A stretch of 64,000 nucleotides of DNA, taken from Planctomycetota bacterium. GTDB taxonomy: Bacteria; Planctomycetota; Phycisphaerae; UBA1845; UTPLA1. The notes below the pieces were generated by a model, which was not told the DNA's origin, ran no database searches, and saw only the letters and a program-made list of their open reading frames with translations. Positions 1 to 64,000 of the stretch are shown here, in pieces; positions within the stretch are counted from its first letter, which is position 1; each line of letters begins with the position of its first letter. Where the stretch lies: the NCBI GenBank assembly GCA_016235815.1, contig JACRIM010000045.1:124001-188000 (forward strand), written 5' to 3'. A program made the translations under genes and the position numbers.

Positions 1-2
1 TT

Positions 3-332
3 CAGGCCGAGTCGCTTCTGCGCGAAGCCGTGGCTATCAATGTGGCAGCCCTGCCGGTTGGTCACTGGCAGCTTGTGACCTCGAAGATCGGACTGGGGGC
101 CTGCCTCTCTCGCCTGAGCAAGTTCGAAGAGGCCGAGGGGCTGTTGTTGGAAGGCCAGGAGGCAATTCAGGGAAAACCAGAGGTGTCGGACGCGTGGCGA
201 ACGGCTGCCATTGGCTATCTCGTGCGAATGTATGACGCTTGGGAGACGGCTGCCCCAGGCACGGGCAAGGCGGCGAAAGCAGCCCAATGGCGGGAAAAAC
301 TCACCGCAACCACCGCAAAAGCCGACCCGTGA
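3..332 (+). CDS. C-terminal end of a TPR-containing protein (probably a Ser/Thr kinase tail), truncated by the window edge
   Basis: The frame is open from base 3, so the gene starts outside the window; the GTG at base 30 is internal. The 109 visible residues are helical, with the paired-helix pattern of tetratricopeptide repeats: an LLREAVAI helix, then GLGACLSRLSKFEEAEGLLLEG, where the small residues and the KFEEAE turn match TPR consensus spacing. The tail ends in a Lys/Ala-rich stretch. In planctomycetes such TPR tails commonly follow a serine/threonine kinase domain and a membrane segment, and a kinase also lies at the other end of the window, but no kinase domain is visible here. The kinase link is inference; the TPR reading is fairly firm. 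Confidence 0.6.
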   Translation, partial: QAESLLREAVAINVAALPVGHWQLVTSKIGLGACLSRLSKFEEAEGLLLEGQEAIQGKPEVSDAWRTAAIGYLVRMYDAWETAAPGTGKAAKAAQWREKLTATTAKADP

Positions 333-359
333 CGTGTCGCCCACCAGTGTTCGGCCGAC

Positions 360-869
360 CTAAAGGTGACATTCGCAGTCAACTTCCAAGAGCGCGCCCG
401 GAACAACAAAGTCCTTGACCACGACGGTCGAACGGGCAGGTCGCGGCTCCGGGAAGAACTTCATATAGACCTCGTTAAACTTCGCGAAGTCGCTCTGCTC
501 CTTCAGAAAGCATGTGCATTTGAGAACCTTGTCCATGCCGGAGCCGGATGCTTCGATGCTGGCCTTGAGATTCAACATCGTCTGAGTCGCCTGCGATTCG
601 AAATCCTTATCCATCGCGGCCTCGCCGCCTTTTTGGTAACGGCCGACGCATCCGGCGATGAAGATGAGTTGGCCAAGCTGCATGGCGCGGGAGTAGGCGG
701 TCGATGGGCTTCCAGGAATTGCGTGTCGGGTCAGGTGTCCAGTGAGTGTGTCCGGTTTCTTCTTCGGATCGGAGGCTGCCGCGGGGGTGGCGATGACCGC
801 GCCGGCGAGGGCGGCTTTGCCGGTGGATGCGAGGAAGTTGCGGCGGGTTGATTCCTGATTTGGATTCAT
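360..869 (-). CDS. RidA/YjgF-family protein with Tat-type signal peptide
   Basis: The start is the ATG at 869, which has GGAG about seven bases upstream; the frame is open further upstream but without signal. The N-terminus carries a twin-arginine motif (STRRNFLAS) followed by an Ala-rich hydrophobic stretch, so this 169-residue protein is probably exported folded. The remainder matches the YjgF/YER057c/UK114 fold: YSRAMQLGQLIFIAG near the start of the domain and the closing segment with PARSTVVVKDF and a final VDCECHL. Cytosolic RidA hydrolyses reactive enamines/imines from PLP enzymes; what an exported copy does is not known. It converges with the TPR gene and is divergent from typA. Confidence 0.85.
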   Translation of the reverse strand: MNPNQESTRRNFLASTGKAALAGAVIATPAAASDPKKKPDTLTGHLTRHAIPGSPSTAYSRAMQLGQLIFIAGCVGRYQKGGEAAMDKDFESQATQTMLNLKASIEASGSGMDKVLKCTCFLKEQSDFAKFNEVYMKFFPEPRPARSTVVVKDFVVPGALLEVDCECHL

Positions 870-1097
870 GAGTAACTCCGTTCCAAAGCACAAATAACGC
901 GGCTGAATCATGCGAAACCAACCCAGTCGCGTCGTTTCGTCGTACGCATTACAATACACGTGAGATCATACGGCAGTACTTGAATCGCTCAAGCATTTCT
1001 TAGCGCTTCCTGACCCGCTGACGCGGACAGGCTTTCGCGGCTCAGAATAAAGCCCGAAGCGGTAACGAGACCCAAGAAAAAGGACGGCTACTCAGTC

Positions 1098-2915
1098 ATG
1101 CAATTTCGTAACCTGGCCATCATCGCCCACGTCGATCACGGGAAGACCTCGCTGGTCGATTGCCTCCTTCGGCAGTCCGGCAATTTCCGCGAAGGGACCT
1201 TGCACGGCGAACTCATCATGGACTCCAATCCGCAGGAAAAAGAGCGGGGCATCACCATCTTCGCGAAGAACTGCGCAATTCATTACAAGGAATACAAGAT
1301 CAATCTCATCGACACGCCGGGCCACGCCGACTTCGGTGGCGAAGTGGAGCGCGTCCTGAAACTGGCCGACGGGTGCCTTCTCGTCGTCGATGCCTTTGAA
1401 GGGCCGATGCCGCAAACGCGTTTCGTGCTAAAAAAAGCGTTTGAGTATCACCTCAAGCCGATCCTCGTCATCAACAAAATTGACCGCCCCGACGCCCGGC
1501 CCAAGGAAGTGCTGGACGAGTCACATGATCTGTTCATCGAATTGGGCGCGAACGAGGAGTGCCTCGACTGGCCGGTGATTTACTCAAGCGCCAAAATGGG
1601 ATTCGCCCGCTACAACCTGAGCGACACCAACACTGACATCACCCCGCTCTTCGAACAAATCATCAAGAGCGTGCCGCCGCCCGACAGCGACATTGAAAAG
1701 CCGTTACAGATGCTCGTCACCAGTCTCGACTGGAGCGATTACGTCGGCCGCATCGGCGTGGGCCGAGTCTTCCACGGCAGCATGAAGGTGGGGCAGAAGG
1801 TCTGTCGCATTTGCCGCGACGGGCATCGGCATGATGAAACGATCGACACGATCTTTACGTTCGAGGGCTTGGCGCGGAAGAAAGTGACCGATGCCGTGGC
1901 CGGCGACATCGTCGCCGTGACGGGCATCGAGGACCTCGGCATTGGCGATACGCTGGCCGACCCGAACGATCCACGTCCGATGCCCATTCTCGCCGTTGAT
2001 GAGCCGACGCTGAGCATGGTGTTTTCGATTAACAACTCACCGTTCGCCGGACGTGAGGGCAAGTTTCTCACCACGCGGCACCTGCGCGACCGGTTGTTCA
2101 AGGAATTGCAGTCGAATGTGGCTCTGCGCGTCGAGGAAATGGTGCAGAAGGATCAGTTTCGCGTGTCGGGTCGCGGATTGCTGCACCTGGGCGTGCTGAT
2201 TGAAACCATGCGCCGCGAAGGCTTTGAGCTGATGGTCGGCAAGCCAAAGGTGATCTACAGGGAAATCGGCGGTAAGAAGTGCGAGCCAGTCGAATACCTG
2301 ATTGTGGATGTACCGTCGACCTCGGCGGGATCCGTAATCGAATTGGTCGGCGGCCGTCGGGGCGAAATGGTCCGAATGGACACAAAAGAAAACATGTCGC
2401 ACCTGGAGTTCACCATTCCTGCACGCGGATTGATCGGGCTTCGCACGCGAATGATGAACGCCACGCGCGGCGAAGCGATCATGCATCATTCGTTCTATGA
2501 GTACGAACACTTGCGAGGAAGCATTCCCGTACGAATGGCGGGTGTGATGGTGGCCATGGAGTCCGGCCGCGTCACGGCGTACGCAATTGAGAACCTGCGG
2601 GATCGCGGCATGATGTTCGTCAAGCCCGGCGACGAAGTCTACAAGGGCCAGGTCGTTGGTGAGCATTGCATGGAAGACGACATCGACGTGAACGTGGCGA
2701 AATTGAAAAAACTGACGAACATGCGCGCGGCCGGCGCCGACAAGACGGTGGTGCTGAAACCTGCCCGGGAGCTGAGCCTGGAGTCGATGCTGGAGTACAT
2801 CGAGGAAGATGAGTGGGTGGAAGTGACACCCGCGATCTGCCGGATGCGCAAGCGCGTGCTGGATATGACGGAACGAAAGCGAACGAACCGGGACTCGGCG
2901 AAGGACGACGCGTGA
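1098..2915 (+). CDS. typA: GTP-binding protein TypA/BipA (ribosome-associated translational GTPase)
   Basis: This 605-residue protein has the full BipA layout. The G1 P-loop AHVDHGKT lies at residues 9-16, a switch region ends in GITIFAKN, G3 is [12 protein letters not shown] and G4 is [10 protein letters not shown]. After them come a domain-II beta barrel, EF-G-like domains III and V, and the BipA-specific C-terminal domain ([18 protein letters not shown]). BipA acts on the 50S subunit late in ribosome assembly, especially under cold or stress. The stop codon at 2915 abuts the convergent arsC stop at 2916, leaving no room for an intergenic terminator. No strong Shine-Dalgarno sequence precedes the ATG, but the start matches the family N-terminus ([17 protein letters not shown]). 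Confidence 0.97.
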
Positions 2916-3353
2916 TTATCGCGCTGCCGTCCGGCCTCCAGTCCGAAGGTATTCGCTGACTTTCTTTTCAATGCCGTCGCGAACCTCGTGGCAGACCTTC
3001 ATCTTGGCATCGTCGTCGCCGGGGGCCTTCGGCGGGTCAGCGAACGGCCAGTGCAGGTGTTGATCGGCATTTGCAAAGGCCGGACACTCACGCTCTGCGT
3101 TGTCGCAAACGGTAATGACGAGGTCGAAGTGCTGCTTGGTGAATTGGCCGGACCCTTTGCTTTGATACCCGCTGATGTCGATGCCCTTCTCAGCCATGGC
3201 CTTGATGGCGAGAGGTGAGACCTTGCCGCTCGGCTTCGTTCCGGCACTGATAACCTCCCACGCATCACCGCCGAGCTTCTTCCAGAATGCCTCCGCCATT
3301 TGTGAACGGCAGGAGTTCCCGGTGCAGAGGATGACGACGCGTTTCTTCTGCAT
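2916..3353 (-). CDS. arsC: Thioredoxin-coupled arsenate reductase (LMW protein tyrosine phosphatase fold)
   Basis: The 145-residue product has the P-loop CTGNSCRS (nucleophile Cys10, Arg16) and the redox pair Cys83/Cys90 in VCDNAEREC. These correspond to Cys10, Cys82 and Cys89 of the thioredoxin-linked ArsC family, which reduces arsenate to arsenite through a cysteine relay. The start at 3353 has AGGAG seven bases upstream. An in-frame ATG at 3443 would add a 30-residue extension with a hydrophobic stretch and a lipobox-like TAPGC, so a secreted lipoprotein form cannot be excluded. No arsB, acr3 or arsR lies nearby. The gene converges end to end with typA. Confidence 0.9.
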   Translation of the reverse strand: MQKKRVVILCTGNSCRSQMAEAFWKKLGGDAWEVISAGTKPSGKVSPLAIKAMAEKGIDISGYQSKGSGQFTKQHFDLVITVCDNAERECPAFANADQHLHWPFADPPKAPGDDDAKMKVCHEVRDGIEKKVSEYLRTGGRTAAR

Positions 3354-3557
3354 GGCGGATCTCCTGTTGTCGGCGGAGTTTCCCCGCTGGACACAACCGG
3401 GGGCAGTGAAGGCAATGATAGCTACAATGGCAAGGCGAATCATTGGACATCCCTTTGATAAACTGCAAGGGGAAAAAAGAATGAGCATACAGCACAAGCG
3501 CGACGACGCAACGAAGCACGCGCCAAGACGCAATGAACCGACAGCGGAGTAACGCCA

Positions 3558-4310
3558 TTGACCTATGAAGCGAATGAGATTGTCACCGCCTATCGACGAT
3601 CAGAACGGTCGTTGGTGGAGCAGGTGTCACAATGGGAGTCGCTGGATTATGGCGTCGCGTATTGGTCCGCGGCGCATCCTGCCCTTGCCGAAGCAAACCA
3701 ACTGCGCGACGTGTGGCTGGCCGATGTTGCCGCGGACGAGGCCTTCGCACGCGCGGAGGACTTCTTTGCGCAGCGCGGGGCACGATGCGGTAAATGGACC
3801 GCCGCATCGAGCCAATCCGAAGGGCCTGTTCTTGACTTGATGACGAGCAAGGGATGGCAGCGTGTCGAAACGCAGGTCATGTCGCTGGCGCGTTGGAACT
3901 TGGCTGAGGTGGCGGTGGACCCTGCGATTCGCATCCTGCCTGCACGGGCCATGCGTAAGGCGCATCGGGCAACATTCGGCGAGTCATCCGCTGAGGGCGA
4001 CGCGGCAGTGGATAGGCTGAACGATTCAAACCTCGACGAGTTTGTTGCAATGGTCGATGGCGTGGCGGCCGGGCGAATCGGCTATTTGTCGGTGGGGGAC
4101 ACGGCCCGCATCACAAACGTCTTCGTGCTGCCGGCGTTTCGAGGACGACGCGTGGGAATGCAACTGATCGCGCATGTGCTTCGATTAGCGAAGCGACTGC
4201 TGCCAAAGGCCCTTGTGACAGGAGCGGAGTCAGCGGCCGACCAGGTTTTTCTGAATCGTTGTGGCTTCGATGCAGCGGGCACGACGGTCGAGTTTCGACG
4301 AAGCGAGTGA
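3558..4310 (+). CDS. GNAT-family N-acetyltransferase
   Basis: The predicted start is TTG at 3558, with GGAG about nine bases upstream. The C-terminal half of this 250-residue protein carries the GNAT acetyl-CoA site: a strand ending VFVLP, then the pyrophosphate-binding loop FRGRRVG (Q/RxxGxG/A-like), helix MQLIAHVLRLA, and a late NRCGF turn typical of the last GNAT helix. The N-terminal half is a diverged GNAT-like or unrelated domain. The substrate cannot be inferred. The gene lies in a 200-bp gap after arsC and converges with uppS. Confidence 0.75.
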   Translation: MTYEANEIVTAYRRSERSLVEQVSQWESLDYGVAYWSAAHPALAEANQLRDVWLADVAADEAFARAEDFFAQRGARCGKWTAASSQSEGPVLDLMTSKGWQRVETQVMSLARWNLAEVAVDPAIRILPARAMRKAHRATFGESSAEGDAAVDRLNDSNLDEFVAMVDGVAAGRIGYLSVGDTARITNVFVLPAFRGRRVGMQLIAHVLRLAKRLLPKALVTGAESAADQVFLNRCGFDAAGTTVEFRRSE

Positions 4311-4316
4311 GCGTCG

Positions 4317-5087
4317 CTACAACGCACCGAAGCGGCGATGACGACGGGCGAAGTCCTTTATCGCGGCGTTCAGATCGTTCTTTCCGAATTCGGGCCAGAG
4401 CACCTCGGTAACATACAACTCCGCGTAGCTGATCTGCCAGAGCAGGAAATTGCTCACGCGCATCTCACCCGCCGTGCGAATAAGCAGGTCGGGGTCCGGC
4501 ATGCCGGCGGTGTAAAGCGCATCGCTTATCGTGCGATCATCGATTTGATCCGCGTTCAGTTCGCCCGATGCCACGCGGCCGGCGATGGCGCGGACGCCGT
4601 CCACGATCTCCGCGCGGCTGCTGTAGTTGAGTGCGAGGCAGAGCGTCATGCCTTTGTTATCGCGCGAAATTCGCGCGGTCTCGTCAAGTTCACTCAGCAC
4701 CTGCGACGGCAAACCTTCGCGGCGGCCGATCTGCACGAGACGGATATCGTTGTCCATGATCTCGGCACGCTCCTTAATGAGATACTCAACGTACAAGCGC
4801 ATGAGATGCGTGATTTCGTCAATGGGCCGATTCCAGTTTTCGGTGCTGAAGCTGTAAAGCGTGAGATAGCCAACGCCGAGGCGGGCCGAATGCGTCACGA
4901 TTTCGCGAACATTGGCCGCGCCGGCTTCATGGCCGCGAACGCGCGGAAGTCCCTGACGTTGCGCCCAGCGACCATTGCCGTCCATGATAATGGCAATATG
5001 GTGCGGCAACGATTCCGCGGCAATGCCGAGTTCAGTGCGGAGATCCAGTTTCTCAAGCGTTGGCATAGGTCTAGCGCCGGCCATCAT
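4317..5087 (-). CDS. uppS: Isoprenyl transferase (undecaprenyl diphosphate synthase)
   Basis: This cis-prenyltransferase condenses isopentenyl diphosphate onto farnesyl diphosphate to make the C55 lipid carrier for cell-wall and glycan synthesis. The 256-residue sequence has the signature IMDGNGRWA with the catalytic Asp at residue 36, the YSFSTENWNRP segment, and the C-terminal PDLLIRTAGE and ARRHRRFG motifs. The start at 5087 forms an ATGA overlap with the purA stop, so the two genes are translationally coupled; a later ATG at 5066 is less likely. Planctomycetes need this carrier for their peptidoglycan. Confidence 0.96.
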   Translation of the reverse strand: MMAGARPMPTLEKLDLRTELGIAAESLPHHIAIIMDGNGRWAQRQGLPRVRGHEAGAANVREIVTHSARLGVGYLTLYSFSTENWNRPIDEITHLMRLYVEYLIKERAEIMDNDIRLVQIGRREGLPSQVLSELDETARISRDNKGMTLCLALNYSSRAEIVDGVRAIAGRVASGELNADQIDDRTISDALYTAGMPDPDLLIRTAGEMRVSNFLLWQISYAELYVTEVLWPEFGKNDLNAAIKDFARRHRRFGAL

Positions 5088-6394
5088 ATCCGTGGTGTAC
5101 GGTGGAGCGTGGCAAGTCGTTCGGCACCAACCGAAACAAGCGTGATCGGCACCTTGAAATAGGCCTCAAGGCGGTCGAGATACGCTTTCGCCTGCTGGGG
5201 CAGCGCGTCGTAGTCGGCCGCACCCTCAATCTCACGATCCCAGCCGGGCAGCGTCTCCAACACCGGCTCCACATTGCCCAACACCTGGGCGTCGGGCGGG
5301 AAGATGCGAAGCGTTTCGCCCTTGTAGCGGTAGCCGGTGCAGATCTTCAGCTCCGGAAACGTACTCAACGTATCCAGGTGCATCACGATGAGCTGGGTAA
5401 TCCCGCAAAGGTCGATGCTGTACTTCGTGGCGAAGCCGTCAAACCAGCCGCACCGCCGAGGGCGACCCGTGGTGGTGCCGTATTCGTGGCCCCGCTCGCG
5501 GATGAGATCACCCGTGGAATCACGAAGCTCAGTCGGAAACGGTCCCCCGCCGACCCGCGTGCTATACGCCTTAATGACGCCGAGGTAGCTCGTGATCGCG
5601 CTGGGCGGTACACCTGCGCCGGCCGCGACGCCCGCGGCGGTGCAGGTGCTGCTGGTAACGAAAGGAAACGTGCCATGGGTGATGTCGAGGAGGCTCCCTT
5701 GCGCGCCCTCAAACAATATACGCTTCTTCGCTGCAATGGCATCATGAAGAATAAGGGTCGTGTCCGTCACATGCGGTGCGAGTTTCTTGGCGAGGGCAAG
5801 CGCCTCGTCGGCAATTGCCTCGGCGTTGAGCGGCTCGGCATCGCCGTACAGCGCGACGAAGACCTTGTTGCGCTGATCAACAATATGGCGAACCTTCTCT
5901 CGAAAGGTGTCGGCGTGAAAGAGGTCGGCTACCCGAACGGCCGTGCTTCGTAGCATCTTGTCTGCATAGCAGGGGCCGATGCCCTTGGCAGTCGTGCCGA
6001 TCTTCTGGTCAGCCCCAAGACTCCCCTCGGAAAGACGATCCTGCTTCTTGTGCCACGGCATGACCAAATGCGCTCGATTCGAGATGACAAGGTTCTCCGA
6101 GACCTTGACGCCTCGCGCCGTAAGCGCGTCGAGTTCGCCCGAGAGAATCTCAAGATCGAGGGCAACGCCGGGACCAATGACGCTGAGCACATTCGGGCGC
6201 AGGATGCCGCTCGGAACGAGGTGCAGCGCAAACTTCTCTCCCCCATGGCGAACCGTGTGGCCGGCGTTGGCGCCACCGGCGTAGCGCACGGCGACGTCAA
6301 AATACTCCGTGAGCAAATCGACGATTTTGCCCTTGCCCTCGTCGCCCCACTGCAAACCGACGACACTGGTATTTCCGAGGGTGTGATAGTTCAT
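5084..6394 (-). CDS. purA: Adenylosuccinate synthase
   Basis: PurA converts IMP and aspartate to adenylosuccinate with GTP, the first committed step to AMP. The 436-residue protein begins with the GTP-binding GLQWGDEGKGK loop, followed by the IMP-site motif GGANAGHTV. The remaining family blocks are present, including EGAQGSLLDITHGTFPFVTSS and GGGPFPTEL. It is co-directional with uppS and overlaps it by 4 nt. The partner enzyme purB is about 15 kb away, so the pathway genes are dispersed. Confidence 0.97.
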   Translation of the reverse strand: MNYHTLGNTSVVGLQWGDEGKGKIVDLLTEYFDVAVRYAGGANAGHTVRHGGEKFALHLVPSGILRPNVLSVIGPGVALDLEILSGELDALTARGVKVSENLVISNRAHLVMPWHKKQDRLSEGSLGADQKIGTTAKGIGPCYADKMLRSTAVRVADLFHADTFREKVRHIVDQRNKVFVALYGDAEPLNAEAIADEALALAKKLAPHVTDTTLILHDAIAAKKRILFEGAQGSLLDITHGTFPFVTSSTCTAAGVAAGAGVPPSAITSYLGVIKAYSTRVGGGPFPTELRDSTGDLIRERGHEYGTTTGRPRRCGWFDGFATKYSIDLCGITQLIVMHLDTLSTFPELKICTGYRYKGETLRIFPPDAQVLGNVEPVLETLPGWDREIEGAADYDALPQQAKAYLDRLEAYFKVPITLVSVGAERLATLHRTPRI

Positions 6395-6443
6395 GGCGTT
6401 AGGGCGTCCAATGCCGACGCGAATGTCATCTCAAACCGAATGA

Positions 6444-7907
6444 TCACGGGTTTGCCGCCACAAGTTCTTTTTGCAGCGAGATTACTTCGTCGTACGACTT
6501 CTTCAAGCTGCCGTCCTTCTTCTGCAGTCCGCCCCATGGCGACGGAGCCACGCCGTCGGCAAATGCCTGCCACGACACGGATGCCACGAACGGTTTCGAC
6601 AACGCAATACGAGCCATGTCCCGCAGCCAGGCAGCCTGCACATGTTCATTCCATTCGTCATGCCAGTAGCCGCTCATCGGGGTCATGCCGTTGGACGGTA
6701 CGCCCATGCAGCTCACATGCACGGCCTTTCCGTAATTACCAAAGCGATCGAGGATCGATGAAAGCTGCAACAGGTCACGAACATACTGGGCACAGTTCTG
6801 ACCGCCGAACTGCAACTGAATATTGAACGCATCAAAGTTCACGCCGCTCTGCAGGGCCATTTCCGCGTAGAGCGTCGGCGGAATCGTCTGCGGATCGGTC
6901 GCGTAATACTCGCCCCACGGAAGGACGATTCCAAGCAACACCTCGCTCTTGGGCGCGGCCTGCCGTGTGAGAATGGCCGACATCCGCGTAAGTTCGACCA
7001 ATTGCTCAAACGTGAGCTTGTACGTGTTGTACGCGTGCAGCCCGACACAGACCTCCCACGATTGCACATGGCCGCTGAAGGAACGCACAATCGTGCGAAG
7101 ATGCTTCATGATGGCGTCGCGCAGCCGGTCATAGTCGCGGGCAGTCTTGGCAAGCCAGGTTGGCGTCTCCCAGGGTTCGAACGATAGCAGTGAACAGGCT
7201 CGAATCGGCATTCGCCGCGCCTTCAGATGTTGCAACGCACGTTCAAGGTGGGCCGTCTCGTATTTGCCTTCCACCGGTTGGAGCGTGGCCCACGTAAAGG
7301 GAAGCTCGACGAACTGGAAGGCATCGGCAATTAGTTGCACCGAGGCGTCGGAGTAATGCGATGGATCGACGCGGCAGCCCAAGGGTGCGGCAGGCATGGA
7401 ATTGTCGGCCATCCGTGCAGGAAGATTAATCGTGGCGTGATACGCCGAGAGCGATTCGCCCGCCTTGAGACCCAACGTTAGCGACTGATCGGCCAACATG
7501 GCAGCACCAGCGACATCGGGCGCTTCCAGCGCGGCGACGAGCAGATCGCGGGCCTTGTCAATTTCATCGTAGAGGTGTTGGCCCGCCGGGTGATCGTAAA
7601 AGCCCCAGTCTTCGCGTTTCTGGCTGATCCGCATCAGTTGGCCGCGAGCCAGTTCGAGGTGAAGGTGGTAGGGTTCGGGGCGTTCGAGAACACGCGGCGT
7701 CTCCAGGAGGATTCGGCCGATGCCCTGCACCGACCACATCAAGGCAAGGGCAGCAGCGCCGCGCGATCGGGCGTCGCAGATGATCTCGCCTTTCTCAAAG
7801 CGAATCTCGGCGCGAACGGGAACCCGGTCAGCACCGAGCAGATGAGCTCCGTCGAGGCTGATGCTTTTCGCTGGCGCGCCGTTTTCAAATACCTTGAATC
7901 GCAGCAT
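6444..7907 (-). CDS. GH10-like TIM-barrel protein lacking the catalytic glutamates
   Basis: This 487-residue protein has an N-terminal beta-rich domain (about 1-175) and a C-terminal half resembling family-10 glycosyl hydrolases. That half includes FQFVELPFTWATLQPVEGKYE (the 'W..LEP..G.Y' block), a central W-E-V strand, and the closing IALSKPFVASVSWQAFADG block. The places where GH10 enzymes carry acid/base and nucleophile Glu read WEVCVGLH (about residue 284) and VHVSCMGVPS (about 395), so both glutamates appear to be replaced. No signal peptide is visible. It may be a carbohydrate-binding or regulatory pseudo-enzyme. It lies 49 bp upstream of purA on the same strand. Confidence 0.6.
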   Translation of the reverse strand: MLRFKVFENGAPAKSISLDGAHLLGADRVPVRAEIRFEKGEIICDARSRGAAALALMWSVQGIGRILLETPRVLERPEPYHLHLELARGQLMRISQKREDWGFYDHPAGQHLYDEIDKARDLLVAALEAPDVAGAAMLADQSLTLGLKAGESLSAYHATINLPARMADNSMPAAPLGCRVDPSHYSDASVQLIADAFQFVELPFTWATLQPVEGKYETAHLERALQHLKARRMPIRACSLLSFEPWETPTWLAKTARDYDRLRDAIMKHLRTIVRSFSGHVQSWEVCVGLHAYNTYKLTFEQLVELTRMSAILTRQAAPKSEVLLGIVLPWGEYYATDPQTIPPTLYAEMALQSGVNFDAFNIQLQFGGQNCAQYVRDLLQLSSILDRFGNYGKAVHVSCMGVPSNGMTPMSGYWHDEWNEHVQAAWLRDMARIALSKPFVASVSWQAFADGVAPSPWGGLQKKDGSLKKSYDEVISLQKELVAANP

Positions 7908-8036
7908 GGGCGTGTGTCATTAGATCCTATGGGGTTTGAATCGCAGGCCCCCGGGGATGGTCTCCGAGATCGACATCATAATACGGCCCGGCACGGTTGG
8001 GGTACAGCGGGGCGAACGATTCGCAAGCTGTCTCGC

Positions 8037-9002
8037 TCAGGTCGGCACTGGCGTCAAAGGCCGATCCCCGCGCAGTACGGCGATCACGTTTGCAGCGGCC
8101 GTTTCGGCCATTTTTCGACGCGTCGATTCAGTGGCGGACCCGATGTGCGGTAAAAGGACGACGTTTGGCAATTCAAAAAAGTCGCGCGAAATACGCGGTT
8201 CGTTCTGATACACATCGAGGCCTGCTCCGGCGATTTGCCCGGTGCGTAGCGCACCAATGAGTGCAGCTTGATCCACCACATCGCCGCGAGCCGTATTGAC
8301 CAGTATGGCGGTGCGTTTCATACGAGCGATGGCCCGGTCGTCAATCAAATAACGTGTCTCCGTGGTCAGGGGTACATGCAGCGTTACGAAATCGCTCGTT
8401 TCGAGCAACTCTGGAAGTCCAACGCGTCGAGCACCGAGAGCGTTCATGACCGGCCGGTCGGCGTTGTCAAAATACAGAATGGTCATGCCGAAACCCGTGG
8501 CTCGTCGTGCGACCGCGGCGCCAATCCGCCCCGCGCCGACAATGCCGATCGTTTGCCCATGAACATCAGCGCCGAGAAACTCCAGCATGTTCCAACCCTG
8601 CCACGAACCGGTGCGTAGCAGGCGTTCGGCCTCGCCGATGCGCCGCGCAGCCGCGAGCAACAAGGCCCAAGTCAGATCGGCCGTAGCCTCGGTAAGCACA
8701 TCGGGAGCGTTCGTCACCGGAATGCAGAGCCGTCCGGCCGTCGCGATGTCGATGTTGTCATATCCGACCGTGCAGGCAGCGATGATTTTGCACCGCCCCT
8801 TCGCCGCCTCAAGCACGGCTGCATCAATGCGATCGGCAACCTGGCAGATGATCGCGTCGTGGCGAGGCGCTTGCCGGACCAGTTCGTTGTGATCTGGCGG
8901 ACGGCGAAGCGAGCCGACTTTAACCGCGAAACCTGCCTGCGTGAGCATGGCCAAACCGCCGTCGTGGATGATTCGGGTGACGTAAACGCTTGGAGCACTC
9001 AT
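8037..9002 (-). CDS. D-isomer-specific 2-hydroxyacid dehydrogenase (glyoxylate/hydroxypyruvate reductase-like)
   Basis: The start at 9002 is supported by GGAGATT directly upstream; the frame stays open upstream but that part looks untranslated. The 321-residue protein shows the NAD(P)-binding GIVGAGRIGAAVARR Rossmann turn. It also has the catalytic triad of the family: Arg in NTARGDVVD, Glu in NEPRI and His in LLPHIGSAT. These enzymes interconvert 2-keto acids and D-2-hydroxy acids; glyoxylate or hydroxypyruvate is the likeliest substrate by overall length and motif spelling. It is divergent from the downstream GNAT gene, with only 56 bp between their starts. Confidence 0.92.
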   Translation of the reverse strand: MSAPSVYVTRIIHDGGLAMLTQAGFAVKVGSLRRPPDHNELVRQAPRHDAIICQVADRIDAAVLEAAKGRCKIIAACTVGYDNIDIATAGRLCIPVTNAPDVLTEATADLTWALLLAAARRIGEAERLLRTGSWQGWNMLEFLGADVHGQTIGIVGAGRIGAAVARRATGFGMTILYFDNADRPVMNALGARRVGLPELLETSDFVTLHVPLTTETRYLIDDRAIARMKRTAILVNTARGDVVDQAALIGALRTGQIAGAGLDVYQNEPRISRDFFELPNVVLLPHIGSATESTRRKMAETAAANVIAVLRGDRPLTPVPT

Positions 9003-9058
9003 AATCTCCACAGCATACACGAGGAATCCGTCGTCGACGACGAACAAGGGAAGGCACT

Positions 9059-9535
9059 GTGTTAACAATTAGCGCCGCGCACCAGGAGCCGGAACTGTCG
9101 GACATTCGCGTGTTGTTTCGCGAGTATGCCGAGTCACTTGGGTTCCACCTGTGCTTCCAGGATTTCGACCGGGAGATGGCGGAGTTGCCGGGGAACTATG
9201 CACCTCCAGCCGGACGCCTCCTGATCGCAAAATGGAGTGACGCCGTTGCGGGATGCGTGGCGATGAAACAACTGGGCGACGGCATTTGCGAGATGAAACG
9301 GTTCTACGTGCGTCCCAATTTTCGCGGGAAGGGAATCGGTGAGGCCCTAGCCAAGGCCATCATCGCCGCCGGTCGCGACGCCGGGTACGCCAGAATGCGG
9401 CTGGACACCGTGCCCACGATGCAGTCGGCCATCCGCATATACGAATCGCTGGGATTTCGCGATACCGATCCGTACGTATTCAACCCGATTCCGGGGGTTC
9501 GCTATTTGGAACTGGTGTTCTCCGAGTCCGCTTAG
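9059..9535 (+). CDS. GNAT-family N-acetyltransferase
   Basis: This compact 158-residue acetyltransferase starts with GTG at 9059 and has an AAGG-type ribosome site upstream. It has the complete GNAT core: CEMKRFYVRPNFRGKGIG (acetyl-CoA pyrophosphate loop R-G-K-G-I-G), helix EALAKAIIAAGRDAG, strand MRLDTVPTM, and the closing AIRIYESLGFRD. The arrangement resembles amino-acid or small-molecule acetyltransferases; the substrate is unknown. Its end overlaps the convergent esterase gene by 4 nt. Confidence 0.88.
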   Translation: MLTISAAHQEPELSDIRVLFREYAESLGFHLCFQDFDREMAELPGNYAPPAGRLLIAKWSDAVAGCVAMKQLGDGICEMKRFYVRPNFRGKGIGEALAKAIIAAGRDAGYARMRLDTVPTMQSAIRIYESLGFRDTDPYVFNPIPGVRYLELVFSESA

Positions 9536-10683
9536 GGAATCACCAGGTCAATCATGGCGCGGATGTCGTTCCCGTCCGTACGCCCGTCGTGATTGATGTC
9601 GCAGTTCATGGTGTTGCAGCCCAGATGAGCAGCGTCGAATGCAGCAGGATTCACGAGGCGCTGGACAAATGCCGAGACGTCGGCAAGATTCACCACGCCA
9701 TTGCAATCGGCATCTCCAGTCAGCACAGGGCTGCTGAACTGGGCAATGAAGAAGCTCCGAACCGAGACTTCCGTGTCAATGCCAAGAAACCCATGACCGG
9801 CCGCGGGAATGATGCGGTAATCGTGGAACAACGAAAAGGCGAACATGCCGTCAACGAGGCGCGTGCTTTGCTTCATCGGCACCGACGTGTCATTGGTGCC
9901 GTGGCCGATGAAGATCGGCGGATCATCGGCAGAAAGCCACGTGATCGGATTAACCTGATTGCACAATGCCACCAGCGCCGGATACGGCGGATTCGGATTG
10001 GTCAAGTTCGCCTTAATGTCCGCCAACCCCTGACCCGCACCATCCCACCCCACAAGATTCGATTCCGGCGAATTGGGATCGTCATGATCGAACCCGCCCG
10101 GCGGCGTGGTGATGTCCTCATTCATGTGAAGTATGTCAGTAGGACCGAAGTAATCGGCGGCCGCCTGCACCCGGCTGGAAAACGCAAGATTTCCGCCCGA
10201 CGTCCCTTCGAGTGCCGCGACTCCGCCAGAGGTGGCGAGCAAGGCCGAGAGATGCCCACCGGCCGAGCTGCCCCAACATGCGAATCGATTGGGATCGAGA
10301 TTGTACGTCGCCGCGTTCGCGCGGAGATAACGAACGGCGCCTTTCACGTCATGAATCTGTGCCGGAAATATGGCGTCGCCGCTGAGCCGGTAACTGGTGC
10401 TGGCGACGGCAATCCCTGCATTGAGCAAAAGTTGAGTCGATCCCGGAGCTGTATTGTGCGTACCACCCTGCCAACCCCCACCGTGAATCCACAGCACCAG
10501 CGGCCAAGGCCCGCCTGCGGCCGGGAGGTAAATATCCAACATGACGTTTATCGTCCCGCCGGCATCACGTGGGACCGTGGCGAACACGACGTCATTAAAC
10601 GTCGGTGTTACCTGGGCTTGTGACCCCGTCGGCGCGAACACACCTAGGGCGATACCCACTATCGCAATGGCATTCTGCTTCAT
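9532..10683 (-). CDS. Secreted alpha/beta-hydrolase esterase with C-terminal dockerin-like module
   Basis: A cleavable signal peptide (about 1-23, ending SQAQ) is followed by an acetyl-esterase/BD-FAE-type hydrolase. It has the oxyanion motif HGGGW, nucleophile Ser in GSSAGG, an acid Asp in GHGTNDTSVP and catalytic His in AAGHGF. Residues about 320-383 hold two calcium-loop helices (GDADCNGVVNLADV and CDINHDGRTDGNDI), the paired EF-hand arrangement of type I dockerins. In Phycisphaerae such dockerin-like tails are frequent on secreted proteins without a known cellulosome. Polysaccharide deacylation is a plausible role. The 383-residue gene is divergent from the cytochrome island, with a 203-bp spacer. 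Confidence 0.88.
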   Translation of the reverse strand: MKQNAIAIVGIALGVFAPTGSQAQVTPTFNDVVFATVPRDAGGTINVMLDIYLPAAGGPWPLVLWIHGGGWQGGTHNTAPGSTQLLLNAGIAVASTSYRLSGDAIFPAQIHDVKGAVRYLRANAATYNLDPNRFACWGSSAGGHLSALLATSGGVAALEGTSGGNLAFSSRVQAAADYFGPTDILHMNEDITTPPGGFDHDDPNSPESNLVGWDGAGQGLADIKANLTNPNPPYPALVALCNQVNPITWLSADDPPIFIGHGTNDTSVPMKQSTRLVDGMFAFSLFHDYRIIPAAGHGFLGIDTEVSVRSFFIAQFSSPVLTGDADCNGVVNLADVSAFVQRLVNPAAFDAAHLGCNTMNCDINHDGRTDGNDIRAMIDLVIP

Positions 10684-10886
10684 GTCGCTCCCTCCACGTC
10701 AGTGTGATTAACGCGGCGGCCAGGCATATTATTGCAGGCGTAATAGACGCCTCATTCTATGCGAACGCCGCCGCATAATGCCTGCGACGGCCAGACGCGA
10801 TTGCAAATCTGAGCGAACGGTCCGAAGATAACCCGGTTCTTGCTTACGCGAATGGCCAAAAATCGTTCATGGTCGCCGGGTGAATC

Positions 10887-12893
10887 GTGATTCGAACGGG
10901 CAGAGTTACTTCGATCTTGTTCTTGTGTGTCGCGCTGGCGTCGGCCGGGGGCTGTCACGATCCAGGCGGCGAATCCATCCAATCGCAACACGCAGAACGT
11001 CTCTATCCGAAACCTCCGCAGACTCCCTGGGTCGCCGCAATTGGTCGATTGGAAAGTGGAAGCGAGCCGACGCGGGGACAGGTTCAGCTTTCGTTGTTTC
11101 TCTTTGGAGAGGAGCCGCAGCCGGTTGCCAGTCTGCTGAAACCGGGAGCCATCGCGCTTCGCGGCGATGATGTCTTCATCACCGACGGTCCGTTGTCCGC
11201 CGTCTTTAAACATCGTCCAGGCTCGCCAGGAATGGACGAACTTCGGCTGAGCGAAAGGCCTCAGGTTCCCGCAGCACTTTGCTTCACGCCCGGCAGAACC
11301 ATGCTTGTGGCCGACGCGCGCGGCGCGGCAGTCATCGAGTACGACGCTCGCGGCGAACGTGTCCGTCGTATCAGCCATCGCGAAACGCTTCGGCCGGCCG
11401 GGGTGGCGTGCGTCGGCGACTCAATCTGGGTCAGCGATCTATCCGAGCATTGCATTGAAGTCTACGACGCCGCGTCGGGTGCGCATCGCCGGCGGATCGG
11501 CGAGCGCGGGTCGAGCGTGGGCCAATTCTCATTTCCAATGGGCATGGCAGTCGGACCGAGCGGCGACGTATTCGTCGTCGACATGATGAACCACCGCGTG
11601 CAGGTGCTTTCACCACGCGGCGAATTCGTGCGATCGTTTGGTGAGGCGGGAGACTGTGCCGGTTGCTTCGGTCGGCCGCGAGATGTGGCGGTCGGACCCG
11701 ATGGAACAATCTTTGTCACGGATACCTCGGGCAGCCGCGTCCACGCGTTTGATGAACGAGGCCGGGCACTGCTTTCATTCGGCGAGCCGGATGGGGGAAT
11801 TGGCGCACTGCTGACGCCAAGCGGGATTGCGATTTCGAAAGCCCGGCCGAGCGGTACATCCGCGATTCCGGAAGGCTTTAGTGTTGCGTATTACGTCTTG
11901 GTAAGCGAACAAATGCTGGAGCCTGGTGTGCGCGTCTATGCCTGGCGCGATCGAACGAAAGCGCCGACACCGCCGCCGCGAAAAGCAACCGCGGGGCCGA
12001 GTTCGCTTTCTCACAAACCGGGGACGCTCGCAAAAGCGGTCGAACCGGCAATCAACCCACACTGGTCTGCAACAAATTGCTCGTCCTGCCATTCGATGGA
12101 CAACGGTCGAACGGTGGTGATCGCGGCCGACAAGGTGGATGCGCTCTGCCTGTCATGCCATGACGGCGCCCGAGCACGGGCCGAAGCCCACCCAATTGGT
12201 CGGCTTGCTGAAAGTGTCGGCGTAAAAACACCGCAGGAGTGGCCGCGGGTGGACGAGCGAATTGGCTGCATCACGTGCCACGACATCCGACAACATTGCA
12301 CGGCCCAGCCGACAAGGGCGATGGACAATCCGACAATGCTCCGCGGCTACAGTGCCGATCGGCCGGCGGCCTACTGCACCCAGTGCCATCAAGCCGATCC
12401 GTCGTGGCGCTTCAGCCCGCATGAACAACTGGCAGAGGGGAAGGTGAAGGAACAATCGTGCCTCTTCTGCCACACCAAGTCCCCCGAGGTACCCAGCGAT
12501 GGCACACGGAGATTTGCCGCGAACCTCAAGGCCGACGGAGCGAAAGTTTGCCTGACCTGCCATGTTCGCCATTGGGACGTCTCCCCCGCCGGACACGTGG
12601 ATCGCCCGGTCACGCCGGAGATCAAGCGCCGATTGGTCGGGCGCGAACTGACCGGCGCGGGCATGTCGCCAGGACCGGAGTTTCTGAAGGCAATGGCCGA
12701 TCCCAATGAGCCTTCACGCCGATTGCCCTTGGCACATGATATGGTGACCTGCTTCACATGCCACAATCCGCACCAAAAGGGGCTGTTTCCAGATTCATCG
12801 GAACTCGGCCGCCGAGCCGTCGCGCCGGAAGACGACAAGGTGGCGCTACGGATGAATCGAATGGAACTGTGCGTGGAATGCCATCGAAAATAG
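10887..12893 (+). CDS. NHL-repeat / octahaem cytochrome c lipoprotein
   Basis: The start is GTG at 10887. A signal peptide ends in a lipobox (SAGGC, about residue 23). Residues about 90-320 form NHL beta-propeller blades, with repeats such as FSFPMGMAVGPSGDVFVVD and GRPRDVAVGPDGTIFVTD. After a proline linker, residues about 390-668 carry eight CXXCH haem sites: CSSCH, CLSCH, CITCH, CTQCH, CLFCH, CLTCH, CFTCH and CVECH. The product is probably an outer-face or periplasmic electron-transfer protein in which the propeller docks a partner or substrate. It leads the cytochrome island. NHL-multihaem fusions are known in metal- and nitrogen-respiring bacteria, but no specific acceptor can be assigned. 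Confidence 0.88.
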   Translation: MIRTGRVTSILFLCVALASAGGCHDPGGESIQSQHAERLYPKPPQTPWVAAIGRLESGSEPTRGQVQLSLFLFGEEPQPVASLLKPGAIALRGDDVFITDGPLSAVFKHRPGSPGMDELRLSERPQVPAALCFTPGRTMLVADARGAAVIEYDARGERVRRISHRETLRPAGVACVGDSIWVSDLSEHCIEVYDAASGAHRRRIGERGSSVGQFSFPMGMAVGPSGDVFVVDMMNHRVQVLSPRGEFVRSFGEAGDCAGCFGRPRDVAVGPDGTIFVTDTSGSRVHAFDERGRALLSFGEPDGGIGALLTPSGIAISKARPSGTSAIPEGFSVAYYVLVSEQMLEPGVRVYAWRDRTKAPTPPPRKATAGPSSLSHKPGTLAKAVEPAINPHWSATNCSSCHSMDNGRTVVIAADKVDALCLSCHDGARARAEAHPIGRLAESVGVKTPQEWPRVDERIGCITCHDIRQHCTAQPTRAMDNPTMLRGYSADRPAAYCTQCHQADPSWRFSPHEQLAEGKVKEQSCLFCHTKSPEVPSDGTRRFAANLKADGAKVCLTCHVRHWDVSPAGHVDRPVTPEIKRRLVGRELTGAGMSPGPEFLKAMADPNEPSRRLPLAHDMVTCFTCHNPHQKGLFPDSSELGRRAVAPEDDKVALRMNRMELCVECHRK

Positions 12894-12928
12894 GCGTAGG
12901 CGTTGCCCGGATTCCTCAGACCAATCAC

Positions 12929-13891
12929 TTATGGTTGGCGGGCCAATTCGCGGAGCCGTTTCTGATTCAATACGGTGTCGAGATGAACGTTCGCGGCAAT
13001 CTCGGCGGCTCGCTCCGGCGTAAACGCCAGTGTCGGCAGCGATACGGAATTGTGGCATCGCAAACAAACCATATCAGCGGTAATCGCCGCCCTTCCCTCG
13101 GAATCGAGACGAACCGACATCTTGTCGTCGCTCAGGAACGCGTTGAAATCCACCTGTTCACCGCTCAGACGGAAGATATGTGACTGACGATCCGCAATGT
13201 GTGCGTACGGGCCTACGACATCAGGCGGCATCACCATGTCCTTTAGCACCGCATTAGGCAAGTGGCAGCTTTCGCAGGTCAGCGTCTCCACATAATCGAC
13301 ACCGGAAAATGTCTTGCCCTTGTGCAGTGCCATGTTCTGGTCTTCGTGGCAGGCAAAGCACTCATTACGCAATCCTCTCGGCCGGTCGTTGACCGTCGAA
13401 TAGTGCGGGTCGTGGCAGTAGCCACAGTTGAAGGAGGAATGGCCACCGCTCGCCCGCAATTCGACCCACTGCTGATTCTGATCCACGAATTCATCCCGGG
13501 CACGAATCTCCCCAGCGTCCGTTTCAGTCGGCTTCCCATGACATTTGCCGCACGTCTGTGCCCCTGTCAGATCGACAAAGAGCATTCGGGCGAAAGGATT
13601 CGGCAGGTGATTCGAGCCGGGGCCGTGGCATTCCTCACAATCAAATGCGTTGTGTGCGTGCTGCTCCACACGTTCAGCATAGTCGGGATGGCAGGACGCG
13701 CAGGCGGCTTTTCCGACCGTCGTCGCCCCCCCATTCGTGGGGTCGGTGGTGTTGTTGTAGTTGTAAGGATTCGGTTGAGAGGGCGGAAAGGTCGGGCAAC
13801 CCGTGGCCCCGGAAAAGAAAAAAAAGGCCGCACCAAGGGTGGTCAAGATCAACGGCTGCGACATTCCTGTTTTCGCGCGACTTGCGCCCAT
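12929..13891 (-). CDS. Heptahaem cytochrome c lipoprotein
   Basis: The chosen start is ATG 13891, giving 320 residues that begin with a lipoprotein signal (FFFFSGATGC). A short Pro/Asn linker follows, then seven CXXCH sites: CASCH, CEECH, CGKCH, CGYCH, CFACH, CESCH and CLRCH. The order of haem sites and the phrases CHGPGSNHLPNPFAR, NMALHKGK and TFTPERAAE recur in the next gene, so the two are paralogues from duplication. The C-terminus after the last haem (VCLRCHN) is a conserved helix. It is probably a membrane-anchored periplasmic electron carrier. It converges with the NHL cytochrome gene across a 35-bp gap. Confidence 0.88.
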   Translation of the reverse strand: MGASRAKTGMSQPLILTTLGAAFFFFSGATGCPTFPPSQPNPYNYNNTTDPTNGGATTVGKAACASCHPDYAERVEQHAHNAFDCEECHGPGSNHLPNPFARMLFVDLTGAQTCGKCHGKPTETDAGEIRARDEFVDQNQQWVELRASGGHSSFNCGYCHDPHYSTVNDRPRGLRNECFACHEDQNMALHKGKTFSGVDYVETLTCESCHLPNAVLKDMVMPPDVVGPYAHIADRQSHIFRLSGEQVDFNAFLSDDKMSVRLDSEGRAAITADMVCLRCHNSVSLPTLAFTPERAAEIAANVHLDTVLNQKRLRELARQP

Positions 13892-14101
13892 AGTGTCCAA
13901 TCTGTGCGAGGGCGCTATTGTACAAAAAAACCGAGGCTCGAGGTGCCGGTGTTCGGGAAGAGAGGATGGCACCCCGAGTCTCGATAACGATCACGGCTTG
14001 TCCCATGCTTCGCTCCCCAGCGAGTAGGCGGGAACGAAGCGACAAGCCGATTACCAATGGTCGTTCATCATCATGGCAGCAATCGTTGCAATCGCCCCGC
14101 C

Positions 14102-15454
14102 CTATGGTTTACTTTTTTCATTCAATGCCGTCGGCAGGTGCAGCCCGATGGCCAACTCGGCGGCTCGCTCCACGGTAAAGGCGAGCGACGGGATTGTGTT
14201 TTCGTTGTGGCACCGGAGGCAAACAAAGTCGACGGTCACGGCTGCACGACCTTGATCATCGCGCACCGCCTGTTTTCCGTCGGCCGTCAGGAAGCCCGTG
14301 TAGTCAAGTGGTTCGGTGCTGATCCGGAAGATGTGCGTACGCGTGTCGCCCATTCGACCCTTGGCCCCGACGACGCCGGCGACAGCGGAGGAGCCACTCT
14401 TGGTTGCATAAGGCATATGGCAGCTTTCGCAACTCAGCACTTCGGTGTAGTCGCCGCGGGTAAAAATCTTGCCTTTGTGAAGGGCCATGTTCGCGTCGGG
14501 GTGACAACTGGTGCAGGTAGCGCGAATCGCCGTGTCGCGGCTGTAGTTCACTGAAACGTGTGGATCATGGCAAACGGTGCACGCAAAGTCCTTGTGCCCG
14601 CCACTGGCCTTAAGCTCCGGCCATTGTTCGTGATGCTGGAGAAATCCACCCGAAGCGATGATCTCGTTGGTGTCGGAGTTGAACGGGCGATTGTGGCACT
14701 CTTTGCAAGTCAGGGCGCCAGACTTGTCCACAAATATTTCACGAGCCTGTGGGTTCGGAACATGGTTGCTTCCCGGCCCGTGGCAGGCCTCGCATTGGAT
14801 CCCGGGTTCAGCCCATGTGCCGATCAGGCCCGGCCTGTTGTCCTGATATTTCGGATTGTCTTCATCCTGTTTCACAGGTCCAGTGGTGTGGCAGAGGAAG
14901 CACGAATAGTCGTATGGTTTATCGTGCGTCAGTGTCGGCTCGTAGTTGACGAAGCCGGGAACGGTACCATTGGCCGGATTTTTCAAGTTCCACTGAGTGG
15001 GAATCGATAGGAGGCCGGTGGTCAGAATGAACCCGTCTTGATTGATGAAACGTGCTTTTTTGGTGTAGCCGCCGATGACATAGGCGATATCCGGCCAAGT
15101 GAATCCGGTAGGCGGATTCGGAACGCCGGCGTTCAGTCCCTCGACCGGGAAGGTCGGTGCCGCGCCCTCAATCTTGGACAGTTTGTACGAATGTCCATGA
15201 ATGCGATGCGTATCGGCGATGCCGGGGTGACAGGTGGCACATGCATCGCGGCCGATGAACGTCGCATTGGCATTGCCGCGATCCGTCGTGTTGTTGAATG
15301 CAGGTTCTTCAGTGGGCGGAGGAACAATGGGCGGTGCCGCACCAAAGGGACAGCCGGTTCCAGTCATCGCAAGGCAGGTAAACAGTATGGCGGCCGAGTA
15401 GAGGACTCCTAGAAATCGCCGAGCACGTTGGGTTGTAGATGCGACATGAGCCAT
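14102..15454 (-). CDS. Octahaem cytochrome c lipoprotein, paralogue of the preceding gene
   Basis: The 450-residue product begins with a lipoprotein signal (LAMTGTGC) and has eight CXXCH motifs: CATCH, CFLCH, CEACH, CKECH, CTVCH, CTSCH, CESCH and CLRCH. Compared with the 320-residue neighbour it has an insertion of about 110 residues after the first haem that contains the extra CFLCH site. From CEACHGPGSNHVPNP onward the two align haem for haem. The length difference suggests a module gain or loss after tandem duplication. Same strand as its neighbours, with about 200 bp between genes; a shared role in a periplasmic electron conduit is inferred. Confidence 0.88.
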   Translation of the reverse strand: MAHVASTTQRARRFLGVLYSAAILFTCLAMTGTGCPFGAAPPIVPPPTEEPAFNNTTDRGNANATFIGRDACATCHPGIADTHRIHGHSYKLSKIEGAAPTFPVEGLNAGVPNPPTGFTWPDIAYVIGGYTKKARFINQDGFILTTGLLSIPTQWNLKNPANGTVPGFVNYEPTLTHDKPYDYSCFLCHTTGPVKQDEDNPKYQDNRPGLIGTWAEPGIQCEACHGPGSNHVPNPQAREIFVDKSGALTCKECHNRPFNSDTNEIIASGGFLQHHEQWPELKASGGHKDFACTVCHDPHVSVNYSRDTAIRATCTSCHPDANMALHKGKIFTRGDYTEVLSCESCHMPYATKSGSSAVAGVVGAKGRMGDTRTHIFRISTEPLDYTGFLTADGKQAVRDDQGRAAVTVDFVCLRCHNENTIPSLAFTVERAAELAIGLHLPTALNEKSKP

Positions 15455-15566
15455 TATTTCACCACTGCCTTCCGTAAGTATTTAACCTTGATGCACGAAT
15501 CTCCATCTTGCCCATTGCTTCGCTCCCGGAGCGAGTGAGCCGGGAGCGAAGCGAGTATGAGCCGGG

Positions 15567-17063
15567 TTATGGAACGTCTGGAGCGGTGAGAGCCAATTCC
15601 TCGGCGATCATCAGGGCTTCGCGGACAAAGTCAGGATTGTGTGCACCGCTGCCGCCACCCTCTCGAACGTAGTAGAGGATGTAGCGGGCCTTCTTGATGT
15701 TGTTCGGAATCTTGCCTTGACCGCCGGCATCGTTCTTGGGGCCGCACTCGCTGGTAAATTCCCAGCAGTGCTCGACCGACGCGCATCCGGTAGCAGCCGC
15801 CAAGGCGCCGCACCATGTCACCTGCGCCGGGCGGGCCGACCATGCCTCCAACGCCTCCTCGACCAGAGCCAAGCGTACATCGATCTCTGCCTTCAGGCCG
15901 TTCAGTTTCGATTCTGCCGCCTCCTCCGACCCGTGGCACTGCACGCAGCCGATGTAGGTCACTTCAAACGTGTGACCAGAGACGGCAGGGGCGACGCCTT
16001 CCACAATCGGCTTGCGGGCCACGTGGCAGGTCGAGCACTGCTCGGCCGCATTTAAGTGAACCGAGGCTCGCGGCGGCACGATCGGATCAGGGAACATCGC
16101 GGGCGATGGGATTTCGCCAAAGAAGACATTCGCCTGATCACTGGGGTGCGGCTCGCGCGAGGAGTCGGTCCAGACGCGGTCGCGGGTGTGGTGGCATTGG
16201 CCGCAAAGATTAAATCGTGTGCGGTCCTGGGCCATGGTCAGGTCGGTCGTCGGTGTCGTGAAGGCGATCTGCGGGAAGCGCAGTTGATAGTCGCGCCCGT
16301 CTTCCGGCGTTGCCGCATTACCCGTCTTGGCATGCGGATTGTGGCAGATGGCGCAAGTAATGCCGGCCATTTGCTCGCTGGCCAAACCAGCCAGCGCATT
16401 ATCCGGAACGGTCTCACCTTTCAGGATACTCCTGTAGAAGAAGTCGCCCGAGTGGCACTTGCCGCACGTATTCAGGCGGCCTGCGGTCCCCGCAGCAAAG
16501 GCCGGTACCAGTTCCGGCTCAACGGCGGCGTGCTTGGACATGCCCCAGTCCTCAAAATTCGGATGGTTTTCGCCAGTGTGGCACTGGCCGCACACGTCCG
16601 CCATGATGCTGACCTTCGGGCGGAGTGACTCGTCGCTGGCATTCATCGCGTGCTCGGCCGCGCCGCCGTGGCAATTCTCGCACTGGACGCCAGCCAGGGA
16701 ATTCGTGGTGGCTCGATCGACATAGCCGCCTTCTTCACCGAAGCCGACCGTGTGACAACCGAGACAATTCGCATTGGTGCCCTGACCGATGGCTTCAAGC
16801 GTCTCTAGCGCTTTGGAGTGAAGGGTCCCCACCCAGTCAGTGTGAATATTGCTATGACACTGCATGCAAACACTGGCACCTTTGAATTTGCCAGTTACGC
16901 CCGAGTCTCCGGGAGTTACACCACCCCCGCCGCCACCGCCGCCATCATCGGGTGGAGGCACAACGGGGCAGCCGGTCGTGCCGGTCATCCCGAGGAAAAT
17001 CGGCAGTGACAATCCGATCACAATCATCGCATGAAGGGAGGACTTTCGGGGGAACTTAGACAT
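15567..17063 (-). CDS. Nonahaem cytochrome c lipoprotein (cytochrome c-554-like haem packing)
   Basis: The start at 17063 has GAGGAG eight bases upstream. The 498-residue protein has a lipobox (GTTGC), a poly-Gly linker and nine CXXCH sites: CMQCH, CLGCH, CENCH, CGQCH, CGKCH, CAICH, CGQCH, CSTCH and CVQCH. Early spacing (VCMQCHSNIH, NCLGCHTVGF, VQCENCHGG) resembles the cytochrome c-554/multihaem family seen in nitrogen-cycle bacteria. The last 130 residues are haem-free and helical with several extra cysteines (WCGALAAATGC). It is the first gene of the leftward cytochrome set, and its promoter lies in the 400-bp divergent spacer. Confidence 0.88.
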   Translation of the reverse strand: MSKFPRKSSLHAMIVIGLSLPIFLGMTGTTGCPVVPPPDDGGGGGGGGVTPGDSGVTGKFKGASVCMQCHSNIHTDWVGTLHSKALETLEAIGQGTNANCLGCHTVGFGEEGGYVDRATTNSLAGVQCENCHGGAAEHAMNASDESLRPKVSIMADVCGQCHTGENHPNFEDWGMSKHAAVEPELVPAFAAGTAGRLNTCGKCHSGDFFYRSILKGETVPDNALAGLASEQMAGITCAICHNPHAKTGNAATPEDGRDYQLRFPQIAFTTPTTDLTMAQDRTRFNLCGQCHHTRDRVWTDSSREPHPSDQANVFFGEIPSPAMFPDPIVPPRASVHLNAAEQCSTCHVARKPIVEGVAPAVSGHTFEVTYIGCVQCHGSEEAAESKLNGLKAEIDVRLALVEEALEAWSARPAQVTWCGALAAATGCASVEHCWEFTSECGPKNDAGGQGKIPNNIKKARYILYYVREGGGSGAHNPDFVREALMIAEELALTAPDVP

Positions 17064-17461
17064 GTTGATGACTCCTCGCACGAAGAACTGGCCACCGAGA
17101 CCGCTCAGCGGCAGCTACCGGACAGATGGATCGCACCGGTCCGAAATGGTGTCGCCAAACCTTATGGCAGTTTGCGTGCCACTCGGTCGTCACCGACCCA
17201 TCAACGGCGTTTTCAACGGATTCGCGGCGATTCAGGGCGAAATGAGCGTTTTCAAGACGCCGCTCCATTGCGCGGGATTCCGCTACTCGCTGCGGCTGGG
17301 TCCACACCCACTGGACGCGAAATGTCACCCCATGCGGGTAGCCCAACGGCCCGCGAATTGCCATGAAATCCTGACCAATGCACCCTCCATTTGCGAAAAT
17401 TCAAGCCCACCGAGCAGGAATTCGACTGGCGGCACTCCCCTACCACCCCATAATAACGACC
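17064..17461. other. Divergent spacer between the two halves of the cytochrome island
   Basis: This 398-bp stretch separates the leftward nonahaem gene from the rightward cytochrome b/c fusion gene. I see no convincing gene in it. It must hold both promoters; no clear -35/-10 pair stands out. The short phrases TTTTCAACGG and TTTTCAAGACG recur about 40 bp apart near its middle and could be part of a regulatory site, but this is weak. Confidence 0.4.
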
Positions 17462-19345
17462 ATGGTGTCGCAAAAGGTTCGTCGAATCGCCTTTTTGGTC
17501 GCCGGATTGCTCACGGGGATCTTCGCTGCGGATTCTTCCGCAGATGATCCGGACAACTGCCTCCTCTGCCACCAATTTCGCGGATTGAGCCGCCTCGATC
17601 CTGAGACCTCTCGCCTACACCTGTTTTTCGCCGACCCGGATTATTCAAATCACCGCCGAGGCCCCCATGCACGCCTGGGCTGCACGGACTGCCACGATCG
17701 ATCCGAAGTGTCAGTCATTCCGCACAAGACCGTTTCTCCGGTCGACTGCGCCCGCGCCTGTCACCTCGCGAATCAGTCGGGCTTGGCGCGTGAATTCAGC
17801 CACGCCCATGTAAAACGCATGTTGCAGGAAAGCGCGCACACAGGCGACGTGCTTTCCAAATTGCAGTTCAACAAGGGGCCGCTGCTTTCCCCAGACCAGT
17901 CAAACTGCCTTTATTGCCATGATGAACCGATCTTTCGCGATCCAGCAAAGGCGATTCCGCGCGTTCGTGGTATGCCGAGTCATGTCTTCGACCGGTGCGA
18001 TGTTTGCCACAAGGAAGCGGCTCCGCTTGATACCGAATATTTTCTGCGTCACGTCGCATCAAGGTTGGTGCCGGCCCGCCCGCCACTGGAGTTGGCGCAG
18101 GTGTGCGCCGTCTGTCACAGCGATCCGCTGATCAACAAATCGCACGACATGCCGGACACAGTAAAAAGCTTCGTTCGAAGCTTTCATGGCAAGGCGGCCC
18201 TGCTTGGCGATGACACGGCGGCGAACTGCCTCTCATGCCACGTAAGCGCCGGCGACAACGCTCATCGAATGCTCGGAAAAAGCAACGCCCTGTCACCCGT
18301 GAACCCGGTGCGACTTGCCGATTCCTGCCGCAGCACCGACTGCCACCCTGGCGCCGACAAGAGCATCGCCGCGACGGCCGTCCACCTCGATCTGCCGACA
18401 GCGCACGGATCGATGGAATACCTTCTCGCCATAACGTTTATTGTGCTCACGATCTTGACCTTTGGGCCGTCGGCGCTGCTCGTGCTGCTTGAACTGGTTC
18501 AAATCATCGTGGGCCGGGAGCAGCATGAAGATCATCGCGTTCGCGGATTGGCCCGGACGTTATTGGCCGACCCGGGCGGACGCGAACGGCTCAAGCGTTT
18601 CAAGCCGCACCACCGCGTGCAGCACTGGATCCTCACCGTGTTGTTCACGTTGCTGGTCATGACCGGATTCCCAATGAAATTCGCTGATCGTGCATGGGCC
18701 GAGGCGATGGTGAACGTCTTCGGCGGATTGCAAATGGCGCGAATCATCCATCACTGGGCAGGCATATTCCTGGTTGTCGGGTTCATGATCCACATGGTGA
18801 TCGTGTTCTTCGTATTCCTCTCATGTGCACGCGAAAGAATGGCAGAGGGTCACACCAACGCCTACAGAAAAGCCTTCACGTCGCTGCCCATGTGGATCTC
18901 ACCGGTCGACGTCAAGAAAACATTTCAACTCCTGGCCTGCTTGTTGTTCCTGCGCAAGGAACGACCGACATTCGGCCGCTTCAGTCCTGCGGAGAAATTC
19001 GAATACCTCGGCGTATTCTGGGGCACCATGCTCCTCGGCATCACCGGCGCCATTCTCTGGGGCGAACAGTATGCCTCGCACTGGCTGGGCGGTTTGTTCG
19101 GCGGCCGCGTGTTCAACCTCTCAACCATTGCCCATACCTATGAAGCGTTTCTCGCCGTCATTCACGTCGGCATTCTGCATATTTACAACGTAATCCTCGC
19201 GCCTCGCGTCTTCCCGCTCTCGCCCGCCACGATCACGGGCGATACACCGCTCGATAAACTTGTGGAGGAACACAGCGAACTGGTGGAAGAAGTCGCCCGC
19301 GATCTGGGACTTATGCCGCAGGAGAAGCCAAATGAACCAGCCTGA
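17462..19345 (+). CDS. Multihaem cytochrome c fused to a cytochrome b (FdnI/b561-like) membrane domain
   Basis: From ATG 17462 the 627-residue protein has a signal segment and a periplasmic part with six CXXCH sites (CLLCH, CTDCH, CLYCH, CDVCH, CAVCH, CLSCH), plus one CX3CH (CARACH) and one CX4CH (CRSTDCH). A first membrane helix near residue 320 leads into a b-type domain with KPHHRVQHWIL and RIIHHWAG, whose paired His are typical ligands of formate-dehydrogenase-gamma/b561 cytochromes. About five membrane segments follow, ending in a charged cytoplasmic tail. It probably couples quinol oxidation or reduction to the periplasmic haem wires. It overlaps the next gene by 14 nt, indicating coupled translation. 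Confidence 0.88.
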   Translation: MVSQKVRRIAFLVAGLLTGIFAADSSADDPDNCLLCHQFRGLSRLDPETSRLHLFFADPDYSNHRRGPHARLGCTDCHDRSEVSVIPHKTVSPVDCARACHLANQSGLAREFSHAHVKRMLQESAHTGDVLSKLQFNKGPLLSPDQSNCLYCHDEPIFRDPAKAIPRVRGMPSHVFDRCDVCHKEAAPLDTEYFLRHVASRLVPARPPLELAQVCAVCHSDPLINKSHDMPDTVKSFVRSFHGKAALLGDDTAANCLSCHVSAGDNAHRMLGKSNALSPVNPVRLADSCRSTDCHPGADKSIAATAVHLDLPTAHGSMEYLLAITFIVLTILTFGPSALLVLLELVQIIVGREQHEDHRVRGLARTLLADPGGRERLKRFKPHHRVQHWILTVLFTLLVMTGFPMKFADRAWAEAMVNVFGGLQMARIIHHWAGIFLVVGFMIHMVIVFFVFLSCARERMAEGHTNAYRKAFTSLPMWISPVDVKKTFQLLACLLFLRKERPTFGRFSPAEKFEYLGVFWGTMLLGITGAILWGEQYASHWLGGLFGGRVFNLSTIAHTYEAFLAVIHVGILHIYNVILAPRVFPLSPATITGDTPLDKLVEEHSELVEEVARDLGLMPQEKPNEPA

Positions 19346-20432
19346 CGGCATTCCCACGATCCATTCAATCTCCGCCTCGAAGCGCTGGTATCGACGCGTG
19401 CGCAAGACAATTTCGCGCATTTACGCCACCTTGCTGATGGCACTCATTCTCTACCTGACACTGTCGGCAGTGTGGTATCTGATTTCGTCCCTCGCCAGAA
19501 GCAGCACACCCGAGCAGCTCACCAACATCCCCGTCAAGATGGATCGTGCCTTGCTCGACACGGAGCGCGCCGCCTGGCGCGGATTTGAAGTCTCCGACAA
19601 TCCGCGAACGCCCCTGGCCCATTACCACCGCGTGGACGGCTGGATTCAGCCGGACAAATTCAACGGTTGCACGCAATCGGGTTGTCATGCGCCGTTGCCG
19701 CACTCGAAGCGAAAGGAAGTGCGTGCCTTCTTAAACATGCACGCAACGAGCATGCATTGTGGCGTCTGCCACATGCAGACCGAGAAGGTCCCGCTGGACG
19801 TCCTCTGGTATGACCTCGCCAATGGTCAGCCGCAAAGCTCGCCGGCGATCCTGGAGGCTTATGGGTTGCTACTTGGTACGCCACCCAAGCCCGACGATGA
19901 GGCCGCCCTGAAGACCTTGCAAGAGAAACTCGTCCGACTCTTGAACAGAGCCTCCATCGGCGCAGGAAACCCGCCGGCCATTCAGGATCTGGCCGATCAC
20001 TTTTCCGCTGTCCGAGCCACAAGCGAGGCGTTCACAAAGCTGCTCGCGTCCGGTCGGGAGGCGCTGCCCAAGCATTTCCGCGGCGAGTATGGGGCAAAGC
20101 TTGCACTGGCGACTGCATCACCACGCGGGCCGATGTTAATGCACCCCAACACCGAGCAGGCCGTCAGAGCCTTCCTGGATCGCCGCGACTCGGCGACAGG
20201 CGAGAGCCGGAAGGCCCTTCTCGACGCCGTTCATCCCCTCAAACGGCCCAAGGCGCTTCATTGCTCCGATTGTCACACGACGGGGCAATCGCTGATTGAC
20301 TTCGCCAAGATCGGCTACCCGGCCGCCCGTACCGAAGCATTACGCTCGCCCATCATTGTGCGCATGATCGAAAGCATCAACGCCGGACACGAGATGCACC
20401 TGCCGGGCTTTGTGAAGCCGAACTCGCCCTAA
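19332..20432 (+). CDS. Membrane-anchored trihaem cytochrome c
   Basis: ATG 19332 has GGAG eight bases upstream and lies inside the end of the preceding gene. The 366-residue protein has a basic N-terminus, one membrane helix at about residues 30-52 (IYATLLMALILYLTLSAVW), and a periplasmic part with CX4CH (CTQSGCH) and two CXXCH sites (CGVCH, CSDCH). A helical, haem-free region of about 150 residues separates the second and third sites. The arrangement suggests a partner subunit of the cytochrome b/c fusion, passing electrons between the membrane quinone site and soluble multihaem proteins. Confidence 0.82.
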   Translation: MNQPDGIPTIHSISASKRWYRRVRKTISRIYATLLMALILYLTLSAVWYLISSLARSSTPEQLTNIPVKMDRALLDTERAAWRGFEVSDNPRTPLAHYHRVDGWIQPDKFNGCTQSGCHAPLPHSKRKEVRAFLNMHATSMHCGVCHMQTEKVPLDVLWYDLANGQPQSSPAILEAYGLLLGTPPKPDDEAALKTLQEKLVRLLNRASIGAGNPPAIQDLADHFSAVRATSEAFTKLLASGREALPKHFRGEYGAKLALATASPRGPMLMHPNTEQAVRAFLDRRDSATGESRKALLDAVHPLKRPKALHCSDCHTTGQSLIDFAKIGYPAARTEALRSPIIVRMIESINAGHEMHLPGFVKPNSP

Positions 20433-20442
20433 TCCTCATCAT

Positions 20443-20470
20443 TTGCCAATTCGCCCCAACGGCCTAGCAT
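20443..20470 (+). promoter_or_regulatory. Possible promoter of the DUF1570 lipoprotein gene
   Basis: TTGCCA (20443-20448) and TAGCAT (20465-20470) are separated by 16 bp. The downstream ATG begins eight bases after the -10 box, so any transcript from here would be nearly leaderless. Seen by eye only. Confidence 0.3.
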
Positions 20471-20478
20471 ATGGCCGC

Positions 20479-21447
20479 ATGACACGAGCAGATTCTCCAC
20501 GTCGAACGCTGTTGGGGGTTATTACGCTTGCCGTGCTCGCCACGACGGGCTGCAAGAGCACAGCGCCGCCGCCGATCGCGTTCACGACCGAGGATTGGGC
20601 GTACCAAGGAGCGAAAGGAAGCAAACTCTCGTCGGACCATTATGTGCTCTACACAACCTGCCGATCCAAGCCGTTCATCGCTGCCTTGCCGGCATTCATG
20701 GAGACTTGCCGCGCCGAATATGAAAAACACGTCATGCCGCTTTCGGCACAGGAAAAATGCGAGGCCTATTTATTCGGCACGCGCCGACAATGGGAGCGAT
20801 TCACCGAAGAGTTTGCACCAACGCGCGCCGCAATCTACAAACGCATTCGTTCGGGCGGATACTCGGAACGAGGAATCACCGTGTCGCATTACGACACGCA
20901 ACGAAGCACGCTGTCTGTGCTTGCCCACGAAGGGTTGCATCAATATCTGGAAGCAACCAGGCCGCGCGAAGTGCCGGCATGGCTGAATGAAGGCCTGGCG
21001 TGCTATTTCGAAGCCTTTGTGCTCGATGAAAACAATCGGCCCACGTTCACACCGACGAAAAACCCCCTGCGCTCCCCGGGCCTGCGCGAGGCGCTCACCG
21101 GTAAGAGCCTGATCCCGTTAAAGGAAATACTTAACACGCACGCGGGCCTCGAAGTGCAAAAAAAGGCCGTGCAAGTGCGAAACTACTATTCGCAGGAATG
21201 GGCACTGATCGTTTTCCTTATGCGGCAGAAGAAGGAGAACCCCTATTACGATTCATTTCGCACATTGCTCGCTGAACTCGGAACCGACGACATGCTCCGA
21301 AAGGCCAACGCGATGTTGGCGGCGGATACGGAAGGCGGCATGACGCTTGGAGAGGCCGTGTTCCGTGCCTACATCAATGACGATCTCGAAGGGTTCCAGG
21401 TCGAGTACGAGGCGTTCCTGCACAAATTCATGGACTTGGGCGACTGA
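20479..21447 (+). CDS. DUF1570-type putative zinc metalloprotease lipoprotein
   Basis: This 322-residue lipoprotein (lipobox ATTGC) has a gluzincin-like site HEGLHQ followed by PAWLNEGLACYFE. That gives HEXXH plus a downstream Glu in the NEG motif, as in DUF1570/peptidase MA-like proteins widespread in planctomycetes. The N-terminal part binds the fold with YHVLYTT-like strands, and the C-terminus is helical. A second protein of the same class lies at 26554-27687. Substrate and real peptidase activity are unknown. The purB gene follows after 3 bp, so they are likely co-transcribed. Confidence 0.8.
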   Translation: MTRADSPRRTLLGVITLAVLATTGCKSTAPPPIAFTTEDWAYQGAKGSKLSSDHYVLYTTCRSKPFIAALPAFMETCRAEYEKHVMPLSAQEKCEAYLFGTRRQWERFTEEFAPTRAAIYKRIRSGGYSERGITVSHYDTQRSTLSVLAHEGLHQYLEATRPREVPAWLNEGLACYFEAFVLDENNRPTFTPTKNPLRSPGLREALTGKSLIPLKEILNTHAGLEVQKKAVQVRNYYSQEWALIVFLMRQKKENPYYDSFRTLLAELGTDDMLRKANAMLAADTEGGMTLGEAVFRAYINDDLEGFQVEYEAFLHKFMDLGD

Positions 21448-21450
21448 GCC

Positions 21451-22899
21451 ATGGCCACGCCTCGAAACACGCCCGACGATGTCTATGCCAGTCCGCTGGT
21501 TGCCAGAAATGCCTCGGCCGACATGGCGGCCCTGTTCTCACCCATGCGACGGGCGCGCACGTGGCGACGCATCTGGCTGGCACTCGCCGAAGCAGAGCGA
21601 GAAATGGGGCTGCCGATTACGGCGGCCCAGATTCGCGCGCTTCGCACAGCGGTGGATCGGGTCAACCTGCGTCGCGTGGCCGCGCACGAGCGTCGACTCC
21701 GACACGATGTGATGGCCCACCTTCACGCCTATGCCGATGAAGCCCCATCGGCTCGCGGCATTTTGCACATGGGCGCCACGAGCATGGATGTTGTGGACAA
21801 TGCCGACTTGATCCTTATGCGCGAGGCTTTGGGCATCCTCCAGCAGTGGTTGGTGACGGTCGTCGATGCAATGGCCCGGCAAGCCCGGGCCTATCGCGCG
21901 CTCCCCTGTTTGGGCTTTACCCACTATCAACCGGCTCAACTCACCACGGTTGGTAAGCGTATCAGTTTGTGGTGCTGGGACTTCATGCGTGATCTGCAGG
22001 AAGTGTCCCGATTGATGGAAGGGCTGCGATTCCGCGGTATCCGTGGCGCAACCGGAACTCAGGCAAGCTTTCTAAAACTGTTCGACGGCAACGCGACAAA
22101 AGTGGCCCGACTTGAAACGCTCGTCGCCAAAAAACTGGGATTCGCCGCCTGCGAACCGATAACGGGGCAGACTTATTCGCGCAAGGTCGATGCCCAGGTT
22201 GTCGCCGCACTCGCCAACATCGCCGCCGGCGTGCATAAATTCGCGAACGACATTCGACTTCTGGCAAACCTCAAGGAAATCGAAGAGCCGTTCGAGCGGG
22301 CGCAGGTCGGTAGCTCCGCGATGCCCTACAAGCGCAACCCGATGCTGTGCGAACGCGCCACGGGCCTGGCCCGTTTCGTGATCAGCCTCGCGACCTCGGG
22401 CTTTCAGACCGCCGCGGAGCAATGGCTGGAGCGGACACTCGACGATTCATCCAATAAGCGACTTCTCATTCCCGAAGTGTTCCTCGCAACCGATGGCATG
22501 CTTCAGATCACAGCGCGAGTCGCAGGTGGATTGGTCGTGAACCCCAGGGTCATCGCAGCCCGCATCAATGCCGAGTTGCCTTTTATCGCCTCCGAAGACA
22601 TCCTCATGGCAGCGGTGAAATCCGGCGGCGACCGACAGGCCTTGCATGAACGGATTCGAGTGCATTCGCATGCGGCCGGAGCGGAGGTCAAACAACACGG
22701 CCGGCCCAATGACCTGATCGACCGATTGCGCTCCGACAAGGCGTTCTCGCGCGTGCGGCTCGATAAGATATTGACCCATTCCGCATACGTGGGCCTCGCC
22801 CCGCGACAGGTCGATGATTTCCTGAAGCATCACGTTGGTGCCGACTATCGTCGCCGCTATGCCAAAATCAAGCGGCGCCGCGCGGAGATCAACGTATGA
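21451..22899 (+). CDS. purB: Adenylosuccinate lyase, eukaryote-like long form
   Basis: PurB cleaves SAICAR and adenylosuccinate with release of fumarate in purine synthesis. The 482-residue sequence holds the superfamily signature GSSAMPYKRNP, the catalytic-loop region and LRFRGIRGATGTQASFL. Its length and several blocks (RTWRRIWLALAEAE, ERRLRHDVMAH, LGFTHYQPAQLTTVGKR) closely resemble animal ADSL as I recall it, more than the roughly 430-residue common bacterial form. It shares a 4-nt ATGA overlap with pyrE downstream, so the two nucleotide-synthesis genes are translationally coupled. Confidence 0.96.
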   Translation: MATPRNTPDDVYASPLVARNASADMAALFSPMRRARTWRRIWLALAEAEREMGLPITAAQIRALRTAVDRVNLRRVAAHERRLRHDVMAHLHAYADEAPSARGILHMGATSMDVVDNADLILMREALGILQQWLVTVVDAMARQARAYRALPCLGFTHYQPAQLTTVGKRISLWCWDFMRDLQEVSRLMEGLRFRGIRGATGTQASFLKLFDGNATKVARLETLVAKKLGFAACEPITGQTYSRKVDAQVVAALANIAAGVHKFANDIRLLANLKEIEEPFERAQVGSSAMPYKRNPMLCERATGLARFVISLATSGFQTAAEQWLERTLDDSSNKRLLIPEVFLATDGMLQITARVAGGLVVNPRVIAARINAELPFIASEDILMAAVKSGGDRQALHERIRVHSHAAGAEVKQHGRPNDLIDRLRSDKAFSRVRLDKILTHSAYVGLAPRQVDDFLKHHVGADYRRRYAKIKRRRAEINV

Positions 22900-23423
22900 C
22901 GCATGACCAGCTCGCCGAGCGGATCCGGGCCGTCGCATACCTCGAAGGGGACTTCACCCTGCGCTCTGGCAAGAAATCCACGTTCTACGTCGACAAGTAT
23001 CTCTTCGAGACCCAACCGGACATCCTCTCCGAACTGGGGCAACTCCTTGCCCAACGTCGAACCGCGCGCACCACGCTCATCGCCGGCGCTGAACTCGGCG
23101 GCGTCGCACTCGCGGCCGCCGCATCCATGGCAAGCGGCTTACCCTTCGTCATCATGCGAAATGCCAAGAAGGATTACGGCACAAGCAAAATGTATGAGGG
23201 AAAGCTCGCGCCGGGCGACGTCGTGCTGCTTGTCGAGGACATTGCCACGACCGGAGGCCAGGTTCTCGAAGCTGCGAAGGTCATCCGAGACTCCGGCGCG
23301 ACCGTTGAAAGGATCGTGGCGGTTGTGGATCGTGGCCAGGGCGCGGCTGAAAACATCCGTGCAGCGGGGTTCGCATTTGATGCGATTCTGGATTCCAACG
23401 ATCTTCGACTTCCCCAAGCCTAG
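22896..23423 (+). CDS. pyrE: Orotate phosphoribosyltransferase
   Basis: PyrE joins orotate to PRPP to give orotidine 5'-phosphate in pyrimidine synthesis. The 175-residue protein has the PRPP-binding motif VVLLVEDIATTGGQ, the early substrate segment FTLRSGKKSTFYVDKY, and the flexible-loop lysines in MRNAKKDYGTSKMYEG. It begins within the purB stop codon (ATGA) and is the last gene of the DUF1570-purB-pyrE run. Slightly short compared with typical 200-residue versions, but all core motifs are present. Confidence 0.95.
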   Translation: MTHDQLAERIRAVAYLEGDFTLRSGKKSTFYVDKYLFETQPDILSELGQLLAQRRTARTTLIAGAELGGVALAAAASMASGLPFVIMRNAKKDYGTSKMYEGKLAPGDVVLLVEDIATTGGQVLEAAKVIRDSGATVERIVAVVDRGQGAAENIRAAGFAFDAILDSNDLRLPQA

Positions 23424-23508
23424 CCAGACCGTTTGATTGCATCTTCCGCGACCGGCCATCCCCATGGAGTAATGATCTCCTGGTTGTCAGCAAACTCACG
23501 CGAGTTGA

Positions 23509-23652
23509 ACCGGCCGGAAGCAGCCGACGTCGCTCGATCTGCGTTTGCAGGCCAGTGGCATCGGCACGGGGCTGGGCGCAGCCGGCGTGATGCTGAGCCT
23601 CCCGGGTGTCTGTGGTAAACGTCGCCGGAATCCCAACAAACGGAAAAGATGA
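23509..23652 (+). pseudogene. Decayed 3' remnant of a thrombospondin-repeat/C-terminal-anchor protein
   Basis: Read in frame from 23509, the stretch encodes TGRKQPTSLDLRLQ, then a Gly-rich hydrophobic segment beginning ASGIGTGLGAAGVML and a basic end (GKRRRNPNKRKR), stopping at TGA 23650. It aligns with the last 40 residues of the intact thrombospondin-repeat protein about 1.1 kb downstream (PGRKQTRSLEQ, then GVGAGLGVTGIMLG and RRRRR). No start codon exists in frame, and an in-frame TGA lies just upstream at 23506. It therefore looks like the surviving tail of a duplicated neighbour gene, not a functional CDS. Confidence 0.6.
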
Positions 23653-23688
23653 TCGTCGCCTGACCTTTTTTGCCAAAGCCAAATCCCC

Positions 23689-23694
23689 TATAAT
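23689..23694 (+). promoter_or_regulatory. Consensus -10 box upstream of the thrombospondin-repeat gene
   Basis: A perfect TATAAT lies 82 bp before the ATG at 23776, just past the decayed remnant. No good -35 is evident at standard spacing. An AGGGG ribosome site precedes the start codon. Confidence 0.35.
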
Positions 23695-23775
23695 GCGAAT
23701 CTGTCGCGGAGGGCGGCGAGTCAATCGGCAGCGGATGAACCTCGCAATTCGCGCAAAAAAAAAGGGGAAACCACG

Positions 23776-24732
23776 ATGTTTACACTTCGCAATTGGGCAC
23801 GGTTTGGAGTCTGTACCTGCACAATGGTTCTCATGATGCCGGGTCTGGCGGTTGCCGTAGACTCCGATCATGATGGCATTGACGATGCGGTTGATAACTG
23901 CATCTATTACCCCAATCCGTCGCAGGCCGACCAGGACAACGACGGTCTGGGAGACGAATGCGACCTTTGCCCATTCGACTTCGACCCCACCAACAACGAT
24001 CGCGACTTCGACGGCGTCGGCGATGCCTGTGACGGTTGCCCTGACGATCCCGCGGAATACACGCCCGGCCCATGCGGCTGCGGCGTTCCCGCACCAGACA
24101 CCGATTTCGACGGCGTTGCCGATTGCATCGACAACTGTCCCGCCAACTTCAACCCTGGCCAGGAAGATGCCAATAACAATGGCATCGGCAATGTTTGCGA
24201 CCTTGGATTCATCGACACCGACGGCGATGGCGTGCAGAACGCCAATGACAACTGCCCCGACGTCGCGAACTCGAACCAGACGGATTCCGATGGCGACGGC
24301 GCCGGCGATGCCTGCGACGGATGCCCCACCGACTCGAACAAGACGCACGCAGGCACTTGCGGCTGCGGTGTATCCGACCTGGATCGCGACTCTGACGGAT
24401 GGGCCGATTGCGTCGATAATTGCGTGAACAACGCCAATAACGATCAGGTTGACACAGACCTCGACAAGGTCGGAGACGTCTGCGACAACTGCCCGCGGCG
24501 TCCGAACGCCGATCAGCTTGACTCCAACAACAACGGCCGCGGCGATGCCTGCGACCTGCCTCCAGCGTCGAATGCGGCGATAACCGACTCCCCTCCGGCA
24601 GCCGTCCGACCCGGTCGTAAACAGACACGGTCGCTGGAACAGGGAATGGAGAACTGCGGCGTCGGCGCCGGCCTGGGAGTGACCGGCATTATGCTCGGCC
24701 TCATCGGCGCTGGACGGCGACGGCGACGCTGA
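23776..24732 (+). CDS. Secreted thrombospondin type 3 repeat protein with C-terminal anchor
   Basis: After a signal peptide (about 1-27) this 318-residue protein consists of calcium-binding TSP3 repeats such as DSDHDGIDDAVDNC, DRDFDGVGDACDGC and DSDGDGAGDACDGC. They are rich in Asp and paired Cys and fill residues about 28-275. The C-terminus has a short linker, a Cys-Gly turn, a hydrophobic Gly-rich helix and a terminal run of Arg, the layout of a sorting/anchoring signal like the CTERM families. A surface or matrix role is likely; no enzymatic domain is present. A hairpin at 24773 follows the stop. Confidence 0.88.
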   Translation: MFTLRNWARFGVCTCTMVLMMPGLAVAVDSDHDGIDDAVDNCIYYPNPSQADQDNDGLGDECDLCPFDFDPTNNDRDFDGVGDACDGCPDDPAEYTPGPCGCGVPAPDTDFDGVADCIDNCPANFNPGQEDANNNGIGNVCDLGFIDTDGDGVQNANDNCPDVANSNQTDSDGDGAGDACDGCPTDSNKTHAGTCGCGVSDLDRDSDGWADCVDNCVNNANNDQVDTDLDKVGDVCDNCPRRPNADQLDSNNNGRGDACDLPPASNAAITDSPPAAVRPGRKQTRSLEQGMENCGVGAGLGVTGIMLGLIGAGRRRRR

Positions 24733-24772
24733 TCCTCACAAACGCGCAATTCCAAACTTCGTTTCATGGAAA

Positions 24773-24805
24773 AAGGCACGGACGACTTTCCATCGCCCGT
24801 GCCTT
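24773..24805. terminator. Bidirectional intrinsic terminator
   Basis: A perfect 9-bp stem (AAGGCACGG / CCGTGCCTT) lies between the convergent thrombospondin-repeat gene and the Asp-rich protein gene. On the minus strand it is followed by five T, fitting a terminator for the leftward gene; on the plus strand the T-run is weaker. Confidence 0.65.
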
Positions 24806-24856
24806 GCCTATTTGATTCGGACTCCGGAAAGTCCGGAGCAGGATGAAAATCCGTGC

Positions 24857-25435
24857 CTACGGACCGACCGCCAGCGAACCGGAAAGCGATCCAACTTCGA
24901 TCACCGAGCCGACTGCAAGGTTTGGATCGACCCCGGCAGGCCACGGCGTATGGTCGGGCTCCATCTCAGTTTGAGTGTCAAACTCAACCTCACCCTCACC
25001 CGACGTGTCGATCGTCAGGTCGCCGGCCGAAACGCCGTTGACCATGATGGAGAACACCGAGCCAGGCGTCGCGCCCTCCACTTCAATGTCCAGCCGAATG
25101 CGGGCGCCGATGACGCGGTACCGTGCGTGACCGCTGGAAGGCGGCGCGCCGGTCAGATTCGCAACAAGTTCGACGTCGGCCGGCCCGCCATCGTCGTCTT
25201 GCCCGTCATTATCATCGTTAACGTCATCGCTTCCGTCGTCATCCATCGAGTTGTCATCCATCGAGTTATCATCCATCGAGCTGTCATCCTGGCTGTTGTC
25301 GCCGGATGGACTCACGGAAAGTGCCGACAGCAAATTGGTCAGCGCCGAAACGTCGCATCCCTGCGTCTGGGCGAGCATTCCCACTGGCAGAGTCAGCAGT
25401 ACCAACGTCAGAATCTTCAAGTGCATGGAAGTCAT
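24857..25435 (-). CDS. Secreted protein with Asp-rich repeat linker, function unknown
   Basis: The start at 25435 has AGGAG seven bases upstream. The 192-residue product has a signal peptide ending near AQTQGC (possible lipobox) and an extended Asp/Ser-rich linker. That linker includes three near-identical NSMDD-type units encoded by a 15-bp tandem repeat. A beta-rich C-terminal domain of about 95 residues follows (HARYRVIGARIRLDIEVEG, DTSGEGEVEFDT), which resembles small secreted beta-sandwich domains but which I cannot name. The acidic linker may bind calcium. It converges on the thrombospondin-repeat gene. Confidence 0.65.
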   Translation of the reverse strand: MTSMHLKILTLVLLTLPVGMLAQTQGCDVSALTNLLSALSVSPSGDNSQDDSSMDDNSMDDNSMDDDGSDDVNDDNDGQDDDGGPADVELVANLTGAPPSSGHARYRVIGARIRLDIEVEGATPGSVFSIMVNGVSAGDLTIDTSGEGEVEFDTQTEMEPDHTPWPAGVDPNLAVGSVIEVGSLSGSLAVGP

Positions 25436-25658
25436 CAGTGTTCTCCTATCTTGTCAAACGGTCCCAGTAAAGGCCATACCGACCTATGGAATCCCACTCC
25501 AAGCAATTCGCGTGCCATCCGGCCTCGATAAGACGAATCGGCATTCGCCCCCAATGGCAGCGGAAAAACGTTGGCCACAGCCGAATGGAACCCATCGTGG
25601 TGTAGCACAAGACACAGAGGGGAGTGCAAAAAGAAACACGGCCGGAAGGCAAAATCAG

Positions 25659-26432
25659 CTAGTCGGGCTGGTAATTCCATCGCCACCACGGCTCATTGAG
25701 CGGCTGGCGCGAGGAAAGAACGTGGCCGCCGACGAATGCGACATTGACGCTGCCTCGATGGCGGAACGACGGGAACCAGTACTTGCCATTCAGATAGATG
25801 TCCGGTCCGGCATCCTTCGGAAGCGGAGGCGCGGCGTAGTAGGGAATTACTCCGCGCGAAACGGCGAGTTCACCCTCTACATCGAGCAGCAATGGCACAT
25901 CCGGGAACTGCAAAATCTTCTCACCGAGGTACGCCTTCACACCGGTAAGAGTACCATTCACGACCTTACTCTTGGTCTCCAAACGCTTGTTGAACCCCAC
26001 GCTTACGTTTTTCTGCGGCGCGACCGCGCCCGAGCTGCATGGGATTCCACTGCGCCGTTCCATTTTCGCGGGGCTTGCTGGGCAAAACATCGGCGGCAAA
26101 TTGACGGAATAAGTGGAGCGCGCAACGATCGGCCCTTCCCAGAATTCATGAATCCGATAGATCGACTCCTGAAAATCCTCAATACGAAACAGGCGATCAA
26201 GCTTTTCACTGTCGCCACGATTCACGCCGCTTGTGTCACTGGCAAACGCCACAAAGGACTGTGTCACATTTCGAAATTGACTGCGGCATCGAAGATCAAG
26301 CGCCGCCTGACGGCTCGCGCTCAGCGCCGGCAACAAAATCGCCAATAAAACCGAAACGATCGCCACGACGATCATCAGCTCAATGAGCGTGAACGCCGGA
26401 CGCGCGTGTTGAACTCGCCGGAAGTGCGGCAT
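25659..26432 (-). CDS. Type II secretion/prepilin-like protein (H-X9-DG family variant)
   Basis: From ATG 26432 the 257-residue protein has a class III signal, ARPAFTLIELMIVVAIVSVL, with the prepilin cleavage/methylation site before FTLIE and a membrane helix that forms a pseudopilin core. The C-terminus contains RHRGSVNVAFVGGHV, the planctomycete H-X9-DG block with DG changed to GG. Such proteins are numerous in planctomycetes and are exported through a type II/IV pilus-like system; individual roles are unknown. It stands alone between the Asp-rich protein gene and a DUF1570 protease gene. Confidence 0.85.
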   Translation of the reverse strand: MPHFRRVQHARPAFTLIELMIVVAIVSVLLAILLPALSASRQAALDLRCRSQFRNVTQSFVAFASDTSGVNRGDSEKLDRLFRIEDFQESIYRIHEFWEGPIVARSTYSVNLPPMFCPASPAKMERRSGIPCSSGAVAPQKNVSVGFNKRLETKSKVVNGTLTGVKAYLGEKILQFPDVPLLLDVEGELAVSRGVIPYYAAPPLPKDAGPDIYLNGKYWFPSFRHRGSVNVAFVGGHVLSSRQPLNEPWWRWNYQPD

Positions 26433-26502
26433 AGGCGAATCAGTCCAAACCCCACAAGGCCCGGCCCGGCCTGATTCCGCCATCTTACCACAAGTATCAG
26501 TT

Positions 26503-26529
26503 GTTACAAAATGAAGGCCCCCGAAAGGG
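26503..26529 (-). terminator. Likely terminator after the DUF1570 protease gene
   Basis: GGCCC and GGGCC arms (26514-26529) form a short GC stem. On the minus strand it is followed by TTCATTTTGT. It lies 24 bp after the stop of the leftward gene ending at 26554. Confidence 0.45.
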
Positions 26530-26553
26530 CCGCGAGGAGTGGCGCCAGGCAGG

Positions 26554-27687
26554 TCAACGGACGTTTTTCATCCAATCCTTCCACTGCCGCGTCCATTTCT
26601 CGTCAAGTTTGCCAAAGGCCTTTTCGAAGGCGGCCAGGTCTTTTTCAGGGCTTGGCTCGAAGTCCGCAGGCCGGGAATTAATCAAATCAACATACACCTT
26701 AATCCGTGGCCGCTTTGTCCGGTTCAGGTAATGCGCCAGGGCCCACGCCTGGGAGTAGGCGTCGGCCACCGTGTTCGGGTCGCTGAACAACTCCGGGTGC
26801 GACACGAACTCCTTCAGTTCTTTCAATTTCCCTGCTTTCTCCAACGCTTGATAATCGGTCAACCGCTTTTTGTTCACCGCCCCGATGTTGGAGGCTTTTC
26901 CCGTGCCGGCCGTCTCGAACATCATGGCCGTGCCTTCGGCAAACCAGCGGGGGTTCGCGAAAAAGCTCTTGGGGTTGTGCAGGCCGACGTTCCACAAGAC
27001 ATGGTGCGCAACTTCGTGCTGTACTGTTTCCTCGGTGTACCCGCCGCCCTGCACTCCGGAGGCGTTGGCTTGCGCCTTGGCGGCGCGAATCTGCTCGTTG
27101 ATGCCTTTGCGCGCGTCATTGGAAACTTTGCCCTGTAACTGTTTTTTCAACTCCGTGATTTTGGCCTCTGCGTCCTCCCGCGCCTTCTTGAAGGAGTCCT
27201 GATTGCGAAAGTCATAAAACATGCTGCGGTTGATGTCGGGAAAGAATACGCCCGGCTGCGTCTGGGGCCGCTCCCCCTTGCCGAGCGCCTTGGAGTGTTC
27301 GTTGTATTCAGGATGCTGCGCGAAATAAAAGATGATGAGTTTCTTCTCGGGCTTCTTCGGAACGATATCAAGCGAAAGCGTGTAATTCAGATTTGAGCGA
27401 TACGTCTTCTCGATGGCCGTGCTGAAAGCCTTGACCTCGGTGTCCGTGACATCGTGCAACACCGAGAAATGAGCCGTACGGAAGGCCTTGAAATTCTCAC
27501 CAAGCTTCTTCAGTTCCTTCGCCTCGGCATTTTCATCAGCCGGAACGTCGGACAGGTCGGCGGTCTTCTTGGTGTCCGCGGCCTTTTCCTTGCCTTTGAT
27601 GCCGCCTTTGGTGTCGTCCAAGGCCCATACCGACCCGGCAAGTCCGATCACGATGCCGCACACCATCCCCGGAATCCAGCGATTCAT
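26554..27687 (-). CDS. DUF1570-type putative zinc metalloprotease, secreted
   Basis: This 377-residue protein has a signal peptide (about 1-22, ending VWA) and a Lys/Asp-rich linker. The gluzincin-like site is VQHEVAHHVLW with PRWFAEGTAMMFE about 30 residues on, i.e. HEXXH with Glu in AEGTA. The N-terminal block AFRTAHFSVLHDVTD matches the same family as the lipoprotein at 20479. A coiled segment (about 165-205) precedes the active site. Catalytic activity is inferred from motif only. It starts 32 bp after the cytochrome-maturation gene ends, on the same strand, so co-transcription is plausible. Confidence 0.78.
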   Translation of the reverse strand: MNRWIPGMVCGIVIGLAGSVWALDDTKGGIKGKEKAADTKKTADLSDVPADENAEAKELKKLGENFKAFRTAHFSVLHDVTDTEVKAFSTAIEKTYRSNLNYTLSLDIVPKKPEKKLIIFYFAQHPEYNEHSKALGKGERPQTQPGVFFPDINRSMFYDFRNQDSFKKAREDAEAKITELKKQLQGKVSNDARKGINEQIRAAKAQANASGVQGGGYTEETVQHEVAHHVLWNVGLHNPKSFFANPRWFAEGTAMMFETAGTGKASNIGAVNKKRLTDYQALEKAGKLKELKEFVSHPELFSDPNTVADAYSQAWALAHYLNRTKRPRIKVYVDLINSRPADFEPSPEKDLAAFEKAFGKLDEKWTRQWKDWMKNVR

Positions 27688-27719
27688 AAGACGCCCTCTT
27701 CGCCTTATTTGTAGGCCGC

Positions 27720-30700
27720 CTAGGCGTAGCTATGCAAGCCCACGATGTAGAAATTGACAACCCACCAGTTGAATTGCATCACCGCGAAGCCGACCACGGA
27801 TAGTACGCTGGTCCACAAGGGCCCGCGTCGGGTAACGAACTTCGCGTGAATCAGGATGGCGTAGATCAGCCACGTGCAAAGGGCGAAGACCTCCTTCGGA
27901 TCCCACCCCCACGGCCGCCCCCACGAATAGTCCGCCCACACCGCCCCCAGTACAAGACCGACGAAGAGCGAAATCGTGGCCGTGTAAATCAATACGCGAT
28001 GGGAGAAATCAAATTCCTCCAGCACGGACCGTTTCACCGGAAAGTCCCCCGCGCTGAAGCCGGCCGTGGCAAGCTTCGGAGTACCCTTGAGAAACACGCC
28101 GCTCAACCCACGGGCTACGAATGCCCCGCCAAGCGCCGCCGACGCGAACGCCAGGAGATACATCTCCGGTCGAGAACCCTGAATCCAGTCGAGCTTGATG
28201 GCTGCAAGGGCGGCCAGTACGCCGAACTGTGCCCCGATCGTGTTCTGTGCAAGAGGCACCCGGTCGCGTAAGGCAGAGACAAACAAATAACAATTCGCAA
28301 CGCCGAACGCCAGCGTGATCACCGCATAGCTCGAAATAATCAACACCGTGTGAATGCGAAGCATGATGTCATCAAGGATCGGCATCATCGTCGTGAGTTT
28401 GTTGTCGACCTGATCGGGTAGCAACTCAGGTAAGGCCAGCGAGATAAATCCAAGCAAGGCCGACCCAAGCAAAAACACTCGTTTGCGCATGGTCAATTCC
28501 AGCAGAAGCCCCAGCATCGCCCCAATCCACGTCGACGACGTCACCGCTTCATACATGTTCGCCACCGGGATGCGCCCGATCACCGCCCAACGCAGCGCAA
28601 TGTCGTAGCCGTGAAGGCCGACCGCCGCGATCAGGAAAACCAGTCCGAACCAGCGAACCCACGGATACCCCGTGGCAACCGCAAAGATGGAAACGAAGAA
28701 TGCAAAGATGTACACGCCCCACGCCCAGCGCATGAGGTTCAATCGCCGATATGTGACTTCCTTCGAGCGGGACTCGGCGCTGGGATAGACGCCCGCCGGC
28801 GCAAGCGATTGCATCGTCTGCTCCAGATCGGTAATCGACGAGTTGATCGCCGCGGCATCGCGCTTGGTCCACGCCAGCCGCATCTTCATCGCCAGATCAC
28901 TCACTCGTAGCGTTTGCTCGTCGGTCAGACCGGTGTCCCCGCGTGACGACATGGCAGACGCCGCAAGCAACGGCGACCACGGAGCATCGGGCTGCCCATT
29001 CGCGTGTGGCACGATATTGAGCGTAAAGCCGATGGATTCATACATATTGATGGCCGTCTGCAGCCGATCCATGGCCGTCTTACGCAATGTATCGCCCGAA
29101 AGCTGCTTGATCCGCTCCGCCACGATCGGCGAGCGCAGAAAATCGTAACTCACCATTTTGGTCGTCAGAATCCGCCGCCGCTCGTCCTCCGGCAGTGTCA
29201 CTGGGTGCGCGATCAGATCCTTCAGCACGGCGAGATCCTTGACGTAAATCACCGGCTCCTTGTGATAAGCAGTGCCGTTAAACATCAACTCGAACGCTGC
29301 AAGCACCGGATCGAGATCGTGAAACGCCTTCGATCCGTGGATGCTTTTGATCGCATCGCGGGCCCACGAATCCACCGTGGCATACCGCCAACTATGCTGC
29401 ACGGCGATGGAACTCAGCTTTGAAACGTCAATCTGGCCGGCAATGGCCGCCAGATTCGCCGCCGCGTCCGGCATATCCGCGGCACGTGCAACCGAGCTGC
29501 CAATAAGCAACGCGGCCAGAAGTGCGACCGTCGCCGCCTCACGTCGGGGTTTCGCAGCCGGCTCTTTTGGAATGTTCGACTCGTCCATCGCATCGTGTTG
29601 GTTCATCTGTGCGAACCTCCTCTTGCGTCGTTCGACCAGGATCGGCTTGATCGTCCACGCATAGATCATGCCAAGTGAAATGAGCAGGCAACCGAAGCCC
29701 ATCGAATAGACCCCCTGCCGATTGCCAACGCCCAGCACCGTCCAGCTCTTGCCATCAGCCGGCGCCTGCGACTGAAACAGAGTCCATTCACCGACCCGGG
29801 CCGTATTGTTCAGCCATGCCTTGCACTGCAGAACGACGCCGGTTTCCAAGTCTTGCTGTCGGAAATAGCTGGACCACATGCTTGCCTGCTGACGGCCGGG
29901 GTAATACTCCGTATGCAGTCGCTCAAGAGCCAGCCGCGCCGGCAAAATGCGCTTCGTTCGCCCATAGACCAGCCGGACATCCCCGACGCCCGGAATGTCG
30001 GAAACCACGGTCGGCCGTGTGCCGTCGTGATCGGTGTTGTAAATGCTGAACGGAACCCACACGCGTTTCGTCCACTTTCCGTCCTTGCCCGTAAGCACGA
30101 CCCGAATGAGGGACTCGCCTCGCCGGACGCTTTGCAGGCTGCGGCGATTACGCGGAGGGATCACCGTCGGCTGCGTCACAAACTCGGGCCGCAGAATGTA
30201 GTCGGACATCGTCAACTGCACGCGCGGGGCCGGCGAAAATGGCGTGTTCGCCTCCAGTTTCTGCAGCGTGCGCTTGCCGCCCGGCAACGTGTGAATCACC
30301 ATCGGCGCGAGGCTCTCACCGGCGACAATCGTGAACCAGTCGCGCGAAGCATCGATGTACTTCAACTCAATGTTGTCATCGACGAGACTACCGTCGGCAT
30401 TGATCTTCTTGCCTTCTTTGTCGCGGTCCTGATTCAGTTTCGGATACCGCTGCATCACGCTCCGCTGAAATGCCCCCTTGGTTCCGCCTTCGACCCACAC
30501 GAGCGCGATCGGCGTCCGGGCATTCTGAAACCCCGGCGACATCAGCGGCCAATTCGGGCGAAGCTCCTGAACCGTGAGTTTGTAATCCGTGCCGTCGACC
30601 GAGATTGTTTGCCCCTCGCTCACATCAAACGTCTTGCGGATGTCCTTATCCTTGACGAATACTTCGAGCACGTGGCTGCCGTCGACCGATCGCGTCCACT

Positions 30701-31850
30701 CCGGATCAACCGACGTCGCCGCGTCCACCCAGCGAAACTCGGCCACCGCCCGGCCTTCCAACTCGATCAGCGACCGTTCCGGCATCTGCGCCACCAGCCA
30801 GTCACTTTCGCTCTTCTCGCCGGAGTCCAGCTTGGCTCGCATGATCGGCATCAACGGGCCGTTTCCGGAGATCGGCCGCGGGTCGAGTCGCGCATAGGGC
30901 AGATAGCCATCAATCGACACCGTGAACCCCCAATCCGCACTGCTCGCTCGCGCATCGTCTCGAAGGTCGATCGGCATCCACAATCGCTCGAACAGCGCGA
31001 CCGATTTCGTCCGGTCGGATGCAACGGGTTTGCCGTCGGTATCGACGATCGGCTCCACGCCCTCAACGAATCGTTCGGCGTAATACGGCAGAGACGGAAT
31101 CTCAAATCCATCGCGATGTCCGCCCGCGGTGATTTCCAGGAGCGCCGTGGTCTCGTCATAAAACGAATCTGTCACCGCCGACGGCTTGAGCAGCACGGCG
31201 AGGCGATCGTTCAACTTGGCGACCATGGTCTCCTTCGTCTCGCTCGTCAGTGTGATCGGCGTCGGCAATTCCGTTGTGCCGGCCGAAAACTTCAACTCGA
31301 CACTGTGGCCCGTGGTCAGCCCGGAATGCTTCACATCGAGCACTTCCACCCGATGTTTGCCGCCGAGCATCGGGATGTCGGTGTCCCACGCTTCGCCTTT
31401 GGTCGCGACAACTTCACCAATGACGGCCGATTCCGGATCACGCCTCATGCGGTCAATGGAGAGAATCTGCACCTTGGGCGCATCGAGCCAGACATCGCCT
31501 TCGATCTTCTGCCCGAAATAAACAACCGACGCTCCACAAAGCGTGAGCAACCCCGTATGTACCGTCAGCACCCCGGCATTGCGCCAATTAAACGCGATGC
31601 GTCTCAGCGTCGTCACCGTCAGGGTGATGCAAAACAGCGCGATCAGCGTGACAAAAACAGGATGGTTGAAGTATTGAAACTCCGTCAGCTCAAAGGTCTG
31701 CCGAAACGTGGGCACCGCCGACCCTATCGCGCTGTAGAGAAAGATCAGCACGATCAGGAAAATGCCGAGCCAAATGCTGTCGAAGGCATCGACGATCACG
31801 GTCAGAGGATTGCGGTTTTGAGTAGAGACGGATTTTGAGGGTGCGTTCAT
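27720..31850 (-). CDS. Giant ResB-CcsA fusion, cytochrome c haem lyase (System II)
   Basis: System II exports haem and attaches it to CXXCH sites. This 1376-residue single chain has N-terminal ResB-type membrane helices (about 25-125) and a very long periplasmic region (to about 715). A further ResB helix (about 720-740) is followed by an extra helix near 768-790 that looks like an internal signal anchor, and a second helical periplasmic domain (790-1030). The C-terminal CcsA part has the tryptophan-rich haem motif WADYSWGRPWGWDPKE near residue 1305 and paired His in HTVLIISSYAV and IHAKF. It fits the haem demand of the neighbouring cytochrome island. An upstream hairpin terminates the rny transcript. 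Confidence 0.93.
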   Translation of the reverse strand: MNAPSKSVSTQNRNPLTVIVDAFDSIWLGIFLIVLIFLYSAIGSAVPTFRQTFELTEFQYFNHPVFVTLIALFCITLTVTTLRRIAFNWRNAGVLTVHTGLLTLCGASVVYFGQKIEGDVWLDAPKVQILSIDRMRRDPESAVIGEVVATKGEAWDTDIPMLGGKHRVEVLDVKHSGLTTGHSVELKFSAGTTELPTPITLTSETKETMVAKLNDRLAVLLKPSAVTDSFYDETTALLEITAGGHRDGFEIPSLPYYAERFVEGVEPIVDTDGKPVASDRTKSVALFERLWMPIDLRDDARASSADWGFTVSIDGYLPYARLDPRPISGNGPLMPIMRAKLDSGEKSESDWLVAQMPERSLIELEGRAVAEFRWVDAATSVDPEWTRSVDGSHVLEVFVKDKDIRKTFDVSEGQTISVDGTDYKLTVQELRPNWPLMSPGFQNARTPIALVWVEGGTKGAFQRSVMQRYPKLNQDRDKEGKKINADGSLVDDNIELKYIDASRDWFTIVAGESLAPMVIHTLPGGKRTLQKLEANTPFSPAPRVQLTMSDYILRPEFVTQPTVIPPRNRRSLQSVRRGESLIRVVLTGKDGKWTKRVWVPFSIYNTDHDGTRPTVVSDIPGVGDVRLVYGRTKRILPARLALERLHTEYYPGRQQASMWSSYFRQQDLETGVVLQCKAWLNNTARVGEWTLFQSQAPADGKSWTVLGVGNRQGVYSMGFGCLLISLGMIYAWTIKPILVERRKRRFAQMNQHDAMDESNIPKEPAAKPRREAATVALLAALLIGSSVARAADMPDAAANLAAIAGQIDVSKLSSIAVQHSWRYATVDSWARDAIKSIHGSKAFHDLDPVLAAFELMFNGTAYHKEPVIYVKDLAVLKDLIAHPVTLPEDERRRILTTKMVSYDFLRSPIVAERIKQLSGDTLRKTAMDRLQTAINMYESIGFTLNIVPHANGQPDAPWSPLLAASAMSSRGDTGLTDEQTLRVSDLAMKMRLAWTKRDAAAINSSITDLEQTMQSLAPAGVYPSAESRSKEVTYRRLNLMRWAWGVYIFAFFVSIFAVATGYPWVRWFGLVFLIAAVGLHGYDIALRWAVIGRIPVANMYEAVTSSTWIGAMLGLLLELTMRKRVFLLGSALLGFISLALPELLPDQVDNKLTTMMPILDDIMLRIHTVLIISSYAVITLAFGVANCYLFVSALRDRVPLAQNTIGAQFGVLAALAAIKLDWIQGSRPEMYLLAFASAALGGAFVARGLSGVFLKGTPKLATAGFSAGDFPVKRSVLEEFDFSHRVLIYTATISLFVGLVLGAVWADYSWGRPWGWDPKEVFALCTWLIYAILIHAKFVTRRGPLWTSVLSVVGFAVMQFNWWVVNFYIVGLHSYA

Positions 31851-31875
31851 CGTTGGGGCATTTTAGCCGAATGCG

Positions 31876-31909
31876 CAAAAAAAGCCCCGAGGACGCGCCC
31901 CGGGGCTTC
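31876..31909 (-). terminator. Intrinsic terminator of rny
   Basis: On the minus strand AAGCCCCG and CGGGGCTT arms enclose an 11-base loop and are followed by a run of seven T. It lies 30 bp after the rny stop and just before the ResB-CcsA start. Confidence 0.85.
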
Positions 31910-31939
31910 GTGAGCTTCAATTCTCAACAGGACGGAAAG

Positions 31940-33526
31940 CTACTTCGCGTACTCCACGGCCCGCACTTCGCGCAGGCACGTCACCTTGATTTCGCCGGGA
32001 TACGTCATTTCCGCCTCAATCCGCTTGGCGATTTCACGCGCAATCCGCATGGCATTCGCGTCATCGATATCCTCGGGATCGACAATAACGCGCACCTCAC
32101 GGCCCGCCTGAATCGCATGCGCCTGTTTGACGCCCTTCATGCTCGTCGCGATGTGCTCAAGCTCCTCAAGCCGCTTGATGTAACGCTCCAGCGACTCCCG
32201 GCGACTGCCCGGTCGGGCCGCGCTGATCGCATCGGCCGCCGCAACCAGCGGCGTATAAGGGCTTGTCGCCGGCACGTCGCCGTGGTGACCCGCCACCGCA
32301 TTGAGCACTTCATCACGCTCACCCAGCTTGCGGCACAATTCCTCGCCGATCGCCGGGTGGCCGCCTTCGACCTCGTGGTCGATGGCCTTGCCGATGTCAT
32401 GCAACAAACCGCAACGACGGGCAAGCGTGCCGTTCAGTCCCAACTCGTCCGCCATGACCTGGCACAAGTACGCCACCTCAATGGAGTGTCGCAGGACGTT
32501 CTGTCCATAACTCGTGCGATAGTTCATCCGGCCAAGCAGTTCGATCAGCTTCTTGGGCAGACCCTGCACATTGGCCTCCAGCGCCGCCTTCTTGCCGTGC
32601 TCGACGATTTCCTTCTCCACGTTCCCACGGACTTCCTCGACAACTTCCTCAATGCGCGTCGGGTGAATTCGTCCGTCGTGGATCAACTTCGAGAGCGCCT
32701 GACGCGCCACTTCGCGTTTCACCGGGTCGAAGCATGTAATCAAAATGACGCCCGGAGTGTCATCAACAATGATGTCCACGCCGCTGGCCTTCTCAAAGGC
32801 CCGAATGTTTCGACCTTCGCGGCCGATGATCCGACCCTTCATCTCGTCCGACGGAATATCGACGGTGCTGACCGTCGAGGCCGAGGTATGGCCCGCCGCG
32901 TACCGCTGAATGGCCGTGATGACCACATCCCGCGAGCGAGACTCTGCCTCGTCCTGCGCCTCGTTCACCCGCTTGGCGATGATCTCGGCGCATTCGTGCT
33001 CAAGCTCCTGCTCCAGCTTGGAGAAGAGCTGCTTCTTGGCATCGTCCGGCGAAAGCCCGGTCACCTTGAGAAGCTCGTTCTTCTGCTGCGTCAGGTATTC
33101 GTCAGCCTGTTGATACTTCTTGTCGATCTGCGCCTGTTTCTCACGGACTTGAATCTCGCCGCGTTCGATGTTCTTTTCTTTGATATTCAGGGCGTCCATC
33201 TTCCGCTCGAGTTGATCCTCGCGCTTATCCAGACGCTTTTCGGCCTCGCGAATCTCGTTCCGCGTTACCGCCGTTTGTTTTTCGAATTCTTCCTGTCTCT
33301 TCAGGAAGGTCGCCTTGGTCTCCAGTTCCGCTTTGCGGGCGATGTCTGCCGCGCGGCTTTCCGCATCCTGCAATACACGCGCCGCCGCTTGATCGGCCGA
33401 GTCCTTCTTGGCCTTGGCCTGCATCGTCAGCGCCGCATAGACCATGCCTCCGCCGAGGATCAGTCCCAGGAGTATCCAAATCGCGACCATACCCGTCGAG
33501 ACCTGTGCCAATTGCATCGGTCCCAT
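31940..33526 (-). CDS. rny: Ribonuclease Y
   Basis: RNase Y is the membrane-bound endoribonuclease that initiates mRNA decay in many bacteria lacking RNase E. The 528-residue protein has an N-terminal membrane helix (about 13-33), then a long coiled coil to about residue 200 with heavily charged heptads ([14 protein letters not shown]). A KH RNA-binding domain follows ([19 protein letters not shown]), then an HD hydrolase domain with RHSIEVA and [12 protein letters not shown] metal ligands. The start at 33526 is the first Met that gives the normal family N-terminus. A strong terminator lies downstream, so it is probably monocistronic. Confidence 0.96.
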
Positions 33527-34362
33527 GACTTCACACTTTCTATAAGCAAGTAGGCGCCTCGGATTGAGCCGCGAGCCGTAGCTCGGCGTGCGTGTTCTCG
33601 TGCGCGCGACGACCATGCCGTCGCCTCATTCGCAAAGCGCGGATTCCCAAACACCACTTGCGCGTGAAAAATGGATGCGGATGTTCACCGATTGTGAATC
33701 GGTGCCACATCACCCGCGGTGAAGGCCCAACCGGACTTGAATCCGATGCACCCGGCACCGGAGCGTGAAACTCATGCGATCAAAGGAACGAGACGCGCTG
33801 TTGCGAGCATTCCGTGCGGCCAAAGCCGATTCTCTTCATCGGTGAGGCCCGTCATTCTCGAAACGTCGGTCAAGGGTTTCCTTTCGTGTTGCCGAGTATC
33901 CACGGTTCCGATCAACTCGCCGGCGCCCGAACACGGTCGCCGACACTTGTTGGGGGTGTCAACCTCGTCTCAAATTCGGACGAGGTCAGGATCAAGTATG
34001 TGAGGGAACGCGTCCCTCGAATTCGCCTTCGGCCGCATTCGCACGCGCGAAGTCGAACTCCTTTCTGATTTGGTCTGAGGACGGCCCAACGAGCAGCCTG
34101 CCCGAAAAGCCGCCACGACCCGGATTTATGTTAAAAGGGCGGACAAGCCCACCCTTAGTTACGCTGGAGTATAAACCTGTGTTCGAGGCCGTCAAGAAAA
34201 TTGCCCGGGCGGTATTACCGGAACCCAGTCAAGCCGATGGGAATCGAAACGGGTTGATTGCAGGTTAATGCGGTGGAATTGGCCCAGCATCGCCCCGTCC
34301 GCCCAGTGGTAATATGGGGGAGTTGGACACAAATTCATCCGAACATTGGCACCCGGAGAACC
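33527..34362. other. 836-bp intergenic region between rny and dsbD
   Basis: I see no convincing gene here: the short open frames lack ribosome sites and domain-like sequence. It contains a perfect hairpin at 33688-33706 (CACCGATT / AATCGGTG) followed by GGTGCCACAT, a CCTCGT/ACGAGG stem near 33963-33986, and an inverted repeat at 34135-34156 (AAGGGCGG / CCACCCTT). These resemble short interspersed palindromes seen elsewhere in the window. The divergent promoters of rny and dsbD must lie within it. Confidence 0.5.
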
Positions 34363-36831
34363 ATGAGCATCGCCACTTCGAAAAACCTTCTGAAAACGTT
34401 CCTGCTGCTCGCGACCCTATCGGTAGGACCGGCCCTCGGTGAGATTCCCGAATCCAAGCCCAAGAAGGCCGGAGCCGTCAGCGCTCAAGCCTTTGCCGAC
34501 CGAAAGGCCGTCGCCCCCGGTGACACCATCACCCTCGCCGTAGAGCTAAACACCGACACCGCTTGGCACATCTACTGGACCAGCCCCGGCCCCGGAACCG
34601 GCGCGCCCACGATCGTCAACTGGAAGCTCCCAATCGGCTGGACCGCGGGCCGCACCCTCTTCCCCGTCCCGCTGGCCAAATACGACAAGGAGCTTGAGGA
34701 GACAACCTACATCCTCGAAGGCAAATCCGTTCTCATTACGCCCGTGAAAGTCTTCGACACCGCCAGACCCGGCGATACGGTCACGCTCACCGTCAACGTC
34801 GACTGGCTGATGTGCAGGAAAGAGTGCATCCCCGGCAATGCGGAGCTATCGCTATCGCTGCCCGTCGTAGCCAGGGGAACCAAAGCCGACCCAGCCAACG
34901 CCGAACTGTTCAGTCGGGCGCGCGATGCACTGCCCACACCGCTCGACAAGGCCGAGCATGTCAAAGTTGCCGGTGCGATCGCGGACGGCCCGCTCAAACC
35001 CGGCGCGAAGGCAACCGCTACACTCACCATCGACATCGAAGCCAGGCACCACATGCAATCGCACACGCCGTCTCCCGGGGAATTGATCCCGGCGATTCTC
35101 TTTCTCGAAAACACGCCGGGCCTCGACATCGGAGACGTGGAATATCCAAAGGGCCGCGACCGCGTCCACAAGGGCCTCGGCAAACTGAGCGAATACTCCG
35201 GCAAGATCGAGTTGAAAATCCCAATCACCGTCGATGAAAAAACCAACAACGCCCCTCGCTGGATTCGCGGCGTCCTGCAATATCAAATCTGCACCGACGC
35301 GGGGACATGCTTTCCTCCGCAGCACGTGCAAGTAACAATCCCCGTCCAAATGGCCGGCGGCCCGGCGCCGACCAAAGACGATCCGTGGCTTTCAGCACCT
35401 AGCGCAACGGCCGCACCGACTGCCCCAACCCCGCCGAAGTCAGCCGATGGAGGTTCCCAGCCGTCATCGTTGACACAGCTACAGAACTGGCTCCTCTCCT
35501 TTGGTTATTTCGGCGCACTGCTCGTCGCATTTGTCGGCGGACTAATTCTCAACGTCATGCCCTGCGTGCTACCGGTCATCTCGCTGAAGATTCTCTCGTT
35601 CGTCCGCCAATCGCACGAAGATCGCGGCCGCATCTTCCGCCTCGGCCTGACTTACTCCGCCGGCATTCTCGTCTTCTTCGGCGTACTCGCCGCCTTCTTC
35701 ACGCTTGGCGGGCAAGGCTGGGGCCAACTTTTTCAGAATCCCCGCGTCGTACTCGGCCTCGCCGCCGTCGTGACCGCCTTCGCCATGAGCCTCTTCGGCG
35801 TCTGGGCCCTCTTCACGCCGCAGGTGATTAACAAGCTCGGCGAAAAGGCCGAAGGCGAAGGCTATTCCTCCGCCTTCTTCACCGGCGTCCTCGCCACCTT
35901 CCTCGGCACGGCCTGCACCGCACCATTCCTCAGCGCCGCACTCGGCGCTGCCAGTCGATTCAACGCCGTTCAAGGCGCGGGAATCTTCCTCTGCGTCGGC
36001 GTCGGCATGGCCCTGCCATTCGTTCTCCTCGCAGCGAATCCGGCATGGTTGAAATTCGTCCCGCGACCGGGCCCGTGGATGAGCACCTTTGAAGCAGGCA
36101 TGGGTTTCATTCTTCTCGGCACCGTCGTCTGGCTGCTCAATCCCCTGCGCGGTCAGCTCGGCGACTTCGGGCTCTTGCTCAGCCTCATCTTCCTGCTCGC
36201 CGTCGCCATGGCCGCATGGATCAAGGGCATGATCAAATTTGGCGACGACGCCGCGCGAAAGGCCAAGCTCTACAGCATGGCCTTCCTTATTCTCGTCGCC
36301 GGCTGGTCACTCCCCTTTCGCGTCTTCGCCACGATCGACGGCCTCATCGAAGAACAGATTGAACGCCTCGATCTGATCGACGCCGGCCAGCGCGCCATAA
36401 GCAGCGAAAAAGTCGCCGACCTCATCGACAAACCCGACTGGTCGAAAGACAAAATCCAATGGAAGCGCTACAAACGCGAGCGCGCCCATGCCACAGTCAA
36501 GGGTGGTTACACCGTTTTCATCGACTACACGGCCGACTGGTGCGCAAATTGCAAGACGATGCTCAAGACCGCCATCGAAACCCCCGAGACAATCGCGGTG
36601 ATGAAGGCGCTCAACATTGTCGCATACTCCGCCGACTACACACTTCCCGTGCCCGAGATCAAGGAAGACCTCGCCCGCTTTCAGCGCGGCGGCGTGCCGG
36701 TGTTCGTCATCTACCGCCCCGGCGACACCGCCAAGCCCGAGATACTTCCCGAGATCATCACGTCACAGTCGTTGATCGATGCTTTGAAACGCGCCGGTGA
36801 AAGCCAACCCGGCATTGCAACCGCCCAGTAG
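34363..36831 (+). CDS. dsbD: Thiol:disulfide interchange protein DsbD
   Basis: DsbD carries electrons from cytoplasmic thioredoxin across the membrane to periplasmic thiol enzymes, including those preparing apocytochromes. The start is ATG 34363 (GGAG upstream), giving 822 residues with a signal peptide. The N-terminal DsbD-alpha-like domain has CRKEC (Cys about 151/155). The eight-helix membrane core (about 376-655) has its redox Cys in LNVMPCVLPVISLK and GTACTAPFLSAA. A C-terminal thioredoxin domain has active site WCANCK near residue 727. All three redox pairs are present. Its position after ResB-CcsA and rny fits support of cytochrome c maturation. Confidence 0.95.
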   Translation: MSIATSKNLLKTFLLLATLSVGPALGEIPESKPKKAGAVSAQAFADRKAVAPGDTITLAVELNTDTAWHIYWTSPGPGTGAPTIVNWKLPIGWTAGRTLFPVPLAKYDKELEETTYILEGKSVLITPVKVFDTARPGDTVTLTVNVDWLMCRKECIPGNAELSLSLPVVARGTKADPANAELFSRARDALPTPLDKAEHVKVAGAIADGPLKPGAKATATLTIDIEARHHMQSHTPSPGELIPAILFLENTPGLDIGDVEYPKGRDRVHKGLGKLSEYSGKIELKIPITVDEKTNNAPRWIRGVLQYQICTDAGTCFPPQHVQVTIPVQMAGGPAPTKDDPWLSAPSATAAPTAPTPPKSADGGSQPSSLTQLQNWLLSFGYFGALLVAFVGGLILNVMPCVLPVISLKILSFVRQSHEDRGRIFRLGLTYSAGILVFFGVLAAFFTLGGQGWGQLFQNPRVVLGLAAVVTAFAMSLFGVWALFTPQVINKLGEKAEGEGYSSAFFTGVLATFLGTACTAPFLSAALGAASRFNAVQGAGIFLCVGVGMALPFVLLAANPAWLKFVPRPGPWMSTFEAGMGFILLGTVVWLLNPLRGQLGDFGLLLSLIFLLAVAMAAWIKGMIKFGDDAARKAKLYSMAFLILVAGWSLPFRVFATIDGLIEEQIERLDLIDAGQRAISSEKVADLIDKPDWSKDKIQWKRYKRERAHATVKGGYTVFIDYTADWCANCKTMLKTAIETPETIAVMKALNIVAYSADYTLPVPEIKEDLARFQRGGVPVFVIYRPGDTAKPEILPEIITSQSLIDALKRAGESQPGIATAQ

Positions 36832-36955
36832 GGTCCGCTGTCGGAACCGTGTGACTGCGCTTCGTTTGCCGACGACGTCCCCACAACAGTTCCTACGCAC
36901 CCGTTACCTTCGTCACGACTTGAATCCCGACCTTTGCTCGCGGAGAATCGTCTGC

Positions 36956-37429
36956 ATGAGCGACGACCATCTCCCATCCCGCGGACCCGACAAGCTCCTC
37001 GCCATCGGCGCCTATGGCGAAACCGTCGCCGCCTATCGCTACCTCATTCTCTCCGAGAAGGCCCCCACCGAGGATGACCGCCGCGCGTTCGCCGCCATGT
37101 CCGACGAAGAACAGGACCACAAGCAGCGTCTTCAAGAGCTGATCGCCGACCTCTACCCAAAAACGGATTTCGTCCTGACCCCCGAGGACAAGGACCTCGT
37201 CGTCACCGGGCCGCGCCTGCTTGACATCCGCGATGCCGCCGCCTTCGCCGATGCCATGCGCATAATCCTCGAAACCGAGCGCAAGACCGCTGGCTTCTAC
37301 GCCCAGAACGGCCGCCACTTTCCCGAATCGCGCATCCGCGATCTTTTCAACGAACTCGCCGAGGAAGGCGCGGACCATTACCAACGCCTCAGCGCTTTGG
37401 CGAAAAAGTCGGGCGTCACAGCCGGCTAA
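36956..37429 (+). CDS. Ferritin-like/rubrerythrin-type dimetal protein
   Basis: This 157-residue four-helix protein starts at ATG 36956. The helices carry the E-x-x-H pattern of ferritin-like di-iron sites: GETVAAYRYL (Glu), EEQDHKQRL (ExxH), ETERKTAGFY (Glu) and EEGADHYQRL (ExxH). Rubrerythrin-like proteins detoxify peroxide or store iron. The C-terminal rubredoxin domain of classic rubrerythrin is absent. It lies between dsbD and mrp, a context of redox and Fe-S maintenance. Confidence 0.75.
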   Translation: MSDDHLPSRGPDKLLAIGAYGETVAAYRYLILSEKAPTEDDRRAFAAMSDEEQDHKQRLQELIADLYPKTDFVLTPEDKDLVVTGPRLLDIRDAAAFADAMRIILETERKTAGFYAQNGRHFPESRIRDLFNELAEEGADHYQRLSALAKKSGVTAG

Positions 37430-37464
37430 TCCGACGCAAAACACATGGACCCGCAACGTCCCTC

Positions 37465-37470
37465 TATAAT
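37465..37470 (+). promoter_or_regulatory. Consensus -10 box immediately before mrp
   Basis: TATAAT ends six bases before the mrp ATG at 37477. A normal start point would fall on or beside the A of ATG, so the transcript would be leaderless. No ribosome site precedes the ATG. The -35 region (about 37442) is poor. Confidence 0.45.
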
Positions 37471-37476
37471 CTGCCC

Positions 37477-38550
37477 ATGAGCCTATCCAACGAATCCGTC
37501 CTCGATGCCCTGCGCCGCGTGCAGGATCCCGAGCTGCACAAAGACCTCGTCACCCTCAACATGATCAAACGCGTTGACGTGACAGGCGATCGCGTGAGCC
37601 TCAATGTCGAACTCACCACCCCCGCCTGCCCGATGAAGGATCAGATCAGCAAGGACATCACGCGCGAATTGAAAGCCATCGGCGCGGCCGCCGTCGACAT
37701 CGAATGGTCGGCCCAGGTCCGCGCCACGCCGAAACTCGCCGCCCAACTGCCCGGCGTGAAAAACACCATCGCCGTTGGCGCGGGCAAAGGCGGCGTCGGC
37801 AAATCCACCATCTCCGTCCTCGCCGCGCTCGGCCTGCACCGCGACGGCGCGAAAGTCGGCCTCCTTGATGCGGATGTTTATGGCCCCTCGATTCCCAAGA
37901 TGCTCGGCATCGAAAATGAAAAACCCAAGGTCCGCGACGACAAAATCCTCCCCATCGTCGCCCATGGCATTCGTGTGATGTCCATGGGCTTCATGGTCGA
38001 GCCTGAGCGCGCCGTCATCTGGCGCGGACCGATGATCCACGGCGTCATCAAGCAATTCCTCGACCAGGTCGACTGGGGCGAACTCGACTACCTCATCATC
38101 GACCTGCCGCCCGGCACCGGCGACGTCCCCCTGACGCTCTCACAATCCCTCCCCATGACCGGCGCAGTCGTTGTCTGCACACCACAGGATGTCGCCTTGC
38201 TCGACGCCGTCAAAGCCCTGCGCATGTATCAACAGCTCAACGTCCCCATCCTCGGCATCGTCGAGAACATGAGCTACTTCATCGCCCCCGACACCGGCAA
38301 GGAATACGACCTCTTCGGCCGCGGCGGCGCAAAAAGAGCGGCCCAACGATTGGACGTGCCCTTTCTCGGCGAGATACCGATCAACATCAACATCCGCGTC
38401 TCCGGCGATGCCGGCACCCCGGTCACGAACTTCGAAGGAGCCGATGCCACCAGCAGGGAGCCCATCACGAATTTCGTCCGAGCCCTCGCCGGCCGCATCA
38501 GCGTGCAATCCATGATGCAACCCGCCCCGCTTGAATTGAAGATCACCTAA
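37477..38550 (+). CDS. mrp: Mrp/ApbC-type P-loop ATPase (Fe-S carrier family) lacking the CXXC
   Basis: This 357-residue protein has an N-terminal MIP18/DUF59 domain (about 1-85, VQDPELHKDLVTLNMIK) and a MinD-like ATPase with the deviant Walker A GKGGVGKS (about 106-113). DADVYGPSIPKML and LIIDLPPGTGD are also present. In studied members a CXXC near ENMSYF binds the Fe-S cluster at the dimer interface; here the position reads FIAPDTGKEYD with no Cys. It may use other ligands or have a non-cluster role. The family function is Fe-S cluster delivery. A consensus -10 sits directly before the start. Confidence 0.9.
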   Translation: MSLSNESVLDALRRVQDPELHKDLVTLNMIKRVDVTGDRVSLNVELTTPACPMKDQISKDITRELKAIGAAAVDIEWSAQVRATPKLAAQLPGVKNTIAVGAGKGGVGKSTISVLAALGLHRDGAKVGLLDADVYGPSIPKMLGIENEKPKVRDDKILPIVAHGIRVMSMGFMVEPERAVIWRGPMIHGVIKQFLDQVDWGELDYLIIDLPPGTGDVPLTLSQSLPMTGAVVVCTPQDVALLDAVKALRMYQQLNVPILGIVENMSYFIAPDTGKEYDLFGRGGAKRAAQRLDVPFLGEIPININIRVSGDAGTPVTNFEGADATSREPITNFVRALAGRISVQSMMQPAPLELKIT

Positions 38551-38662
38551 GGCAGGGCCCCGTCGAACCGAGCCGCGCCCGTAAGGAAGCGGGTTTGATG
38601 CACGGGAACGCGATTCTTCATGCGACCGCCCCGCCACGGTCGAGTATACAAAGGCGGAAACC

Positions 38663-38926
38663 ATGACCTCCTTAAGACGACACGTCCTCCTCTGCTGCGC
38701 CGCCGCCTTGGCCTTCTCGGCGATCGCCTGCAACGACCCCTATTCCTCCCGGCGAATTCGCATGCGCACTGAGCATCTGAACACTACCCTCATCGAGGCT
38801 GGCAAACGTGAAGAATCCGGCTATCAACGTCTCGACGCCGCAGGAAGAACCCTTAACAGATGGCTCCAGCAGGATGCAGATCGCTTTAACAAGCGCATCG
38901 TCACAGTCGGCGATTACATCTGGTAA
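38663..38926 (+). CDS. Small predicted lipoprotein
   Basis: This 87-residue product starts with ATG 38663 after a purine-rich GGCGGAAA. It has a hydrophobic signal with lipobox-like AIAC at about residue 23, followed by a charged helical region rich in Arg, Glu and Gln. No known domain is recognised. The preceding 100 bp contain a palindromic motif (CCCGTAAGGAAGCGGG, 38580-38595) of the interspersed-repeat kind. Confidence 0.55.
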   Translation: MTSLRRHVLLCCAAALAFSAIACNDPYSSRRIRMRTEHLNTTLIEAGKREESGYQRLDAAGRTLNRWLQQDADRFNKRIVTVGDYIW

Positions 38927-38995
38927 CCCCTCCGGAATCCTGAACGAAATCAACGCATCGGCTATCATAATTCTCGTTCAGGAAGAAGCCCCGCA

Positions 38996-40318
38996 ATGCT
39001 CCTTGCCCCCGTCCCCACCAATGAATCCCAGCGCATCGCTTCCCTGCGCGCCCTGAAAGTTCTCGACACCCCACCCGAGGAACGCTTCGACCGAATCACC
39101 CGGCTTGCAGCCCGAATCCTTAACGCCCCACTCGCCTATGTCTCCATGGTCGATACCGATCGCCAATGGTTTAAGTCCAGCCAGGGCCTCTCCTCCTGCG
39201 AAACGCGCCGCGACGTGTCCTTCTGTGGCCACGCCATCCTGAACGAAGGCCCCCTCATCGTCCCCGACACCTTGGCCGACCCGCGTTTCGCCGACAACCC
39301 CCTCGTCATCGGCGAACCCTTTATCCGCTTCTACGTCGGTTGTCCCCTTAACGGCCCCGGCGGAATGAAAGTCGGCACGCTTTGCGTCGCCGATCGCAAG
39401 CCGCGCGAATTGACCTCCGCCCAGCTCCACACGCTTCGCGATCTCGCCGGCCTCGTCGAACGCGAACTCAATCTTGCGGATGTCATCCAACTGCAGGAGC
39501 AACTGCTGGAAGCCGAGGAGCAAACCGTCATCGCCGAAAAGGCCCGTGCCGACGCCCTCGCCAAGCTCGTCGAAAGCCAGGCCTATCTCGCCCGCGAACT
39601 GGCCGAAGCGTCGGCCTACGTCCAATCCCTCTTGCCCGAGCCGCTCGACGGCGACGTGCGAACTCGCTGGTGCTTTCGCCCATGTTCCCAACTCGGCGGC
39701 GATGCCTTTGGCTACCACTGGCTCGACGACAACCACTTCGCCATCTACCTGATCGACGTCTGCGGCCACGGCGTCGGCTCGGCACTACTTAGCGTTTCCG
39801 CCATGAATGCACTTCGCTCGGAGTCCCTTCCGAACACTGATTTCCGGGACCCCTGCCAAGTGCTTGCCGGCCTGAACCACGCCTTCCCCATGGACTGCCA
39901 CGACAACCGCTTCTTCACCATCTGGTACGGCGTCTTCAATCGCAAAACCCGCGAACTCCACTACGCTAGCGGTGGCCATCCCCCGGCCTTGCTCCTGACC
40001 GGCTCAGATCGAAAAACCGCCTCCGCACACCTGCTCGCGACCGATAACTTGTTCATAGGTCTCGACGCCATCGACGCACTGTCCAGCCAAACAATCCAGC
40101 TCGGACCATTTGCCCAACTGTTCATTTTCAGTGACGGCGCCTACGAAATCCGCAAGCCGGACGGCTGCATGATGGAGCATCGCGAACTGGCTAAGCACCT
40201 GGAGGCTTCCGCCCGGGCGGATGGCGGCGATCTCGAACAAGTCTTCCAATACATCCACCGAATTGGCGGACAAGACACTCTCGCCGACGACTTCTCCATG
40301 CTCGAAATCCAATTCTGA
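38996..40318 (+). CDS. GAF-domain SpoIIE/RsbU-type protein phosphatase
   Basis: The N-terminal GAF domain (about 1-165) has features of light- or ligand-sensing relatives (SFCGHAILNEGPLIVPDTLAD). A coiled-coil linker (about 165-205, LQEQLLEAEEQTVIAEKARA) leads to a PP2C-like SpoIIE phosphatase domain (about 205-440). That domain has GGDAFGYHWLDD, DVCGHGVGSALLS, LHYASGGHPPALLL and FSDGAYE, where the Asp residues bind the metals. RsbU-type enzymes dephosphorylate anti-anti-sigma factors in partner-switching cascades. No STAS or anti-sigma gene is adjacent. The ligand of the GAF domain is unknown. Confidence 0.9.
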   Translation: MLLAPVPTNESQRIASLRALKVLDTPPEERFDRITRLAARILNAPLAYVSMVDTDRQWFKSSQGLSSCETRRDVSFCGHAILNEGPLIVPDTLADPRFADNPLVIGEPFIRFYVGCPLNGPGGMKVGTLCVADRKPRELTSAQLHTLRDLAGLVERELNLADVIQLQEQLLEAEEQTVIAEKARADALAKLVESQAYLARELAEASAYVQSLLPEPLDGDVRTRWCFRPCSQLGGDAFGYHWLDDNHFAIYLIDVCGHGVGSALLSVSAMNALRSESLPNTDFRDPCQVLAGLNHAFPMDCHDNRFFTIWYGVFNRKTRELHYASGGHPPALLLTGSDRKTASAHLLATDNLFIGLDAIDALSSQTIQLGPFAQLFIFSDGAYEIRKPDGCMMEHRELAKHLEASARADGGDLEQVFQYIHRIGGQDTLADDFSMLEIQF

Positions 40319-40393
40319 CGTGCTCCCGCCTCTCTCATCCCGACCGCATTTTCTACTGTAAAGCCTTTGTTGGGAACAGGTTAAGGTTTCCTA

Positions 40394-40423
40394 TTGACAT
40401 ACGTACCCGTAGCTCTTTTCATA
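40394..40423 (+). promoter_or_regulatory. Putative sigma70-type promoter of the small secreted protein gene
   Basis: A perfect TTGACA (40394-40399) is followed after 18 bp by TTCATA (40418-40423), with TATGAT overlapping just downstream. The transcript would carry a leader of about 80 bases before ATG 40507. Confidence 0.45.
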
Positions 40424-40506
40424 TGATCCAACGGTCAAAGGGCCTGACGGATGTCGCGTAGCGAGTGGAATTGCTGCGACAGTTTTCCAGAACGGAGTCT
40501 GATCCC

Positions 40507-40716
40507 ATGACTCGCCAAACCCGCATGTTCCTGAAAAAGGTGTCCCTAACTCTTACCGCCGGCATCGTCTTTGGTGGCCTCAGCTGCGTCACCGCCGCCG
40601 ACCTCCTCGGCACCGGACTCTCCCTTGTCAGCGGACCCGCCCCAGGCCTGCCGACCCTGGGCGTCGGTCTCGACCTGATCGCCGACCTCGTCAAGTACAC
40701 CCCGCTCGGCGGTTGA
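40507..40716 (+). CDS. Small secreted protein, function unknown
   Basis: The 69-residue product starts at ATG 40507. It has a basic N-terminus (KKV) and a signal peptide ending near VTAAD. The mature part of about 40 residues is Gly/Leu/Pro-rich and hydrophobic. There are no cysteines beyond the signal and no known domain. A consensus -35 box lies about 110 bp upstream. It converges on ssnA. It might be a peptide of the envelope, but there is nothing specific to support a role. Confidence 0.5.
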   Translation: MTRQTRMFLKKVSLTLTAGIVFGGLSCVTAADLLGTGLSLVSGPAPGLPTLGVGLDLIADLVKYTPLGG

Positions 40717-40731
40717 TCGAATCGGTCGGGG

Positions 40732-42039
40732 TCAGCGCATCACCGACATCCGCTCCCAGAGCATCTTTCCCACTTCGCGCGATTGATCGCAGATTTCGCC
40801 TTCCTTTGCAGACACGACGGTTCGATCGCGAAGCCGCCACTCCCCATTCATTAGCACGTGTCGAACATGGTTCGACGAAAGCCCCCAAATGAAGTGGCCA
40901 GGCAGATTGTCCGTCGTCAATTCCGTGAACGGGCGGTAGTCCGTAATAACGATGTCCGCCGCGGCGCCCATCTGCAACTTGCCGAGCGTCACCCCCAGCG
41001 CCGCCGACGCCCGGCGGGCCGACGCCGCCAGCATGTCGAGAATCCTCGCCGGGCCAAATCCCGCCTTCTGGTGCCGCGAGATGTACCACGCACTCTGCGC
41101 CTCCGCGAACATATCTGCCCCGATGCCGTCGGTGCCAAGCATCACCGGCACGCGAAAGCCCGCAACGGGGGCATAACCGACCGCATTGTTCATGTTGGAC
41201 CGGCTGTTATGAGCCATCGTCAGCCCCGCTGAGTTCACAGCCTCAACAGCGCGGGCGTCCAGGTGCGTACCGTGTGCGAAAATATTTCCCGCTTTGACAA
41301 GCCCATTCGCCGCAAGGCGATCGATCAGGCTGCTCGCCCCGCGCTGCTTCGCGTCAGTCTCGTCGCAAGGATCTTCGGCCACATGAATATGTACCCCCGC
41401 GCCGATCGCCTTTGACAGCACTGCAAGCTGCGTCAACGCGTCATCATCCAACGTGAACGACGCATGCGCCCCGATCAGCCCGGCGAATCGACCGTTCCGC
41501 GCCGCGCGGCACTTCTCCGCGTAGCGCCGGTTCTCCTGCAACCCCGCCTCCCGCCCGGCCTTGCCATGCCGATCCGTCGTCTCATAGCACAGTACGCCGC
41601 GTGGGCCGACCTCGCTCAAGGCCTTTTCAATCAAATCCAGCGAACCACCAATCCAATTCGGCGAAGCGTGATGGTCGATCAGCGTCGTCGTACCACAGCG
41701 AAGCGCCTGAATCGCCGCGATCCGCGCCGACATCTCAATGCTCTCCGCATCAAGCGCCTGATCCAGCCGCCACCAGACGTATTTCAGAATCTCGTGGAAG
41801 TTCGTCGGTGCAATCGCCGACGGCGGCATCCCCACCGCAAGCGCTGAGTAAATATGCGTATGCCCGTTCACCAGCCCCGGCAACACCACCGCACCACCAC
41901 AATCGACAACTTCATCACCCGCCGTCGTCGCCACGCGACCACGTTCGGCGATCAGGCCCGCGTCAATCCGCAGATCACCCGCTTCAACGCCAATCGGGTC
42001 GATGTCGCAGAGCAAGGCATTTTTCAAAACAAGCGACAT
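40732..42039 (-). CDS. ssnA: SsnA-type amidohydrolase (purine/ureido catabolism)
   Basis: This metal-dependent amidohydrolase of 435 residues belongs to the ATZ/TRZ branch. NGHTHIYSALAVGMPP holds the first metal His pair, GAHASFTLDDD and HVAEDP the next ligands, and GTDGIGADMFAEA the metal Asp. The segment EILKYVWWRLDQALD is characteristic of SsnA. In other bacteria ssnA sits with ygeW, ygeX, ygeY and ygfK in selenium-linked purine degradation loci, and here ygeW and ygeY lie 4-7 kb away. Start ATG 42039 has GGAG five bases upstream. It is 12 bp downstream of the threonine-synthase-like gene, probably one transcript. Confidence 0.88.
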   Translation of the reverse strand: MSLVLKNALLCDIDPIGVEAGDLRIDAGLIAERGRVATTAGDEVVDCGGAVVLPGLVNGHTHIYSALAVGMPPSAIAPTNFHEILKYVWWRLDQALDAESIEMSARIAAIQALRCGTTTLIDHHASPNWIGGSLDLIEKALSEVGPRGVLCYETTDRHGKAGREAGLQENRRYAEKCRAARNGRFAGLIGAHASFTLDDDALTQLAVLSKAIGAGVHIHVAEDPCDETDAKQRGASSLIDRLAANGLVKAGNIFAHGTHLDARAVEAVNSAGLTMAHNSRSNMNNAVGYAPVAGFRVPVMLGTDGIGADMFAEAQSAWYISRHQKAGFGPARILDMLAASARRASAALGVTLGKLQMGAAADIVITDYRPFTELTTDNLPGHFIWGLSSNHVRHVLMNGEWRLRDRTVVSAKEGEICDQSREVGKMLWERMSVMR

Positions 42040-42051
42040 ACCGGCTCCGTG

Positions 42052-43278
42052 TCATGCGGATTCGACGATTCGTGCGACCTCGCCAATCTCCGGCGCGATC
42101 TCGTGCGGCTTGCCCACAGCCCGCAAAGCACCGCTGATATCCTTCAATCCGTTCCCCGTAATCATCGCCACCACCGACGCCTTCGCTTCGATAATCCCCT
42201 TTCGCCGGGCCTCTGCGATCCCCGCGACCGCCGTCGCCGCAGCCGGTTCAGCAAAGACGCCCGACAATCGCCCGGTGACGCGAACCGACTCCATGATCTG
42301 CTCATCCGTGACGGCCACCATCGCACCGTTCGAGTCGCGAACAGCATTCACTGCCTTGCGCCAGTTCCTCGGCACGGGGCAGTTGATGCTGTCGGCATAA
42401 GTCGTACCACCCGCCGCGCGATCCAACCGATTCGTGGTCATCGCCGCGAGGATCGGCGCAACGCCCGCCGCCTGCACACCCAACACCCGCGTCGACCAAC
42501 TCACAATGCCGACCGCCTTCATCGACGCCAGCCCTTTCGCGATCCCCGCAATCGTGCATCCGTCGCCAACGCTCACCGCCACCCAGTCCGGCGGATCATC
42601 GGCGCATTGCTCAGCAACTTCGAGGCCGCCGGTCTTTTTTCCCTCAACAAGATACGGATTGATCGCGCAGTTCCGGTTGTACCACCCGAACCGCGCACAA
42701 GCCTTGCCACACAGGTCGTATGCAAGGTCGTACGGTCCCTTCACTTTGAACACCCGCGCCCCATACGCCAACAACTGCGCAAGCTTTCCCTCCGGCACCG
42801 TCTGCGGCACAAAAATATTGCACGCCAGCCCCGCCGCTGCCGCGCAATGCGCCAGACTGCTTGCCGCGTTCCCCGTCGAGGCACACGCAATCTCACGCGC
42901 CCCCGCCTGCAACGCATGTTGCACGCCCACGCTGCTCGCCCGATCCTTAAACGACGCCGACGCGTTGCGCCCGTCATCCTTCAATCGAATGCGTGCAACC
43001 CCCAGCGCCGTCGCCAGGCGCGGCGCCTCGACAAGCGGTGTCCAACCGATGTATCCGTCCGCGGGGCAGAACGCATCCTCAAGCGGAAGCAATTCGCGAT
43101 AGCGCCAATGCGAGCGCGTGCGTGTCGCAAGCGCCGCCCGGGTCAACGTCGCCTTCGCCCGGGCATAATCAAAGTGAATATCGAGAATCCCCTCATCCGG
43201 CCCACAGGCGGGGCATGTCCACGCATCCGCCACCGTCTTCCCGCATTGCACACACGACAGATGCGTCACCAATGACAC
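42052..43278 (-). CDS. Threonine synthase-like PLP enzyme with N-terminal zinc ribbon
   Basis: The start is GTG 43278, with GGAGGAG six bases upstream, giving 408 residues. The N-terminal four-Cys ribbon (CVQCG and CPAC) precedes a fold-type-II PLP domain. The Schiff-base Lys is in SASFKDRASS, the phosphate loop in ASTGNAASSLA, and GDGCTIAGIAKG follows. It could be a housekeeping threonine synthase, but its position between ssnA and another PLP enzyme in a catabolic cluster suggests a lyase for an amino-acid product of purine breakdown, where other genomes have YgeX. The assignment is tentative beyond the fold. It is divergent from the PLP gene at 43395. Confidence 0.8.
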   Translation of the reverse strand: MSLVTHLSCVQCGKTVADAWTCPACGPDEGILDIHFDYARAKATLTRAALATRTRSHWRYRELLPLEDAFCPADGYIGWTPLVEAPRLATALGVARIRLKDDGRNASASFKDRASSVGVQHALQAGAREIACASTGNAASSLAHCAAAAGLACNIFVPQTVPEGKLAQLLAYGARVFKVKGPYDLAYDLCGKACARFGWYNRNCAINPYLVEGKKTGGLEVAEQCADDPPDWVAVSVGDGCTIAGIAKGLASMKAVGIVSWSTRVLGVQAAGVAPILAAMTTNRLDRAAGGTTYADSINCPVPRNWRKAVNAVRDSNGAMVAVTDEQIMESVRVTGRLSGVFAEPAAATAVAGIAEARRKGIIEAKASVVAMITGNGLKDISGALRAVGKPHEIAPEIGEVARIVESA

Positions 43279-43394
43279 GCCCGACTCCTCCGCAAACGGC
43301 CCGTCATTGCAGTATAATCGAACCCTCACACACGGCGGCAAGCGACCACGCCGCTCCGCCGGTGCAAAACATAAACCGCTCGGTATACGCCACG

Positions 43395-44840
43395 ATGAAA
43401 ACAAACGACGCCGTCCTCGCCCGGACCATCAAACACTGCCGCGAGCGAAATGTCCTCATCCCCACCTTCGCGCAGATGAAAAGCCCTTCGCTGGTCCCCG
43501 CGAAGATTCGCGACCGCCTCAAAAGCGTCGGCCTCTGGGACACCGACCCGGCCAACCTCTTCCGCATCACCTGGAAAAACGAACCCGTCGAACGCGGCGG
43601 CCTCTACAACGACGGCAACTGGATTGAGTTCCCCTCTTCGCTTACCGGCGTCTCGGCCCGCATCATCGGCATCTTCGGCAAATACTTCCCGACCGGCGCG
43701 CATAAAGTCGGCGCCGCCTTCGGTTGCCTCGTGCCGCGACTCGTCACCGGCCAATTCGACCCGACCACGCAAAAGGCCGTCTGGCCCAGCACAGGAAACT
43801 ACTGCCGCGGCGGCGCGTTCGACTGTGCTTTGCTTGGTTGCACGGCAGTTGCAATCCTGCCCGAGGAAATGTCCCGCGAGCGATTCGAGTGGCTCAAAGG
43901 CATCGGGGCGGAAGTCATCGCCACGCCCGGCTGCGAGAGCAACGTCAAGGAAATCTACGACAAGTGCTGGGAGATCAAGCGCACGCGCCCCGACTGCGTG
44001 ATCTTCAATCAGTTCGAAGAATTCGGCAACGCCATCTGGCACTACCACGTCACCGGCTCGATTGTGCAGGAGATTTTCCAACGCATCGCCGGACCGCGCG
44101 GCCGACTGTCAGGCTATGTCTCAGCCACCGGCAGCGCAGGCACCATCGCCGCAGGCGATTTCCTTCACACCATCTCGCCCGGCGTTCGCGTACTTGCGAC
44201 CGAGGCGTTGCAATGCCCGACGCTCCTCCAATGCGGCTTCGGCGGCCATCGCATCGAAGGAATCGGCGACAAACACATCCCCTGGATTCACAACGTCCGC
44301 AACACCGACATGGTCGCCGCGATTGACGACGAACAGTGCATCAGCCTCATGCGACTTTTCAACGAAGACGCGGGCAAATCTGTATTGGAAAAGGCCGGCG
44401 TCCCGGGCGCGATCGTCTCACAACTGCCGAACTTCGGCATCTCCGGCATATGCAACACCATCGCCGCGATCAAGGCCGCGAAGTACTACGACATGAACGA
44501 GCGCGACTGCATCTTCGTCCCGCTCACCGACGCGATGAGCCTCTACGCCTCGCGCATCGAAGAATGCCGCGCCGAGCGCGGTGCCTACACCCCCGACCAG
44601 GCCGGCCGCGACTTCGCCCGATACCTGCAAGGCACGACCACCGACCATCTGCGCGAACTGAATTACACCGACCGCAAGACGCTGCACAACTTCAAATACT
44701 TCACCTGGGTCGAACAACAACAGCGCAACGTGGAAGACCTGCGCCGCCTGTGGGACCCCGACTTCTGGACAGAGACATTCGCACAGGTAACCGAGTGGGA
44801 TCGGATGATCGGGGATTTCAACAAACTAGTCGGGCTCTGA
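43395..44840 (+). CDS. Fold-type-II PLP-dependent enzyme (cysteine synthase-like) of the ygeW/ssnA cluster
   Basis: This 481-residue protein has the catalytic Lys in FPTGAHKVGAAFG, a phosphate-binding loop ATGSAGTIAAGD and a substrate loop STGNYCRGGAFD. The overall sequence resembles cysteine synthase/tryptophan synthase beta relatives but is about 150 residues longer, with an unusual N-terminal segment and a C-terminal helical extension. Relatives are, to my knowledge, found beside SsnA/YgeW-type genes. The reaction is not established; a beta-elimination such as ammonia release from an amino acid is the natural guess. No ribosome site is obvious before ATG 43395. Confidence 0.75.
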   Translation: MKTNDAVLARTIKHCRERNVLIPTFAQMKSPSLVPAKIRDRLKSVGLWDTDPANLFRITWKNEPVERGGLYNDGNWIEFPSSLTGVSARIIGIFGKYFPTGAHKVGAAFGCLVPRLVTGQFDPTTQKAVWPSTGNYCRGGAFDCALLGCTAVAILPEEMSRERFEWLKGIGAEVIATPGCESNVKEIYDKCWEIKRTRPDCVIFNQFEEFGNAIWHYHVTGSIVQEIFQRIAGPRGRLSGYVSATGSAGTIAAGDFLHTISPGVRVLATEALQCPTLLQCGFGGHRIEGIGDKHIPWIHNVRNTDMVAAIDDEQCISLMRLFNEDAGKSVLEKAGVPGAIVSQLPNFGISGICNTIAAIKAAKYYDMNERDCIFVPLTDAMSLYASRIEECRAERGAYTPDQAGRDFARYLQGTTTDHLRELNYTDRKTLHNFKYFTWVEQQQRNVEDLRRLWDPDFWTETFAQVTEWDRMIGDFNKLVGL

Positions 44841-44852
44841 TTCGCGCGTTAT

Positions 44853-45443
44853 TCATTCGTCGTCTTGTACAATCGACCTGGCAATCTCTTCAAGTCGCTC
44901 AGCCAGATCGTCCGGCAACGACGCTCGCACCGGTTCATCAATCATCCCAACACGCAACAAATCAGCCACGTGTACCCGATCCATGTCACGCAGTGACGTG
45001 AGTTTCATCCGAACTAATGCAGGCAAGTCGAGCACCCAGAATCCTTCGGGATCACGCACCGCCTCGTCCACGGACGGCGCGGCGTGAAGGTACGAGGGCC
45101 GGACCTTCTTCCCGGCCCAGATCAGATGCACGCCCGACATTCGGCTCGGTTCTTCAGGATCAATAAAGAGTGAAACTCGCCGCAAGTCTTGGTATTGGAA
45201 ACCAAGACCTTCAATAACCGTTCGGATTTGTGGCAGATCCGCTTGATTGACCAGCAGATCGACGTCCTTCGTCGTACGCGTCGCGGCCGGGTCGGCTTTT
45301 GACACCCATACAGCCACGGCATTCCCGCCGATGACCGCGTATCGAATGCCCGCCGCATCGAGCGCCGCCGTCACCCTTCGCAACCGCTGCTCGACGCGCT
45401 CCATCGCCATGACAAAAGCCCTGTAAGAAAGTACATCGGCCAT
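44853..45443 (-). CDS. Nucleotidyltransferase-like protein (AbiEii/MNT class)
   Basis: The 196-residue protein has a nucleotidyltransferase core: GIRYAVIGGNAVAVWV gives the G-G motif and TTKDVDLLV the metal-binding D-x-D pair. The C-terminal part is helical with an Arg-rich surface. Such proteins form one half of AbiE- or MNT/HEPN-type toxin-antitoxin pairs or stand alone as uncharacterised enzymes. No partner HEPN or AbiEi gene is adjacent. It interrupts the catabolic cluster on the opposite strand, between the PLP enzyme gene and ygeW, and may be a later insertion. Confidence 0.65.
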   Translation of the reverse strand: MADVLSYRAFVMAMERVEQRLRRVTAALDAAGIRYAVIGGNAVAVWVSKADPAATRTTKDVDLLVNQADLPQIRTVIEGLGFQYQDLRRVSLFIDPEEPSRMSGVHLIWAGKKVRPSYLHAAPSVDEAVRDPEGFWVLDLPALVRMKLTSLRDMDRVHVADLLRVGMIDEPVRASLPDDLAERLEEIARSIVQDDE

Positions 45444-45562
45444 AACGGCATTATATCGTCATCGCTCAATTAGCACTGAATTTCAAGCGACCCGCGTGCA
45501 CTTTCGCCAACAAACCAGTATCATTTTCCGCCCATGACAACGAATCCTACAGGAGTTTGCCG

Positions 45563-46753
45563 ATGTCCGATGCCGTTCGTTCTGCCGTCGAAAAACTGAG
45601 CCAGAGTATCAGCCCCATCCACAACAAAGACTTCCTCCGCACCTGGGATCACCCGGTCGAAACCCTGCACGGCGTCCTCCACGTCGCCGCCGCACTGGAA
45701 GCGATGCACCGGGCGAACATCTCCTGCCGCGCCTTCCAAAGCGGCCTCGGCGTCTCCATCTTTCGCGACAATTCCACGCGCACGCGCTTCAGCTTCAACA
45801 GCGCCTGCAACCTTCTCGGCCTCGGCGTCGCCGACCTCGACGAGGGCAAGAGCCAGATCGCCCACGGCGAAACCGTCCGCGAGACCGCCAACATGATCTC
45901 CTTCACCGCCGAAGCCATCGGTATCCGCGACGACATCTTCCTCGGCGAAGGCCACAAGTACATGAAAGAAGTCGCCGCCGCCGTGGACGAGGGCTTCCGC
46001 GAAGGCGTCCTCCCGCAGCGCCCCGCCGTCATCAATCTCCAATGCGACGAGGATCACCCGACACAATCGATGGCCGACCTCATGCACCTGATCCAAACCT
46101 ACGGCTCCATCGACGCCCTCAAAGGCAAGAAGATCGCCATGAGTTGGGCCTACTCCCCGTCCTACGGCAAGCCGCTCTCCGTGCCGCAGGGCGTGATCAC
46201 TCTCATGACCCGCTTCGGCATGAACGTCGTGCTGGCCCACCCAGAAGGTTACGACCTCATCCCCGACACGCTGGCCGTCTCCGAGAAGCACGCCAAAGCC
46301 TCGGGCGGCAGCTTCACAAAAACGCACAGCATGGAAGAGGCCTTCAAAGACGCCGACATCGTCTACCCCAAGAGCTGGGCCCCCTTCCGCGTCATGGAAG
46401 AGCGCACCCGCATCCTCCGCGCAAAGGAGAACGACAAACTCGCCGCGCTGGAGAAAGAAGCCCTTTCCAACAACGCCAAGTTCAAGAACTGGGAATGCAC
46501 CGAAAAGATGATGAGCCTCACCCGCGGCGGCAAGGCCCACTACATGCACTGTCTTCCCGCCGACATCACCGGCGTCTCCTGCAAGGAAGGCGAAGTCGCC
46601 GCGACCGTCTTCGAGCGCTACCGCATCCCGACCTACCGCGAGGCCTCGCACAAGCCCTTCGTCATCGCCGCAATGATGCTCATGACCCGGTTTGAGAAGC
46701 CGGGGCAGGTGTTGAAGGCATTGGCGGACAAAGTAACGCCACGTCGGGCGTAG
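45563..46753 (+). CDS. ygeW: Knotted carbamoyltransferase YgeW
   Basis: The start is ATG 45563, with AGGAG seven bases upstream. This 396-residue member of the aspartate/ornithine transcarbamylase family has the carbamoyl-phosphate loop STRTR (in FRDNSTRTRFSF, about residue 73), the DHPTQSMADL motif and the amino-acid side HCLPAD near residue 329. The YgeW-specific phrases GEGHKYMKEV and SWAYSPSYGKPLS are present. Work on gut purine-degrading bacteria places YgeW in removal of a carbamoyl group from a diureido intermediate, giving carbamoyl phosphate for ATP formation. It converges with ygeY. Confidence 0.92.
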   Translation: MSDAVRSAVEKLSQSISPIHNKDFLRTWDHPVETLHGVLHVAAALEAMHRANISCRAFQSGLGVSIFRDNSTRTRFSFNSACNLLGLGVADLDEGKSQIAHGETVRETANMISFTAEAIGIRDDIFLGEGHKYMKEVAAAVDEGFREGVLPQRPAVINLQCDEDHPTQSMADLMHLIQTYGSIDALKGKKIAMSWAYSPSYGKPLSVPQGVITLMTRFGMNVVLAHPEGYDLIPDTLAVSEKHAKASGGSFTKTHSMEEAFKDADIVYPKSWAPFRVMEERTRILRAKENDKLAALEKEALSNNAKFKNWECTEKMMSLTRGGKAHYMHCLPADITGVSCKEGEVAATVFERYRIPTYREASHKPFVIAAMMLMTRFEKPGQVLKALADKVTPRRA

Positions 46754-46765
46754 GCGCGGTAGTCA

Positions 46766-47989
46766 TCAGTGCTTTTTCGCCTTGTACTTCGTGCAATACA
46801 CCTTCGAAAAGCTCGCGTAAAACGCCGCACACTTCACCATGTGCTCGATGGGCACGCTGTCGTTCACCGTATGCGCCACCGCCTCCGGCGCCGGGCCGAA
46901 GCCCACACACGGAATGCCATACAGCCCCGCGATCGAAACACCATTGGTGCTGAACGTCCATCGGCTCGGCTTCTGTCGAACGCCGAACAGCCCCTCATAG
47001 GTGTCCACCGCCGCGGCAACCTGCGGCGCATTCTCCGGCTCGCACCACGTCGGGAAATAATTCTCCGTCGGATACAGAAGCCCCGTGTAAGTCGGCTTCT
47101 CGTAACGAACGATCTCCACGTCGCCCGCGACCTTCGCCCGCTTCATCGCCGCCTTCACCTCGCGAATCGCCGACTCCTTGGTGTCGCCGATCGTCAACCG
47201 ACGGTCGAGGTGAATGTACGCGTGATCCGGCACAGCACATAGGCTCGGCGTCTTGCAATCAATATACGAGACCGTGATCGTCGCCTTGCCAAGAAAATCG
47301 TGCGGCCGCAGCTTCTCATTCAGCGCCTCAATCTCACGCACGACGCGGGCAATCTTATAGACCGCGTTGTCCCCCTTGTGCGGCATTGAACCGTGACACG
47401 ACTTACCGCGAACCGTCACGCCGATCTCCATCCGCCCGCGCTGCCCCCGCAGAATCTTGCAATCCGTCGAGTCCGTCACCACCACGCACTCCGGGCGAAT
47501 CTTGCTCTCCTTCACGATGTACTGCCAACACAGCCCATCGCAATCCTCCTCCGCCACGGTGAATGTCATCAGCAGCGAACAATCCGGATGGATCAGCCCC
47601 TGGTCGCGCATGATCTTGCCCGCATAGACCATCGCCGGCGTCGCCCCCTTCTGATCGCCCGCGCCGCGCCCATAGACAATGCCGTTCTTCACCTTCCCCT
47701 TGTACGGGTCATGCTTCCATTCGGCCGGGTCGCCGACGCCGACCGTATCGACATGCGCATCAATCGCAATCAGCCGCGGACCTTTGCCGATTTGCGCCAG
47801 CAGGTTCCCGAACTTGTCGGTCCACACCTTGTCGAACGCCCCGACCTTCTTGATCTCCTTGCGAATCCGCTCGATCACCTTGCCCTCAATGCCCGTTTGC
47901 GACGGGATGGCAACGATGTCGCGCAGAAAGCTGACCATGGGCTTTTCATATTTCTTGGCCTGTTGCAAGACGGATGCGAAATTGATCAT
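46766..47989 (-). CDS. ygeY: YgeY-type M20-family hydrolase
   Basis: YgeY hydrolases accompany YgeW and SsnA in purine/ureido degradation loci. The 407-residue protein shows the dinuclear zinc M20 motifs: AIDAHVDTVG (His-Asp ligands), YGRGAGDQKG (bridging Asp), TVAEEDCDG (catalytic Glu pair), VTDSTD and, near the C-terminus, HTVNDSVP. The lid domain lies at about 190-300. Start ATG 47989 has GAGGA upstream. It is likely to hydrolyse an amide or ureido bond in the pathway. It is divergent from the deaminase gene at 48080 and convergent with ygeW. Confidence 0.9.
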   Translation of the reverse strand: MINFASVLQQAKKYEKPMVSFLRDIVAIPSQTGIEGKVIERIRKEIKKVGAFDKVWTDKFGNLLAQIGKGPRLIAIDAHVDTVGVGDPAEWKHDPYKGKVKNGIVYGRGAGDQKGATPAMVYAGKIMRDQGLIHPDCSLLMTFTVAEEDCDGLCWQYIVKESKIRPECVVVTDSTDCKILRGQRGRMEIGVTVRGKSCHGSMPHKGDNAVYKIARVVREIEALNEKLRPHDFLGKATITVSYIDCKTPSLCAVPDHAYIHLDRRLTIGDTKESAIREVKAAMKRAKVAGDVEIVRYEKPTYTGLLYPTENYFPTWCEPENAPQVAAAVDTYEGLFGVRQKPSRWTFSTNGVSIAGLYGIPCVGFGPAPEAVAHTVNDSVPIEHMVKCAAFYASFSKVYCTKYKAKKH

Positions 47990-48057
47990 GACGGTCCTCG
48001 TGGTATTGCTCGCTGGCGATCGCCGCCCCGAGTCTGTTTGGTTTCCAAAAGAGGCGT

Positions 48058-48071
48058 GATTCTATAGAATC
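48058..48071. promoter_or_regulatory. Palindrome overlapping a -10-like sequence between ygeY and the deaminase gene
   Basis: GATTCTATAGAATC is a perfect 14-bp palindrome ending eight bases before the deaminase ATG at 48080. Its centre TATAGAAT resembles a -10 box, so the site could be an operator covering the promoter of the deaminase gene, with a nearly leaderless transcript. The divergent ygeY start is 69 bp away. Confidence 0.3.
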
Positions 48072-48079
48072 TCACCCCC

Positions 48080-48550
48080 ATGGACCACAACCAGTGGATG
48101 AAGCTCGCCATCGAGCAGGCCCGCATCAGCATTGCCGGCGGCCAGTCGCCCTTCGGGGCCGTCGTCGTCCGCAATAATCAACTCGTCGCCGCCGGCCACA
48201 ACGAAGTCTGGCATCGCTGCGACCCGACCGCCCACGCCGAAACCGTGACCATCCAAAAGGCCTCCGCCGCAATCAAAAACATCGACCTCTCCGGCTGCGT
48301 GATGTACTCAAGCTGCGAGCCTTGCCCGATGTGCGCCTCGGCCATTCACTGGTCCAAGCTCGATGTGGTCTACTACGGCGCAACCATCGCCGACGCCCAG
48401 AAGGCCGGCTTTACCGAATTGACGCTGCCAATTACAGAGGTCTACCGCATCGGCCAAAGCACAACCAAGGCCGTCCCCGGAATCATGCAACCCGAGTGCG
48501 CGGTCCTCTTCGATGAGTGGCTGGCCCACCGCGACCACAAACCCTATTAG
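48080..48550 (+). CDS. Nucleoside/guanine deaminase-like protein (CDA fold)
   Basis: This 156-residue zinc deaminase has the CDA metal motifs: HAE in PTAHAETVTI (His ligand and proton-shuttle Glu, about 52-54) and PCPMC in SSCEPCPMCASAI. FGAVVVRNNQLVAAGHNEVW and the C-terminal region rich in Glu/Asp match guanine deaminase GuaD of the Bacillus type more than tRNA adenosine deaminase. Guanine deamination to xanthine would feed the SsnA/YgeW/YgeY purine cluster beside it. Specificity is inferred from context. Three direct repeats of 31-bp period follow immediately. Confidence 0.85.
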   Translation: MDHNQWMKLAIEQARISIAGGQSPFGAVVVRNNQLVAAGHNEVWHRCDPTAHAETVTIQKASAAIKNIDLSGCVMYSSCEPCPMCASAIHWSKLDVVYYGATIADAQKAGFTELTLPITEVYRIGQSTTKAVPGIMQPECAVLFDEWLAHRDHKPY

Positions 48551-48562
48551 TGCCCCACCTGC

Positions 48563-48642
48563 GGCACCGGTTTCCAACCGCTGATCTCCCTGTGGCACCG
48601 GTTTCCAACCGTTGTTCTCCATGTGGCACCGGTTTCCAACCG
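48563..48642 (+). repeat. Three direct repeats with 31-bp period
   Basis: An 18-base core GGCACCGGTTTCCAACCG recurs at 48563, 48594 and 48625, separated by 13-base spacers that differ slightly. The third copy extends to CGGTG, giving partial dyad symmetry. The related tail GGTGCCACAT occurs near 33705. Identical period but only three copies, with short similar spacers: not a CRISPR array. Confidence 0.85.
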
Positions 48643-48650
48643 GTGAGCGC

Positions 48651-48683
48651 AAAAAAAAGCCGAGGCCCTTGCAAGGCCCCGGC
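48651..48683 (-). terminator. Strong intrinsic terminator, minus strand
   Basis: On the minus strand GCCGGGGCC and GGCCTCGGC arms (one G-T pair) are followed by eight T. No annotated gene ends here on that strand within 300 bp, so it may close an unannotated small transcript coming from the right. Confidence 0.7.
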
Positions 48684-48875
48684 CTGGTGGGAAGACCGCT
48701 TGACGGCGTACTAGACGCCGAAGCGGGTTGTGGGCTGTCGTGCTCCTGAGTTCCCCTGACTCGCACTTCGCTCCCCCCTCCCATCGGACCGATACGGCGA
48801 AGCCTTAATAAAAAACGGACGCCGGAAATCGACTTTTTTACGGCCATGAAGTGGGTTTCTCGGCCCCTCAAAATG

Positions 48876-48912
48876 AAAAAACCCGCCGGCGTCCATGCAG
48901 GAGGCCGACGGG
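48876..48912. terminator. Bidirectional intrinsic terminator
   Basis: CCCGCCGGC and GCCGACGGG arms (9 bp, one wobble) enclose a 13-base loop. Six T follow on the minus strand, and TCGTTTTT follows on the plus strand. It may end the rightward deaminase transcript and a leftward small RNA. Confidence 0.7.
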
Positions 48913-49040
48913 TCGTTTTTAGCAGGCCGCGTGATGCAGCCACGTTCGCCGCATCACCGCGGCTTGGTACTCTTACAACTCACGGATCACCTCCAATTCA
49001 TCGGGCGGACCTGCCGCGGCATCCGTGAAGATCGCCGCGA
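48913..49040 (-). ncRNA. Candidate structured small RNA or leader with a nine-codon peptide
   Basis: On the minus strand, ahead of the bidirectional terminator, lies a GC-rich hairpin (48927-48962; CCGC-GTGATGC arms with one bulged G). A perfect ribosome site GGAGGTGATCC (48984-48994) sits six bases before GTG 48983, which opens a nine-codon frame to TGA 48954 (VSCKSTKPR). The combination suggests a short regulatory transcript or leader. No known RNA family is recognised and the upstream boundary is a guess. Confidence 0.25.
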
Positions 49041-49256
49041 CGTTTTACCCTGCCCCCGACCGTCGCCAGGAGCGACACTAACGCCGACTTGCGCCGACGC
49101 CGGCCGAAAGCCCCGATCCGTCCGACCCTGCCCGTCACTTTTTTCAAGGGCGGCGCGGCCGGTTGGCTCCCGACAATTTCACTTTATGATTCACCGTCCG
49201 CGAAATCAAGAAAATTCAGCCTCGACCAACCGTCAACCGGAGCGCCGCTATCCAGT

Positions 49257-49727
49257 ATGTCCGACACCCTCACCCGCATCCGCGCCCATCTCGATGGCCT
49301 CGGCATCTCCTACCGGGCCGTCCAACACGAACCGACCTACACCTCCGAGGAGTCGGCCAAGGCCCGCGGCGAGGACGTGCGCATCGGCGGCAAGGCCTTG
49401 CTTGTGAAGACGGGGGAAGTATTCCGTCTATTCGTGCTGAGCGCGGCCCTCAAGCTCGACTCCGACGCCGTAAAGACCCGGTTCGGCGTCAAGAAGACCC
49501 GCTTCGCCTCAGCCGACGAGCTGAAGGAACTGACCGGCCTCGTACCCGGGAGCGTCCCCCCCTTCGGCCAGCCGATCCTGCCGTTCGAGCTGTTCATTGA
49601 CGAGTCGATCACCCAAAACGAAAAGATCGCCTTCAACGCCGGAAGCCTGACCGACTCGCTGATCCTCGCCGTGCCCGACTACCTCCGCGCGGCGGGCGGA
49701 ACGGTGTGCCGGATTGCAGCTGGTTGA
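49257..49727 (+). CDS. YbaK/EbsC-type aminoacyl-tRNA deacylase
   Basis: This 156-residue protein starts at ATG 49257. It has the YbaK/ProX editing fold: an early helix-strand EPTYTSEESAKARG, the conserved Lys in GGKALLVKTG, a LKLDSDAVKTRFGVKKTRFASADE segment, and the glycine-rich closing loop LVPGSVPPFG with the late NAGSLTDSLIL turn. Family members clear mischarged tRNAs such as Cys-tRNAPro or Ala-tRNAPro, acting in trans. The exact substrate cannot be read from sequence. It stands alone, with its upstream region shared with the candidate small RNA. Confidence 0.85.
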   Translation: MSDTLTRIRAHLDGLGISYRAVQHEPTYTSEESAKARGEDVRIGGKALLVKTGEVFRLFVLSAALKLDSDAVKTRFGVKKTRFASADELKELTGLVPGSVPPFGQPILPFELFIDESITQNEKIAFNAGSLTDSLILAVPDYLRAAGGTVCRIAAG

Positions 49728-49783
49728 CCCCTCGGTCCTCTCGGTCCTATTCGCCAGATTACCAATTGTTTGGTTTTAGTTAG

Positions 49784-49805
49784 CAATGTTCCACGTGGAA
49801 CATTG
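49784..49805. other. parS centromere-like site (ParB binding site)
   Basis: The core TGTTCCACGTGGAACA (49787-49802) is a perfect 16-bp palindrome matching the parS form bound by ParB proteins, such as the site known in pseudomonads. The dyad extends outward to 22 bp. It lies in a non-coding strip, as a chromosomal or replicon segregation site may. No parA, parB, dnaA or DnaA box is visible in the window. Confidence 0.75.
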
Positions 49806-49875
49806 GCACCTCTGTGGGCTGGCACACATTTTGGGTAATTGGTCCGATGATCGCGATGGGGATAGCGCCGAGGGC

Positions 49876-49938
49876 GAGTCCTGAGTCTTGAGTCTTGAGT
49901 CTTGAGTCCTGAGTCCTGAGTCTTGAGTCTTGAGTTTC
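49876..49938 (+). repeat. Tandem heptamer array GAGTCYT
   Basis: Eight full copies of GAGTCTT or GAGTCCT run head to tail (order C,T,T,T,C,C,T,T at the variable base), followed by a degenerate ninth, GAGTTTC. It lies 70 bp from the parS-like site. Slippage-prone simple repeat; no coding role. Confidence 0.9.
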
Positions 49939-50254
49939 CAATGGAAAAAAGAACTGGGATAAAGTGGGACAAAGTGGGACGGGGTGCCTGAAACGTCGAA
50001 AAATCGAAACGTCGGAAAGTCGAAACAGGGGGAGGCGGCAGGATGTCAAAGAGCAGGCGCGGAGTGGGCGCGGCCGCTTGTGAGGATGCTTTGCGGCGAT
50101 GCGACTTCCCTTCCTTACTCGTATATCAATCTTGATCAGTGTTTCGGGCTGGCAGTGAATTGTTGTAGGTATTTGTTAGGGAAGGGGTTGGGGCCGCAGG
50201 CTGCGCGGATTGGCACAGATTTGGGTTGGTGGTTGTTCGTGGTTGGTCGGATTT

Positions 50255-50276
50255 GGCGGGTTCGGGAGAACCCGCC
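50255..50276. repeat. Short inverted repeat of the interspersed-palindrome type
   Basis: GGCGGGTTC and GAACCCGCC form a perfect 9-bp stem with a GGGA loop, followed by CTAC. It resembles other short palindromes in this window (34135, 61623). It lies 9 bp beyond the stop of the DUF4926 gene and may act as a transcript-end hairpin. Confidence 0.6.
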
Positions 50277-50284
50277 CTACGCGA

Positions 50285-50506
50285 CTAAGACGCTTTCGAC
50301 AGCGGCTGGTGATGCAAGACCAATAACTGGGAAGCGGGCAGGGAAGCCATTGCATAGGTCCGGCCATCGTTGTCGGAGAATTCGACCTCATAGACCTCGG
50401 GTGCGAGCAATTCAACCACGGTTCCGACCTGTCCTCGATTGAGTGAGTGTTCGGGACGGTCTACGGTCAGTGCGACAACATCCAAGAGGTTGATCGCGTT
50501 TTTCAT
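50285..50506 (-). CDS. DUF4926-type small protein
   Basis: The 73-residue protein matches DUF4926: INLLDVVALTVDRPEH, then RGQVGTVVELLAPEVYEVEF and DNDGRTYAMASL, a small SH3-like beta barrel. DUF4926 genes are often found beside DUF6883 genes, as here (18-bp gap, same strand). The function is unknown; a toxin-immunity or antitoxin role has been suspected for such small pairs but nothing here proves it. AGGA ribosome site precedes ATG 50506. It is the last gene of the overlapping operon. Confidence 0.82.
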   Translation of the reverse strand: MKNAINLLDVVALTVDRPEHSLNRGQVGTVVELLAPEVYEVEFSDNDGRTYAMASLPASQLLVLHHQPLSKAS

Positions 50507-50524
50507 CGCGTTGTTCCTCGCCGG

Positions 50525-50857
50525 CTACCGGACATAGCAACTGGTCAGGCGAGGAAAGTCCTCGCCTTGCCGTACGATCCATGTGGTTCGAACCAATGGT
50601 TCGCCCGGCGTGTTTTGCCAATGAAAGTCTAGCACATAGCGCTGGCCGAATCCATCTTTTTCAGCGACCAGCGCGTCTTCCGTGGACGCTGCCTGGATAA
50701 TAGCATCGCGAAGCAAGTCGGCATTATCGGCGGTGATGCCAAGTACGGAGGCGAACACACGTGCCTTGTGTCTACCTCGTAGATGATCGGGGTTTAAGCA
50801 ATAACCACGGAGCTTCCCGATATCAACGACCGCGCGTTCGGAGTTGGGGAGTTTCAT
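50525..50857 (-). CDS. DUF6883-type small protein
   Basis: This 110-residue protein starts with ATG 50857, and AGGAGG lies nine bases upstream inside the preceding mini-ORF. The sequence MKLPNSERAVVDIGKLRGYC, then RGRHKARVFASVLGIT and a beta-rich end fits DUF6883, a compact domain with conserved Lys/Arg/His in the GRHKARVF block that hints at a nucleic-acid-active fold. It overlaps the methylase-tail mini-ORF by 4 nt and is followed by a DUF4926 gene. Biological role unknown. Confidence 0.8.
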   Translation of the reverse strand: MKLPNSERAVVDIGKLRGYCLNPDHLRGRHKARVFASVLGITADNADLLRDAIIQAASTEDALVAEKDGFGQRYVLDFHWQNTPGEPLVRTTWIVRQGEDFPRLTSCYVR

Positions 50858-50952
50858 CTGGTGGCCTCCTCGACGATGCGGATTTCGTCGGGGGTGAGGC
50901 CGTAGAGTCGGCAAGCGAGCTGGTCGATTTGGCGGTCGGTGGCATCGATCAT
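50854..50952 (-). CDS. Mini-ORF resembling the C-terminal tail of a DNA methylase (copy 2)
   Basis: This 32-residue frame reads MIDATDRQIDQLACRLYGL then TPDEIRIVEEATR, almost the same as the longer copy 1 at 51758. The DATDRQIDQLVYELYGLT-EEIxIVE phrase is the well-known last helix-turn of Eco57I/BREX-type N6-adenine methylases and related restriction proteins. It overlaps the upstream DUF5677 stop (ATGA) and the downstream DUF6883 start (ATGA). Too short to be an enzyme; it may be a translated linker between coupled genes or a relic. Confidence 0.6.
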   Translation of the reverse strand: MIDATDRQIDQLACRLYGLTPDEIRIVEEATR

Positions 50953-51761
50953 GATCTTTTGTTCTCTGGCTTCGACAAGAGACCGGCACCTGACGTGTGA
51001 AAATGCATTACCTTCGCAATCGTCTCCTTGTAATCGAGCTCCTCCCTGCCCGCTGTTTTCGCAAATGCGTCGACAAGGTCATGAAGGACACGGCGCCAAT
51101 TGTATTCGGGCTGATTCATAAATTGCTGTATGTGCATTGCAGCGATCAGGCAAGCGTTCGCAATCAGTGGCGTGGAGTGTTCGCTCATGCTCTCATGGAA
51201 TCGGCCCATCAAGAAGTGGTAGTCTGATTCTCCGTCGGTGGAGACGGGATGCACGAATGACGAAGCCCAATCATAGCCTACATTATAGAGAAATTTCATT
51301 TCCAAATTGCGTGCCACCGCTTCCATGTCTGGGCGTTGCCACTGCGATACGCGTTGGTCGGCACAAACGCATTTATAGCGAGCCTGCTCCTCGGGCGTGA
51401 ATTTCCGATGACGCATTTCGGGCCTTCCCCCGAATTCGCGAATGCTCTTAATTGAATTCAAGCCCTCGTATTGCTTCTTAAAGCACCAATCGTCAAACAC
51501 GTCGAAGTCCGTTGCTTCACACAGCTTGCAATAAAGTAAGTATCTTTCCAACAGAGAACGAAAGAGTATCCATCCGTCGGAGAAGTCTATCGCGTCGGCC
51601 AGTGCAGAGATGGCCTGTAATTGACGTATCGTGCGGGCCAGAAACAATAAGGATGTCTTCTCTTTTCGATGCCCCGGTTGGTTTAGATGGTTGCCGAATT
51701 CCCATAGAATCATGCGGCCAGTACTGACCATGTCGGAAGCAAGATTTTGGAGCGATATCAT
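50949..51761 (-). CDS. DUF5677-type helical protein
   Basis: The 270-residue protein is almost entirely helical with the DUF5677 pattern. An N-terminal stretch ends at FLARTIRQLQAISALADAIDFSDGW. The central block ILFRSLLERYLLYCKL has paired aromatic residues, a HRKFTPEEQARYK segment follows, then a WASSFVHPVSTDGESDY loop, and C-terminal helices include IANACLIAAMHIQQFM. The function is unknown; homologues occur in accessory and defence-like regions. It overlaps mini-ORF copy 1 at its start and mini-ORF copy 2 at its end, each by 4 nt or fewer. Confidence 0.75.
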   Translation of the reverse strand: MISLQNLASDMVSTGRMILWEFGNHLNQPGHRKEKTSLLFLARTIRQLQAISALADAIDFSDGWILFRSLLERYLLYCKLCEATDFDVFDDWCFKKQYEGLNSIKSIREFGGRPEMRHRKFTPEEQARYKCVCADQRVSQWQRPDMEAVARNLEMKFLYNVGYDWASSFVHPVSTDGESDYHFLMGRFHESMSEHSTPLIANACLIAAMHIQQFMNQPEYNWRRVLHDLVDAFAKTAGREELDYKETIAKVMHFHTSGAGLLSKPENKRS

Positions 51762-51934
51762 CTTGTTGTCGCCTCTTCCACGATCCTGATTTCGTCATCC
51801 GTCAATCCGTAAAGCTGATAAACAAGCTGGTCGCTTTGCTTGTCGGTGGCGTCGATTTGGCGCATGAGGGTGGTTTTGTCGCGGCGGGATTTTGCGGCGG
51901 CGAGGAGGACTGAGTCGGCCCGGGTGGCGGTCAT
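51758..51934 (-). CDS. Mini-ORF resembling the C-terminal tail of a DNA methylase (copy 1)
   Basis: This 58-residue frame from ATG 51934 begins with an Ala/Arg-rich helix (MTATRADSVLLAAAKSRRDK), followed by MRQIDATDKQSDQLVYQLYG and DDEIRIVEEATTR. The second half matches the C-terminal tail of N6-adenine methylases and copy 2 at 50854. Its TGA overlaps the ATG of the DUF5677 gene, so it heads a five-gene coupled operon. No methylase catalytic motif (NPPY) exists nearby, so only the tail is present. Confidence 0.6.
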   Translation of the reverse strand: MTATRADSVLLAAAKSRRDKTTLMRQIDATDKQSDQLVYQLYGLTDDEIRIVEEATTR

Positions 51935-52064
51935 GGAGTGGGATTGTGGGGAGGGGCAGCGGGGGCGTCAAAGGGGGGACGCGAATGGGTCATTGACAAT
52001 GGGCAAATGATAATGGGCGGCGATCAATGTGTGAGAGGGGATCCTCGCACTCGCAGGCGAACGA

Positions 52065-53414
52065 TCAAGTCGAAACGCGCGCCCCTCGAAAACACACCGC
52101 ATACAGAAAGGCCGCCCCCGCAACCCACAGCGCCGCGATCACCGCCGATTGGCGAACGTCGGCATTCAGAAACGCGCCGCAGACCACCGCCAGCTCGCAT
52201 AGCGCGAACAGGATCGGCACCACCGGGTAGCCCGGCGTGCGCACCGGGCGAACGGCCGTGCGGAGTTTACTTCGCAAAACGATCACGGCGAACCCGGTCA
52301 GAGCGAAGAACAACCCATCAATGGCCACAACTCCGGCCGTAAGCCGATCGACCGCTGCCGCCCCGGCCGCCCAGAGCAGCACGAGCGCGAGGCCTGCAAT
52401 CAGCGCGATCGACGCATACGGCGTGTTGAAGCGCCGATGGACTTTGGCAAACGGCGAGAAGAACCGGCCATCCGTCGCCATGCCATAGACCAGCCGCGGG
52501 CCGGAGAGCAGTTGAGCATTGAGCACACCGAAGGCCGAGAGCGCCACCGCCCCGGCGATCAACCGTCGCCCGCCATCGGCCCAGGCCACCGCCACGGCAT
52601 CGGCGGCCAGCGCCTTGCTCGACGCGACACCCGCGTGCCCCAAAAGCGCGAGGTACGCCCAGTTGGCGGAGACATACACGATCGCAACGACCACCATGCC
52701 GCCGACGATGGCTCGGGGAACGTTTCGCTGAGCATCACGAACCTCTCCGGCAATCCAGAGAACGTGCTGCCAGCCGCCGTATGAAAAACACACCGGCACC
52801 AGCGCCGCCGCAATGGCAACGGCGGGGTGTGTCAGTAGCGCGGCATCCACAATCGCGCCATGCGGCGTTGCCGACGTGTGAAACAAGGCGATGCCGCTGA
52901 CGACCACCAGCGTCGCGACCTTCGCAAAAACCGTGGCCACCTGAATGCCTGCGCCGAAGCGCACGCCGAGCACGTTGGCCGCCGCAAGCCCGACGATCAG
53001 CAGCGATGCGCCGACCGGCAGCACGCCATCGCCCGGCGGTGCGCCGCGAATCAGGACACCGAGGTTGTTCATGCAGACGACGGAGATGATGGCCGTCGCG
53101 CCGGCCTGAATGGCGGTGGCGTTGCAGAAGACGAATACGAACGCGGGCAGCGGCCCGTAGGAATCGCGGAGGATTTCGTATTGCCCGCCCGAGCCGGTGT
53201 AAAGCCCGCCCAACTCGGCGAAGCACAGAGCACCAAGCATGGCAATGACCGCCCCGATGCCCCACGCAAGGAGTGCAAGATTCGCACTGCCCGCCACGGC
53301 CGCGACGCGCGACGGCGTAAAGAAGATCCCGACGCCGATGACGGAGCCGATCACAATGCAGGTGGCTTGAAGCGGGCCGAGGACGCGCGGCAGTGATGCA
53401 GGCTGGTGGGCCAT
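52065..53414 (-). CDS. APC-superfamily amino acid permease
   Basis: The 449-residue protein has about twelve membrane helices and the LAT/APC helix-1 motif GSVIGVGIFFTPSRV with the unwound GxG. FAELGGLYTGSGGQYEILRDSYG (helix 3 region) and CFSYGGWQHVLWIAGEVRDAQRNVPRAI (helix 6-7 region) are also typical. Amino acid antiport or uptake is likely, but the substrate is not evident. It is the last gene of a leftward run hpt, PH-domain protein, secreted helical protein, permease, with a 25-bp gap to the upstream gene. Confidence 0.88.
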   Translation of the reverse strand: MAHQPASLPRVLGPLQATCIVIGSVIGVGIFFTPSRVAAVAGSANLALLAWGIGAVIAMLGALCFAELGGLYTGSGGQYEILRDSYGPLPAFVFVFCNATAIQAGATAIISVVCMNNLGVLIRGAPPGDGVLPVGASLLIVGLAAANVLGVRFGAGIQVATVFAKVATLVVVSGIALFHTSATPHGAIVDAALLTHPAVAIAAALVPVCFSYGGWQHVLWIAGEVRDAQRNVPRAIVGGMVVVAIVYVSANWAYLALLGHAGVASSKALAADAVAVAWADGGRRLIAGAVALSAFGVLNAQLLSGPRLVYGMATDGRFFSPFAKVHRRFNTPYASIALIAGLALVLLWAAGAAAVDRLTAGVVAIDGLFFALTGFAVIVLRSKLRTAVRPVRTPGYPVVPILFALCELAVVCGAFLNADVRQSAVIAALWVAGAAFLYAVCFRGARVST

Positions 53415-53439
53415 GTCGCGCGATAGCCTACGCGAAATG

Positions 53440-54627
53440 CTATTCGCCGGCCTTGGCGGTTTGCGGTGCGAACTTGTGGCGCTGCTCGGTGGTGAGGACT
53501 TCGCCTTCGAGCCGCTGCTTCATGCGGTCGAAGGTCGCCTTGATCGGGCCGAGTTGTGCGTCGAGATCGGCCTGGGCCTTCTTGCGGGCCTCGGCCGACG
53601 CGGCATTCTTCACGAGCCGCTCATAGGCCTCCAGCGCTTCGCGCCGTGCGGAGCGATAGCTGATGGCCTCTTTCTTCGAACCGGCGAGAATGCTGTTGGC
53701 CGCCGTGCGCTGGCGATCGTCGCACTCGTAGTTGTTGCAGAACCACTTGACGTACTTGTCCCACTCCGACTCATTGCCGGACATCGATTTATCATCGGGC
53801 TTCTTCGAGAGGATGGCCTGCTCCACGAGGCGGTTCTTCTCCGCCTCTTTCTCGGAATACTTGGCCATTTCCCCGGCGTGGGCCGGGTCGTTCTGCAGGC
53901 CCCAGTCCGACGGCGACCATTGACCGGCCGCCCACTTCTCGGCCATTTTCTTGGTGTCGTCGTGCCGCTTGCGAAACGCCTTGAGATCGGAGTCGAGGAT
54001 GCGCCGCTGCTCGGGCGACATGGTCATCTTGACCTTGCCCGTCACGCGTTCCATGGATTCCATCGCGTCGTCCATCATCGGGCGGAGCTTTTTGGTCCAC
54101 TGGGCGATCTGCTCAGGCGTGAATGGCTCGCCATTGGCCCGCGTTCGCGCCGCCTCCAGCGCAACAGGAAGCACATCCTTGAAGTGCTTCATGGTCATCT
54201 GCAGCATCTCGCGCTGAAACGTGGTGTCAAACGTCTTGACCTGATCGTGGGTCAGCCCGTAGCGCTGCTGGAGCTGGTCCATGAAGACCTTCTGTCGCTC
54301 CTGCGGATTCCATGGGGCGACCTTGCCAACTTCGCGCATGACGTTTCGGGCGAATTGGTCCTGCTCGCTGTTCCAACCCTGCTGTTCGAAGATGTTGTCC
54401 GTGGCCTGCTCGACGACCTGGTACTGCTCTTCCCATGGGCCGACCTTCTTGGCCGTCTCCATGAACTCATTGGCCTGCTTGAACTGCTCACGCATCTTGC
54501 GCGGCGTTTCATCTTCTTCCTCATCGTCGGCGGTCTGGGCGCGAAGCGGCGCCGTCGTCGCAACCATTGCGATGAGCATTGCCGCGGCCAACCAGTGTCG
54601 AGTCTTCAAACTAAAGTCCATTGCCAT
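53440..54627 (-). CDS. Secreted helical protein of unknown function
   Basis: This 395-residue protein has a signal peptide (about 1-31, ending LRAQ). An almost wholly helical, charged sequence follows, rich in Lys/Glu/Gln with regular Trp (KKVGPWEEQYQ, GKVAPWNPQER). Two phrases resemble LTXXQ/Spy-like turns (MSPEQRRIL, LTTEQRHKF), which in other bacteria occur in periplasmic chaperones, but the overall family is not recognised. It overlaps the upstream PH-domain gene by 17 nt, which suggests operon transcription. Confidence 0.6.
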   Translation of the reverse strand: MAMDFSLKTRHWLAAAMLIAMVATTAPLRAQTADDEEEDETPRKMREQFKQANEFMETAKKVGPWEEQYQVVEQATDNIFEQQGWNSEQDQFARNVMREVGKVAPWNPQERQKVFMDQLQQRYGLTHDQVKTFDTTFQREMLQMTMKHFKDVLPVALEAARTRANGEPFTPEQIAQWTKKLRPMMDDAMESMERVTGKVKMTMSPEQRRILDSDLKAFRKRHDDTKKMAEKWAAGQWSPSDWGLQNDPAHAGEMAKYSEKEAEKNRLVEQAILSKKPDDKSMSGNESEWDKYVKWFCNNYECDDRQRTAANSILAGSKKEAISYRSARREALEAYERLVKNAASAEARKKAQADLDAQLGPIKATFDRMKQRLEGEVLTTEQRHKFAPQTAKAGE

Positions 54628-55207
54628 TTCGTCGGGTCGCCTTGTGAATCGCCTCGCGAAGTTTCTCGTGTGTTTCCAGCGGTCGGGCGATCGTCAGCCA
54701 ACTCGCCAGCGCTGTGGGGCCTCCGGCGGTTTGAAAGCTGATGCTGCCGGTGCGGGTGATTCGCTCACCCACGGATAACGTAATATAGGTATTCTGTATT
54801 CGGTCGAGGGCACATTCGAATAATTCCACGTTAAACACGCCCCGAAGCCGCATGACCCGGCGATTGGTGAGCACATACAGCCGGGAGACCCACTCCAGCA
54901 TGGCCCAACCGATCCGCAGCCCGGCAATCCAGAACCCAAGCTGCCAGAGCCACCATTGCGACGCGTGGGGCACGAATTTCGTGTTTGCCAGGATGGCGAG
55001 GCCGAGGCCCGTCAGAATCCAACGCGACGCGGCGAGCAGGACAAACCACGCCGACGGTTTGATGGCGAGGATGACAATCTCTCCGCCATCCAGCAGATGC
55101 GCGGGGACCATCTCCTGCGCCTCAAGCAGCGCCGCGGCACCGCGGCCTTCGGCGTGGACCACGACTTCGCGCTTCACGGACGGTGGCGGCAGCAGGTCCG
55201 TGGTCAT
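54611..55207 (-). CDS. Membrane protein with bacterial PH domain (bPH2/YdbT-like)
   Basis: The 198-residue protein begins with a cytoplasmic segment, then two hydrophobic helices (about 55-75 and 83-105). A C-terminal PH-like domain (VLTNRRVMRLRGVFNVELFECALDRIQN), the hallmark of YdbT/bPH2 proteins, follows. Such proteins are thought to bind membranes or assist envelope organisation; the function is poorly known. Start ATG 55207 overlaps the hpt stop by 4 nt and its end overlaps the next gene by 17 nt, so this is a tightly coupled trio. Confidence 0.8.
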   Translation of the reverse strand: MTTDLLPPPSVKREVVVHAEGRGAAALLEAQEMVPAHLLDGGEIVILAIKPSAWFVLLAASRWILTGLGLAILANTKFVPHASQWWLWQLGFWIAGLRIGWAMLEWVSRLYVLTNRRVMRLRGVFNVELFECALDRIQNTYITLSVGERITRTGSISFQTAGGPTALASWLTIARPLETHEKLREAIHKATRRNGNGL

Positions 55208-55746
55208 GCGTACAGCTCCGGGCGAAGTTCGCCGATGTCGGGCCAGTTGCGATATTGGCTGTTGTAATCAAGTCCGTAGCCGACCACGAACACGTCGTCA
55301 ATGTCGAAGCCGAGAAAGTCGGGACGCAGGTCCTTCGGCGCTTTCGAGGGTTTGCGAAGGAGCACGCACGACTTGAGGCTCGCGGGATGGTGCTTCATCA
55401 ATTCATCGGACACGGCGCGAATCGTCCCGCCCGAATCGAGGATGTCGTCGATGAGCAGCACGTGGCGACCCGACAGGTCGACGTCGAGCGTCGACTTAAA
55501 CAGGGTCTCGCCGCCCGCGGTCGTCGCCCCGCGATAACGGCTCACGGTGATCAGGCCGAGTTTCATCTTGAACGGCAGGTAGCGCACCAAATCGGCGAGG
55601 AAAATGACGGAGCCGGCGAGAATGGCGACCAGCACCACTTCGCGCGAATCATCGCCATAGGAACGCGTGATTTCGCGGCCCATCTCGGCGACTCGTTGCT
55701 GGATCCGCTCCCGAGGGATGAGAATCCGGGCGAAGTCCTGCTCCAT
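55204..55746 (-). CDS. hpt: Hypoxanthine phosphoribosyltransferase
   Basis: Hpt salvages hypoxanthine and guanine to IMP and GMP using PRPP. The 180-residue protein has the PRPP loop VLLIDDILDSGGTIRAV, the early LVAILAGSVIFLADL block and the C-terminal DDVFVVGYGLDYNSQYRNWPDIG segment that closes the purine site. It opens a leftward operon with a PH-domain protein, a secreted helical protein and a permease. With the deaminase-like gene at 48080 it gives the cell both salvage and catabolic routes for purine bases. Confidence 0.95.
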   Translation of the reverse strand: MEQDFARILIPRERIQQRVAEMGREITRSYGDDSREVVLVAILAGSVIFLADLVRYLPFKMKLGLITVSRYRGATTAGGETLFKSTLDVDLSGRHVLLIDDILDSGGTIRAVSDELMKHHPASLKSCVLLRKPSKAPKDLRPDFLGFDIDDVFVVGYGLDYNSQYRNWPDIGELRPELYA

Positions 55747-55829
55747 CCTGACATTATAGATCGACGCCGCGCCCCGGCAACGCCATAATCCGGCGGCAGC
55801 GGATCGTCGGAAAGGGCATAATCACGGGC

Positions 55830-56750
55830 ATGAGCGACGAACACGACGAAAAACCGAACCGAATCGGCCCCACGATCTGGGCGATGGCCGTGATCGCCAT
55901 GGCCGCGTTCGTCGGCTGGAAGGTGTTGGGGCCGGCTACACAATCCGTGGTGTCTCATGCACCGACCATGCAGGCCCCGCAGAAAACGCCGACCATTTCC
56001 GAGCCGGTCGTCCCGCCGATTCAGATGACGGCGCAGCTTGTGCGCGGGCGGCGATTCTTCGAAGACAGCTGCGCGCTGTGTCACGGCGAACGCGGCGACG
56101 GCAACGGGCGTTTGTCGCCGGGCCAGGCGCCGCGCCCGCGCGACTTCCGTCGGGCGAAATTCAAGTTCGCCACAACCGACAATCACGTGCCGAGCGACGA
56201 CGATCTCCTGCGCCTCTTCCGATCGGGCGTAACCGGGGCGACGATGCCGGGATTTCCGCAGGCCGGTCGCGAGGACTTGCTGGCGGTCGCGGCGTATGTG
56301 CGCAAGCTGGTGGTCGAAGGAGTCGCCGCGGAACTTTCGCATGAGGTTTCAAACGGCACGATGACGACCGACGATGCCCGCCGTGCCCTCGCATCGCGCA
56401 CCACGCCGGGTCCGGCCATTGTCGTGCCGCCCGAACCACCGACCGACGAAGCGCGGCTGGAAAACGGAAAACGCATCTACCTTGAGGCCTGCGTCAAATG
56501 CCATGGCGCGGATGGTGAACCCGATCTGTCGCTACAGCTCTTCGACGAGGACGGGCAGCGCAACATTCCGCGACGATTCGCGCAGGGGTTTTTCAAGGTC
56601 GGCGAGGACGGCCCGACGCTCTACATTCGCACGCTCAAGGGAATGGCCGGTACGCCGATGCCGAGCTTCGAAGGCGCTTATTCCCCGAGCGACATCTGGG
56701 ACGTGGTTCACTACGTCCAATTGCTTTGTCGCCATCCCCGCAAGAATTAG
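55830..56750 (+). CDS. Membrane-anchored dihaem cytochrome c
   Basis: This 306-residue protein has one N-terminal membrane helix (about 12-33) and two class I cytochrome c domains. Domain 1 has CALCHGERGDGNG (haem about residue 85) with axial Met in ATMPGFP. Domain 2 has CVKCHGADGEPD (about 222) and axial Met in TPMPSFEGAYS. The GDGNG loop after the first haem is typical of electron-donating periplasmic cytochromes such as those of cbb3-type or alternative-complex pathways. Divergent from hpt by about 85 bp and convergent with the KimA-like transporter gene. Confidence 0.9.
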   Translation: MSDEHDEKPNRIGPTIWAMAVIAMAAFVGWKVLGPATQSVVSHAPTMQAPQKTPTISEPVVPPIQMTAQLVRGRRFFEDSCALCHGERGDGNGRLSPGQAPRPRDFRRAKFKFATTDNHVPSDDDLLRLFRSGVTGATMPGFPQAGREDLLAVAAYVRKLVVEGVAAELSHEVSNGTMTTDDARRALASRTTPGPAIVVPPEPPTDEARLENGKRIYLEACVKCHGADGEPDLSLQLFDEDGQRNIPRRFAQGFFKVGEDGPTLYIRTLKGMAGTPMPSFEGAYSPSDIWDVVHYVQLLCRHPRKN

Positions 56751-56765
56751 CGAATCGTGGGCTGC

Positions 56766-58787
56766 TCAGCGACGCACGCGAATCGGCAGGATCACCACGG
56801 TCGTATCTCGCCACTGCAAACGATTCTGAATGGCGAAGGCTGTCTTATTGTGCAACAGGCGGTGATACCATGATTCCCGCCGGAAGATCAACTTGCCGGC
56901 GAACACGACGCACTGGCTGAACTCGCTACGAATGCGCATGACGAGCTTCTCGCTCTCGTCGACGATGTCCGTACCCACCGAGATCCGCGTGTCGACGGCA
57001 TACCCCATGCGGCGTCCGAGGCGACGGTAGCCTTCGAGGCTCTCCAGGCGAATGCGTGCGAGGGCATCCATTTCGTCGGCTCCTTTGAAGGTCCCGGAGT
57101 TGATCATTCCGACTGTGGCGAACACGACATTGTGAAACTGTCCGTGAAAGGAACGATAGACGTGCAGAAGCGTGTGAATTCCAAGTCCGTTGTATCCGTT
57201 GACCAGGATGATCGCCGTGGATCGGGATGGATCGATACTCGGTCCGTCGATCGGCGGATCCTGGGGGATGGTCAGGAGCGACTCAAAATCACGGTCGAGC
57301 CGTCCCATGACTCGTTGAATGCGTCGATAGTGTGCTCCAATGATGAAGCAAAGGACCACAAAGAGCAGCGTAACAAGCAGTGTCAGCCATCCGCCCTGTG
57401 AGAATTTTTCGAACACCGTGACGATCAGGATGGTGAGGCACATCGTCAGGCCGACGACGTGAATCGAAATCTTCCTTTTCCAGTTCGGATTATCCCGCCG
57501 ATTCTGGAAGTACATGCGGCACATGGCCGTTTCGGTCATGGAGAACGTCAGGAAGACGTTGATGCTGTACATGACGACGATCTGGCGCACGTCGCCATGC
57601 GTGTAAAGGAGCGCGGCCAGCGCGGTCACGCCCATGAGCACGATTCCATTCTGCGTCGTGAGGCGATCGGACAGCGATGCGAACTGTTTCGGCACCCAGT
57701 TGTCGAGCGCCATGTTGGCCAGCACGCGCGGGCCATCCACGAATCCAGCCTGTGCCGCGACGACAAGCAAGGCGCCTTCCGCCAAGAGTGTCGCAATGAC
57801 GAACCACGTCCCGAGTGGAACCGCCTTGACGAACGCTTCCGCCAGGACGGCATTCATCGTCTTCCCATCCGTGGCGCGAACGTTCCAGAGCAGATAGCAA
57901 AGAAGCAGTCCCGAGGCCGTGAATGCCAGCGACGTCGCCATGTAGAGCATCGTGCGCTTGCCCGTGCGCACGCGTGGTTCGCGCATGATGGTAAGGCCGT
58001 TCGAGACGGCCTCGATGCCGGTGTAGGTGCCGCCTCCAAGGGAATACGCGTGCAGGAAAAGCAGCACCATTCCGGCAAGACCCAGGGAACTCCACCCGGA
58101 GGCGAATCCATCGCGTGCAGCGTGCAGCGTGCGCGGCAGTTCAGGCCCGTGAGCCAGGATGCCTCCTCCGATCAGGACGAAGTGCGTCACCACGAACAGC
58201 AAGAAGACCGGCGTGAGCACCAGCGTCGATTCTCGTACGCCGCGAAAATTCAGGATGACCAGACCCGTGATGCAACCTACCTCCAACGCCAGTTTGTATC
58301 CGTGCCATTCAAGTGGCACGAAACTAAAAAGGGCGTCGCCGGCTGCCGCGATGGAGATCGTGATGGTCAGCACGTAGTCCACCAGCAACGCGCAGCCCGA
58401 TACGACGCCGGCCCCGCTTCCAAGCAGCTTGGTCGCAACGACGTATCCGCCGCCGCCGTGAGGGAAGTGCTCAATCACACGGCTGTAGGCGATGGCGATG
58501 ATGAAGACGGTACCGGCCATCACGACCGCCAGCGCAAGGGCCATGTAGGTGTGCCCCCCCAGCGTCTTGAACGCTTCCTCGGGACCGTAGCACGACGAGG
58601 ACAGGCCGTCGGCACCGAGCGCCACCCATACGAGGAATGGAATCAACGACAGCCGATGAAGCAGGGAGCGGTCCTGCAGGTCGCGCGGCCGACCGACGAG
58701 CCTCCGCCGCACGCGGGTCCACAAAGGCTCGGGTTCAGGTGATTCGGAATGAAATTGGACGCCGTCAGACTGATGACGAGCAGACAC
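56766..58787 (-). CDS. APC-superfamily transporter, KimA-like (candidate K+ importer)
   Basis: The 673-residue protein starts with GTG 58787, five bases after GGAGG. After a charged N-terminus come about twelve helices with the KUP/KimA-like blocks ALGADGLSSSCYGPEEAFKTLG, HFPHGGGGYVVATKLLG and SLGGGTYTGIEAVSNG. A large cytoplasmic C-terminal domain (about 500-673) follows. KimA-type proteins import potassium with protons and are known to be controlled by c-di-AMP. A canonical c-di-AMP riboswitch lies directly upstream, which strongly supports the potassium assignment; amino acid transport remains possible. Confidence 0.85.
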   Translation of the reverse strand: MSARHQSDGVQFHSESPEPEPLWTRVRRRLVGRPRDLQDRSLLHRLSLIPFLVWVALGADGLSSSCYGPEEAFKTLGGHTYMALALAVVMAGTVFIIAIAYSRVIEHFPHGGGGYVVATKLLGSGAGVVSGCALLVDYVLTITISIAAAGDALFSFVPLEWHGYKLALEVGCITGLVILNFRGVRESTLVLTPVFLLFVVTHFVLIGGGILAHGPELPRTLHAARDGFASGWSSLGLAGMVLLFLHAYSLGGGTYTGIEAVSNGLTIMREPRVRTGKRTMLYMATSLAFTASGLLLCYLLWNVRATDGKTMNAVLAEAFVKAVPLGTWFVIATLLAEGALLVVAAQAGFVDGPRVLANMALDNWVPKQFASLSDRLTTQNGIVLMGVTALAALLYTHGDVRQIVVMYSINVFLTFSMTETAMCRMYFQNRRDNPNWKRKISIHVVGLTMCLTILIVTVFEKFSQGGWLTLLVTLLFVVLCFIIGAHYRRIQRVMGRLDRDFESLLTIPQDPPIDGPSIDPSRSTAIILVNGYNGLGIHTLLHVYRSFHGQFHNVVFATVGMINSGTFKGADEMDALARIRLESLEGYRRLGRRMGYAVDTRISVGTDIVDESEKLVMRIRSEFSQCVVFAGKLIFRRESWYHRLLHNKTAFAIQNRLQWRDTTVVILPIRVRR

Positions 58788-58837
58788 GGTAACCTCCGGA
58801 AATGTCCACGAGAGGAAATCTCTGCGCGGACCATCCG

Positions 58838-58968
58838 GTAGGATTCCTCTTCGACGCCTACGGGGTTAGCTGACGGGCTTGAGCCGAAGAAGTGCTCTAC
58901 GCCAAAGTGGCGATACGCCCCACGAGTTGGGTCCCCCGTTCTCGCGGTTGCGAGACTCGGCGGTAATT
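58838..58968 (-). promoter_or_regulatory. c-di-AMP riboswitch (ydaO-yuaA class)
   Basis: On the minus strand the leader of the transporter gene carries the conserved blocks of this class: GAACGGGGGACCCAAC, then CGTGGGGCGTATCGCC, and near the 3' end GCCCGTCAGCTAACCCCG followed by TAGGC. Paired arms surround them (GAGTCTCGCAACCGCGAG). The aptamer lies about 50 bases before GTG 58787. Downstream a CCTACCGG segment could pair with the CCGGAGG ribosome site, so translational control is plausible. This class represses potassium and osmolyte transporters when c-di-AMP is high. Confidence 0.88.
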
Positions 58969-59087
58969 CACTTGTCGAGGAACAGCCTAGCACCGATACG
59001 GCCGTACGGCAACAATACCCTGACCTACACCATAAAATCGGCCCGCCGGGCCATCCCAACCGCGAATTCTCATCAAGGAACGGAACC

Positions 59088-60206
59088 ATGCTTGATCCGC
59101 GTATCGCCAAACTTGCCGACGTACTCGTGAATTACTCCTGCGCCATCAAGCCTGGGGAGAAGATACTCATTGAAGCGATCGACGTGCCGCACGAGTTCAC
59201 GTGTGAACTGATACGCACGGCCCGCGCGGCCGGCGGCGTGCCGGTGGTGAAGCTGGAGTCGAATCAGATTCGGCGGGCACTGCTTATGTCGGGCGCGGCC
59301 GAGGCGTGGGACGTGATCGCGGCGACGGAAAAGGGGCTGATGGAGCAGGTTCAGTGCTACATCGGGGCGCGCGGCAATCCTAATGTGAGCGAACTATCCG
59401 ACGTGCCGTCGGAGAAGCAGGCGCTTTACGAGAACTCGGTCTGGAAGAAAGTGCACACCGAGGTTCGCGTGAAGAAGACGCGATGGGTGGTGCTGCGATG
59501 GCCAAGCCCTTCCATGGCGCAACTCGCGGAGATGTCCACGGAGGCGTTCGAGGATTTCTTCTTCAACGTTTGCACAATGGATTATCGCCGCATGTCGACG
59601 GCCATGAAGCCGCTCGCCGCACGGATGATGAAAACCGATCGCGTGCGCATCGTCGGTCCGAGCGATACGGACCTGACGTTCAGCATCAAGGGCATCGCGG
59701 CGATCCCCTGTGACGGCGGTCGAAATATCCCCGATGGCGAGGTCTTCACCGCGCCGGTGCGGGACAGCGTCAATGGCGTGATCCACTACAACACACCCAC
59801 GCTCTATCGCGGCGAGACGCACACCGACATTCGCCTCGTCTTCAAGAACGGCAAGATCGTCGAGGCCGCCAGCTCGAACACGGCCAAGCTGAACGAGGTG
59901 CTCGACGCCGACGAAGGCGCTCGATACGTCGGCGAATTCGCCATCGGCTTCAACCCCTATTGCACGCGCCCGATGAAGGACATCCTCTTCGACGAGAAGA
60001 TTGCCGGCAGCATTCACTTCACGCCCGGTGGTTGCTACGACGAGACCAACAACGGCAACAAGAGCGCGGTGCACTGGGATATGGTGCTGCGGCAGACGCC
60101 CGAGTGCGGCGGCGGCGAGCTTTATTTCGATGACGTGCTGATTCGAAAAGACGGGCGATTCGTCACTGAAGAATTGAAACCGCTGAATCCAGAGAACCTG
60201 ATGTAA
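59088..60206 (+). CDS. M29-family leucyl aminopeptidase (AmpS/PepS-like)
   Basis: The 372-residue metalloprotease matches the M29 family. Its metal and catalytic positions are visible: a Glu in GETHTDIRLVF, a Glu in VGEFAIGFNP, then IHFTPGGCYDE with His and Tyr spaced seven apart, and VHWDMVL with the His-x-Asp pair. The N-terminal segment MLDPRIAKLADVLVNYSC is the family start. These enzymes remove N-terminal residues from peptides with two Co or Zn ions. ATG 59088 is preceded by AAGGAACGGAACC. It is divergent from the riboswitch-controlled transporter gene. Confidence 0.93.
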   Translation: MLDPRIAKLADVLVNYSCAIKPGEKILIEAIDVPHEFTCELIRTARAAGGVPVVKLESNQIRRALLMSGAAEAWDVIAATEKGLMEQVQCYIGARGNPNVSELSDVPSEKQALYENSVWKKVHTEVRVKKTRWVVLRWPSPSMAQLAEMSTEAFEDFFFNVCTMDYRRMSTAMKPLAARMMKTDRVRIVGPSDTDLTFSIKGIAAIPCDGGRNIPDGEVFTAPVRDSVNGVIHYNTPTLYRGETHTDIRLVFKNGKIVEAASSNTAKLNEVLDADEGARYVGEFAIGFNPYCTRPMKDILFDEKIAGSIHFTPGGCYDETNNGNKSAVHWDMVLRQTPECGGGELYFDDVLIRKDGRFVTEELKPLNPENLM

Positions 60207-60209
60207 GCA

Positions 60210-60527
60210 TCAGGCCTCACCGTCGAAGCCCATCACCACGTCGTCCAACGCCGAGGCGCTGATTACCACGCGAGAAAAAACGAAGACCCGCGATCGGTTG
60301 GGCTTGATCCCATGTTCGCGGGCCTCGCAGATGTATCGCTCTTTCGATACATGCCCCTCGCGACCGTCGCGCAGGTCGACGCCCTCCAGCCAGAACCCAT
60401 CCGGCTTGATCTCACGGAGGATTCCGAGGTACACAATCGGGCCTTCGGTATCGAGCACCACGGCCTTGCCAATGTACTCACGCAGACTTTCGGCGAATGG
60501 GTGTTCGGGCATGTCGATTTCCTGCAT
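60210..60527 (-). CDS. Small beta-barrel-like protein, function unknown
   Basis: The start is uncertain between ATG 60527 (AGGGG upstream) and ATG 60512 (AGGAA seven bases before); the former gives 105 residues. The sequence has a strand pattern GKAVVLDTEGPIVYLGILREI, PDGFWLEGVDLRD and REGHVSKERYICEA, resembling a small Sm/SH3-like barrel, with a basic NRSRVFVFSRVVIS end. Conserved-looking among planctomycetes, but no function is known to me. It converges with the aminopeptidase gene, three bases after its stop. Confidence 0.65.
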   Translation of the reverse strand: MQEIDMPEHPFAESLREYIGKAVVLDTEGPIVYLGILREIKPDGFWLEGVDLRDGREGHVSKERYICEAREHGIKPNRSRVFVFSRVVISASALDDVVMGFDGEA

Positions 60528-60639
60528 GGCCCCTGCCGCCTCGACGGCATCATCGGCGGGCCTAGAATAAGGTAGTATACGGGGGTGGGTGGCAGACGAT
60601 AAATGCCGCGGCACACCTGACACACCGGGATGCTTCCTT

Positions 60640-61536
60640 ATGCAATCACTCCGCACGCGCTGTTTACCGATCTTGATCGTTACGTCCGTCGCCATGTTGT
60701 GCGGCACCGCGCTTCAATGGGGCAATGCTCCGACTGCGTCGGCCTCGATGTTTCAACCGGCCGCCGAGCCTGAAGAGGTGAAACCGGATTCGCCGCTGCT
60801 TCGCAAGCTGACCGAGCGCGAGATTCAACGGATTCGCTTTCTCGAACTGCGCGGCATACGCCAGGGTAATGATGCCAAGCCCGAGCCAATCACCGTCAAA
60901 CTCGACTCCAAGCTCGTCGAAGAGTTTCTCACCCTCATGGAAGGAAAGCCGAATTACACCGGGAGCCTGGCACGCGGCGAATTTCGCAAACTCACCGCCG
61001 CGCAGAAGGTCCACTTCATCGCCGCCGAGCGCGGGCCGGAGTTTGCCGACCGTATTCACATTACCTCCGATCCCGAGGTCTTCGTTGAGTTTCGCAAGAA
61101 GGTGATGCCGCTCATCCTTCGTGGGTGTGCGACGACCGGCTGCCACGGGCCGGCTGATTCCGAGACGTCCAGATTTCACTTATTCAAAGATCCAAAGAAG
61201 GCAGCCGACACGACCTATGCAAACTTCATCGTGCTCAATGATGTGCAGGTCGACGGCGTCTCCATCCTGAATCGCAGCCAGCCGGAGAACTCCCTCCTGC
61301 TCAGTTACATGCTTCCAACCAAAGATGTTAAGCCGGAAATGCGCCACCCCGGGGCCAACGAGATCAAGCCTCTCTTCCAGACCCGCAACGGGCCGGACTA
61401 CAAGCGCATCGAGAAATGGATCGGGTCGCTCAAGCACCCCATGGAAGACTATGGCGTGCACCTGCTCAAGCCCGGTCCTTCGTCGCAGCCCGCCGATGAG
61501 CCGCCCAAGCCGGCGCCGAAGTTGCCGACGCCGTAA
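60640..61536 (+). CDS. Secreted protein with single CX4CH haem-like motif
   Basis: ATG 60640 gives 298 residues with a signal peptide (about 1-32, TASAS). The mature protein has a helical middle (REIQRIRFLELRGIR, FRKLTAAQKVHFIAAE). A motif ILRGCATTGCHGP, Cys-x4-Cys-His, is followed by FHLFKDP and a block (EMRHPGANEIKPLFQT) that resembles the cytochrome-like modules of large planctomycete proteins. Haem attachment at CX4CH is possible, and two other non-standard sites occur in the cytochrome island. The C-terminus is Pro-rich. The function is unknown. Confidence 0.6.
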   Translation: MQSLRTRCLPILIVTSVAMLCGTALQWGNAPTASASMFQPAAEPEEVKPDSPLLRKLTEREIQRIRFLELRGIRQGNDAKPEPITVKLDSKLVEEFLTLMEGKPNYTGSLARGEFRKLTAAQKVHFIAAERGPEFADRIHITSDPEVFVEFRKKVMPLILRGCATTGCHGPADSETSRFHLFKDPKKAADTTYANFIVLNDVQVDGVSILNRSQPENSLLLSYMLPTKDVKPEMRHPGANEIKPLFQTRNGPDYKRIEKWIGSLKHPMEDYGVHLLKPGPSSQPADEPPKPAPKLPTP

Positions 61537-61622
61537 ATCGAAGTAGTCACTCGGATCGCGGGGTCTCCATGGTGACTCTTCGACTTGCGCCGCGCGGCTC
61601 GGATTTGATCGCTGAAAGCCGC

Positions 61623-61697
61623 GTAGGGTCCGCTGTGCGGACCGGTGTAGCGGATGAGGCATCACGATTATGCAATGGTCCGCACAGCGGACCCTAC
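61623..61697. repeat. Long inverted repeat with 21-bp perfect arms
   Basis: An arm at 61623-61643 (starting GTAGGGTCCGCTGTG) is exactly the reverse complement of the arm at 61677-61697, with a 33-base centre. A partial copy of one arm (TAGGGTCCGCTGT) occurs at about 36830 just after dsbD. The element lies in a 205-bp gap between two genes on the same strand. It looks like a miniature interspersed palindrome; no transposase is adjacent. Confidence 0.85.
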
Positions 61698-61741
61698 GGT
61701 GTACGACGCTCAATGATCGCTGGAGGTTAATCTGACTTCGC

Positions 61742-62440
61742 GTGGCGACTTCATTGCCCGCGATCCTCCCTCTCGGATATCCTCCACGCGCTGTGTCCAC
61801 ACTCGTCAACGACGCACTCATTTTCGCGGGCAGCTCGCTTGCCGTCGTCGCCGGCGTCGCCATCGCCCTGCGCCGTCGACAAGAGCGGTCCAATCTTGAA
61901 GGCTGGGCACAACGCCATGGCTGGACCCTCGACCGCGATCGGGGCGATGCGCTTCGCGAACGACTGGCCGCCGCAGCGATCATGCAGATCGGCCATAGCC
62001 GCCGCATGGCCGCCGTCGTGCGCGACGCAAATGACGTGGTGCTGTTTGAATATTTCTGTGAGACCGGGCTGGAGCACGATCGACAGACGCACCGATGGGT
62101 TGGCGTCGTGGTACCGATCTTCTGCGAATTGGGCCGAGCCACGTTCACGCGCGAACCCTGGGTTATCGCCGCGGCCACTGCTCCGGGGATGATCCGAATT
62201 GATCGCGCCGATGGCACGCCGGCGTCGAGCACCGGCCGCTTCACGCTGCTCACCGAGGATCCCCCCGCATGGTCGTCACGCCTGGACGGCGAGTTCGGGC
62301 GACGATTGGCGGCGGACTCCCCGGCGCGTACCTGGGAACTATTGAGCAATTGCCTGTTGGGTTACCAACCCGGTCCGATCCCCGATGAACAGGTCGCGGA
62401 ACTGGCTTCGAGCGGAAAGGAACTGGCGAAATTGATCTGA
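61742..62440 (+). CDS. Membrane-anchored protein of unknown function
   Basis: GTG 61742 is the annotated start; GTG 61793 is an alternative that would begin just before the membrane helix. The 232-residue product has one hydrophobic segment (about 25-42, LIFAGSSLAVVAGVAIAL) followed by RRRQ. A soluble domain with strands RMAAVVRDANDVVLFEYF and GVVVPIFCEL follows, then a helical C-terminus. This layout occurs in planctomycete hypothetical proteins; no domain name is recognised. It converges with the kinase gene at the window end. Confidence 0.6.
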   Translation: MATSLPAILPLGYPPRAVSTLVNDALIFAGSSLAVVAGVAIALRRRQERSNLEGWAQRHGWTLDRDRGDALRERLAAAAIMQIGHSRRMAAVVRDANDVVLFEYFCETGLEHDRQTHRWVGVVVPIFCELGRATFTREPWVIAAATAPGMIRIDRADGTPASSTGRFTLLTEDPPAWSSRLDGEFGRRLAADSPARTWELLSNCLLGYQPGPIPDEQVAELASSGKELAKLI

Positions 62441-62449
62441 CGCCAAGCG

Positions 62450-64000
62450 TCATGGGTTGGCCGGTGCGCTGGTCGGCTGCGACGCAGCCGGGGCGGACGT
62501 GGGCTGCGTCGAGGCGGAAGTCTTTTCGGCCTGTTCGAGTTGCTTCATCAGCTTGTCGATTTGTTCCTGTATCTGCTGCTTGCTGAGCGTCGGGCCTTGC
62601 ACCGGCGGATTTGCCGGTGCCGCCGGCTGCGTGGTCTGCTTGCCAAGATCGACGAGGCCCGGCGCGAGCACCTTGACCGCCTCACCGCCGATTTTTCTTA
62701 ATCCCTCTTGCATGGCCTGCGCCGTGCTTGCCTCGGCGCCGGTATCTTTCGGCTTCGCGCTTCGCTCGGGCTGCGTGGGGTCGTAGAGGTCTTTCTTGGG
62801 AATCTCGTCCGAGTCATCAGGAACAAGTCTTGACGCCATTTTTCCAAGCAGGCTGAGACCCATTGGCGCGGCCGATTCGCTCGACGCCAACTCCGCGGCC
62901 GCTTCGAGGAACGGTTTCATTGTCTCACGCGACTTGGGATCGATGTTTGCCAGCGCCGCATCGAGTTCCTTTTTCTTGAGTTCCCGCTGCCGCCGCGCTT
63001 CTTCATCCGCGACCTGCTTGGCAAGCAACTGGTCTTCCAGCCGTTTGGTGCGCTCCGCGGTATCACGCACCACCGCGTCCTTTTCCTTTAGCTTGGTTCG
63101 GAACTGGCCAATCACGAAGAGGCCGGTCATCGCCGCGATGAGTGCGAACGCCGCCACGCCGACGACGACCTTATGCTTGAGCACCACCTTCTTCATCAAA
63201 TAAAGCCCGCTGGGCGGCTTGGCGCTGATCGGTTCGCCCGCGAGGTAATGCTGCACATCCGACGAAAGCGCATCCACGCTCTGGTAGCGCGTGTCCTTCG
63301 ACTTCTCCAGCGCCTTCAGCAGGATGGCCGTCACTTCGCCGTCGATCTTGGGGTTGAACTTGTTCGGCGGTCTCGGCTCGGCCTGGGCGATGTTGTGAAG
63401 AATCTTGCCCATCGACACGTTGGTGTCGTAGGGCATCGCGCCGGTGAGCATCTCATAGAGCATGACGCCGAGGGCATACACATCCGTGCGGATATCAATG
63501 CCCGATGGATCGCCTGACGCCTGTTCCGGCGACATGTACGCGGGCGTGCCGACAATCTGCGCGGTGATGGACGTTGTCGGATCTCCAAACATTCCGGCCT
63601 TGGCGAGGCCGAAGTCGAGAACGTGCGGCTCATTCGTGCCGTCGACAAGGATGTTCGTCGGTTTCAGGTCGCGGTGGATCACGCCGCGCTGGTGGGCGTG
63701 ACTCACCGCGCTGCAAATCTTGACAAAAATCTGCAACCGCTGGCGCAAATCCGGATTGTTAATCTTCAGATGATCGGTGAGCGACGTGCCGAAAATGTAC
63801 TCCATCGCGTAGTACATTCGCCCGTCGACGTTGCCGCTGTCATAAATGGGAATGATGTTGTTGTGCTTCAGGGCCGCCGAAAGGGCAACCTCGCGCTCGA
63901 ATCGCTTGCGAGCCATGTCCGAGGCGAAGGGTCCTTCGAGCAGGAGCTTCAGCGCGACGATGCGTTTTGTGGAGACTTGCAGCGCCTTATAGACGATGCC
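62450..64000 (-). CDS. Serine/threonine protein kinase, N-terminus outside the window
   Basis: The reading frame stays open to base 64000, so the gene begins beyond the window; the Met at 63916 is internal. Visible residues show a Hanks-type kinase: VALKLL with the ATP Lys, Glu in FEREVALSAAL, the catalytic HRDLKPTN loop, DFGLAKAG, and GTPAYMSPEQASG with RTDVYALGVMLYEML. A membrane helix (about 63105-63178, VVVGVAAFALIAAMTGLFVIG) follows. A Lys/Glu-rich coiled region and an Ala/Pro/Gln-rich extracytoplasmic tail complete the 516 visible residues. This is the usual planctomycete receptor-kinase layout; the target is unknown. Confidence 0.93.
   Translation of the reverse strand, partial: GIVYKALQVSTKRIVALKLLLEGPFASDMARKRFEREVALSAALKHNNIIPIYDSGNVDGRMYYAMEYIFGTSLTDHLKINNPDLRQRLQIFVKICSAVSHAHQRGVIHRDLKPTNILVDGTNEPHVLDFGLAKAGMFGDPTTSITAQIVGTPAYMSPEQASGDPSGIDIRTDVYALGVMLYEMLTGAMPYDTNVSMGKILHNIAQAEPRPPNKFNPKIDGEVTAILLKALEKSKDTRYQSVDALSSDVQHYLAGEPISAKPPSGLYLMKKVVLKHKVVVGVAAFALIAAMTGLFVIGQFRTKLKEKDAVVRDTAERTKRLEDQLLAKQVADEEARRQRELKKKELDAALANIDPKSRETMKPFLEAAAELASSESAAPMGLSLLGKMASRLVPDDSDEIPKKDLYDPTQPERSAKPKDTGAEASTAQAMQEGLRKIGGEAVKVLAPGLVDLGKQTTQPAAPANPPVQGPTLSKQQIQEQIDKLMKQLEQAEKTSASTQPTSAPAASQPTSAPANP

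Follow-up and report, generated by a model that had tools for sequence, protein, structure and literature searches.

Extracellular electron transfer (EET) has been studied mainly in Proteobacteria and Desulfobacterota. The inner-membrane proteins CbcL, MtrH and MtoC (Geobacter, Rhodoferax and Gallionella) combine an N-terminal multihaem cytochrome c domain with a C-terminal HydC/FdnI-type cytochrome b, and proteins of this b/c architecture are proposed to act as quinol oxidases (PMC6295460, PMC9129911). Homologues are known in Fe(III) reducers and Fe(II) oxidisers alike, and a 2018 count included two planctomycete members (PMC6295460). At the outer membrane, the MtrCAB/MtoAB and Geobacter OmcB/Ext/Oet systems unite a porin with periplasmic and surface multihaem cytochromes. 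The PCC3 and PCC4 systems of Fe(II) oxidisers contain a porin, very haem-rich periplasmic proteins and a membrane protein with two b-haems, and PCC4 includes members from planctomycetes (PMC5566968). The Uet (undecahaem electron transfer) system of Tenderiales and Gallionella is built from a tetrahaem cytochrome, a beta-barrel, NHL-repeat proteins and an 11-12-haem cytochrome with doubled CXXCH motifs (PMC10734462). Moreover, a 2023 study of an Oslofjord tunnel, covering family UBA1845, reported Planctomycetota MAGs with putative porin-cytochrome genes (PMC10732223). Precedents thus exist for porin-cytochrome conduits, for b/c quinone modules and for OmcE-type cytochromes. In the open-access literature, we found no paper describing the gene set discussed below as a unit.

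This set comes from the genome of an uncultured member of the Phycisphaerae. Its first part is an island of six cytochrome genes inside the window, that is, the whole 64-kb stretch of DNA that was analysed. The genes are as follows (window coordinates):

10887..12893, + strand: NHL-octahaem protein (NHL-c8), 8 CxxCH
12929..13972, - strand: c7, heptahaem predicted lipoprotein, 7 CxxCH
14102..15454, - strand: c8, octahaem predicted lipoprotein, 8 CxxCH
15567..17081, - strand: c9, nonahaem predicted lipoprotein of the c554 type, 9 CxxCH
17378..19345, + strand: bc, cytochrome b/c fusion, 6 CxxCH plus 1 CX3CH plus 1 CX4CH, 8 in all
19332..20432, + strand: c3, trihaem protein, 2 CxxCH plus 1 CX4CH, 3 in all

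The original prediction had placed about 43 haem-binding sites in six genes at these positions, and the count is exact (8+7+8+9+8+3 = 43), a total that is reached only when two further motifs of bc (CX3CH and CX4CH) and one of c3 (CX4CH) are counted. Of all CxxCH motifs in the six reading frames of the window, 40 of 45 fall within the island genes, and shuffling the residues of each protein gave means of 0.004-0.04 CxxCH and a maximum of 2 in 2000 shuffles. The arrangement into divergent and convergent sets also agrees: NHL-c8 is convergent on c7-c8-c9, which is divergent from bc-c3. Both predicted fusions were recovered by Pfam, the NHL propeller as PF01436 (1.6e-16) and the cytochrome b domain as PF01292 (b561/FdnI-type, 2.3e-9), and a permissive lipobox rule picks out four N-termini, matching the four lipoproteins that had been proposed. 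The likely start of bc is ATG 17462, replacing 17378. For c3, ATG 19332 is the likely start, with AGGAGA upstream and a 14-nt overlap with the bc stop; TTG 19260 was set aside in its favour. The DUF1570 gene at 20443-21447 was considered as an operon partner and rejected, since none of the relatives' loci carries a homologue.

The b/c fusion was suggested to be the quinone end of the system, and its architecture, b-haem histidines and FdnI-like fold support this assignment. In a single open reading frame, bc carries an octahaem c domain and, fused to it, an FdnI/HydC-like cytochrome b of the diheme type with several helices. Among 41 sequences, all eight c-haem sites and 8 further periplasmic histidines are invariant, as are H416, H458, H472, H586 and H601 of the membrane domain; the CX3CH at residues 124-129 and the CX4CH at 317-323 are likewise invariant in relatives. 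The conserved histidines are therefore enough for bis-His c-haems and two b-haems. Hydropathy indicates five membrane segments besides the signal peptide, to be compared with six transmembrane helices in the CbcL/MtrH/MtoC class, and the AlphaFold model has several long helices from residue 318. In the PDB, only one structure clearly matches this model, namely the FdnI subunit of formate dehydrogenase N from E. coli (1kqf_C; TM 0.73 to target). FdnI is also the sole match of bc by sequence profile; a PDB sequence search with the octahaem domain gave no match. The partner protein, c3, has one N-terminal membrane helix and three haems, and all 3 motifs are kept in 41 homologues. Its gene directly follows bc in 38 of 43 distinct loci and is, as judged from the sequence, translationally coupled to it.

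Collectively, bc is best read as a putative quinone oxidoreductase of the CbcL/MtrH/MtoC class, which it resembles in domain order, in the conserved b-haem ligands, in having sufficient histidines for bis-His c-haems and in its adjoining cytochrome genes. Set against CbcL by architecture rather than by direct sequence comparison, bc differs in having 8 c-haems with CX3CH and CX4CH motifs, whereas CbcL has 9 CxxCH; it also differs from the class as a whole in its coupled trihaem partner. In Gammaproteobacteria and Desulfobacterota, the bc homologues are split into c, b and trihaem genes, a layout closer to CbcBA. The inner-membrane protein of PCC3/PCC4, in contrast to bc, is separate, with a five-helix HX13H arrangement and without a c domain (PMC5566968).

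The original prediction also held that the six genes could together form a membrane-to-outer-surface conduit. A trans-envelope conduit is supported, but the six genes alone do not suffice for it, because there is no porin gene in the island. In relatives, the genes beside the NHL-octahaem gene encode a tetrahaem protein, a haem-free protein of ~700 residues, a second NHL lipoprotein and an 11+1-haem cytochrome. Corresponding genes are present elsewhere in the source genome, together with a third cytochrome locus:

C27:244959-250752, on the same contig as the island, ~100 kb downstream and outside the window: outer-membrane set of h4 (tetrahaem), barrel, NHL lipoprotein and 12-haem protein
C16:15421-20520, on another contig: third locus, with a NapC/NirT-type 12-haem protein divergent from an NHL 20-haem protein

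In L105:9960-15753 (outside the window), h4, the barrel, the NHL gene and a gene with 11 CxxCH and 1 CX3CH stand together. The three loci comprise ten cytochromes with 43 + 16 + 32 = 91 c-haem sites.

The haem-free protein of ~700 residues gave no match in a PDB sequence search. The AlphaFold model of its homologue from L085, built with 10 relatives (mean pLDDT 79.7), has 26 or more strands, its Foldseek matches are outer-membrane barrels, and a beta-barrel is thus confirmed at the level of the model. In VIA-align, MtrB ranks top (Z 17.4 over 421 residues) and the next, unrelated porin follows at Z 16.1, a likeness of fold only. In the 12-haem protein, residues 9-209 align to residues 8-231 of 7tfs (E 5e-30), the OmcE filament of Geobacter, and the alignment covers all four CxxCH together with the KHD/HP ligand regions. 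The four-haem h4 aligns weakly to the same structure (E 3e-7) and is 34% identical to the OmcE-like N-terminal part of the 12-haem protein. Both h4 and the 12-haem protein, the latter in its first ~200 residues, align at the OmcE haem sites. Two features set them apart from OmcE: the 12-haem protein carries an eight-haem domain fused to its OmcE-like part, and h4 is a predicted lipoprotein of weak similarity.

The outer-membrane set resembles several described conduits. With Uet it shares the tetrahaem, beta-barrel, NHL-repeat and 11-12-haem components, and membership is suggested by this parts list only, as compared with the published description. The set differs from Uet in the splitting of the parts over loci in the source genome, and no run of small trihaem proteins was recognised beside it, no trihaem gene lying next to the module in 12 loci. 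In addition, no peptidyl-prolyl isomerase was recognised among the neighbours, which were read without a PPIase profile scan. The combination of a porin with periplasmic and surface multihaem cytochromes is also that of MtrCAB/MtoAB and OmcB/Ext/Oet, and the barrel model is nearest to MtrB; here, however, NHL lipoproteins replace the decahaem surface cytochrome. The profile scores lie below the NCBIfam cut-offs for Mtr membership: for MtrA (DmsE family, TIGR03508; cut-off 192 bits), the best island protein scores 40.5 bits and the best protein from elsewhere 108.9 bits, and for MtrC (TIGR03507; cut-off 209 bits) the score is 18.7 bits. The porin, the very haem-rich periplasmic proteins and a membrane protein with two b-haems are features shared with PCC3/PCC4.

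In the source genome, the modules are ~100 kb and one contig apart, an arrangement that in itself speaks against a single system. However, the same modules are repeatedly joined in relatives and co-occur, which argues that they belong to one system. In L109/L029, the joined row reads 12-haem-NHL-barrel-h4-NHLc8-c8-c9-bc-c3 (c9 also given as doubled, c9-c9), while L027/L049 have c8-c9-bc-c3-NapC-12-NHL-20. Near-complete single rows are present in L041/L067, L043/L087 and L077; in L041/L043/L077 the outer-membrane genes are followed by NHL-h8-bc-c3-NHL-h20/24, nearly all in the same direction. The exact set of six genes is not intact in every relative. Outside Planctomycetota, contigs of Gammaproteobacteria, Desulfobacterota and Neomarinimicrobiota carry related sets in which the octahaem-c, cytochrome b and trihaem parts are encoded apart, alongside NHL-18/24-haem, NHL, 11+1-haem and tetrahaem genes. 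A gammaproteobacterial barrel from the same arrangement aligns with the barrel profile over 554 columns (98.3% probability); the Neomarinimicrobiota barrel candidate (L097) failed to align.

Co-occurrence was assessed among 114 genomes of the order, with bc in 42, the barrel in 87 and c9 in 39. The barrel is found in 41/42 bc-positive and 46/72 bc-negative genomes (p 1.9e-5), and c9 in 35/42 and 4/72, respectively (p 5.6e-18), by Fisher tests that ignore shared ancestry. Together with the bc-c3 adjacency, the distribution of c9 bears out the expectation that the cytochromes would be co-conserved. The 46 bc-negative genomes with a barrel indicate that the barrel is not specific to the bc inner-membrane module. 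A phylum-wide search of 392 genomes, a sample without other members of the order, found bc only in the source genome.

These results suggest that the island probably provides the inner-membrane and periplasmic part of an EET chain spanning the envelope, a chain best read as a quinone module of the CbcL class that feeds a porin-cytochrome conduit of the Uet/OmcE-like kind. In this model, menaquinol would be oxidised at the two b-haems of bc. The electrons would first reach the octahaem part of bc in the periplasm and the membrane-anchored c3, and from there the predicted lipoproteins c9, c8 and c7 as well as NHL-c8, in a presumed order. The third locus would add the 20-haem NHL protein and, as a second quinol dehydrogenase, the NapC/NirT-type 12-haem protein. 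Next, the 12-haem protein, in or at the ~700-aa MtrB-like barrel, would carry electrons across the outer membrane to the OmcE-like tetrahaem surface cytochrome, which may polymerise. The gene content, the motifs, the conserved haem ligands, the barrel fold and the linkage and co-occurrence of the three loci in relatives are observed; the localisation of the proteins, the route and direction of the electrons and the terminal partner, which may be a metal oxide or another cell, are inferred. A bolder version, which we consider tentative, is a complete nanowire-tipped conduit of about 91 c-haems in these uncultured Phycisphaerae, in which the OmcE-like head of the barrel-held 12-haem protein would nucleate an OmcE-type filament, and which would be shared with Gammaproteobacteria, Myxococcota and Desulfobacterota. 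Its parts would be the octahaem-cytochrome b quinone enzyme, a lipoprotein relay, the periplasmic 20-haem NHL protein and the 12-haem protein.

The same conduit might also run inward, with Fe(II), an electrode or a syntrophic partner donating electrons through the OmcE-like and 12-haem/barrel components to bc, which would then reduce quinone. This is a variant of the EET chain with the same anatomy; it has the best standing among the alternatives, at a probability that is nevertheless rather low. Inward flow has been proposed for the Uet of cathode-oxidising Tenderiales (PMC10734462), whose parts list the outer-membrane set resembles, and also for MtoC, and the CbcL/MtrH/MtoC homologues of Fe(II) oxidisers (PMC6295460) point the same way. 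Moreover, the source genome has three haem-copper oxidases that could act as sinks; EET would therefore not be its only respiration. The likeness to Uet and these oxidases keep inward flow in play. RuBisCO, in contrast, is absent from the source genome and from 38 of 40 searched relatives, hence there is no sign of Calvin-cycle lithoautotrophy, and several quinol-oxidising modules accompany the carriers (bc and NapC/NirT, with Rieske/cytochrome b in relatives). On these two grounds, we lean to outward flow as somewhat likelier than inward.

A second alternative is a purely periplasmic respiration, in which c9/c8/c7 or the NHL-octahaem protein would be a terminal nitrogen or sulfur oxide reductase fed by bc and c3. 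The c554 domains of c9 (PF13435, 6.9e-19 in Pfam) and its similarity to 6i5b and 1bvb suit such a function, as does the NHL-octahaem protein. The latter has a predicted lipobox at Cys23, a propeller at ~residues 120-320 and an octahaem c domain at residues 390-668; among 30 homologous c-domains, its 8 haem Cys/His sets are invariant and only 6 distal histidines are universal, which leaves room for an open or unusual ligand position at one or two haems. The lipoproteins argue against it. For c9, whose orthologues are 58-73% identical, there are 10 conserved extra histidines for 9 haems; in c8, 7 sites are kept in 19 homologues with 8 further conserved histidines; and c7, with a predicted lipobox at Cys59 in the long reading of its gene, is a tandem paralogue of c8 (50% identity over 237 aa). 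For the haems common to each family, the conserved histidines of c7, c8 and c9 suffice for both axial ligands, and these proteins are therefore probably carriers rather than N-oxide enzymes. No NrfA, HAO or octahaem-nitrite-reductase family scored above cut-off for the island proteins; with the ligand counts, this speaks against an NrfA/HAO-type function for c7-c9. Given also the repeated linkage of the modules to the barrel and OmcE-like proteins, a periplasmic end point is improbable. Nitrogen oxides, one of the options in the original prediction, are thus disfavoured as direct substrates; metals and extracellular partners, the others, both fit the present evidence, which does not distinguish between them.

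Within the EET chain, c9 may be the electron carrier between the inner- and outer-membrane modules. The c8 gene is divergent from, or beside, bc in relatives, and its product may be a periplasmic or outer-membrane-anchored carrier. NHL-c8 is probably a periplasmic or outer-surface relay; relatives encode it as two adjacent genes (NHL and h8), and h8 overlaps bc, by 19-43 nt in several of them.

The carriers might instead replace cytochrome bc1/c, linking the quinone pool to oxidases or to Rieske/cytochrome b without any surface step. We give this a slim chance, slimmer still than a periplasmic respiration: in L028, L035/L048 and L036, c9 does share a gene row with cytochrome b and a nonahaem-Rieske protein, and the source genome has oxidases, but its Rieske domains are of the ordinary kind, the Rieske-multihaem protein was not found there, the barrel co-occurs with bc, and the bc neighbourhoods read in relatives, family-scanned in part, showed no recognisable oxidase gene. 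Finally, a chance gathering of unrelated cytochromes, to which the simple c7/c8 tandem and the incomplete six-gene set in some relatives might point, is largely excluded by the bc-c3 adjacency, the bc-c9 co-occurrence and a linkage to these outer-membrane genes that recurs in different families and phyla.

Four features are new: the island is linked to two further loci in its genome, an octahaem b/c protein is paired with a trihaem one, an NHL propeller is fused to an octahaem domain, and a conduit cytochrome bears an OmcE-like head. How cytochrome filaments connect to the outer membrane is a long-standing gap, and an OmcE-like module fused to a conduit cytochrome offers a testable idea for how such a filament plugs into it. 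If the EET reading is true, a whole trans-envelope set, kept in a large part of a planctomycete order that occurs in wastewater, groundwater and sediments, would add a major group to those taking part in metal cycling or interspecies electron exchange.

In the octahaem domain of the NHL-octahaem protein (residues 390-668), all eight haem sites are invariant, whereas only six distal histidines are universally conserved, and therefore one or two of the haems may have an open or unusual ligand. Two further positions are partly conserved, H470 (63%) and C471 (83%).

Features of the island, its flanks and related loci
10887-12893, +: NHL-octahaem protein
12929-15454, -: c7 and c8 cytochromes
9532-10683, -: BD-FAE-type esterase
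20443-21447, +: DUF1570 predicted lipoprotein
L105:13957-15753, same genome, outside the window: 12-haem cytochrome
L132:3325-12470, same genome, contig 54: multihaem respiratory cluster
L028:3968-7096, relative (also L048/L035 and L036): Rieske-nonahaem fusion adjoining cytochrome b

As tandem paralogues, c7 and c8 share 50% identity over 237 aa, but c7 is one haem site short of c8 and lacks a stretch present there. The esterase, with a C-terminus of dockerin-like appearance (DADCNGVVNLADVSAFV...), is unrelated to the cytochromes. The DUF1570 gene, encoding an HExxH motif (HEGLH), starts 11 bp from the trihaem gene end, and a gap of 4 bp separates it from the following gene (21451), which is purB-like as judged by eye; the relatives' loci that were read have no DUF1570 homologue.

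The 12-haem cytochrome joins an OmcE-like N-terminus (first 200 residues; E 5e-30 to PDB chain 7tfs, the Geobacter OmcE filament) to an eight-haem domain, and is a possible filament anchor.

Besides the island, the genome carries a further multihaem respiratory cluster, with haem-copper oxidase, Rieske, cytochrome b, octahaem and pentahaem proteins in one row. The Rieske-nonahaem fusion was looked for in this genome and not found. In three relatives, the fusion and cytochrome b share one gene row with c9, and constitute a predicted bc1-like complex of an unusual kind.
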